Of a stretch of DNA of 32,458 nucleotides, positions 1-32,458 are shown one piece after another. The DNA comes from Bacteroidota bacterium (GTDB taxonomy: Bacteria; Bacteroidota; Bacteroidia; Bacteroidales; GCA-2711565), in contig PARP01000021.1 in the NCBI GenBank assembly GCA_002711565.1, positions 7,510 through 39,967 of the forward strand. Reading direction: 5' to 3'. How positions within the stretch are numbered: position 1 is the stretch's first letter; each line of letters opens with the position of its first letter. Made by a program: the position numbers and the translations under genes. Below the pieces are notes generated by a model, which saw only the letters and a program-made list of their open reading frames with translations, did no database searches and was not told where the DNA came from.

Positions 1-1101
1 ATCCATATACCCTTTTTGTACTGGGAATGGAGGACGGTTTCTTGGCTCACCGCGTTTACCTTCACAAGATTCGATCAATGCAGATTCCTCACCACAAACG
101 TAAGCTCCTGCACCGAATTGAATTCTGATATCGAAATCAAAACCTGCTTTACCAGCGATGTCTTTACCTAACATATTCGCTTTTCTCATTTCAGCTAATA
201 CGTTTTCTAGATATGCTTGTAAGTATCTGTACTCAGCACGTAAGTAAAGAATACCTTCTTTTGCTTCAATTGCATAACCTGCAACAGCCATACCTTCGAA
301 TAACAATTCTGGTAATTCAGTTAATAAAACTCTTTCTTTAAATGTACCTGGCTCACCTTCATCAGCGTTACAAAGAACGTAGCGAGTGCCTTCAGACTGG
401 CGGCAGAATTGCCATTTTAAACCGGTAGGGAAACCAGCACCACCACGGCCGCGTACATATGAATCTTTAACGATTTCAACAACTTCGTCAGGGTTCATAC
501 CACCAACTTTCTTAAGAGCAGCGCCTTTCTCATACTCAGAGAATAAAACTTCGCCTTTCTTACGAATGTTATTGAATACCATTGATTTGATCAATTCTGA
601 TCCATTTTTACCATCACCCATCTCAGTAACCATCTCAGCAGCTTTCTTGCCAGCTTTAATGTTAGAAACGATCTCTTTTACTTTTACAGGTGTAAGGTTA
701 GTGAATACAACATCATTGATGATCGCTGCAGGCTCTTGGTCGCTCATACCAATACATGCAGTGTAGTGTAACCCGATCTTACCATCTTCGGTTACCTCAC
801 CAAATTTCACTCCAGCCTCTTCCTCAAAAGCTTTAGCTACCTCAGCACATCCCATCATTTCTGATACTGCACTGTTGTTAAGGTAAACTGCATATTCTCC
901 AACTGGTTTGTCAGTATAGAAATGGTAGAAAGAACGTGTTTGCTCTACATCTACCTGCGACAAACCTGTTCCTTCTGCGACAACCTCAACAGCTTCACTA
1001 GGTATAAAACCATACTCAGCCTGAATATCAGTAAGGATATCCATTAACCTGGTTTTATCATTATTGTATTTCTCAATAATGTTTTTTACAGTAGTTTTCA
1101 T
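1..1101 (-). CDS. hoxF: HoxF-like NAD-linked [NiFe]-hydrogenase diaphorase subunit (NuoE-NuoF fusion), 3' end cut by window edge
   Basis: Translating the minus strand from the ATG at 1101 gives 367 open codons that run off the left edge. Residues ~1-135 resemble NuoE and ~165 onward NuoF. Visible NuoF motifs are the FMN-binding loop GRGGAGFPTGLKW (218-230), NADEGEPGTFKER (245-257) and the NADH-site stretch GAGAYVCGEESALIE (330-344). The segment YLRAEYRYL (286-294) and the NuoE-NuoF fusion order fit HoxF of bidirectional group 3d hydrogenases, which oxidises or reduces NAD(H) for the HoxYH module in the cytoplasm. The NuoE-like part keeps only one clear cysteine (C116) at the expected [2Fe-2S] ligand sites, as I recall for HoxF. 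The nearby hyp genes support a [NiFe] enzyme. The missing C-terminus should carry the [4Fe-4S] ligands, and hoxU/Y/H would lie beyond the left edge. A plain NuoF of complex I is less likely because of the fused degenerate NuoE domain. Confidence 0.88.
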   Translation of the reverse strand, partial: MKTTVKNIIEKYNNDKTRLMDILTDIQAEYGFIPSEAVEVVAEGTGLSQVDVEQTRSFYHFYTDKPVGEYAVYLNNSAVSEMMGCAEVAKAFEEEAGVKFGEVTEDGKIGLHYTACIGMSDQEPAAIINDVVFTNLTPVKVKEIVSNIKAGKKAAEMVTEMGDGKNGSELIKSMVFNNIRKKGEVLFSEYEKGAALKKVGGMNPDEVVEIVKDSYVRGRGGAGFPTGLKWQFCRQSEGTRYVLCNADEGEPGTFKERVLLTELPELLFEGMAVAGYAIEAKEGILYLRAEYRYLQAYLENVLAEMRKANMLGKDIAGKAGFDFDIRIQFGAGAYVCGEESALIESCEGKRGEPRNRPPFPVQKGYMD

Positions 1102-1148
1102 AAATAAAATTTGTTTTAATATACCTTATTTGAATTGTTAGTTCTAAT

Positions 1149-1166
1149 TTGTTAAAGTTTTAACAA
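1149..1166. promoter_or_regulatory. Rex operator upstream of hoxF
   Basis: TTGTTAA-AGTT-TTAACAA is a perfect 7-4-7 inverted repeat matching the Rex consensus known from several phyla (TTGTTAA/TTGTGAA half-sites separated by four bases). It lies 48 bp upstream of the hoxF start and begins three bases downstream of a hoxF -7 element, so bound Rex would cover the predicted transcription start. Rex leaves such sites when NADH rises relative to NAD+. A rex gene lies immediately upstream on the same strand. Confidence 0.85.
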
Positions 1167-1169
1167 AAG

Positions 1170-1177
1170 CAAAAATA
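1170..1177 (-). promoter_or_regulatory. hoxF promoter -7 element
   Basis: On the minus strand the sequence is TATTTTTG, an exact match to the Bacteroidota -7 consensus TAnnTTTG. The start of transcription would fall at about 1163-1165, inside the Rex operator. No clean -33 TTTG is present; an AT-rich TTTTAT lies at about the right distance. Confidence 0.6.
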
Positions 1178-1271
1178 AATGTTTTTGTTACATATAAAAG
1201 TTGGTAATATATATTTAGAAATGATTTAAATAAAATGACTTCTAAATAAGAACACAAGCCTTTGTTTATCA

Positions 1272-1285
1272 ATGATATACATCAC
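1272..1285 (-). promoter_or_regulatory. FNR/CRP-like palindrome in the rex-hoxF gap
   Basis: The minus strand reads GTGATGTATATCAT, with a perfect TGAT-N4-ATCA core that matches the FNR consensus TTGAT-N4-ATCAA at 8 of 10 fixed positions. It lies roughly 95 bp upstream of the hoxF -7 element. An oxygen- or cAMP-type regulator of the CRP/FNR family could bind here, but one near-match in AT-rich DNA is weak evidence. Confidence 0.25.
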
Positions 1286-1363
1286 ACATTCAGTGTTTTA
1301 CTGAATTTTTAATAAACGAAAAAAATCTATTTAAAAATCAATTCTAAATTGACGGGGCGGCAA

Positions 1364-1981
1364 TTACTTATTTTTTACAAAATATGCCATCTCTTCGAGG
1401 GTGGTAATTATGTCAAATTCTTTAAGATAAATTGACTTAGGTAAGTCCAAATGAACAGATGAAAAATTCAAGATACCTTCAACCCCTGAACCTAACAAAA
1501 TATCAGCAATTGAGGTAGCAAATTCTGATGGAACTGCAATAATTCCGATCGTAATTCCTTTTTGCGGTACAACTTCAGTAACTTTGCTTATATCATAACA
1601 TTCAACATCTGAGAATTTCTTTCCGATCTTATGTGTATCGATATCAAAAACTGCAGCAACTTTCAAGTTCATTTCCTGATCAGCCACATAATTCATGATC
1701 GCTTGTCCCAATCTACCAGCACCTACGATCGCCACTTTTTGTAAACCTTCACTATCAATGATCTCTCCGATTAGATTGTTTAGTTCATTTACATTGTAAC
1801 CTTTACGATGATTCCCTGCCGAACCGATCAACATCAGATCACGTCGAACCTGAACAGGATTCAGATTTAACAATCGCGCTAGATCATGCGAATAGATATA
1901 TGGTTCCGACAAATAACGATATTTGTATAATAATCTGCGGTAACGACTTAATCGTTGAACTGTTTTCTTTGGAAGTTTCAT
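1364..1981 (-). CDS. rex: Rex, NADH-sensing transcriptional repressor (first copy)
   Basis: This 205-residue protein is full length for Rex. Residues ~1-75 are the winged-helix DNA-binding domain (KTVQRLSRYRRLLYKY, then VQVRRDLMLIG). Residues ~80-205 are a Rossmann fold with the NADH-binding motif VGAGRLGQAI and a following FDID acidic strand end. Rex represses fermentative and respiratory genes when NADH/NAD+ is low. The gene reads toward hoxF (262 bp away) and is divergent from hypF (131 bp between starts). No Rex operator was found in its own promoter region, unlike the second rex at 17255. Clear family assignment; the regulated genes are inferred from position and operators. Confidence 0.93.
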   Translation of the reverse strand: MKLPKKTVQRLSRYRRLLYKYRYLSEPYIYSHDLARLLNLNPVQVRRDLMLIGSAGNHRKGYNVNELNNLIGEIIDSEGLQKVAIVGAGRLGQAIMNYVADQEMNLKVAAVFDIDTHKIGKKFSDVECYDISKVTEVVPQKGITIGIIAVPSEFATSIADILLGSGVEGILNFSSVHLDLPKSIYLKEFDIITTLEEMAYFVKNK

Positions 1982-2021
1982 GTTATAGCTGGCTGGTAAA
2001 AACTTTCATTGAACTAGTCTA

Positions 2022-2029
2022 CAAAAATA
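2022..2029 (-). promoter_or_regulatory. rex (first copy) promoter -7 element
   Basis: Minus strand TATTTTTG matches TAnnTTTG exactly. Transcription would start near 2015, giving a leader of about 35 nt before the ATG at 1981. It does not overlap the hypF -7 element at 2074-2081, so the two promoters are arranged divergently. Confidence 0.5.
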
Positions 2030-2073
2030 GAATTAGTTTTAAAAAGACTTCTAAAATGTAGCGCGAAAAAGCG

Positions 2074-2081
2074 TAATTTTG
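2074..2081 (+). promoter_or_regulatory. hypFCDE promoter -7 element
   Basis: TAATTTTG is an exact match to the Bacteroidota -7 consensus TAnnTTTG, about 32 bp upstream of the hypF ATG. A clear -33 element is not visible. No Rex operator is seen here, so Rex control of the hypFCDE promoter is not supported. Confidence 0.5.
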
Positions 2082-2112
2082 CATGATTCTAAATATAATG
2101 CCTTAAAAATAA

Positions 2113-4389
2113 ATGAGTAAGAGTAGTGAAAGCGTTAACAACCGAATTCATGTTAAGGGCTTAGTTCAAGGTGTAGGTTTTAGACCTTTCATCTATCGAC
2201 TAGCTATTAGATTCGGTTTATTGGGATGGGTTGAGAACAGAAATGATGGTGTATTCATTAAAGTTGAGGGTAGTCAAGAAACGATCAATGACTTTATAGA
2301 CGCAATTAGAAATGAAGCTCCTCAAGCTTCAAATGTTGTATCTATAGACACTCAAAATATTACATTGGAGAATTTCACCGAATTCAGCATCATTAAAAGT
2401 GAGAACACTTCTGATGATGTAACTGATGTAAGTCCTGATATTTGTGTTTGTAATGAATGCATTGATGACCTAAAAACTCAAGATCATCGAATAGATTATC
2501 CATTTATCAACTGCACAAATTGTGGTCCTCGCTTTACCATCATAAAAGATCTTCCTTACGATAGAGGAATGACCACAATGGCTCCTTTTATAATGTGCGA
2601 GCAATGCAATTCAGAATATACTGAAATTCTGGATCGAAGATTCCATGCACAACCTGTTGCCTGTAATACTTGCGGTCCGATCTATTCACTACATCAAAAT
2701 GGAAGTAAAACTGAAGACTTTCAAGAAGTTGTTAAAGAATGTGCTTCACTTCTAGATGATGGTAAACTCGTTGCAATGAAAGGAATGGGTGGTTATCATT
2801 TAGCCTGTAACGCAGTAGATGAAGAAGCAGTTAAGAAATTACGAATTGCTAAGAATCGTGATGGAAAACCATTTGCCATCATGGCGCGAAATCTCAATTC
2901 ATTAAAAACTTATGTAGCAATTAATATTGAAGAGGAAAATCATCTTACATCTTGGCAAAGACCTATAGTTCTGCTTAAGGATTTGAAAAAATTAGCTCCT
3001 AGCGTAAGTGTTGGTTTTGAGAGTACAGGTGCAATGCTTCCATATATGCCATTTCATTTTTTACTTTTTGAAAAAATGAAAACTGATGTAATTGTATTAA
3101 CCAGTGGAAACATCTCAGATGAACCGATCATCATAGACAATAAAAAAGCAATTGATGAACTTGGATCTTTCTGCGATGCCGTATTGACTTACAACAGAGA
3201 TATTCATAATAGAACAGATGATTCAGCTTCATTTGTAACCAATAATAAAGGCAGACTTATCCGAAGATCAAGAGGCTTCACTCCTACTCCTACCCGATTA
3301 AACCAGAATGTTGATGGCATCTTTGCTGCAGGAGCAGAATTAGTGAATTGCTTCTGTGTTGGGAAAGGACAACAAGCTATATTAAGTCAACATATTGGTG
3401 ATCTTAAAAACCTTGAGACTCTAGAATTCTATTCTGAATCTGCAGAAAGATTTAAGCATTTATTCAGAGTTAAGCCTGAATTGGCTGTATATGATATGCA
3501 CCCGGATTATCTTTCTACTAAATATGCTAAATCGCTAAATATTCCAGGAGTTGCAGTTCAACATCATCATGCACATATTGCATCCTGCATGGCTGAACAT
3601 CAACTAGATGAAAAGGTGATCGGCATTGCTTTAGACGGAGTTGGATATGGTGATGATGGCAAAATCTGGGGAGGTGAGTTTTTCGTTTGCGACTTAGCTG
3701 ATTACGACAGAGTAACATACTTTGATTATGCAAAAATGCCGGGAGGTGATAAGGCAACTAAACATCCTTGGAGAATGGCGCTTTCGTATCTTCATAAAGT
3801 TTATGGTAAGTCAGTACGTGATTATTTAGAATTGGATTTCCTGAAAGATGTGCCTGAATTTGAGATCAATCTGATTTTGGATATGCTCGAGAAGAACATC
3901 AACACTCCACTTACTAGCAGTACCGGTCGATTATTCGACGCAATGAGTGCTTTACTTAACATCTGTACTAAAGCTAGTTTCCATGCAGAAGCACCGATGC
4001 GACTGGAAGCGGAATGTCTTGCTGATCTGGATGATCACTTTGAATATGACATCCAAGAATCTATATGCTTAGATGCTATGTTTGAGGAAGTTGTGATGAG
4101 TCTAAATAAGGGAATTGATCGCAGAATACTAGCAACAAAATTCCATAACACTATAATTAATATTATTTTTGCATTCGCGAAGAAAATGAGAGCCGAAAGA
4201 GGTCTTGATAAAGTTGTTTTATCCGGAGGTAGTTTCCAGAATCGATATATTTTGGAACGCACTGAGAATCTATTGATTGAGAATGGTTTTAAAGTATATT
4301 CTCACTTAGAAACTCCGGCGAATGATGGAAGTCTATCACTCGGCCAATTAGTAATAGCTGCGAAGAAAAGAGAATTAGGACAAATCTAA
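2113..4389 (+). CDS. hypF: HypF carbamoyltransferase for hydrogenase CN ligand synthesis
   Basis: The 758-residue protein has the full HypF layout. The acylphosphatase domain (~10-98) carries VQGVGFRPF with catalytic R24 and a GWVENRNDG loop. Two zinc-finger pairs follow, with cysteines 113/116, 134/137, 162/165 and 184/187. A Sua5/YrdC-like domain spans ~205-385 (KGMGGYHLACNA), and a Kae1-like domain spans ~400-750 with the metal-site stretch QHHHAHIASCMAEH. HypF uses carbamoyl phosphate and ATP to load a carbamoyl group onto the C-terminal cysteine of HypE, the precursor of the cyanide ligands on the [NiFe] iron. It is first in a hypF-C-D-E operon, with hypC starting 13 bases after its stop. 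Nothing looks damaged. Confidence 0.97.
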   Translation: MSKSSESVNNRIHVKGLVQGVGFRPFIYRLAIRFGLLGWVENRNDGVFIKVEGSQETINDFIDAIRNEAPQASNVVSIDTQNITLENFTEFSIIKSENTSDDVTDVSPDICVCNECIDDLKTQDHRIDYPFINCTNCGPRFTIIKDLPYDRGMTTMAPFIMCEQCNSEYTEILDRRFHAQPVACNTCGPIYSLHQNGSKTEDFQEVVKECASLLDDGKLVAMKGMGGYHLACNAVDEEAVKKLRIAKNRDGKPFAIMARNLNSLKTYVAINIEEENHLTSWQRPIVLLKDLKKLAPSVSVGFESTGAMLPYMPFHFLLFEKMKTDVIVLTSGNISDEPIIIDNKKAIDELGSFCDAVLTYNRDIHNRTDDSASFVTNNKGRLIRRSRGFTPTPTRLNQNVDGIFAAGAELVNCFCVGKGQQAILSQHIGDLKNLETLEFYSESAERFKHLFRVKPELAVYDMHPDYLSTKYAKSLNIPGVAVQHHHAHIASCMAEHQLDEKVIGIALDGVGYGDDGKIWGGEFFVCDLADYDRVTYFDYAKMPGGDKATKHPWRMALSYLHKVYGKSVRDYLELDFLKDVPEFEINLILDMLEKNINTPLTSSTGRLFDAMSALLNICTKASFHAEAPMRLEAECLADLDDHFEYDIQESICLDAMFEEVVMSLNKGIDRRILATKFHNTIINIIFAFAKKMRAERGLDKVVLSGGSFQNRYILERTENLLIENGFKVYSHLETPANDGSLSLGQLVIAAKKRELGQI

Positions 4390-4401
4390 AGAAGAAAAGA
4401 T

Positions 4402-4665
4402 ATGTGTTTAAGTATACCTGCTAAAGTAGAAAGCATTAATGAAGAAATGGCTACAGTTTCCGTAGGAGGAACTGAGTATGAAGCAAGTTTACAAATGGTT
4501 GATGACGTAAAAGTTGGCGATTATGTTTTATTACATACCGGCTTTGCGATCCAGAAAATCAGTGAAGAAGAAGCGATCGAAACACTCAAAGTATATGAAG
4601 AGTTCGATGACTTCAATAAGAAACTTGATGAAGAAGAAAAGGAAAGCGGTCAGCGTATCGTTTAA
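4402..4665 (+). CDS. hypC: HypC/HupF hydrogenase maturation chaperone
   Basis: An 87-residue acidic protein beginning MCLSIPAKV, the invariant N-terminal signature of HypC in which Cys2 (after Met removal the first residue) binds the Fe(CN)2CO intermediate and HypD. The rest is the small HypC beta-barrel (VSVGGTEYEASLQMV, VGDYVLLHTGFAIQKI) plus a charged helical tail. It carries the iron moiety from the HypCD complex to the hydrogenase large subunit. It is the second gene of the hypFCDE operon and usual in size. Confidence 0.96.
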   Translation: MCLSIPAKVESINEEMATVSVGGTEYEASLQMVDDVKVGDYVLLHTGFAIQKISEEEAIETLKVYEEFDDFNKKLDEEEKESGQRIV

Positions 4666-4698
4666 TCCACCTTTACCCCAACCCCAAACTTAATTACC

Positions 4699-5781
4699 AT
4701 GAAATATATTGATGAATATAGAGACAGAGAGCTCGTACTTGAGCTTATTGAGCAGATAAAGAAAGCATCAACAAAAAATATAACTTTAATGGAGGTATGT
4801 GGTGGCCACACCATGTCGATCCAGAAGTTCGGCATCCCTGCCCTACTTCCCGAAAACATCAACCTAATTTCAGGGCCTGGGTGTCCGGTTTGTGTTTCCA
4901 GCAGAAAATATATCGATCAGGCAGTGGCTTATGCTCGACTTGATGATGTAATTATTACCACTTATGGTGACCTCATCAGAATTCCGGGCTCTACATCTTC
5001 TCTTGATCAGGAAAAAGCCAATGGTGCTGATGTAAGGATCGTTTATTCAGTATTAGATGCACTTAAAATTGCAGAAGAGAATAAAGATAAAAAAGTTGTT
5101 TTCTTAGGAATTGGATTTGAAACAACGGCTCCAAGTAGTGCAGTTGGAGTACTAAATGCACATAAAATGGGACTTGAAAATTTCTTCCTATTCAGTTCTC
5201 ACAAAATCATGCCACCTGCTATGGCAGCATTGATCGACGAAGGAGTTCAAATTGATGGATACATTGCTCCAGGCCATGTAAGCACGATCACGGGGGCTGG
5301 CATATATAAAGATGTAGCTGAGATCTATAAACTAGGTTGTGTTATTTCTGGATTCGAACCAGTTGATCTATTAAGATCGATCTTAATGCTTGTGAGGCAA
5401 CTTGAGAAGAATGAACCTAAGGTTGAAATCGAATATACTCGAGTTGTAAAACCTGAAGGGAATGTAAAAGCCCAGCAAATGCTGGAAGAAGTATTCGTAC
5501 TTGAAGATGATTGGTGGAGAGGCCTTGGAATTCTTCCAAAAAGTGGAATGAAGATCCGCGATAAATACAAACAATTCGATGCTGAAGCCATGATCGAGGT
5601 GGAAGTTGAAAAAACGAAAGAAGATAAAGGTTGTATTTGTGGCGAGATCCTTAAAGGACAAAAAAATCCTAAAGATTGTAAATTATTCGGCAAAGTTTGC
5701 TCACCAAGTGATCCTGTTGGAGCTTGTATGGTTTCTCATGAAGGAGCTTGTAATGCCCATTATCGTTTTAACAGAAATTAG
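4699..5781 (+). CDS. hypD: HypD, Fe(CN)2CO assembly scaffold
   Basis: The 360-residue protein starts MKYIDEYRD, as HypD usually does. Conserved motifs are the CGGHT loop (C34), the GPGCPVC motif (C62, C65), GIGFETTAP and GFEPVDLL. A C-terminal region with several cysteines (CICGE, KDCKLFG, VCSPSDPVGACMVS, GACNAHYRF) holds the ligands of the [4Fe-4S] cluster. HypD with HypC assembles the iron, two cyanides and carbon monoxide. All key residues are present. The 33-bp gap from hypC and 9-bp gap to hypE fit one transcript. Confidence 0.96.
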   Translation: MKYIDEYRDRELVLELIEQIKKASTKNITLMEVCGGHTMSIQKFGIPALLPENINLISGPGCPVCVSSRKYIDQAVAYARLDDVIITTYGDLIRIPGSTSSLDQEKANGADVRIVYSVLDALKIAEENKDKKVVFLGIGFETTAPSSAVGVLNAHKMGLENFFLFSSHKIMPPAMAALIDEGVQIDGYIAPGHVSTITGAGIYKDVAEIYKLGCVISGFEPVDLLRSILMLVRQLEKNEPKVEIEYTRVVKPEGNVKAQQMLEEVFVLEDDWWRGLGILPKSGMKIRDKYKQFDAEAMIEVEVEKTKEDKGCICGEILKGQKNPKDCKLFGKVCSPSDPVGACMVSHEGACNAHYRFNRN

Positions 5782-5790
5782 ATACTATAA

Positions 5791-6807
5791 ATGAAGACAA
5801 AACAAGTTTTATTGGGACATGGAAGTGGTGGTGAGCTTTCACACGATTTGATCAAAAATCTCTTCGTAAAATATTTTGACAACCCAATTCTTCGAAAACA
5901 AACCGACTCAGCATTACTCGAATTAAAAGCTGAAAATTTAGCTTATACAACTGATTCTTATGTTGTAGATCCAATCTTTTTCCCGGGTGGAAATATTGGA
6001 AAAATTGCAATTGCAGGGACTGTTAATGATCTCGCTGTAAGTGGTGCAAAACCTTTATACTTAAGTGTAGGCTTTATCATTGAAGAAGGAATGCTAATTA
6101 GTGAACTGGAAGAGATCGTTAAAACAATGGCTGAAGAAGCAAACAAAGCTGGTGTGATGATCGTGACAGGAGACACAAAAGTGGTAAACAGAGGAAAAGC
6201 TGATAAAGTTTTTATCAATACTTCCGGAATTGGAGTTCTTGAGAAAGATCAGATCGATATTAGTACCGGTGAGAATGTTAAAGTTGGCGATAAGATCATT
6301 GTTAATGGAAGCATTGCAGATCATGGTGTTACTATTATTAGTGAAAGGAATGAACTAAATCTCAGAGCTGATGTTAAATCAGATTGCGCTTGTTTGAATC
6401 ACTTGATCCAAAAAGTAAAAGACAGTGGATCTCAGATCAAATTTATGAGAGATGCTACCAGAGGTGGATTAGCAACTGTTCTTACAGAATTAGTTGATGA
6501 ACGTGAATATGGACTTGAAATAGATGAGTTAAATCTTGTGGTGAATGAGAATGTTCGTGGTATGTGCGAACTACTTGGATTCGACCCATTATATGTTGCC
6601 AATGAAGGTAAAGTTCTAATGGTTGTTGCGGCAGAAGATGCTGATAAAGTTCTTGAGATCATGCATGCAGATGAACTTGGGGAAAAAGCAGCAATTATCG
6701 GAGAGATAGTTGATGAACATCATGGTAAAGGATGGGTTACAACTCAGATCGGCGGTAAGCGAATTATTGATATGCTTGCAGGCGAACAATTGCCTAGGAT
6801 CTGTTAA
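5791..6807 (+). CDS. hypE: HypE, carbamoyl dehydratase (cyanide ligand donor)
   Basis: This 338-residue protein belongs to the PurM/ThiL/SelD-like ATP-binding family. It opens with LGHGSGGELSHDLI and contains DSYVVDPIFFPGGNIG, GTVNDLAVSGAKP, TGDTKVV and MRDATRGGLATVL. It ends exactly in PRIC, the conserved C-terminal tail whose cysteine (C338) is carbamoylated by HypF and dehydrated with ATP to thiocyanate. It is the last gene of hypFCDE, followed after ~50 bp by a hairpin terminator. Sequence and length are those of a working enzyme. Confidence 0.96.
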   Translation: MKTKQVLLGHGSGGELSHDLIKNLFVKYFDNPILRKQTDSALLELKAENLAYTTDSYVVDPIFFPGGNIGKIAIAGTVNDLAVSGAKPLYLSVGFIIEEGMLISELEEIVKTMAEEANKAGVMIVTGDTKVVNRGKADKVFINTSGIGVLEKDQIDISTGENVKVGDKIIVNGSIADHGVTIISERNELNLRADVKSDCACLNHLIQKVKDSGSQIKFMRDATRGGLATVLTELVDEREYGLEIDELNLVVNENVRGMCELLGFDPLYVANEGKVLMVVAAEDADKVLEIMHADELGEKAAIIGEIVDEHHGKGWVTTQIGGKRIIDMLAGEQLPRIC

Positions 6808-6860
6808 ATATCATATTCAGACTAAATGCATTGACAGTCATTTATATAAGATAATAGAAG

Positions 6861-6890
6861 AGCCATTAGTTAAAAACTGATGGCTTTTTT
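6861..6890 (+). terminator. Rho-independent terminator after hypE
   Basis: AGCCATTAGTT and AACTGATGGCT form an 11-bp stem (one G-T wobble) around AAA, followed by six T. It closes the hypFCDE transcript. Confidence 0.85.
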
Positions 6891-6999
6891 GTTGGTTACA
6901 CTCGCTTCAGATTTGGAATAAAGCTTTAGAATTTGTATCTTATATAGAGTTGAAAAACTTTATAATACACTGATTTAACACCAATTAACACCTATAGCT

Positions 7000-9900
7000 A
7001 TGATTATTCGCCGTATTACTATTACCTTACTCTCAATCCTGATTTTTTCATCACTTTCATTTTCTTAAGAATTTGTTCCTGGCAAGATATTAGTAAAGTT
7101 CAATAAAGACATTGAGCTAAAAAGTGACTATAGTTTAAAAACTGCTGCCAAGCTAAAATCCCTCCCTCTTAATAATGATCTCATCGAGATCTTGAGTGAA
7201 GCCAAAGTAACTCAAATGAAAAGTTTATACGGTCAGAACCCACATCTGCATAAAAGTTCAGTTTTCAAAAAATCCAAAGAGCTTAATACATATATTCTAA
7301 CATGTGATCCTAAAGCCGACATTCTACAGATCTCTCAAGAGTTACATAATCACTCTGAAGTTGTTTATGCAGAACCTGATTATTACTTCTATGCAAACTT
7401 CACACCTAATGATTCAAACATCGGCGATCAATGGTATTTAACAAATGTGCAGGCTTTTGATGTATGGGATGTTACTACAGGCTCAGGCCAGATCATAGCA
7501 ATTCTGGATACAGGTGTAGATACAACGCATACCGAATTGGCAAATCAAACTTTAACAGGATATGATTTTGTAAATAATGATAATGCAGCGATGGATGACA
7601 ATATGCATGGAACACATGTTGCAGGAATTGCTGCAGCTCAGGGTAATAATTCAAGTGGAATGGCAGGAATTGCTTATGGAGCGCAGATCTTGCCTGTAAA
7701 AGTTCTTCAAAGTAGTGGTCGTGGTGCATCAAGTACGATCACTCAAGGTGTAGAGTACGCAGTTAATCAAGGAGCTACAGTAATTAACATGAGTTTAGGA
7801 AGTCCGATTGAATCTTTAACCTTAAGAGATGCTTTAGCAATAGCTTACAGTTATACAACGATCGTTGCAGCTGCAGGCAACAATGGATTGGCTATGATAC
7901 AGGAAGGCGTTCCTAGTGTTGCAATCTATCCGGCCTGTTATTCGTTTGTTTTAGGTGTTGAAGCAACGAAATCCAATAATACAAACGCGCAGTTTTCAAA
8001 TTTTGATCCGACCGGACCAATATCCTATACAAATTCTTTTGGATATAATTATGAGATCAAAGCTCCCGGTGAAGGCATATACAGCACCATTCCGGGTGAA
8101 ACTTATAGAAGCATTAATGGAACTTCAATGGCCTCTCCAATGGTTGCCGGAGCTGTTGCATTAATGAAAGCAAACGATAATTCACTAAGTAATGATGAGA
8201 TCTTTGCCAGGTTGATTCAATCAGGTGCTGCAAATGGTGGAGTTTTACAGATCCGTGATGCCATTGATCACACATTAACTCCAGACCTGTATTTTCAAAG
8301 TGTAAAGATCATCGATACAGTACCAAATAATGTAGGAGATGGTGATTTCAAACCTGATGCAGGAGAACATATTGGTCTGATCTTCAACATTAAAAATGCA
8401 GGTGGACCGGCCGATGATGTTTTTGTAAAACTTTCACTTGGGCAGTTTGAAGACCCAGCTGTTGCTACAATTATTACCGACAGTATAAATATGGGTGATA
8501 TAGGCATTTATGGAACATTGGACAATTCCACAAATCAATTAGTATTCTCGATAGCAAGCAATGTTGTGCATGATAGAGATATCGTACTGCATTATGAAAT
8601 TGGTGCAGCGAATACAACAACACGAATTGAAAAAGATTTTACGATCAGGGTAACAAATGCTGATGAATTAGTCGGAATTTTAACCGGCACTCAAACTTTA
8701 ACTGCAAATAAACTTTGGATCGTTCAGAACAGTTTCAGAGTTGCATCAACAGGCACATTGAATATTGATCCGGGTGCTCAACTGATTCTGGAGAAGAAAA
8801 TAGTTAATGAAGGAACAATCAATGGAAATGGAACTGCCAATAACAGAATAAGCATCAAAGGGCCTAAAGGAATAGAATCTACCGGAATGATGAATTTTAA
8901 TTATACAGATTTCAGCACTTTCCTTCTGGATGAGTATCTGATCCATCCAATGAATATAGATACGGCATATTTTGATAATTGCAGTTTTTCAGATGTAACG
9001 ATTGATCATAATGTTGGTTTCTTCAAAACATCAGGATTACTAGAATTTGAAGATTGCACATTTAAAGGATTCTTAAACAATTCCGGATTAGCAAGTATTT
9101 TCCGTGGTAATGGAAAGATCAGGTTGTTCGAATCGAATTTCGATAATATGAAAGGGCCTTTTTTAACATTTGGAAGCACAGGTGACTTCCAGGCAGCAGC
9201 TATGAACTTTGTGATCTATAATTGTGTATTCTCAAGAATCAATACTCCTGAGATCTTCATTAATGGCATTAATAATGGCACGACGGATACAATTAGCGGA
9301 ACCGCATTTATTGGAGGGAAAATTACTTTTGATGGAAGCAGCGGATGGTCAACAACACCAATTGCAGCACATGAATACACGCTTATGTATGGTACGGATG
9401 CCGGAATCAATGAGTCTGTAGTTAATAATTATTGGGGCACTTCTGATTCTATTAAGATCCAGAATTATGTATATGATTTCTGGGATAATGCCTCACTTGC
9501 CATTGCTAATTATAGTCCGTTCTTAAGCACACCATCAGATGATGCTCATGGATTCTTATGGAAAGTTACGATAAACGATAAAGATGTTCAGGATGAACAA
9601 TTTGATCCTGTAGGAGTTGAACAATTAAAATTTATAGCTTATTTCAATAGAGCTATGGATACTACCAATACGCCTTTCTTAAGTTTCGGATTAAGAGAGC
9701 CTTTCACACAGAATGTTGTTCATGAGAATGCATCCTGGTCTGCCGACTCTACAATCTGGACCGCTTATTTTGATATCGACAACAGAATAGAAGATGGTAT
9801 CAATTATATAAGAGTGTCTGGTGCAATTGATGATGATGGCTTTGAAATACCTATTGAAGAAAATATGAGGTTCAGTTTCATTACTCAAACATCAAGTGGT

Positions 9901-10791
9901 TTATCATCAAATCTTTCTGCAACTCCAGGGCTTGGAAAAGTAGATTTGAGCTGGAGTCAGTCCTTAGATGAAGATATTTTAGGATTTAATGTTTACAGAG
10001 CATCATCCTATGTTCAGGATGCTAGCACTAAAGCTGGTGTTGTGATCAATGATACGATCAAGATCAACGAATCGCTTATTCTTGATGCCAACTTCGAAGA
10101 TGCAGGAGGAAGTACTGATACAACATACTACTATATGATCCGAGCATTGAATGCAAACTTTGCTGAATCAGCGTTTTCCAATGCAGTTACTGCTCGTCCT
10201 CAATCTGGCAGTGTGATCTCATTAAGTGGAGATCTCACATTTGGAGATGTTCGAGTAAATGAAAATAAAACAGATAGTCTATTCATAAATAATACTGGAA
10301 ATACCAGTCTTAGTGTAAGCGGAATTAGCTATCCATCAGGCTTTTCTGGGGATTGGTCAAGTGGAACAATTTCGGCTGGAGGATCACAGAAAGTTACTGT
10401 AACATTCGCTCCTACAGCAGTGAGCAATTATTCCGGAAGCATCATTGTTACATCAGATGCGAATTCAGGTACGAATACAGTTAATATAAGTGGTAATGGA
10501 ATTGATAACACAACAGGAATAGAAGATCTGGAATTCAGCAATTCAATTAAACTATACCCGAATCCTGTGGTCGGAGATGAAGTTAATATCATTTTTAAGA
10601 ATCAAGATAATGGGAATATTTTACTACAATTACTTGATTCAAACGGAAAGCTTATCGATTCATATCATTTCAGAAAGAATAGCAATGATTTTGAATTTGA
10701 TCTCCCACTAGCAAATACTGTTTCAGGTATATATTATATAGTGATTGTTCAGGATAATAAAAAATCCATTAAAAAATTGATCAAAAAGTAA
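7000..10791 (+). pseudogene. Secreted subtilisin-like (S8) protease with T9SS tail, interrupted by TAA after the signal peptide
   Basis: An ATG at 7000 encodes a 22-residue signal peptide (MIIRRITITLLSILIFSSLS, then FS), followed in frame by TAA at 7066-7068. The same frame is then open to 10791; the next usable in-frame start would be a poor one (TTG, 7192). Counting from 7000, the order is propeptide (~24-135), S8 catalytic domain with D170 (ILDTGVD), H203 (HGTHVAG) and S376 (NGTSMASPM), a CARDB-like region, a beta-helix-like region, an Ig-like segment, a fibronectin III domain (VDLSWSQSLDEDILGFNVY), a HYDIN/ASPM-like domain and a type IX secretion tail (LYPNPV). All else looks intact. Changing one base (CAA to TAA) would explain the lesion. 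Without the signal peptide the product should stay in the cytoplasm or not be made. It has a terminator before it and 75 bp after it, so it is probably transcribed alone. Confidence 0.85.
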
Positions 10792-10865
10792 TTCTTCATT
10801 TTCACTTCATAAAAGGGAATTATCCTTGTATCAAAATTGCAATCATTAATTTAAATTTTGAAAAA

Positions 10866-11981
10866 ATGAAAAACTTGAAACTAAACTGGAATTATGTAAC
10901 TTTTAGCTTAATCGCTATGCTATTTATTACACTCACATCTTGTAGTAAATCAGATGAAGTTATAGACGAACCTACAAACAATGAAGAAGAACAAGCTTCA
11001 TTATTAAAAGTAAATACTGCAATTGATGCAACAACTGCCTCAAATGCATTTGATGAAATCTCAGAAATTTCTGATGAAGCTTTAGAAATGTTTGACTCTT
11101 ATTTTTCACTCCAAAATGGCATGAGTTCTGATATGATGGGTGGCACAGGTGGCATGGGTGGCTCAGGTGGCATGGGTGGCTCAGGCGGAATGGGTGGCTC
11201 AGGCGGAATGGGTGGCTCAGGCAACATGGTAAATGACAGCACCTTTATTGGCTCTAATGGAATGGGTAGCAGCGTCATGCATTCAAACGGACAGCGCCAT
11301 GACACCTTAAATGCGCATGGTGACAGCATGAACAGACTTTCTGAATGCGTTACAATGACTAGAGAATTAAATGAGGCACAAGATACCATCACAATAACTA
11401 TTGATTATGGTGAAGAAGGCTGTGAAGGAAAAGATGGGAAAATTAGAAAAGGAAGAATAATTATGGTCAGAACAGGCAGAATGTACTGGGATGGTGTAAT
11501 GCATATGGAAGTAACATTTGATAACTTCTTTGTTGATGACAATCAAATAATTGGAACTAAAACGGTAAACGGATTTGTTAACGATTCAGGCAACCGAACT
11601 CACCAATCAACGGTTGACGGACAAATTATCCTTGCAAACGATGAAGGGACTATTAACTGGGAGTCTGAAAGGACTAGAGAAGTGGTTGAAGGTTCTGATA
11701 CTTGGAGAAAGTTTGATGATATAATTCATGTTACAGGATTCTCTTCTGGAACAAGTGCAGATGGCATGGTATTCAGCACTGAAATCATTGAGCCACTTGT
11801 ACGCATACATGAAAGAGGATGTTTTCAATATTATGTATCTGGAATTCTTCATATCATTAGAGGAGCGGATACTGAGATCACAATCAACTATGGTGATGGG
11901 ACATGCGATAACTTAGCTGAAGTTACTACAAATGGAGTAACTGAAACAATTGAACTCGAAAAACGTAAGCATAGAAATTAA
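10866..11981 (+). CDS. Lipoprotein with Gly-Met-rich repeat, function unknown
   Basis: The 371-residue product begins with a lipoprotein signal peptide (TLTSC lipobox, lipidated Cys ~26). An acidic spacer follows, then a Gly/Met/Ser low-complexity block at ~90-120 with four exact GGMGGS units. The ~240-residue C-terminal part is beta-rich and polar, with two similar segments: ITITIDYGEEGCEGKDGK and, near the end, ITINYGDGTCDNLAE. These suggest an internal duplication, each half holding a Cys in an acidic turn. It should sit in the periplasm or on the cell surface. I do not recognise the family. It ends in a strong terminator, so it is probably its own transcript. Confidence 0.8.
   Translation: MKNLKLNWNYVTFSLIAMLFITLTSCSKSDEVIDEPTNNEEEQASLLKVNTAIDATTASNAFDEISEISDEALEMFDSYFSLQNGMSSDMMGGTGGMGGSGGMGGSGGMGGSGGMGGSGNMVNDSTFIGSNGMGSSVMHSNGQRHDTLNAHGDSMNRLSECVTMTRELNEAQDTITITIDYGEEGCEGKDGKIRKGRIIMVRTGRMYWDGVMHMEVTFDNFFVDDNQIIGTKTVNGFVNDSGNRTHQSTVDGQIILANDEGTINWESERTREVVEGSDTWRKFDDIIHVTGFSSGTSADGMVFSTEIIEPLVRIHERGCFQYYVSGILHIIRGADTEITINYGDGTCDNLAEVTTNGVTETIELEKRKHRN
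11148..11219 (+). repeat. Four 18-bp tandem repeats inside the lipoprotein gene (GGMGGS x4)
   Basis: Four in-frame 18-bp units lie end to end (11148, 11166, 11184, 11202). Units 1 and 2 are identical, and units 3 and 4 are identical to each other and differ from the first pair at two codons (GGT GGC versus GGC GGA). That pattern suggests stepwise duplication. Slippage would change protein length by six residues without changing the frame. Confidence 0.9.
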
Positions 11982-12013
11982 TTGAATTAAACTATTAGAA
12001 TACTTATCACACA

Positions 12014-12047
12014 ACATACATCCTGAATTACTCAGGGTGTATGTTTT
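12014..12047 (+). terminator. Terminator after the lipoprotein gene
   Basis: ACATACATCCTGA and TCAGGGTGTATGT pair over 13 bp (one T-G wobble) around ATTAC, followed by TTTG. The T run is short, but the stem is strong. Confidence 0.7.
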
Positions 12048-12088
12048 GCAAGTCTTAGGCAATATTGTATATTTAATAAAAATTTGAA

Positions 12089-12379
12089 ATGTTAAAGCGA
12101 TTCATTTACATATTAGTTCTCCTGTTTGTTGTGCATATAGGATATGCCAATAGTGAACAAATTCAGACTAAAAAGCCTAAGAAGACAACTACCCAAATTA
12201 AAAAGGATGACAAAAAGCCCTCCTCCACAAAAAAAGTCCCAAGCTCAAAATCCCAGACAAAGACTAGTGCTAAAAAGCATAAATCGAAGCACAAGAAGTC
12301 ATCTAGTCAAAAGCATCGTCTTAAAAAATTTATGAGAAAGAATAACGTTAAACGTAAACGCGGACTTAAGCACAGATAA
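12089..12379 (+). CDS. Small exported Lys/Ser-rich basic protein, unknown function
   Basis: The product has 96 residues. Residues 1-20 are a signal peptide (RFIYILVLLFVVHIGYA). The mature part is almost entirely Lys, Ser, Thr, His and Arg, with about 25 lysines and no acidic stretch beyond a single DD. Such a peptide would be unfolded and strongly cationic, able to bind lipopolysaccharide, nucleic acid or anionic polymers, but no function can be assigned. It is the first gene of a tight operon: three bases separate its stop from the outer-membrane protein gene, and the regulator and kinase follow. A different reading frame over the same bases also stays open for 63 codons but lacks a signal sequence, so it is rejected. 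Confidence 0.65.
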   Translation: MLKRFIYILVLLFVVHIGYANSEQIQTKKPKKTTTQIKKDDKKPSSTKKVPSSKSQTKTSAKKHKSKHKKSSSQKHRLKKFMRKNNVKRKRGLKHR

Positions 12380-12382
12380 TTT

Positions 12383-13222
12383 ATGAATAAGCTTTTAATC
12401 TATCCTTTGATCTTATTACTTTCTTTTCAAAGTTTTGCTCAAGAGGCTGTACAGCATGACTCATCTATCGTTATTGTTGATGAAAGTGAATCGAATTTAC
12501 TATTTTTCGGGTTGAGTTATACCTCAAATAACATGAAAAACCAAAATTTCAGTGAAACAGAACTTCCATCAATAACAGGTGATGTAAGTTATTATCATAA
12601 AAATGGTTTTTATAGCAGTTTTGTATACACAAATTATATTGATGCAGATGCCACATATGAAACTGAGCTACAACTCGGATATGAGCATAGTTTCTTCGAT
12701 ATGTTAAGTCTTGATTTTTATTATGGATGGCATCAATTTCATGGTGATACTGATTATGAAAGCCTCAATTATGATCACACCTTAAATTTAACTTCAACAT
12801 TATTATACGAATTCCTGCAATTTAGTGTTGATCAATCCGTTACTTTTGGAAATAGTGACAATTTCTTCCTTGATCTTGATGCTGGCTTTAGCTTTGACCT
12901 GGAAAATATCATCTTTCAGGATGATTTATTAAACTTTGGTCCATTTGTATCATTTTCATTTGGAACCGACTATTGGATATATGACCCAATGAGTGAACAT
13001 CATAAAAGAACCGTTATAAATTTTCTGAATCGAAGGAACTTTAATACCAGCACCTTCGAATTTCAAAGCACTAACTTTTATTTACCAATAATATATACAA
13101 CAGGTAATGTTTCATTTGCTTTTAGCTGGTTGTATAGCATTCCTTCTGAGAAATTCAAAACACTGAATTGGGATGACCAATATGCTGTTATGCTGTCATT
13201 TATTTATTCTCCAAATTTTTAG
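12383..13222 (+). CDS. Predicted outer-membrane beta-barrel protein
   Basis: The 279-residue product has a signal peptide ending SFAQ|E and then alternating hydrophobic and polar strands rich in Tyr, Phe and Asp: LLFFGLSYTS, GFYSSFVYTNY, LSLDFYYGWHQF, FSFDLENIIF. It ends in an aromatic residue (SPNF), the usual outer-membrane insertion signal. Roughly ten to twelve strands fit the length. It resembles generic Bacteroidota porin-like proteins, with no recognised substrate motif. Gaps of three bases on each side place it in one operon with the basic peptide and the two-component system, so the kinase may sense something linked to this protein or regulate it. Confidence 0.7.
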   Translation: MNKLLIYPLILLLSFQSFAQEAVQHDSSIVIVDESESNLLFFGLSYTSNNMKNQNFSETELPSITGDVSYYHKNGFYSSFVYTNYIDADATYETELQLGYEHSFFDMLSLDFYYGWHQFHGDTDYESLNYDHTLNLTSTLLYEFLQFSVDQSVTFGNSDNFFLDLDAGFSFDLENIIFQDDLLNFGPFVSFSFGTDYWIYDPMSEHHKRTVINFLNRRNFNTSTFEFQSTNFYLPIIYTTGNVSFAFSWLYSIPSEKFKTLNWDDQYAVMLSFIYSPNF

Positions 13223-13225
13223 GAT

Positions 13226-13906
13226 ATGCGTGTATTGATCATTGAAGATGAGAAGAGTTTGGCGTCAGAAATTGAATCCTTCCTGTTAAAGGAACATTAT
13301 AAATGTGATGTGGCACTAAATGGTAATACAGCTTCTGAATTACTTGCTGTAAATTCGTATGATTTTGTTCTGTTGGATATCGGACTTCCAGATTATTATG
13401 GATTGGATCTAATAAAAGAAGCAAAAGAGTATAATGCTGATGCATATTTCATCGTAATTACTGCCAGAGGAGAATTGGAAGATAAACTTAAAGGGTTCGA
13501 TTATGGTGCAGATGATTACCTTGCTAAGCCTTTTTCTCTCTTAGAATTGAATTCCAGATTACAGGCGATCTCAAGACGCAAATTTGGACATTCCGCTTCC
13601 GAGATCAAATTTGGAGACTTTGTGATCGATATCAACAAAAGATTTTTGAATTATAAAAAAATACCGATAGATCTAACTAAAAAAGAGTTCGATCTTCTAA
13701 GTTATTTGGTATTGAATAAAAACAGAGTGCTCGACAGGATGCAACTTACAGAGCATATTTGGGGCAGTTTCTTCGAAGAAGATTATGACTCAAATTATGT
13801 GGATGTACATATTAAGAATCTTAGAAAAAAAATCCAGGAACATGATTCACAATCATGGATCAAAACGATAAGAGGCATTGGGTATAAATTTGAACTCAGC
13901 GAATGA
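13226..13906 (+). CDS. OmpR/PhoB-family response regulator
   Basis: The product has 226 residues. The receiver domain (~1-115) holds the acidic pocket (IIEDEKS), phosphoacceptor D51 (LLDIGLP), T/S at ITARGE and conserved lysine in LAKPFS. The winged-helix DNA-binding domain (~125-226) has the LTKKEFDLLSYL, VLDRMQLTEHIWG and VDVHIKNLRKKI motifs. It is a standard transcription factor activated by the kinase encoded next; its TGA overlaps the kinase ATG as ATGA, so the two are translationally coupled. Its targets are unknown, but the upstream outer-membrane gene in the same operon is a natural candidate. Confidence 0.95.
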   Translation: MRVLIIEDEKSLASEIESFLLKEHYKCDVALNGNTASELLAVNSYDFVLLDIGLPDYYGLDLIKEAKEYNADAYFIVITARGELEDKLKGFDYGADDYLAKPFSLLELNSRLQAISRRKFGHSASEIKFGDFVIDINKRFLNYKKIPIDLTKKEFDLLSYLVLNKNRVLDRMQLTEHIWGSFFEEDYDSNYVDVHIKNLRKKIQEHDSQSWIKTIRGIGYKFELSE

Positions 13907-15231
13907 TTTTACCAAAAACCAAACTAAAGAATCAACTGGCATTGATCAATGCTTTTTCCAAAGTTTTGATCATTGCACTTGCTGTATTCCTTATTCCTCG
14001 CTTAGTTCGAACGATCTCCATCAATGAAATGGATAATCAACTGATCGAGAAACTTGATCAGGTATATGAACTTATTGAAGAAAGAGGAATTGAAGAGTTT
14101 ATTAGTGCCGATGAAATGGATATGGGATTTGGAAGTTATAATATCCTCAAAGAAGAATACATCTCCATTGAAGGAACAACTGATACCGTTCTAACCGAAT
14201 ATATCGACAATTCGGAACGTATCATTGAGGAAGAATTATATGATTATCGTGTAATTAGCGCTGTAATTCAATATGATGAAGATTATTACCTAATTGAGAT
14301 CGGTAAGAGTGTGAATAGCATACTCAGCTTTGAAGCCAAGCTGAATCGTTTTGCATTCTATTTACTTCTGGGTTTACTAACTCTTACGATAATCTTTGAT
14401 CTCTCAGTCACACAAATTATCTTAAGGCCTTTCGATCAATTGATCCAAAAACTAAAAAAGTCAAATCATCCTACTACTTTCGATTATACATCTGTAAATG
14501 CTTCAACAACTGATTTCAGGTATTTGGAAGAAAGCATCCATTCACTAATGCATCGCATTGAGGATGCCTTTCAGAATGAACGCGAATTTATCGGCAACAT
14601 TTCACATGAGATCCTCACTCCTATCAGTATAATCAGATCTAAACTGGATAATTTTGTAAATACAACAGAGCTTTCCGATCAGGAACTGATTCGTATTATT
14701 GAGTCGAAAATGACGTTGGGAAGATTAACAAAACTTGTAAGAACTTTACTTCTTATGTCTCGAATTGAGAATCAAGAATATTTACTAAATGAGAAACTGA
14801 GTATCAATTCATTACTTAATGATGTTGTAAAAGAAATGAGTGAAAGATTTGAGATCAAAGATCTGAATGTAAAGGTTGAAAACTCAGAACCTGAAATAAG
14901 AATAAAAGGAAATCAGGACCTGATGCATATTCTTTTCTTTAATTTGATCACTAATTCTGTAAAATATACACCTGAGGGTGGAACGATAAGAATTTCTGCA
15001 CAACATTTAAATGATCGTGCTGAAATTTCAATCAGTGATACCGGATGTGGAATAGCTTCTGTAGACCTACCTCATATTTTCAGTCGATTCAAGAAATTCA
15101 AAGAAAGTGAAAATAATTTTGGATTGGGTTTATCTTTAGTTAAGAAGATTGCTGACTATCATAACATAAAGATCGAAGTAGAATCTGAAATTGATAAGGG
15201 CAGTTGCTTTAAACTAATATTTAAGCAATAA
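13903..15231 (+). CDS. Membrane sensor histidine kinase
   Basis: The product has 442 residues. A first membrane segment (~19-35) and a second (~150-173) flank a ~110-residue periplasmic sensor region rich in Glu, Asp and Tyr. HisKA follows with phosphorylated H235 (GNISHEILTPIS), then HATPase_c with the N box (LITNSVKYTPEGG), G1 (DTGCGIA), F box (FSRFKKF) and G2 (GLGLSLVKKI). It should phosphorylate the response regulator encoded just upstream with a four-base overlap. The sensor domain shows no cysteine or histidine cluster, so metal sensing is not indicated. An acidic sensor next to a very basic exported peptide is suggestive only. Confidence 0.94.
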   Translation: MILPKTKLKNQLALINAFSKVLIIALAVFLIPRLVRTISINEMDNQLIEKLDQVYELIEERGIEEFISADEMDMGFGSYNILKEEYISIEGTTDTVLTEYIDNSERIIEEELYDYRVISAVIQYDEDYYLIEIGKSVNSILSFEAKLNRFAFYLLLGLLTLTIIFDLSVTQIILRPFDQLIQKLKKSNHPTTFDYTSVNASTTDFRYLEESIHSLMHRIEDAFQNEREFIGNISHEILTPISIIRSKLDNFVNTTELSDQELIRIIESKMTLGRLTKLVRTLLLMSRIENQEYLLNEKLSINSLLNDVVKEMSERFEIKDLNVKVENSEPEIRIKGNQDLMHILFFNLITNSVKYTPEGGTIRISAQHLNDRAEISISDTGCGIASVDLPHIFSRFKKFKESENNFGLGLSLVKKIADYHNIKIEVESEIDKGSCFKLIFKQ

Positions 15232-15255
15232 AAAAAGGAACCCTTAGGGCTCCTT
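15231..15255 (-). terminator. Terminator between the convergent kinase and zinc-ribbon genes
   Basis: AAGGAACCC and GGGCTCCTT pair with one A-C mismatch around TTA. On the minus strand the hairpin is followed by a run of seven T, so it mainly ends the zinc-ribbon transcript; it lies directly after the kinase stop and may act in both directions. Confidence 0.7.
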
Positions 15256-15261
15256 AGATCT

Positions 15262-15669
15262 TTAAACTCCATATTCTAGATGGAACTTTCTCAATGTATC
15301 CGTTAGGTCTTCGAACATCACGTAGTGACTCGGACATCCAACAACATCACATACCGCAACAACTCCTCCGATCTCAATATTAAATTTGATCATTTGGCCA
15401 TTACTACACTCTTTACATTTTATTTCTGTATTCAGGATCTCGTCACAATGTGGACAACCTAAAACAACTCTAGTGTCTTCAGCTAAAGTAATATCACTTA
15501 CTTTATCATAACATCCATAAATAGAACAAAGCCATAATGTTCCTTCGTCACCATCAGTGTTTTTCACATTAACCTTTACGGAGGGTTTCTCATTGATTGG
15601 TTTCTTATAATCCATCAATGATTGATTACAGTGGGTACATTTAACATTTAGTGAAACTTTCTTAGTCAT
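15262..15669 (-). CDS. Double zinc-ribbon protein of unknown function, divergent from hypA
   Basis: This 135-residue soluble protein has ten cysteines in a repeated pattern. Module 1 has C11-x2-C14 and C48-x4-C53 (CSIYGC). Module 2 has C72-x2-C75, C85-x2-C88 and C107-x4-C112 (CDVVGC). Both modules start CxHC (CTHC, CPHC) and end in an aligned C[S/D]xxGC turn, so an internal duplication is likely. There is no signal peptide or membrane segment. I do not recognise the family; a structural or sensory zinc protein, or a metal-binding partner of nearby hydrogenase maturation, are possible. It has an unusually strong Shine-Dalgarno sequence for this phylum (AAGGAGGA at 15673-15680). It is divergent from hypAB with 211 bp between. 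Confidence 0.7.
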   Translation of the reverse strand: MTKKVSLNVKCTHCNQSLMDYKKPINEKPSVKVNVKNTDGDEGTLWLCSIYGCYDKVSDITLAEDTRVVLGCPHCDEILNTEIKCKECSNGQMIKFNIEIGGVVAVCDVVGCPSHYVMFEDLTDTLRKFHLEYGV

Positions 15670-15849
15670 TTGTCCTCCTTTTGCTGGTTAAAAAAAGATA
15701 AAATTCATTGCTGTTTTCTTAAATATACTAAATAAATCCCCCTAAGTAAAGCAGTATCAGGCTAAAAAGGGCTCAAAACTGATATAAAACAGCTTCATCA
15801 AGATTGGTCGATTCTTTAAAATATCAATTCATTAGATATGAATAAATAT

Positions 15850-15857
15850 TAACTTTG
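15850..15857 (+). promoter_or_regulatory. hypAB promoter -7 element
   Basis: TAACTTTG matches TAnnTTTG exactly, 23 bp before the hypA ATG. No convincing -33 element and no Rex operator are seen in the 211-bp divergent gap. Confidence 0.5.
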
Positions 15858-15880
15858 CACAGTTTTAAAACACTATAGAA

Positions 15881-16222
15881 ATGCATGAATTATCAATCGC
15901 AACGAATATTGTAGAGATCGTTGAAGAGGAAATCACAAAGGCAAATGCTAAAGAAGCTACAGAAATTGTTCTGGAGATCGGAAGTATGTCAGGCGTGATC
16001 GTTGAGGCTCTGGAATTTGCGATGGATGAAGCCATAAAGAATACACGCTTACAAAAAGCAAATCGAAGTATCGTTGAACTTCAGGCTGAGGCTCATTGCA
16101 CGAAATGTCAGAATAAATTCGAGGTTGATGATTTCTTTGCTGTTTGTCCGAAATGTGGCAGTTTTGAAACAGATATAATAAAAGGTAAAGAATTAAAAAT
16201 TAAGACTTTAAAGCTTAATTAA
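15881..16222 (+). CDS. hypA: HypA nickel-insertion metallochaperone
   Basis: A 113-residue protein of usual HypA length. It starts MHELSIATNIVEIV, where His2 binds nickel. The zinc site has two pairs, C73/C76 (CTKC) and C89/C92 (CPKC). HypA works with the GTPase HypB to deliver nickel to the hydrogenase large subunit after the iron part is made. hypB follows 14 bases after its stop. It lies ~9 kb from hypFCDE, with unrelated genes between, so it is a separate transcription unit with its own promoter. Confidence 0.96.
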   Translation: MHELSIATNIVEIVEEEITKANAKEATEIVLEIGSMSGVIVEALEFAMDEAIKNTRLQKANRSIVELQAEAHCTKCQNKFEVDDFFAVCPKCGSFETDIIKGKELKIKTLKLN

Positions 16223-16236
16223 AGGAAAGGAATATT

Positions 16237-17067
16237 ATGTGTGGAACTTGTGGTTGCGTAGACGACTCTGTACAAATTAGAAAACCGGGTGAATCAGGAC
16301 ATTCTCATTCTCATTCACATGACGGACATCATCACACTCACGAACATCATCATGAACATGGACATGATCACGATCATGAGCATGCGCATGACCATCACCA
16401 TCATAACGAGCACTCAAAAGAGCTACAATTAGAGATCGATGTTTTAAATAAAAACAATTTACTGGCTGAAAGAAACCGCGGTTATTTTGAAGCAAAAAAT
16501 ATCACTGCTTTAAATCTTGTAAGTTCACCAGGTTCAGGTAAAACCAGCTTACTGGAAAGAACCATCAAAGAAATGGGTTCTGAATTACCATTCTCTGTAA
16601 TTGAAGGTGATCAACAAACCATGAATGATGCTGAGCGTATTGAGAAAGCAGGAGCTCCTGTTGTACAAGTAAATACAGGTAGTGGATGCCATCTTGATGC
16701 CGAGATGATCAATAAAGCGGTTAAGAAATTAGAACTTAAAGGAGATAACGTTCTCATTATTGAAAACGTAGGAAATCTAGTTTGTCCTTCTATGTTCGAT
16801 CTTGGTGAATCTAAAAGAGTAGTAGTGATCAGTGTTACTGAAGGTGAAGATAAACCCATCAAATATCCATATATGTTCAACTCATCAGATATTTGTATCA
16901 TTAACAAAATTGATCTCCTACCTTACCTCGATTTTGATGTTGAGAAATGTAAAGAATATGCATTGAAAGTAAATCACCATTTAAAATTCTTTGAGCTGTC
17001 TGTAAAGTCAGGTGAAGGCATGGAACAATGGTATGAGTGGTTAAAAGATTCAATTAAAACCACTTAA
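16237..17067 (+). CDS. hypB: HypB nickel-binding GTPase
   Basis: The 276-residue product starts with the CxxCGC nickel site (C2, C5, C7). A histidine-rich stretch (~22-59) with 22 histidines follows, then the SIMIBI-class GTPase: Walker A SSPGSGKTSL (~96-105), EGDQQT, ENVGNLVCPSMFDLGE with the metal-site Cys, and the NKID guanine-specificity motif. It carries both a high-affinity nickel site and a large nickel store, so it could act as donor and reservoir. It pairs with HypA; together they complete the set HypA-F in this window. A strong terminator follows. Confidence 0.97.
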   Translation: MCGTCGCVDDSVQIRKPGESGHSHSHSHDGHHHTHEHHHEHGHDHDHEHAHDHHHHNEHSKELQLEIDVLNKNNLLAERNRGYFEAKNITALNLVSSPGSGKTSLLERTIKEMGSELPFSVIEGDQQTMNDAERIEKAGAPVVQVNTGSGCHLDAEMINKAVKKLELKGDNVLIIENVGNLVCPSMFDLGESKRVVVISVTEGEDKPIKYPYMFNSSDICIINKIDLLPYLDFDVEKCKEYALKVNHHLKFFELSVKSGEGMEQWYEWLKDSIKTT

Positions 17068-17098
17068 GAAACAGGTACTAAAATACAGTAATTATATC

Positions 17099-17130
17099 AA
17101 AGGTCGGGCATGTTCCGACCTTTTGCTTTT
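17099..17130 (+). terminator. Terminator after hypB
   Basis: AAAGGTCGG and CCGACCTTT form a perfect 9-bp stem around a 7-base loop, followed by TTTTGCTTTT. It ends the hypAB transcript ahead of the second rex promoter. Confidence 0.85.
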
Positions 17131-17158
17131 CCTTATACATCTAAGCTTAGAGCATACG

Positions 17159-17176
17159 TTGTTAAATAATTAACAA
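17159..17176. promoter_or_regulatory. Rex operator upstream of the second rex
   Basis: TTGTTAA-ATAA-TTAACAA is a perfect inverted repeat, with the same half-sites as the hoxF operator. It ends four bases before the -33 element of the second rex promoter, so bound Rex could block RNA polymerase. This indicates autoregulation or cross-regulation between the two Rex proteins. Confidence 0.85.
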
Positions 17177-17180
17177 AAAA

Positions 17181-17212
17181 TTTGTTTTTTATTTTTCAGA
17201 AGTCTAAATTTG
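17181..17212 (+). promoter_or_regulatory. Promoter of the second rex (-33 TTTG, -7 TAAATTTG)
   Basis: TTTG at 17181-17184 and TAAATTTG at 17205-17212 are separated by 20 bases, an almost ideal Bacteroidota housekeeping promoter. Transcription would start near 17218, which rules out the upstream ATG at 17210 and supports the start at 17255. Confidence 0.75.
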
Positions 17213-17254
17213 CTAGCCTTAGATCTAATTTACCTAAAACCCGCATTAGTTTTA

Positions 17255-17881
17255 ATGAAGCATTTACCCCATAAAACGATTGAGAGACTTAGTCAGTATC
17301 GTCGAGCCTTATTGATCTGCGCTTCCAAAGGAAAAACGCACATCTTCTCTCATGAAATTGCTAAAATTCAGCATATTACGCCAGTGCAGGTTCGACGAGA
17401 CATTATGCTTATCGGTTATACCGGTACCTTACGTAAAGGATATAATGTACAAGAACTGATCGACCTTATTGGTGATATTCTGGACACGCATGAAGGACTG
17501 AATGTTGCTGTTGTAGGGATTGGTAATCTTGGTCATGCAATGATCAATTATTTCAACGGAAAACGTACGAAATTATCTATCGTTGCGGCATTTGACAGCA
17601 ATCCTGATAAAGTCGACAGAATTTTCTCAGGAGTAAAATGTCATCATATCGACCAATTACCGGAAATCGTTAAAAACGAAAAGATCTCCATAGGAATTAT
17701 TACAGTACCTGCAGGTTCTGCTCCAGAAGTGAGCGAAAAACTTGTAAATGCAGGTGTTAAAGGAATATTAAATTACACTCCAAAACCTGTAAATGTTCCT
17801 AAACATATTTACCTTGAAGAGTATGATATGATCACCTCATTAGAAAAAGTTGCATTCTTCGTAAAAACACACGGAGAATAA
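17255..17881 (+). CDS. rex: Rex, NADH-sensing transcriptional repressor (second copy)
   Basis: The start at 17255 gives 208 residues and the usual Rex opening (MKHLPHKTIERLSQYRRALL). The frame is open back to 17210, but that ATG lies inside the -7 element. The winged helix spans ~1-75 (HITPVQVRRDIMLIGYTG), and the Rossmann domain follows with VGIGNLGHAMINYF and FDSNPDK. It is clearly related to, but well diverged from, the copy at 1364-1981, so this is not a recent duplication. A perfect Rex operator lies upstream of its promoter. It stands alone between two terminators, next to hypAB. Confidence 0.93.
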   Translation: MKHLPHKTIERLSQYRRALLICASKGKTHIFSHEIAKIQHITPVQVRRDIMLIGYTGTLRKGYNVQELIDLIGDILDTHEGLNVAVVGIGNLGHAMINYFNGKRTKLSIVAAFDSNPDKVDRIFSGVKCHHIDQLPEIVKNEKISIGIITVPAGSAPEVSEKLVNAGVKGILNYTPKPVNVPKHIYLEEYDMITSLEKVAFFVKTHGE

Positions 17882-17903
17882 CAAATATTAGTTTAGTTAG
17901 TAA

Positions 17904-17935
17904 TAAAAAAGCCCCGAGTGATCGGGGCTTTTTTT
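17904..17935 (+). terminator. Terminator after the second rex
   Basis: GCCCCGA and TCGGGGC form a perfect stem with loop GTGA, preceded by A and followed by seven T. Confidence 0.9.
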
Positions 17936-17950
17936 AGTGCCTAAAATTAA

Positions 17951-17999
17951 TAAAGTGCCTAAAGTGAGCTAGAGTGACTAGAGTGAACTAAAGTTAGTC
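17951..17999 (+). repeat. Degenerate short tandem repeat (unit about 9-10 bp)
   Basis: Five imperfect copies of a unit like AAAGTGAGCT follow one another: AAAGTGCCT, AAAGTGAGCT, AGAGTGACT, AGAGTGAACT, AAAGTTAGT. It is non-coding, just downstream of the rex terminator. Copy number may vary between strains. Confidence 0.6.
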
Positions 18000-18049
18000 T
18001 TGCTGTTGGCTGTTAATTTAGTATTATTCTTTGTGCATGTTGTATTCAA

Positions 18050-18189
18050 GGACAGGCCTTAAAAAAAACTTTATTTGGATTAAAGCAAAACCTTAGTAAG
18101 ATCGGGAAGCTGAGAACTTGTTCGAAGATCACCCGGTCGCACTTAGGTTTTGCAAAAATTCAGGTGAAGTTTTTTTTCAAGCCTTGTCC
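18050..18189. repeat. Imperfect ~140-bp palindrome
   Basis: The outer ends GGACAGGCCTT and AAGCCTTGTCC mirror each other. Inside, AAAAAAAACTT mirrors AAGTTTTTTTT, and GCAAAACCT mirrors AGGTTTTGC. The centre is GAACTTGTTC near 18118. No open frame of note lies in it. The form suggests a non-autonomous repeated element (REP/MITE-like) or a large structured RNA. The gene-free stretch 17936-18386 holds only this, the tandem repeat, two hairpins and the carbamate kinase terminator. Confidence 0.65.
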
Positions 18190-18201
18190 CGAAGCTTCGG
18201 G
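18188..18201. repeat. Perfect 14-bp palindrome at the edge of the large palindrome
   Basis: CCCGAAGCTTCGGG is its own reverse complement and abuts the right end of the large palindrome. Related CCCGAAGCTTCGGG-type hairpins are, to my knowledge, frequent between genes of Bacteroidota. Confidence 0.6.
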
Positions 18202-18244
18202 ATTGGTTCTTTTATCAAGAAAAGAACAAAAAGAAAAAAGCAAA

Positions 18245-18280
18245 CGGGATGACATCCGCCGAATGGCGGAAGTCATCCCG
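18245..18280. repeat. Long GC-rich hairpin
   Basis: Arms CGGGATGACATCCGCC and GGCGGAAGTCATCCCG pair over 16 bp with one A-A mismatch around GAAT. It is much richer in GC than its surroundings. On the minus strand T-rich DNA follows, so it could serve as a second terminator for carbamate kinase, but it may equally belong to the repeat element beside it. Confidence 0.6.
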
Positions 18281-18330
18281 TTCAATTCATCATTATCTAT
18301 TGTCTATTATCTAACCTCAATCATCTAAAA

Positions 18331-18357
18331 ACAAAAAAAGCCTCGGTTTCCCAAGGC
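18331..18357 (-). terminator. Terminator after carbamate kinase
   Basis: On the minus strand GCCTTGG and CCGAGGC pair (one T-G wobble) around GAAA, followed by TTTTTTT. Confidence 0.8.
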
Positions 18358-18386
18358 CTTTCAATTATTTATAAGATTAAAATCGA

Positions 18387-19331
18387 TTATACCATAACAA
18401 TTCTGGTACCACCATCATCAACACCTAATAAAGTGCTCTTAGTAATGATAGCATCTTTACCACTATTTTCTACGAAATGAACAGCAGCGCGAATCTTTGG
18501 TGCCATACTACCTTCAGCAAAATGACCTTCAGCAAGATATTGTTTAGCTTCTGCGATTGTCATTCTGTCGATTACTTTCTCCTCAGGAGTATTGAAATTC
18601 AAACAAACTTTAGCAACATCTGTCAAGATGAATAATTTATCTGCATTGATCTGAGCAGCTAATAATGCCGATGCAAGATCTTTATCAATAACTGGATCTA
18701 TACCTTGAAGTTTATTAGGCTCTACATAGAATGCAGGAATTCCACCACCACCAACAGCGATCACAATATGACCTTCACGAGCGATCTTCTCAATAGATTT
18801 TTTATTAGAGATCACTAATGGTTTTGGAGAAGCAACAACTTTTCTCCATCCACCTCTGGCTTTATCTTCTACAAATTTTGAATTTGTTTCTGCCATGATC
18901 TTCTCAGCATCCTCTTTAGAATAATAAGGCCCAATAGGTTTGGTTGGATTCTTAAATGCCTCATCATCTTTATTAACAAGAACTTGTGTTACAATAGTAA
19001 GGATATCACGATCCATATCTTTTGATAATAACACATTTCTTAATTGTTGTTCAATAATATATCCGATGAAACCTTGAGAATATGCTACACAGATATCAAG
19101 TGGCATCTCAGGTACGCCATGCGTTTGATCACCTGCTTGATTTGCTAATAATATATTTCCCACCTGTGGTCCGTTACCGTGGGTTAAAACAAGGTTGTAG
19201 TCTCTATCTAACAACTTAACCAGAGTTTCACTGGCACGATAAGCATTCTCTTCCTGCTCGTCGATCGTTCCTTTTTGTCCGGCTTGAAGTAAAGCGTTTC
19301 CGCCAAAAGCAACAACAGCTAATTTTTTCAT
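18387..19331 (-). CDS. arcC: Carbamate kinase
   Basis: This 314-residue amino-acid-kinase-family protein starts KKLAVVAFGGNALLQAGQ and has THGNGPQVGN (substrate loop), PYYSKEDAE, AVGGGGIPAF, IDKDLASALLA and ITDVAKVCLN, all typical of carbamate kinase. It interconverts carbamoyl phosphate plus ADP with ATP plus carbamate and ammonia in the cytoplasm. No arginine deiminase or ornithine carbamoyltransferase genes lie beside it, so the source of carbamoyl phosphate is not shown. Carbamoyl phosphate is also the HypF substrate, so the two could compete or cooperate. It has its own promoter and terminator and is divergent from the transporter gene. Confidence 0.95.
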   Translation of the reverse strand: MKKLAVVAFGGNALLQAGQKGTIDEQEENAYRASETLVKLLDRDYNLVLTHGNGPQVGNILLANQAGDQTHGVPEMPLDICVAYSQGFIGYIIEQQLRNVLLSKDMDRDILTIVTQVLVNKDDEAFKNPTKPIGPYYSKEDAEKIMAETNSKFVEDKARGGWRKVVASPKPLVISNKKSIEKIAREGHIVIAVGGGGIPAFYVEPNKLQGIDPVIDKDLASALLAAQINADKLFILTDVAKVCLNFNTPEEKVIDRMTIAEAKQYLAEGHFAEGSMAPKIRAAVHFVENSGKDAIITKSTLLGVDDGGTRIVMV

Positions 19332-19369
19332 AATATCTCTCCGATTTAATAATTTTTAAAGAAAGATTG

Positions 19370-19377
19370 CAAAGCTA
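19370..19377 (-). promoter_or_regulatory. Carbamate kinase promoter -7 element
   Basis: Minus strand TAGCTTTG matches TAnnTTTG exactly, about 38 bp upstream of the arcC start. Confidence 0.45.
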
Positions 19378-19454
19378 GAAATTTTAAACATACATAAAAC
19401 ATTTAGTGTTAATTCTTTCACGAGTTTTTAGCATAAATCATGTCGATTTATTTT

Positions 19455-19462
19455 TAAATTTG
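19455..19462 (+). promoter_or_regulatory. Transporter-operon promoter -7 element
   Basis: TAAATTTG matches TAnnTTTG exactly. Transcription would start near 19468, only ~11 nt before the ATG at 19479, so the leader would be very short. No clear -33 element. Confidence 0.45.
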
Positions 19463-19478
19463 AAGAAAGCACCATAAT

Positions 19479-20342
19479 ATGCGACAAATTCTTCGTTTAA
19501 GCACCTCAAAACAAAGCCTTAGCATTTTACTGGGTCTCACTGTTTTTTTCCTTGTTTTAACATTTGGAAAGCTTGATGATGGCAATCCACGTGTTACATA
19601 CACCCTCGCAATTGCATTATTGATGGCTATTTGGTGGGTTACTGAAGCAGTACCATTGGCAGTAACCTCATTAATTCCGGTTGCATTATTCCCATTACTC
19701 GGCATCATGAATGGCAAAGATGTGTCTTCAACCTATTTTAACCATGTCATCTTTCTGTTTATTGGAGGATTTATCGTTGCCATTGCCATGCAGAAATGGG
19801 ATCTACACAAAAGAATAGCCCTAAAGATCCTAATGTTCACAGGTTTAAGTCCTGCACGTATTATGCTGGGCTTTATGCTTGCCGCAGGATTTCTCTCCAT
19901 GTGGATCTCAAATACAGCAACATGCATGATGATGGTCCCTATTTTATTATCGATCATGTCGAAACTAGAAGATAAAATCGACAAAGAAGTTGTACAAAAA
20001 TACTCTATCGGATTGCTATTAGGCGTTGCACATGGTGCATCTATTGGAGGTATAGCTACACTAGTTGGAACGCCTCCGAATCTATCATTTGCAAGAATAT
20101 TTCAGGTAATGTTCCCGGAAGCACCGGAGATCTCATTTGCTCAATGGCTATTTTTCGCATTTCCAATTGCCGTGGTCATATTTATATTCTGTGTTGTTTA
20201 TCTATACTATGTATATAAACCAAAGAAAAACACATGGAATGAGATCGACAAATCTACATTTAGACGTGAATATGAAGAGCTTGCACCAGTAACTTACGAG
20301 CAAAGGATCAAAGGATCATCTTCATCAACTTTATCGCTTTAG
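19479..20342 (+). pseudogene. SLC13/DASS-family anion:Na+ symporter, N-terminal part (frameshifted)
   Basis: Residues 1-280 of a divalent anion:sodium symporter (dicarboxylate or sulfate carriers). Hydrophobic segments follow one another from ~18, including ITVTEAVPLAVTSL-type text (WWVTEAVPLAVTSLIPVALF) and the first SNT substrate/sodium motif, SNTATCMMMVPI, then GIATLVGTPPNLSF. After EQRIKG the frame runs into SSSSTLSL and a TAG at 20340. The lost frame continues at 20315 and gives the rest of the transporter. The cause is a tandem duplication of eight bases. As it stands this piece would make only the first half and is unlikely to transport. The substrate cannot be named from the sequence. 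Confidence 0.85.
20302..20317 (+). repeat. 8-bp tandem duplication causing the transporter frameshift
   Basis: AAAGGATC occurs twice end to end (20302-20309 and 20310-20317). Removing one copy gives GAG CAA AGG ATC ATC TTC and restores one continuous frame (EQRIIFINFIALAF) through the whole transporter. The duplication is therefore the lesion itself and could be reversed by slippage or recombination. Confidence 0.85.
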
Positions 20343-21016
20343 CATTTTTATGGCTTTTCAGATCGAATATCAATATTGGAGATTTTGTTATTCCGGGTTG
20401 GTCTAACCTATTTAATAACCCGGAATATATTAATGATGGTACAGTAGGAGTTATCATGGGTATAATATTATTTATGATTCCGGCCAAGGACAAAAAGCTC
20501 AAGTTTATTTTGAATCTGGATGCCATAGCGAAAATCCCATGGCATATTGTTCTACTTTTCGGAGGTGGATTTGCATTGGCGAGTGGATTTAAGGAATCAG
20601 GATTATCAGAATGGTTCGGTTATCAATTACAATGGGTTGTTAGTATTCATCCAATTCTGGTGATGCTGGTAATTTGTTTAGTAATGACTTTCCTAACCGA
20701 ACTCACATCCAATACAGCAACGACGGAAATGTTATTACCGATACTTGCCGGATTATCCGTAAGTGTTCAGATCAATCCACTTTTGTTCATGCTACCTGCA
20801 ACACTCTCAGCTTCAATGGCATTTATGTTGCCAGTAGCCACTCCTCCAAATGCAATAATTTTTGGAACAAATAGATTAACAGTCATGCAAATGGCTAAAA
20901 CCGGTTTCATTTTAAATATTTTTGGAGCAATTGTAATAACTCTTGCGACTTACTTCTTTAGTGAAATCGTATTTGGTTTTGATATGCAATTATTCCCTGA
21001 TTGGGCAAAACATTAA
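20315..21016 (+). pseudogene. SLC13/DASS-family symporter, C-terminal part (out of frame with its N-terminal half)
   Basis: From 20315 the displaced frame reads IIFINFIALAFLWLFRSN and continues to TAA at 21014-21016; the first in-frame ATG is at 20456. It contains the second inverted half of a DASS carrier: FGGGFALASGFKESGLSEWFG, the second SNT motif SNTATTEMLLPIL, and MLPVATPPNAIIFGTNRL with the conserved PPNA loop. With the 8-bp repeat collapsed to one copy, the combined protein would be ~509 residues, a normal size. There is no other damage, so the break looks recent. The next gene starts one base after its stop. Confidence 0.8.
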
Positions 21017-21017
21017 T

Positions 21018-21911
21018 ATGAAAGATCAGAAAAAGGCATACGGATTTGCAATTACGGCCATACTCTTCTGGTCAACGATGAGTTCTGCTTTTAAGCTTAC
21101 GCTCCAACATATTGATACGGCTAATCTCCTTTTCATTGCCAGTGTTTCTTCAGTCTTGATCTTATTGATCATCAACTTGATAAATGGAGAACATAGATCC
21201 CTACTAAAGCTAAGTTCCAAACACATCCTCAATTCCGCCTTTCTTGGTGCATTAAATCCATTTGCTTATTACCTTATACTTTTCAAAGCTTATGATCTGT
21301 TGCAAGCTCAAATTGCAGGTACTTTAAATTACTTTTGGCCTGTAGTTCTTGTGTTATTATCAATCCCTTTATTAAAGCAAAAGATCAGTTACAAAAGCAT
21401 TCTTGCTATCCTGATTAGTTTTATCGGAATTATGATCATCTCATCAGAAGGAAACTTCAGCAATCTTGCCTCGGATAATTATCTGGGCATAGGTTTAGCA
21501 TTAGGAAGCGCATTATTCTGGGCATTATATTGGATCTATAATGTAAAAGATGAACGATCAGATCTTCCAAAGCTATTACTGAATTTCATATTTGGCGCCT
21601 TTTATATATCTGTCTACTTGATAATTACCGGTCAGTTCACAATTCCTAAACCTGAAGCAATTGGTGGAGGTATTTATATAGGATTTTTTGAGATGGGCCT
21701 TACTTACTTCTTCTGGTTGAAAGCTCTTCAATACTCTGTAAACACGGCCAAAGTGAGCAACTTGGTTTACCTCTCACCATTTATTGCTCTTATCATCATT
21801 CATTTAACTGTAGGGGAACAAATTCTGATCACAACTTTCGTAGGATTGATTTTTATCGTTGGAGGCATTCTGTTACAAAAATATATCGACCGACCCGCCC
21901 CTAAACACTAA
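21018..21911 (+). CDS. EamA/DMT-family membrane transporter
   Basis: The start at 21018 (MKDQKKAYGFAITAILFW) is chosen because it lies one base after the preceding stop and places the first membrane segment right after a short charged N-terminus; the open frame reaches back to 20943 inside the transporter gene. The 297-residue protein has about ten hydrophobic segments in two EamA repeats, the second beginning near GIGLALGSALFWALYW and containing GFFEMGLTYFFWLKAL. Members export amino acids, metabolites or nucleotide sugars. The substrate is not predictable. It is tightly linked to the transporter upstream and mtaB downstream. Confidence 0.88.
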   Translation: MKDQKKAYGFAITAILFWSTMSSAFKLTLQHIDTANLLFIASVSSVLILLIINLINGEHRSLLKLSSKHILNSAFLGALNPFAYYLILFKAYDLLQAQIAGTLNYFWPVVLVLLSIPLLKQKISYKSILAILISFIGIMIISSEGNFSNLASDNYLGIGLALGSALFWALYWIYNVKDERSDLPKLLLNFIFGAFYISVYLIITGQFTIPKPEAIGGGIYIGFFEMGLTYFFWLKALQYSVNTAKVSNLVYLSPFIALIIIHLTVGEQILITTFVGLIFIVGGILLQKYIDRPAPKH

Positions 21912-21932
21912 GGTTTAGCTATCTTTGCCTTG

Positions 21933-23225
21933 ATGAAGAAAATAGCATTCCTAACATTTGGTTGTAAATTAAATTTCTCTGAGACTTCAAGCATTTCCAA
22001 AACCTTTCTAAATGATGGGTTTGAATTGGTTGATTTTAAAGATCAGGCTGATTTTTATGTGATCAATTCATGCACTGTTACTGGAAATGCAGAAAAGAAA
22101 TGTAAAACAGCTATAAAGCAAGCGCATAAAAGAAATCCTCATGCAAGAATTGCAGTTATAGGATGTTTTTCTCAATTAAGACCTGATGAACTTGCAGCAT
22201 TTGATGGTGTTGACCTTGTTCTTGGCAATAAAGAGAAATTTGAGTTAATTGAACATCTCAAAGGAATTCAAGATGATGCTGAAGCTAAAGTAGCTGCTTC
22301 AGATCTCAAACGTGATTATTCTTTCTATTCAAGTTATTCTTCAGGAGATAGAACCCGATCATTCCTTAAAGTTCAGGATGGATGTGATTACTTCTGTACG
22401 TTCTGCACCATACCTTTTGCCAGAGGGAGAAGTAGATCTGATACAGTAGAAAATACGATTGAAGTAGCTAAAGAGATCGCTAGTTCGAACATCAAAGAAG
22501 TGATCCTTACTGGGATTAATGTTGGTGATTTTGGCAAACATACAGATGAGACACTTTTAGACTTACTTAAAGAGCTGGAAAAAATTAATGGCATCGAAAG
22601 AATTAGGATTTCCTCAATTGAGCCGGATCTGCTTAATAATGATATCATAAGTTTGGTGATCAATTCAGACAAGTTCCTCCCCCACTTCCATATTCCATTG
22701 CAATCAGGATGTAATAAAATCCTTAAAGCGATGAAAAGAAAATATAAGAGAGAACTTTTTGCTGAGCGGATCGATCTAATAAAAGATAAACTTCCAAATG
22801 CAATGATCGCGGCGGATGTGATCATTGGATTTCCCGGCGAAACTGAAGAGGATTTCCTAGATACATATAACTTCATAAGAGATAATCAAATCACTTATGC
22901 TCACATTTTTCCTTACTCAGAAAGACCGGGCACTCTAGCTCAAAAAATGGAGAATAAAATTCCAAATAATGTAATCAAGGAAAGAGTGCAAAGATTAAAG
23001 GAACTTTCTGACAGGAAGAAGAGAGTTTTCTATCACGACCATCAGGGACAAGAATTCAGTGTGTTATTTGAGGGAGATAATCATGAGGGTTATATGCATG
23101 GTTTCACTGAGAATTATATTAGAGTCAGAACCAAACATAATTCCGACTTAACCAATACGATCAAAAAAGTCAGACTTGATCAAATGATCAATGACGAATG
23201 TTACGATATCACAATTTTAGATTAA
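21933..23225 (+). CDS. mtaB: MtaB, tRNA t6A37 methylthiotransferase
   Basis: The 430-residue protein starts MKKIAFLTFGCKLNFSET, the UPF0004 domain with cluster ligands C11, C47 (NSCTVTGNAE) and ~C82 (VIGCFSQ). The radical-SAM domain has the CxxxCxxC motif DGCDYFCTFCTIPFARG at ~150, GFPGETEEDF, then a TRAM-like C-terminal segment. It converts t6A to ms2t6A at position 37 of tRNAs reading ANN codons. MtaB is preferred over MiaB or RimO because of the FGCKLNFSET opening and CTIPFARG context. A TATCTTTG -7-like box at 21920-21927 would put a start of transcription at or next to the ATG. Confidence 0.9.
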   Translation: MKKIAFLTFGCKLNFSETSSISKTFLNDGFELVDFKDQADFYVINSCTVTGNAEKKCKTAIKQAHKRNPHARIAVIGCFSQLRPDELAAFDGVDLVLGNKEKFELIEHLKGIQDDAEAKVAASDLKRDYSFYSSYSSGDRTRSFLKVQDGCDYFCTFCTIPFARGRSRSDTVENTIEVAKEIASSNIKEVILTGINVGDFGKHTDETLLDLLKELEKINGIERIRISSIEPDLLNNDIISLVINSDKFLPHFHIPLQSGCNKILKAMKRKYKRELFAERIDLIKDKLPNAMIAADVIIGFPGETEEDFLDTYNFIRDNQITYAHIFPYSERPGTLAQKMENKIPNNVIKERVQRLKELSDRKKRVFYHDHQGQEFSVLFEGDNHEGYMHGFTENYIRVRTKHNSDLTNTIKKVRLDQMINDECYDITILD

Positions 23226-23226
23226 T

Positions 23227-24399
23227 ATGTACCCAAGAGTTACTGATTTCTTCAATGACATTTTTGGCACCAGCTGGAACCTTCCCATCCAGAGCTATGG
23301 TTTTTTCCTTGCTCTAACATTTGTAGTGGCTTCACTCTTAATTCGAAAAGAACTTAAGAGAAAAGAAAAAACAGGAATCGTTGAAGCCATTAAAAAAAAG
23401 GCAATTATAGGAAGGCCTGCGACCATTTCAGAGCTTCTGACAACCGCTCTAGCAGGTTTTATCATTGGATTTAAGATCATTGGATTAATATTCGATTATG
23501 ATCAGTTTTCATTGAATCCTCAAGAATATATATTCTCCCTTGAAGGAAATCTGATCGGCGGCGCAGCACTTGCGATCATCCAAACATTCAGATTATATAA
23601 GAACAAAGAAGCCAAGAAACTTGATAAACCAGAAAAAGTCATCAAACTTGTTCCTTTGTCGGAATTAACGAATACTTTAATAATTATAGCTGCCGTTTCA
23701 GGGATCATTGGAGCTAAGATCTTTCACCAATTAGAATATCCTGAAGAATTCTTTGCAGACCCGATTGGTTCCTTGTTATCATTTAGTGGTTTAACTTTCT
23801 ATGGAGGTTTAATCACTGCTGCTCTGGCCTTAACCTGGTACTGTAAAAAGAATAATATTCCATGGAGCGAACTTGCAGATGCGGTAGCACCAGCGCTTAT
23901 GATCGGCTATGCGATTGGAAGAATTGGTTGTCAGGTTTCCGGTGATGGGGATTGGGGGATTGTGAATCTTGCTCAACAACCTGAATGGCTTAGTTTCCTC
24001 CCGGAATGGACATGGGCTTATGATTATCCAAATAATGTTTTAAGTAAAGGGATCCCAATAGAAGGATGTGAAGGTATTTATTGCTACAAACTTGCAGAAC
24101 CTGTATATCCAACACCGATATATGAAACTACAATGTGCTCCATTTTCTTTGGAGTATTATGGTTTCTAAGAAAAAGGATCAAAGTTTCAGGTGTTTTATT
24201 CAGCATGTACCTGATAATGAATGGTTTTGAAAGATTCATAATTGAAAAGATCAGAGTTAACTCTACCTATGAGATCATAGGTTTCGAGATCACACAGGCT
24301 GAGATCATTTCATCTATTCTCATATTATTGGGAATAGCAGGAATTATATATTTCAAGAAAAAGAACTTACTAAATATAAAACAAGATGCCATCAATTGA
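23227..24399 (+). CDS. lgt: Prolipoprotein diacylglyceryl transferase, long form
   Basis: The 390-residue membrane protein carries Lgt features: WNLPIQSYGFFLAL, GAKIFHQLEYPEEF, LTFYGGLI (the conserved YGG), the Lgt signature region GYAIGRIGCQVSGDGDWG with the essential Arg, YPTPIYE and RFIIEKIRVN with the conserved C-terminal Arg. It moves a diacylglyceryl group from phosphatidylglycerol to the lipobox cysteine of prolipoproteins, such as the one encoded at 10866. It is ~100 residues longer than the E. coli enzyme, because of a charged insert between the first membrane segments (~38-150) and an insert after the signature. It starts one base after mtaB. Confidence 0.92.
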   Translation: MYPRVTDFFNDIFGTSWNLPIQSYGFFLALTFVVASLLIRKELKRKEKTGIVEAIKKKAIIGRPATISELLTTALAGFIIGFKIIGLIFDYDQFSLNPQEYIFSLEGNLIGGAALAIIQTFRLYKNKEAKKLDKPEKVIKLVPLSELTNTLIIIAAVSGIIGAKIFHQLEYPEEFFADPIGSLLSFSGLTFYGGLITAALALTWYCKKNNIPWSELADAVAPALMIGYAIGRIGCQVSGDGDWGIVNLAQQPEWLSFLPEWTWAYDYPNNVLSKGIPIEGCEGIYCYKLAEPVYPTPIYETTMCSIFFGVLWFLRKRIKVSGVLFSMYLIMNGFERFIIEKIRVNSTYEIIGFEITQAEIISSILILLGIAGIIYFKKKNLLNIKQDAIN

Positions 24400-25180
24400 T
24401 CTAATAGCTAAGCAAGTATGCAATCTTGCAAGAGCAACCGGGCATTTCATTAAGTCTGAATTAAATAAGGTTCAGGAATCTGATGTAGAGTCGAAAGGTG
24501 CTCATGACTTAGTGAGCTATGTTGATAAAACAGCTGAAAAAATGATCATTCAGGAGTTACGGAAACTAATGCCTGAAGCTGGGTTCATAGCAGAAGAAAG
24601 TCCTGAGCTTAAAACTGTTGAAGGCTATAATTGGATCATTGATCCTCTTGATGGGACCACAAATTTCATTCATGGAATTCCATTATTCGGGATCAGCATT
24701 GCCTTGATGCATAAAGACGAGATCATTATCGGTATCGTTTATGAAGTTATGCGAGAGGAATGCTTTTATTCCTGGAAAGGGGCACAGGTTTATTTGAATG
24801 AGAAGGAAGTTAAAGTAACAAACACAGATGACCTCGACAACTCACTTCTAGCGACTGGCTTCCCATTTTATGATTATTCCAGGCTTGATGAGTACTTACA
24901 GCTCTTCAAACACTTTATGCAACATACAAGAGGTGTCAGACGTTTAGGTTCAGCTGCTGTTGATCTGGCCTATACTGCATGTGGCAGGTTCGACGGCTTC
25001 TATGAATATGGATTAAAGCCCTGGGATGTTGCAGCAGGAAGCTTTTTGATCAAACAAGCAGGTGGTAGTGTATGTGATTTCAAAGAAGAAAACAACTATC
25101 TGTTTGGACAAGAAATTATTGCTTCAAATGGCAAACTCCACAAGGATTTAGTAGCTACAGTTCGTAAATTCTTTGGATAA
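24386..25180 (+). CDS. suhB: Inositol monophosphatase family protein (SuhB-like)
   Basis: The 264-residue protein has the Mg2+-dependent phosphatase motifs: AEES at ~70 (metal-binding Glu), DPLDGTTNFIHGIPLFGISIAL at ~85-105 and WDVAAGSFLIKQAGG near 215. It hydrolyses inositol-1-phosphate or similar sugar phosphates; related SuhB also acts in rRNA antitermination in E. coli, which cannot be judged here. Its start overlaps the lgt end by 14 bases, so translation is coupled. Some relatives (CysQ, FBPase) share the fold, but the DGTTNF motif and length favour IMPase. Confidence 0.9.
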   Translation: MPSIDLIAKQVCNLARATGHFIKSELNKVQESDVESKGAHDLVSYVDKTAEKMIIQELRKLMPEAGFIAEESPELKTVEGYNWIIDPLDGTTNFIHGIPLFGISIALMHKDEIIIGIVYEVMREECFYSWKGAQVYLNEKEVKVTNTDDLDNSLLATGFPFYDYSRLDEYLQLFKHFMQHTRGVRRLGSAAVDLAYTACGRFDGFYEYGLKPWDVAAGSFLIKQAGGSVCDFKEENNYLFGQEIIASNGKLHKDLVATVRKFFG

Positions 25181-25231
25181 AAACCGCAAAATTGGTATCA
25201 TTGTTTAACAAATTAGCCTAAAGATTCTCCT

Positions 25232-25585
25232 ATGGCAAAAGCAGAAAAGCAAAAAACAAAGGCTGTAATGAAAAAAGACAGTCCGATTAGAAGTATTTTA
25301 AAAGCGATCAGTTGGCGTATAATCGCTTCGCTAACTACATGGTTGATCGTATTTGTAATATTTAGAAGATTTACAGATCAAACCATGTCCGAAGTAATAG
25401 AAAATGCTTCGTTCATAACTGCTATTGAGGTAGTTGCCAAATTGATCTTCTATTATCTCCATGAGCGTCTATGGACGAATATCACCTGGGGTAAATACTG
25501 GCAAAAAACATATTGGAGAAGTCGTGCGTGGAAGAAAATGTATAACAAACGCAAGCAAGAAGTTGCCAAGCAGGTCAATAATTAA
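25232..25585 (+). CDS. DUF2061 membrane protein
   Basis: The 117-residue protein has a Lys-rich N-terminus (~1-22), then SILKAISWRIIASLTTWLIVFVI-like text forming a first membrane segment, ITAIEVVAKLIFYYLHERLW forming a second, and WGKYWQKTYWRSRAWK at the basic C-terminal end. The SWRIIASLTT and KLIFYYLHERLW motifs define DUF2061. The role is unknown; some relatives are fused or next to sulfate-assimilation genes, which is not the case here. It sits five bases before the NfeD gene. Confidence 0.85.
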   Translation: MAKAEKQKTKAVMKKDSPIRSILKAISWRIIASLTTWLIVFVIFRRFTDQTMSEVIENASFITAIEVVAKLIFYYLHERLWTNITWGKYWQKTYWRSRAWKKMYNKRKQEVAKQVNN

Positions 25586-25590
25586 GATCC

Positions 25591-26955
25591 ATGAGAAAAA
25601 TATCAAATATCTTGTTAGGAGTAATTTTTGGATTCATTATCCTGATTTCTCCCAGTTCACTATTTGCTAACGATAGCATTCAGAAACAGAAAGTTTACAC
25701 TTTCGATATAAAAGAGGAAATTGCTCCACCTGTATGGCGTAAAACGAAGAAAGCTTTCCAAGAGGCTAAGGAAATTGGTGCTGATCACATGTTGATTCAC
25801 ATGAATACTTATGGAGGTTTACTGGATGCTGCCGATTCGATCAGAACAATTATTCTTCAGTCTGAGATCCCTGTTTATGTTTTTATTGATAATAACGCAG
25901 CTTCAGCAGGTGCATTGATCTCAATTGCTTGTGACAGCATATACATGCGTTCAGGTGCAAATATTGGTGCGGCCACAGTTGTTGATCAAAGTGGACAAGC
26001 TCTACCCGATAAATATCAATCTTATATGAGATCTTTGATGAGATCTACAGCTGAATCATCGAACCGAGATCCCGATATCGCTCAAGCCATGGTTGATCCG
26101 AGAGTGGAGATCGAAAACGTGATTGATTCCGGCAAAGTATTAACTTTTACAACATCAGAGGCTATTAAGTTCGGATTTTGCGAAGGTGAAGCATCATCAC
26201 TTAAAGAAGTTATCTCCAAAATTGGAATTCCCGAATATGAACTTGTAAAACAGGAACTTGCACCTATCGATCATATTATTGGTTGGCTGATCAAACCATA
26301 TATTTCAGGAATTCTGATCATGCTTATCATTGGTGGAATTTATTTTGAACTGCAATCACCAGGATTAGGTTTCCCTTCAGTAGCAGCAATTTTAGGAGCA
26401 TTATTATACTTTGCACCGCTCTATGTAGAAGGCATTGCAGAGAATTGGGAGATCGCATTGTTCTTTGTGGGAGTTATACTGATCGCAGTTGAGATATTCG
26501 CCATTCCTGGATTTGGGATTGCAGGAATCTCAGGTATTCTTTTAGTCGTTGTAGGGTTAACATTGAGTATGGTTGACACACTGGATTTTAGCGACCGAAA
26601 TTTAAATATCATTCCTGTGTTCAATGCATTTTTCATAGTGATTACCGCAGCATTTCTAGCAATAATCAGTTCTATTTACCTGAGTAAAAAGATGCTAACA
26701 TCAAAATCATTTGGACATCTTGCACTTGAATCTTCGCAGGAAGCTAGTGCAGGCTTTACGATCTCTGAAGACACTTATGTTGATGTAATTGGTAAAGAAG
26801 GTGTTGCTCATACAGTACTTCGTCCTGCAGGAAAGGTTGTCATCGACAATGAGATCTATGATGCCACAGCTATCACAGGATATATCGAAAAAGGTAAAAC
26901 TGTAAAGGTCATCAAATATGAGACCTCTCAAATATTTGTCATGGAGGTAAAATAA
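25591..26955 (+). CDS. NfeD-family membrane serine protease (ClpP-like domain + NfeD)
   Basis: The 454-residue protein has a signal peptide (~1-25, SSLFAND), then a ClpP/crotonase-like protease domain (~33-220) with [16 protein letters not shown] and the nucleophile region [11 protein letters not shown] (Ser in ASAGA). Four to five membrane segments follow at ~230-365 ([46 protein letters not shown]), and a C-terminal OB-fold (~385-454; [17 protein letters not shown]). This is the long NfeD (NfeD1b-type) that cleaves stomatin partners in the membrane. No stomatin/SPFH gene follows here; instead a macrodomain gene starts on its last base (TAATG). Confidence 0.9.
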
Positions 26956-27458
26956 TGAACAGAAGGATCTTCTTAGTAAAAGGTGATATTACTGAAGTTA
27001 AGGCTGATGCGATCGTGAATGCTGCTAACAACTCTTTGCTTGGTGGTGGCGGAGTAGACGGAGCCATCCATAGAAAAGCAGGACCTGAACTTCTTGAGGA
27101 ATGCAGAACATTGAATGGATGCGAAACCGGTGATGCTAAGCTAACAGCAGCATATAATCTTCCTTCAAAACATGTAATTCATACAGTTGGACCGATTTGG
27201 AAAGATGGAAATAACAAAGAAGATGAATTACTTGAATCTTGTTATCTTAAAAGTCTTGAACTTGCCAGAGCTAATCAATGCATCTCTATTGCCTTCCCAA
27301 ACATCAGTACTGGAGTATATGGTTATCCTAAAGAATTAGCTGCCGAAACTGCTATAAAAACTATTAAAAATTATGTACAAAACAATTCTCTTCCACAGGT
27401 GATCTATCTGGTATGTTTTGATGAAGAGAATTATCAAATCTGTAAAAATTTGATCTAA
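26955..27458 (+). CDS. Macrodomain protein (MacroD-type ADP-ribose binding or deacylase)
   Basis: The 167-residue protein is a single macrodomain: [19 protein letters not shown], then [35 protein letters not shown], and [17 protein letters not shown]. The [10 protein letters not shown] and STGVYGYP loops are the ADP-ribose sites of MacroD-type enzymes that remove mono-ADP-ribose or deacetylate O-acetyl-ADP-ribose. Key Asn, Asp and Gly residues are present, so activity is likely. It overlaps the NfeD stop by one base and should be translated with it. Confidence 0.92.
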
Positions 27459-27484
27459 TTATATTGACCCTATAATCAACAATA

Positions 27485-29917
27485 ATGAATATTCGACGAA
27501 TCATACTATTATTGTTATTCCTAATTATAGGGCAAGTCATTTTTGCCTCAGAAACCTTTGAGTTGATACAATTGATCCATGAAAAGAATCATTTTGAGGA
27601 TTCGTTTTATAAAAAAGAAACCCAGAAACTCTTAACTCAGATCAAAAGGTCTGACCTATCTCTTAAAGAAAAGATCCACAGTCATTTAGCATTATCTTAT
27701 CTAATGCTCAAGATCGGAAACCTCAATGCAAGTAAGATGCATTTAGCGATCAGTGAGGATCTTTCAAAAGACCTTAAAAGTAATATTCAGATTGAAATCT
27801 GCATTATACATTTACATGCATTACATAAGTTCGAAGAGTTAGAATACATCGAAGCCTTAGATCTATCTGAGATGGCAATCCAGAATTCATTAAACAGAGG
27901 TCACTCAGACACACTCATTATGCTTAATGCTTATCGGAATAAAATGAATTGCTTAATGAAACTGGACAGATATCAGGAAGCTATTAATGAAGGATACCAA
28001 TCTCTTAATTACGTTCTCTTTAATAAAAGTTCGTTTTATCCAACGATAGGATTATTGTATAGTTTAATTGGAGAAGCTAACTATAAAGTGAACAATCTAG
28101 TGTTAGCGAAAAAATACCTCTATGAATCTTACTCTTATTTTGATAGGAACAAAGATATCTCGATCATCGCACACAATTACTTATACCTGGCTCTTTGCTT
28201 TAAGGAATACGGTGAAAACAAATTATATTTTGAATACATAAAACAAGCATTTTATTTATTCTCAAAAACGAAGCAGTCATTTGAGTTCTATGGGGAACTG
28301 CATCATGAGTTTGGTGAAGCTTACCATAATCTGAACCTCATCGATTCAGCAGATCTATACTACAAATCAGCCTTGGCAATAGCTGAAAAAGTAAAGTCAG
28401 AAGATCAGATCATAAAAACCAAGTTAAAACTCGCCGAATTATATCTAAATATTGGAAACCTTAAGGCAGTAAAATCAGAATTAGAGGAAATATTTAAACT
28501 TACTAGCGACCCACAGTTCAAAGGCATTGCACATCGATTTGCTGCAAGGTATTATATTGAGATTGAATATTATGAAAGCTGTTTAACGCATTTAAATTCT
28601 GCATTAGAAATTCTAGGTAAGAATAGTAGAAAGCATGATAAAAATGTTGCCGAATGTTATTTCATTCTCAGTAAATACTATTATGAAAAAGGTCAGATCC
28701 AAGAGGCGCTTAATCAAATCCAGAAAGCACTAATAGCAAGCACCATTCATTTTAAAGACACCCAATTAAACTTCAATCCTAAATATACGGATGGAGGATC
28801 TCCATTGATCTTAAGTGAATATTTACGTTGGAAAGCTGAACTATTGAATCATATAATAGTAGTGTCAAACGATCCGGATAAAAAGCATTTACTAAGTATT
28901 CAAAGAGAAACCATCATTGAGGCAATAGAAGCAGGGAATTACATTAAAAGCTCTTATGTGAACTTAGAAGATAAGTTTTTAATATCTGATAATAACAGAG
29001 CTAATTATAAGATCCTTTTGGAGAATACTCTTCAACTTAATAAGTTAAGTTTAGATTCAAAATATATTGATTCCGGATTTGAATTGACTCAGAAAAGTAA
29101 GAGTGGGATATTGACGGATCTAATGATCGATGCAAAGATTGGTGAGAATCATCTGAAAATGGACTCGCTTCTAAAAGAAGAATCTCTACTAGACCGTCGC
29201 ATTAGGGCCTTGGAATTGAGTTTAAATAATACCATCAAGACAGGCACAAGTTTAGAGATCGATTCTTTGGAAAATGAGATCTCCATCAATACAGAAAAGC
29301 TATATCAAATTCGCACAAATATCATTCTTGAAAGCAATCAATCTATTGTTCTTAAAAACTTATTGGAAAACAACTTAACAAATAATGTAAGAGATCGCTT
29401 ACAGCTCAATCAAGTTGTGATCGAATATTTTTTATTTGAAGATTTATTATACATAATTGCAATTGATAAATATAGTTCGAACATTTATAAGCAGGCGATA
29501 AGCCCATATATACTGAATGCTGTGCATGAGATCGTTCAGTATGCCAGTAAACCTTTAACGAAGTCTTCAAAGATCGATCATTCGGATTTCATGCAAGACG
29601 CAATTTATCTATACAATGTCTTGATCAAACCACTGGAATCTTTCATCCAAGATAAAGAATTGATAATAATCCCAGATAATTTGTTATATAGCTTACCTTT
29701 TGAAATACTAATTAAGGATTTGGAATTCGAGAACACAGATCTACACTATTTGATAAAGTCCAATCCTATAAGTTATGCTTATTCCTCATCGCTAATGTTA
29801 AATAATAGTGAAGCAGGTAAAGATTCTAAAAGCATATTAACCTTTGCACCTTTTAGTAAAGAGATCAAATCTGATGCAAATTTAAAGCAAGAAAATATTA
29901 AGGTATTAGAACATTAG
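27485..29917 (+). pseudogene. Exported TPR-CHAT protein, N-terminal part, ending at an internal TAG
   Basis: The 810 codons include a signal peptide (~1-21, IIGQVIFAS), helical TPR-like repeats (~50-430, for example SYLMLKIGNLNASKMHLAIS and LAELYLNIGNLKAVKSELEE), a helical linker with QKSKSGILTDL and a coiled stretch (~545-625), and the front half of a CHAT (caspase-like) domain from ~640 (VVIEYFLFEDLLYIIAID, LIIIPDNLLYSLPFEILI). The frame stops at TAG 29915-29917, then stays open for another 218 codons holding the CHAT catalytic residues. Unless read through, the product lacks protease activity. A related protein is encoded directly after it. The role of such exported CHAT proteins is not established. 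Confidence 0.85.
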
Positions 29918-30574
29918 ATTCATGAGATCGAAATCATAAAAGATCATTTTGAGAGCAAATCATTTAAAGGTAAACGAGCAAGTCTGGAGAATTTCTTATT
30001 ACACCTTGAAAACTATGACATCGTTCACCTTGCTACACATGCAGAATTAAATCCAAATAATCCAAATTACTCAAAGATCCTTTTCTATCCTGAAGATGGT
30101 AAATCCAGCCTAAATGCAAATGATATTTATGACCTGAGATTGAATACAGATATGATGGTACTTAGTGCATGTAATACAGGAGCAGGAGAGATCAGAAAAG
30201 GAGAAGGATTGATGAGTTTTGCGCGGGCACTTACTTTTGCCGGCTGTAAGAGCTTGGTTTTAACGCAATGGACAGTGGAAGATAAATCCAGTGAAAGCTT
30301 AATGAACTTCTTCTATGAATATTTATCCTATGGCTATTCAAAAAGCAAAGCTCTACAATTAGCAAAAATCAAATATCTGGAACAAGCGGAACCTCTTGAA
30401 AGTCATCCTTTTTATTGGGCAGGATATATTGTAATTGGTGATGATAGTCCATTGATCCGTAAGCATGGATTGAACAAAATTAAAAAGGAAATCGCTTATG
30501 TACTCACTGCATTTTTAATAGCACTAATAATCCTAATAATTATAAGCAGTAAGAAAAAACCCGCGAAAGCTTAG
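29918..30574 (+). pseudogene. TPR-CHAT protein, C-terminal catalytic part after the internal TAG
   Basis: This stretch continues the same frame as 27485-29917. It contains the CHAT catalytic histidine (VHLATHAELNP) and cysteine (LSACNTGAGEIRKGEG), then SLVLTQWTVEDKSSESLM and HPFYWAGYIVIGD, all well kept. It ends with one hydrophobic segment (~AYVLTAFLIALIILIIISS) and a basic tail KKKPAKA, which suits an inner-membrane anchor with the CHAT domain in the periplasm. The first in-frame ATG (30140) falls after the catalytic His, so separate translation would give a dead fragment. The sound coding state suggests a very recent stop, or read-through. Confidence 0.8.
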
Positions 30575-30632
30575 CAAAATCAATTCCAGAAATTCAATCT
30601 TTTTTAATAATTTAGAGATTCAATTCTGCCCT

Positions 30633-32458
30633 ATGAAACGCTTATTCTTCGTCTCCCTCATCCTATCCTTAAGTGTAATAAGCACTGCAGAAAATTTTGG
30701 GTCTATAAAATCAACTTATGAGTTTCGATTTATTCAGGATAGCCTTGAAACTGAGAATATACACATCTATTTTGACTCGATCATAGAACAGACAAATGAT
30801 TCAACCCTAATTAGATTTTGTATACTGCAGAAAGCATTACTTTATGAGTATAGAGACAGTTTTGCTGATCCCCAGAAGTATCTTGACATATATCTTCAGA
30901 TGCTGGGTAAGAAAGAAGAATCTCTGTTGAATAAAGCCTATTATAATTCAATAACCGGACATATAAAGTATTGGGATCAAAACTATATTGAAGCAGAAAA
31001 GCAATTGGAGACTTCAGCTCAATCAATTCTTTCAAACAATTTCAATGACAAATATTTAGAATTATATACAATATACAGATTGGGTTTCTGTGCTGTTAGA
31101 ACACAAAATTTTAATAAAACAGTTAAATACCTAACTCATATTATTAATAAACTTGAGAACAAAAGTATTAATTCTAATTACCATTTAAGGATAAGTTATT
31201 TGTATAAAGCAATAGCATACAATAGTCTTGAAAATCTAATTTTAGCAAAAAAATATTTCTATAAATCTCTGGAAGATGAAAGCAATTCAGTATATATCCG
31301 GAAGAATGCTTACCGCTATCTTGCTTCGATAAATAACAGATTAGGCATATATGATGAAAGCATTGATAATTCTAAATATGCACTTGCATCACTGGATCCA
31401 TCCGATCCATTTGACTATTCACTTTATTCCTTAATGTATAATAGATTGGCCGTCTCGTATCATTATATAAATGAATTAGATACATCAATTAAATATTATA
31501 ACCATTCCTTAAAATACTCCAATAATAGTAAGCCTGACAGGCGAATTATGACATTGCGAAATATTACAGAATTGTATTTTGAGCAAAATGATCTTGTAAA
31601 CTCGAATTTTTATCTTAATAAAACGCTTGAACTTTTACCAAAGGTAAATATCAGGAACAAAGCTCACATCTCTAAATATGTAGCAGAACATTATCTAAAA
31701 ACGAATAAGTTAAACAATGCTTTTCTCTACATTAAGGATGCAATTAGCCTAAGTAGGAAATTACAATCACCAAAGTTAAATCTTGCAGAATCTTATCTAA
31801 TTCTGTCGAGATATTATCATACTCGTAAGCTCTATAATGAGGCATTAATCAGTTTAGACTCAGTAAATTTCTATAACACCAGGCAGGAATTCGAAGATCA
31901 AAACATTTCACCTGTTTACGAAACAGCCCTCTCAAAAAGAGTGCTTTACAAGCAGTTAATATTTAGGTCAGAAATACTATCAACTCAGTTAGAGTTCGCA
32001 TCCAATGATGAGCAAAAAAAGTTATTGTTAGAAACCCAATCCCAACTTCATGCTAATGCAATAGATGTTGTAAACAAATTAAGAAAAGTATATTCTACAG
32101 AAAGTGGAAAGCACTGGATCGCTGCTAACTACAAAAACACTTATGAATTATTCTTAGAGGTCACTTATAAGCTTCATAAGCTTACAAATGATCATTCATA
32201 CTTAAAATCAGCATTTGAGCTTTGCCAGAACAGCAAATCCGGGATCTTAATGGATAGAATAAATGAAGATCGATTAAAAAACATCCATCAAATTCCAGAT
32301 AGTTTATTGCTCAAGGAGAGAAGTTTAGAAAAAGAGAAAGAACAGTTTGAGTTTGAATTATTTGTCATCAATCAATCCAATCCTGAGTCTGATTCAATTC
32401 AAATATTAAACGAACTTATTACAGAAATTGATCGAAAACTGGTTAAAAACGTTTATCA
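30633..32458 (+). CDS. Second exported TPR protein, paralogue of the preceding TPR-CHAT, cut by window edge
   Basis: From ATG 30633 the frame is open for 608 codons and runs off the right edge. It begins with a signal peptide (MKRLFFVSLILSLSVISTA), then degenerate TPR-like helices (for example AIAYNSLENLILAKKYFYKS, YESID-like and YNRLAVSYHYINELDTSIKY). At ~535-550 it has ELCQNSKSGILMDRI, matching ELTQKSKSGILTDLM in the preceding protein at the same place before the CHAT domain. A coiled, Glu/Lys-rich linker follows at the edge. It very likely also ends in a CHAT domain, but this lies outside the window. It starts 58 bases after its neighbour and is probably cotranscribed. Confidence 0.8.
   Translation, partial: MKRLFFVSLILSLSVISTAENFGSIKSTYEFRFIQDSLETENIHIYFDSIIEQTNDSTLIRFCILQKALLYEYRDSFADPQKYLDIYLQMLGKKEESLLNKAYYNSITGHIKYWDQNYIEAEKQLETSAQSILSNNFNDKYLELYTIYRLGFCAVRTQNFNKTVKYLTHIINKLENKSINSNYHLRISYLYKAIAYNSLENLILAKKYFYKSLEDESNSVYIRKNAYRYLASINNRLGIYDESIDNSKYALASLDPSDPFDYSLYSLMYNRLAVSYHYINELDTSIKYYNHSLKYSNNSKPDRRIMTLRNITELYFEQNDLVNSNFYLNKTLELLPKVNIRNKAHISKYVAEHYLKTNKLNNAFLYIKDAISLSRKLQSPKLNLAESYLILSRYYHTRKLYNEALISLDSVNFYNTRQEFEDQNISPVYETALSKRVLYKQLIFRSEILSTQLEFASNDEQKKLLLETQSQLHANAIDVVNKLRKVYSTESGKHWIAANYKNTYELFLEVTYKLHKLTNDHSYLKSAFELCQNSKSGILMDRINEDRLKNIHQIPDSLLLKERSLEKEKEQFEFELFVINQSNPESDSIQILNELITEIDRKLVKNVY

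Follow-up and report, generated by a model that had tools for sequence, protein, structure and literature searches.

The hoxF promoter described here is best explained as a whole as a Rex-repressed promoter that is released by NADH and takes a second input, a reading to which we give a probability of roughly 0.85. It lies near one end of the stretch of DNA that was analysed (the window, 32,458 nucleotides, G000:C2:7510-39967), which is part of a 72%-complete genome of the order Bacteroidales with an assembly of 2.07 Mb. The features concerned are:

1 to 1101, minus strand: hoxF, a NuoE-NuoF type diaphorase subunit (Pfam 2Fe-2S_thioredx and Complex1_51K)
1149 to 1166: Rex operator of hoxF, a palindrome TTGTTAA-N4-TTAACAA with AGTT as spacer (exact match; conserved before hoxF in Bacteroidales)
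1165, minus strand: predicted hoxF transcription start
1170 to 1177, minus strand: -7 box of hoxF, of the form TAnnTTTG (exact; conserved in aligned promoters)
1213 to 1231, minus strand: second box ATTTAAATCATTTCTAAAT, a putative activator site (from aligned hoxF promoters)
1364 to 1981, minus strand: rex1, a hox-linked Rex paralog (NCBIfam NF003995, 202.8 bits; tree)
2113 to 4389, plus strand: hypF, hydrogenase maturation (TIGR00143)
4402 to 4665, plus strand: hypC-like small ORF of 87 aa (named only from its start, MCLSIP, and its position)
4699 to 6807, plus strand: hypD and hypE (ORFs with homologs beside hypF in relatives; names from sequence)
15881 to 17067, plus strand: hypA and hypB (TIGR00100, TIGR00073)
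17159 to 17176: Rex operator TTGTTAAATAATTAACAA before rex2 (exact match; in a similar place before rex2 orthologs in relatives)
17249 to 17881, plus strand: rex2, the widespread Bacteroidales Rex (NCBIfam NF003995, 201.1 bits; tree)

Although hoxF is cut by the window edge, the whole gene (598 aa, a NuoE-NuoF fusion) is present when the remaining contig (L016) is included, as is the full operon hoxFUYHW, whose last gene encodes a HoxW-type protease. The genes hoxF, U, Y and H occur together and HoxH is nearest to NAD-reducing enzymes, with the NAD-reducing hydrogenase 5XF9 as its best PDB match (E = 4e-159). Because 5XF9 is the nearest solved protein, we assign the hoxFUYHW product by homology as a group 3d-type NAD-linked [NiFe]-hydrogenase. 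The maturation genes hypF, C, D and E are oriented opposite to rex1 and hoxF, with hypA, hypB and rex2 further along. Rex control of the hyp genes was considered for the source genome and rejected, as no well-placed operator precedes them; a site with two mismatches (2124-2141) falls within hypF, and in a relative (G216) no such site is seen before rex1. Elsewhere in the window a TPR-CHAT-like protein (27485-30574) seems to be broken into two ORFs (27485-29917 and 30140-30574), after which comes another TPR protein, from 30633 on, and the frame of an anion/citrate-type transporter (19479-21016) is likewise split into two ORFs, possibly by a frameshift.

The first-pass annotation had described an exact TTGTTAA-N4-TTAACAA repeat three bases behind an exact TAnnTTTG element, with a rex gene as the next gene upstream of hoxF. 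Each part of this description holds: TTGTTAAAGTTTTAACAA is found without mismatch at 1149-1166, TATTTTTG stands three bases before it at 1177-1170 on the minus strand, and rex1 lies on the same strand as hoxF with 262 bp between them. The promoter region therefore contains an exact 18-bp inverted repeat of the TTGTTAA type, one of the two forms, with TTGTGAA, by which Rex operators are recognised. Exact matches number 2 in the window against ∼0.0013 expected, the second being the one upstream of rex2, and 4 in the whole assembly against ∼0.08 expected; this rarity, together with the conservation of the site, led us to reject a chance origin. The annotation had further placed the operator on the predicted hoxF transcription start, and this fits as a prediction: the Flavobacterium TAnnTTTG box spans -12 to -5 (PMC9723704), and projecting that position onto 1177-1170 would put the start at 1165 and the operator at -1 to +17.

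By itself TAnnTTTG is uninformative, as the window holds 41 copies against 40 expected from shuffles, and the -7 box gains its value from a spacing to the operator that is conserved across other genomes. Among 30 operator sites with at most two mismatches, box and operator are separated by 2 nt at 13 sites and by 3 nt at another 3, so that 16 aligned hoxF promoters, the window's own included, have a gap of 2 or 3; more loosely, TAnnTTTG falls within -3 to 7 nt of the operator in 24 of the 30. Upstream of it the -33 element of the window's promoter is poor, with no TTTG near that position, and the aligned hoxF promoters are rich in T from -35 to -33 and carry T or G at -32. A -33 element that is weak or not found has been described for some Bacteroidota (PMC7366714). 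With its exact and conserved TAnnTTTG box, the hoxF promoter would be of the sigma-ABfr type, its start covered by the Rex operator.

A search of 295 Bacteroidales genomes for HoxF supplied the hox neighbourhoods for comparison, and 49 hox genomes were screened for rex with NF003995. An operator was counted if it lay within 200 nt of hoxF with at most two mismatches, a cut-off chosen once the sites had first been seen, and the count omits genomes in which rex directly precedes hoxF and one that has no upstream sequence. On this basis, of the 30 genomes carrying rex 26 have the operator before hoxF, as against 2 of the 12 that lack rex (Fisher p = 3.5e-5; 0.3 and 0.2, respectively, expected from shuffling). 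Relatives in this test are not independent; the comparison by family gives 15/18 with rex and 2/7 without, families being counted by hand and the p-value being only 0.017. The exceptions comprise four genomes with rex whose sites have three mismatches (G110, G146, G179 and G118) and two without detected rex that have a site (G250, which is 78% complete, and G150, where the site is weak). In one rex-less family (f84) the -7 box is retained as TAATTTTG-CA and is followed in register by a degraded operator, for example TTGTTTTTTAAAAT in G083. Two families in which rex directly precedes hoxF (f44 and f15) have no such operator before hoxF. The sites before rex in these two families resemble TTGTTA-N6-TAACAA (L090 upstream of rex, L099 and L080) and may represent an operator variant belonging to a divergent clade of Rex.

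Scanned across related genomes, then, the operator holds the same place before hoxF in many Bacteroidales families, tracks rex and stays behind the -7 box, and the annotated reading of a Rex-controlled hoxF promoter is supported at the level of sequence. The same behaviour bears on whether another regulator, of the Crp/Fnr type, reads the palindrome and its likeness to a Rex operator is incidental. Crp-like regulator genes do adjoin two Rex-type sites, one in the source genome (L005, by Pfam) and one in a relative (L153 in G103, by sequence), but the site follows the presence of rex, also stands before rex2, and occurs with one mismatch in G075, a genome where no Crp-type regulator with PF13545 was found; we regard this reading as highly improbable. 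Recognition by Rex is thus the preferred explanation of the palindrome, and since the operator is kept with rex and mostly absent without it, the enzyme is probably made when NADH builds up.

The genome encodes two Rex proteins, both well above the curated NF003995 cut-off of 126. In the tree, rex2 belongs to a well-supported group of orthologs and rex1 to a small group of hox-linked copies; linkage to hox was gained or lost repeatedly. In many genomes rex2 orthologs are preceded by an operator, often ∼80-120 nt before the start, and rex2 is likely autoregulated. Both proteins have the GxGxxG NAD site and keep most of the residues named as touching DNA in the recognition helix and wing of Thermotoga maritima Rex (PMC8836258), namely Q44, R46, R47, G56, G61 and Y62 in our alignment, where R47 corresponds to Lys49 of the T. 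maritima protein. Rex1 and Rex2 have Arg in place of the Gln found in Rex of T. ethanolicus, a protein with a similar TTGTTA operator, and the TTGTTAA specificity is therefore not explained residue by residue.

In a rival reading Rex1 would be a dedicated local regulator and rex2 would have no action on hoxF. In its favour, rex1 adjoins hoxF in several families and is intact in five genomes (G000, G216, G114, G103 and G098). Against this, in three relatives where both operator and rex2 persist, only a relic of rex1 is left beside hoxF: 39 codons with a stop in G117 (L062 8595-8711), the first 49 and last 17 codons joined by deletion of the middle in G203 (L068 8758-8951), and the C-terminal half in G202 (L074 8476-8808). 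In G102, G075 and others that keep operator and rex2, no rex1 was found beside hoxF at all. The recognition cores of the two proteins are moreover almost the same, PVQVRRD(L/I)MLIG, and we consider exclusive control by Rex1 unlikely. Rex2 is probably the main regulator of hoxF and the adjacent rex1 dispensable: as rex1 has decayed in relatives that retain the operator and rex2, rex2 appears sufficient there. Where rex1 is intact its product may share the hoxF site, which the near-identity of the recognition cores makes probable.

Beyond hoxF and rex2, further Rex sites precede acs, an acyl-CoA dehydrogenase gene, an aldehyde:ferredoxin oxidoreductase gene, malic enzyme-pta, and HMGL-like lyase and enoyl-CoA hydratase genes, and those at acs and acyl-CoA dehydrogenase recur in relatives. 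Genome-wide, 8 one-mismatch sites were found against ∼3 expected, so a few of them may be chance. One (L012 1501-1518) lies between an enoyl-CoA hydratase gene and a ThiF-like gene, which is followed by a radical-SAM-looking ORF resembling HydE (L170 4438-5538, putative). The set of sites fits a regulon for fermentative electron disposal and speaks for H2 evolution without proving it. Group 3d hydrogenases are reversible, and the formation of H2 from NADH is uphill unless H2 is kept low. These properties would also suit a Rex-controlled enzyme that is mainly an H2-uptake, NAD+-reducing hydrogenase. In such a model, however, induction by NADH would make a positive loop, and the genome's other Rex sites precede fermentative and electron-disposal genes; the uptake reading seems doubtful to us.

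In the mechanism that we favour, a Rex dimer with NAD+ would occupy the palindrome, roughly from -1 to +17, and block initiation of hoxFUYHW. By analogy with the Rex family, a rise in the NADH/NAD+ ratio would cause NADH-bound Rex to let go and the NAD-linked hydrogenase to be made, and judging from the enzyme type the hydrogenase would then most likely serve to shed surplus reductant as H2.

A second conserved element emerged once the hoxF promoters had been lined up by their -7 boxes: ATTTRWA-N4-TTCTAAAT, a near-palindrome of 9-1-9 architecture and 19 bp that is centred ∼57 nt before the predicted start. TTCTAAAT starts 41-44 nt before the -7 box in 17 of 35 genomes from 11 families, rex-less ones included, against a shuffling expectation of ∼0.0015 per promoter in that place. 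The whole pattern has 85 exact copies against 4 for its reversed form in 18 genomes, picked largely for carrying the box in their hoxF promoter, and TAnnTTTG boxes are concentrated 30-39 nt away from the pattern, to either side. The genes that follow it often have redox functions; besides hoxF, they encode aldehyde:ferredoxin and 2-oxoacid:ferredoxin oxidoreductases, Acs, an RseC-like protein (as first gene), NrfH, AhpC, a Sco1-like protein, a ferredoxin and a molybdopterin oxidoreductase, names read from the sequence and mostly without a profile test.

The box is likely an activator site, and its conservation suggests a second input beside Rex that acts through another regulator, probably an activator bound near -57. 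Whether this amounts to a two-input promoter in which a global Bacteroidales regulator binds the 19-bp box and activates a redox and energy regulon (hox, acs, the 2-oxoacid and aldehyde:ferredoxin oxidoreductases, nrfH, ahpC, sco1-like and ferredoxin genes) seems to us an even bet. A Crp/Fnr protein with PF13545 is unlikely to own the box, as G075 has the box and no PF13545 match. Fur is another candidate: a Fur-like gene is present in 9 of 9 genomes tested, and no clear box was seen before that gene in the nine.

In the literature searched, which is incomplete, we found neither a report of Rex control of Bacteroidales hydrogenases nor a published Rex regulon for the order. The present case extends Rex control, as predicted from the operator, to an NAD-linked [NiFe]-hydrogenase across an order whose members are largely uncultured, makes a Rex regulon legible for these Bacteroidales, and offers natural comparisons in which rex is lost and the operator decays or rex1 decays and the operator is kept; the second box makes its Bacteroidales redox regulator directly searchable. 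Ravcheev et al. (2012) reportedly described Rex control of hydrogenases in T. maritima and gave TTGTTAA as the clostridial motif.

Cyanobacterial hoxEFUYH encodes the same enzyme class, and its promoter also responds to redox or oxygen cues; the regulators given for it are cyAbrB2, cyAbrB1, LexA and SigE, and Rex is not mentioned (PMC11368403). Rex control of hydrogenases is already known in Firmicutes: in Caldicellulosiruptor bescii Rex controls the Ech [NiFe] and Hyd [FeFe] hydrogenases, as supported by gel shifts, and rex is autoregulated (PMC6391272), as rex2 apparently is here, and in Thermoanaerobacterium saccharolyticum Rex sites are predicted at ech-hyp, hfs and hydG (PMC5886521). The likeness extends to the placing of a Rex operator before hydrogenase operons and to its sequence, the T. 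saccharolyticum sites, such as TTGTTAATAAATTAACTA, being of the same TTGTTAA type. What is new here is the Bacteroidales hox case and its probable second input: in contrast to both Firmicutes systems, the predicted target is an NAD-linked group 3d-type hox operon in another phylum, behind a sigma-ABfr-type promoter with a second upstream box.
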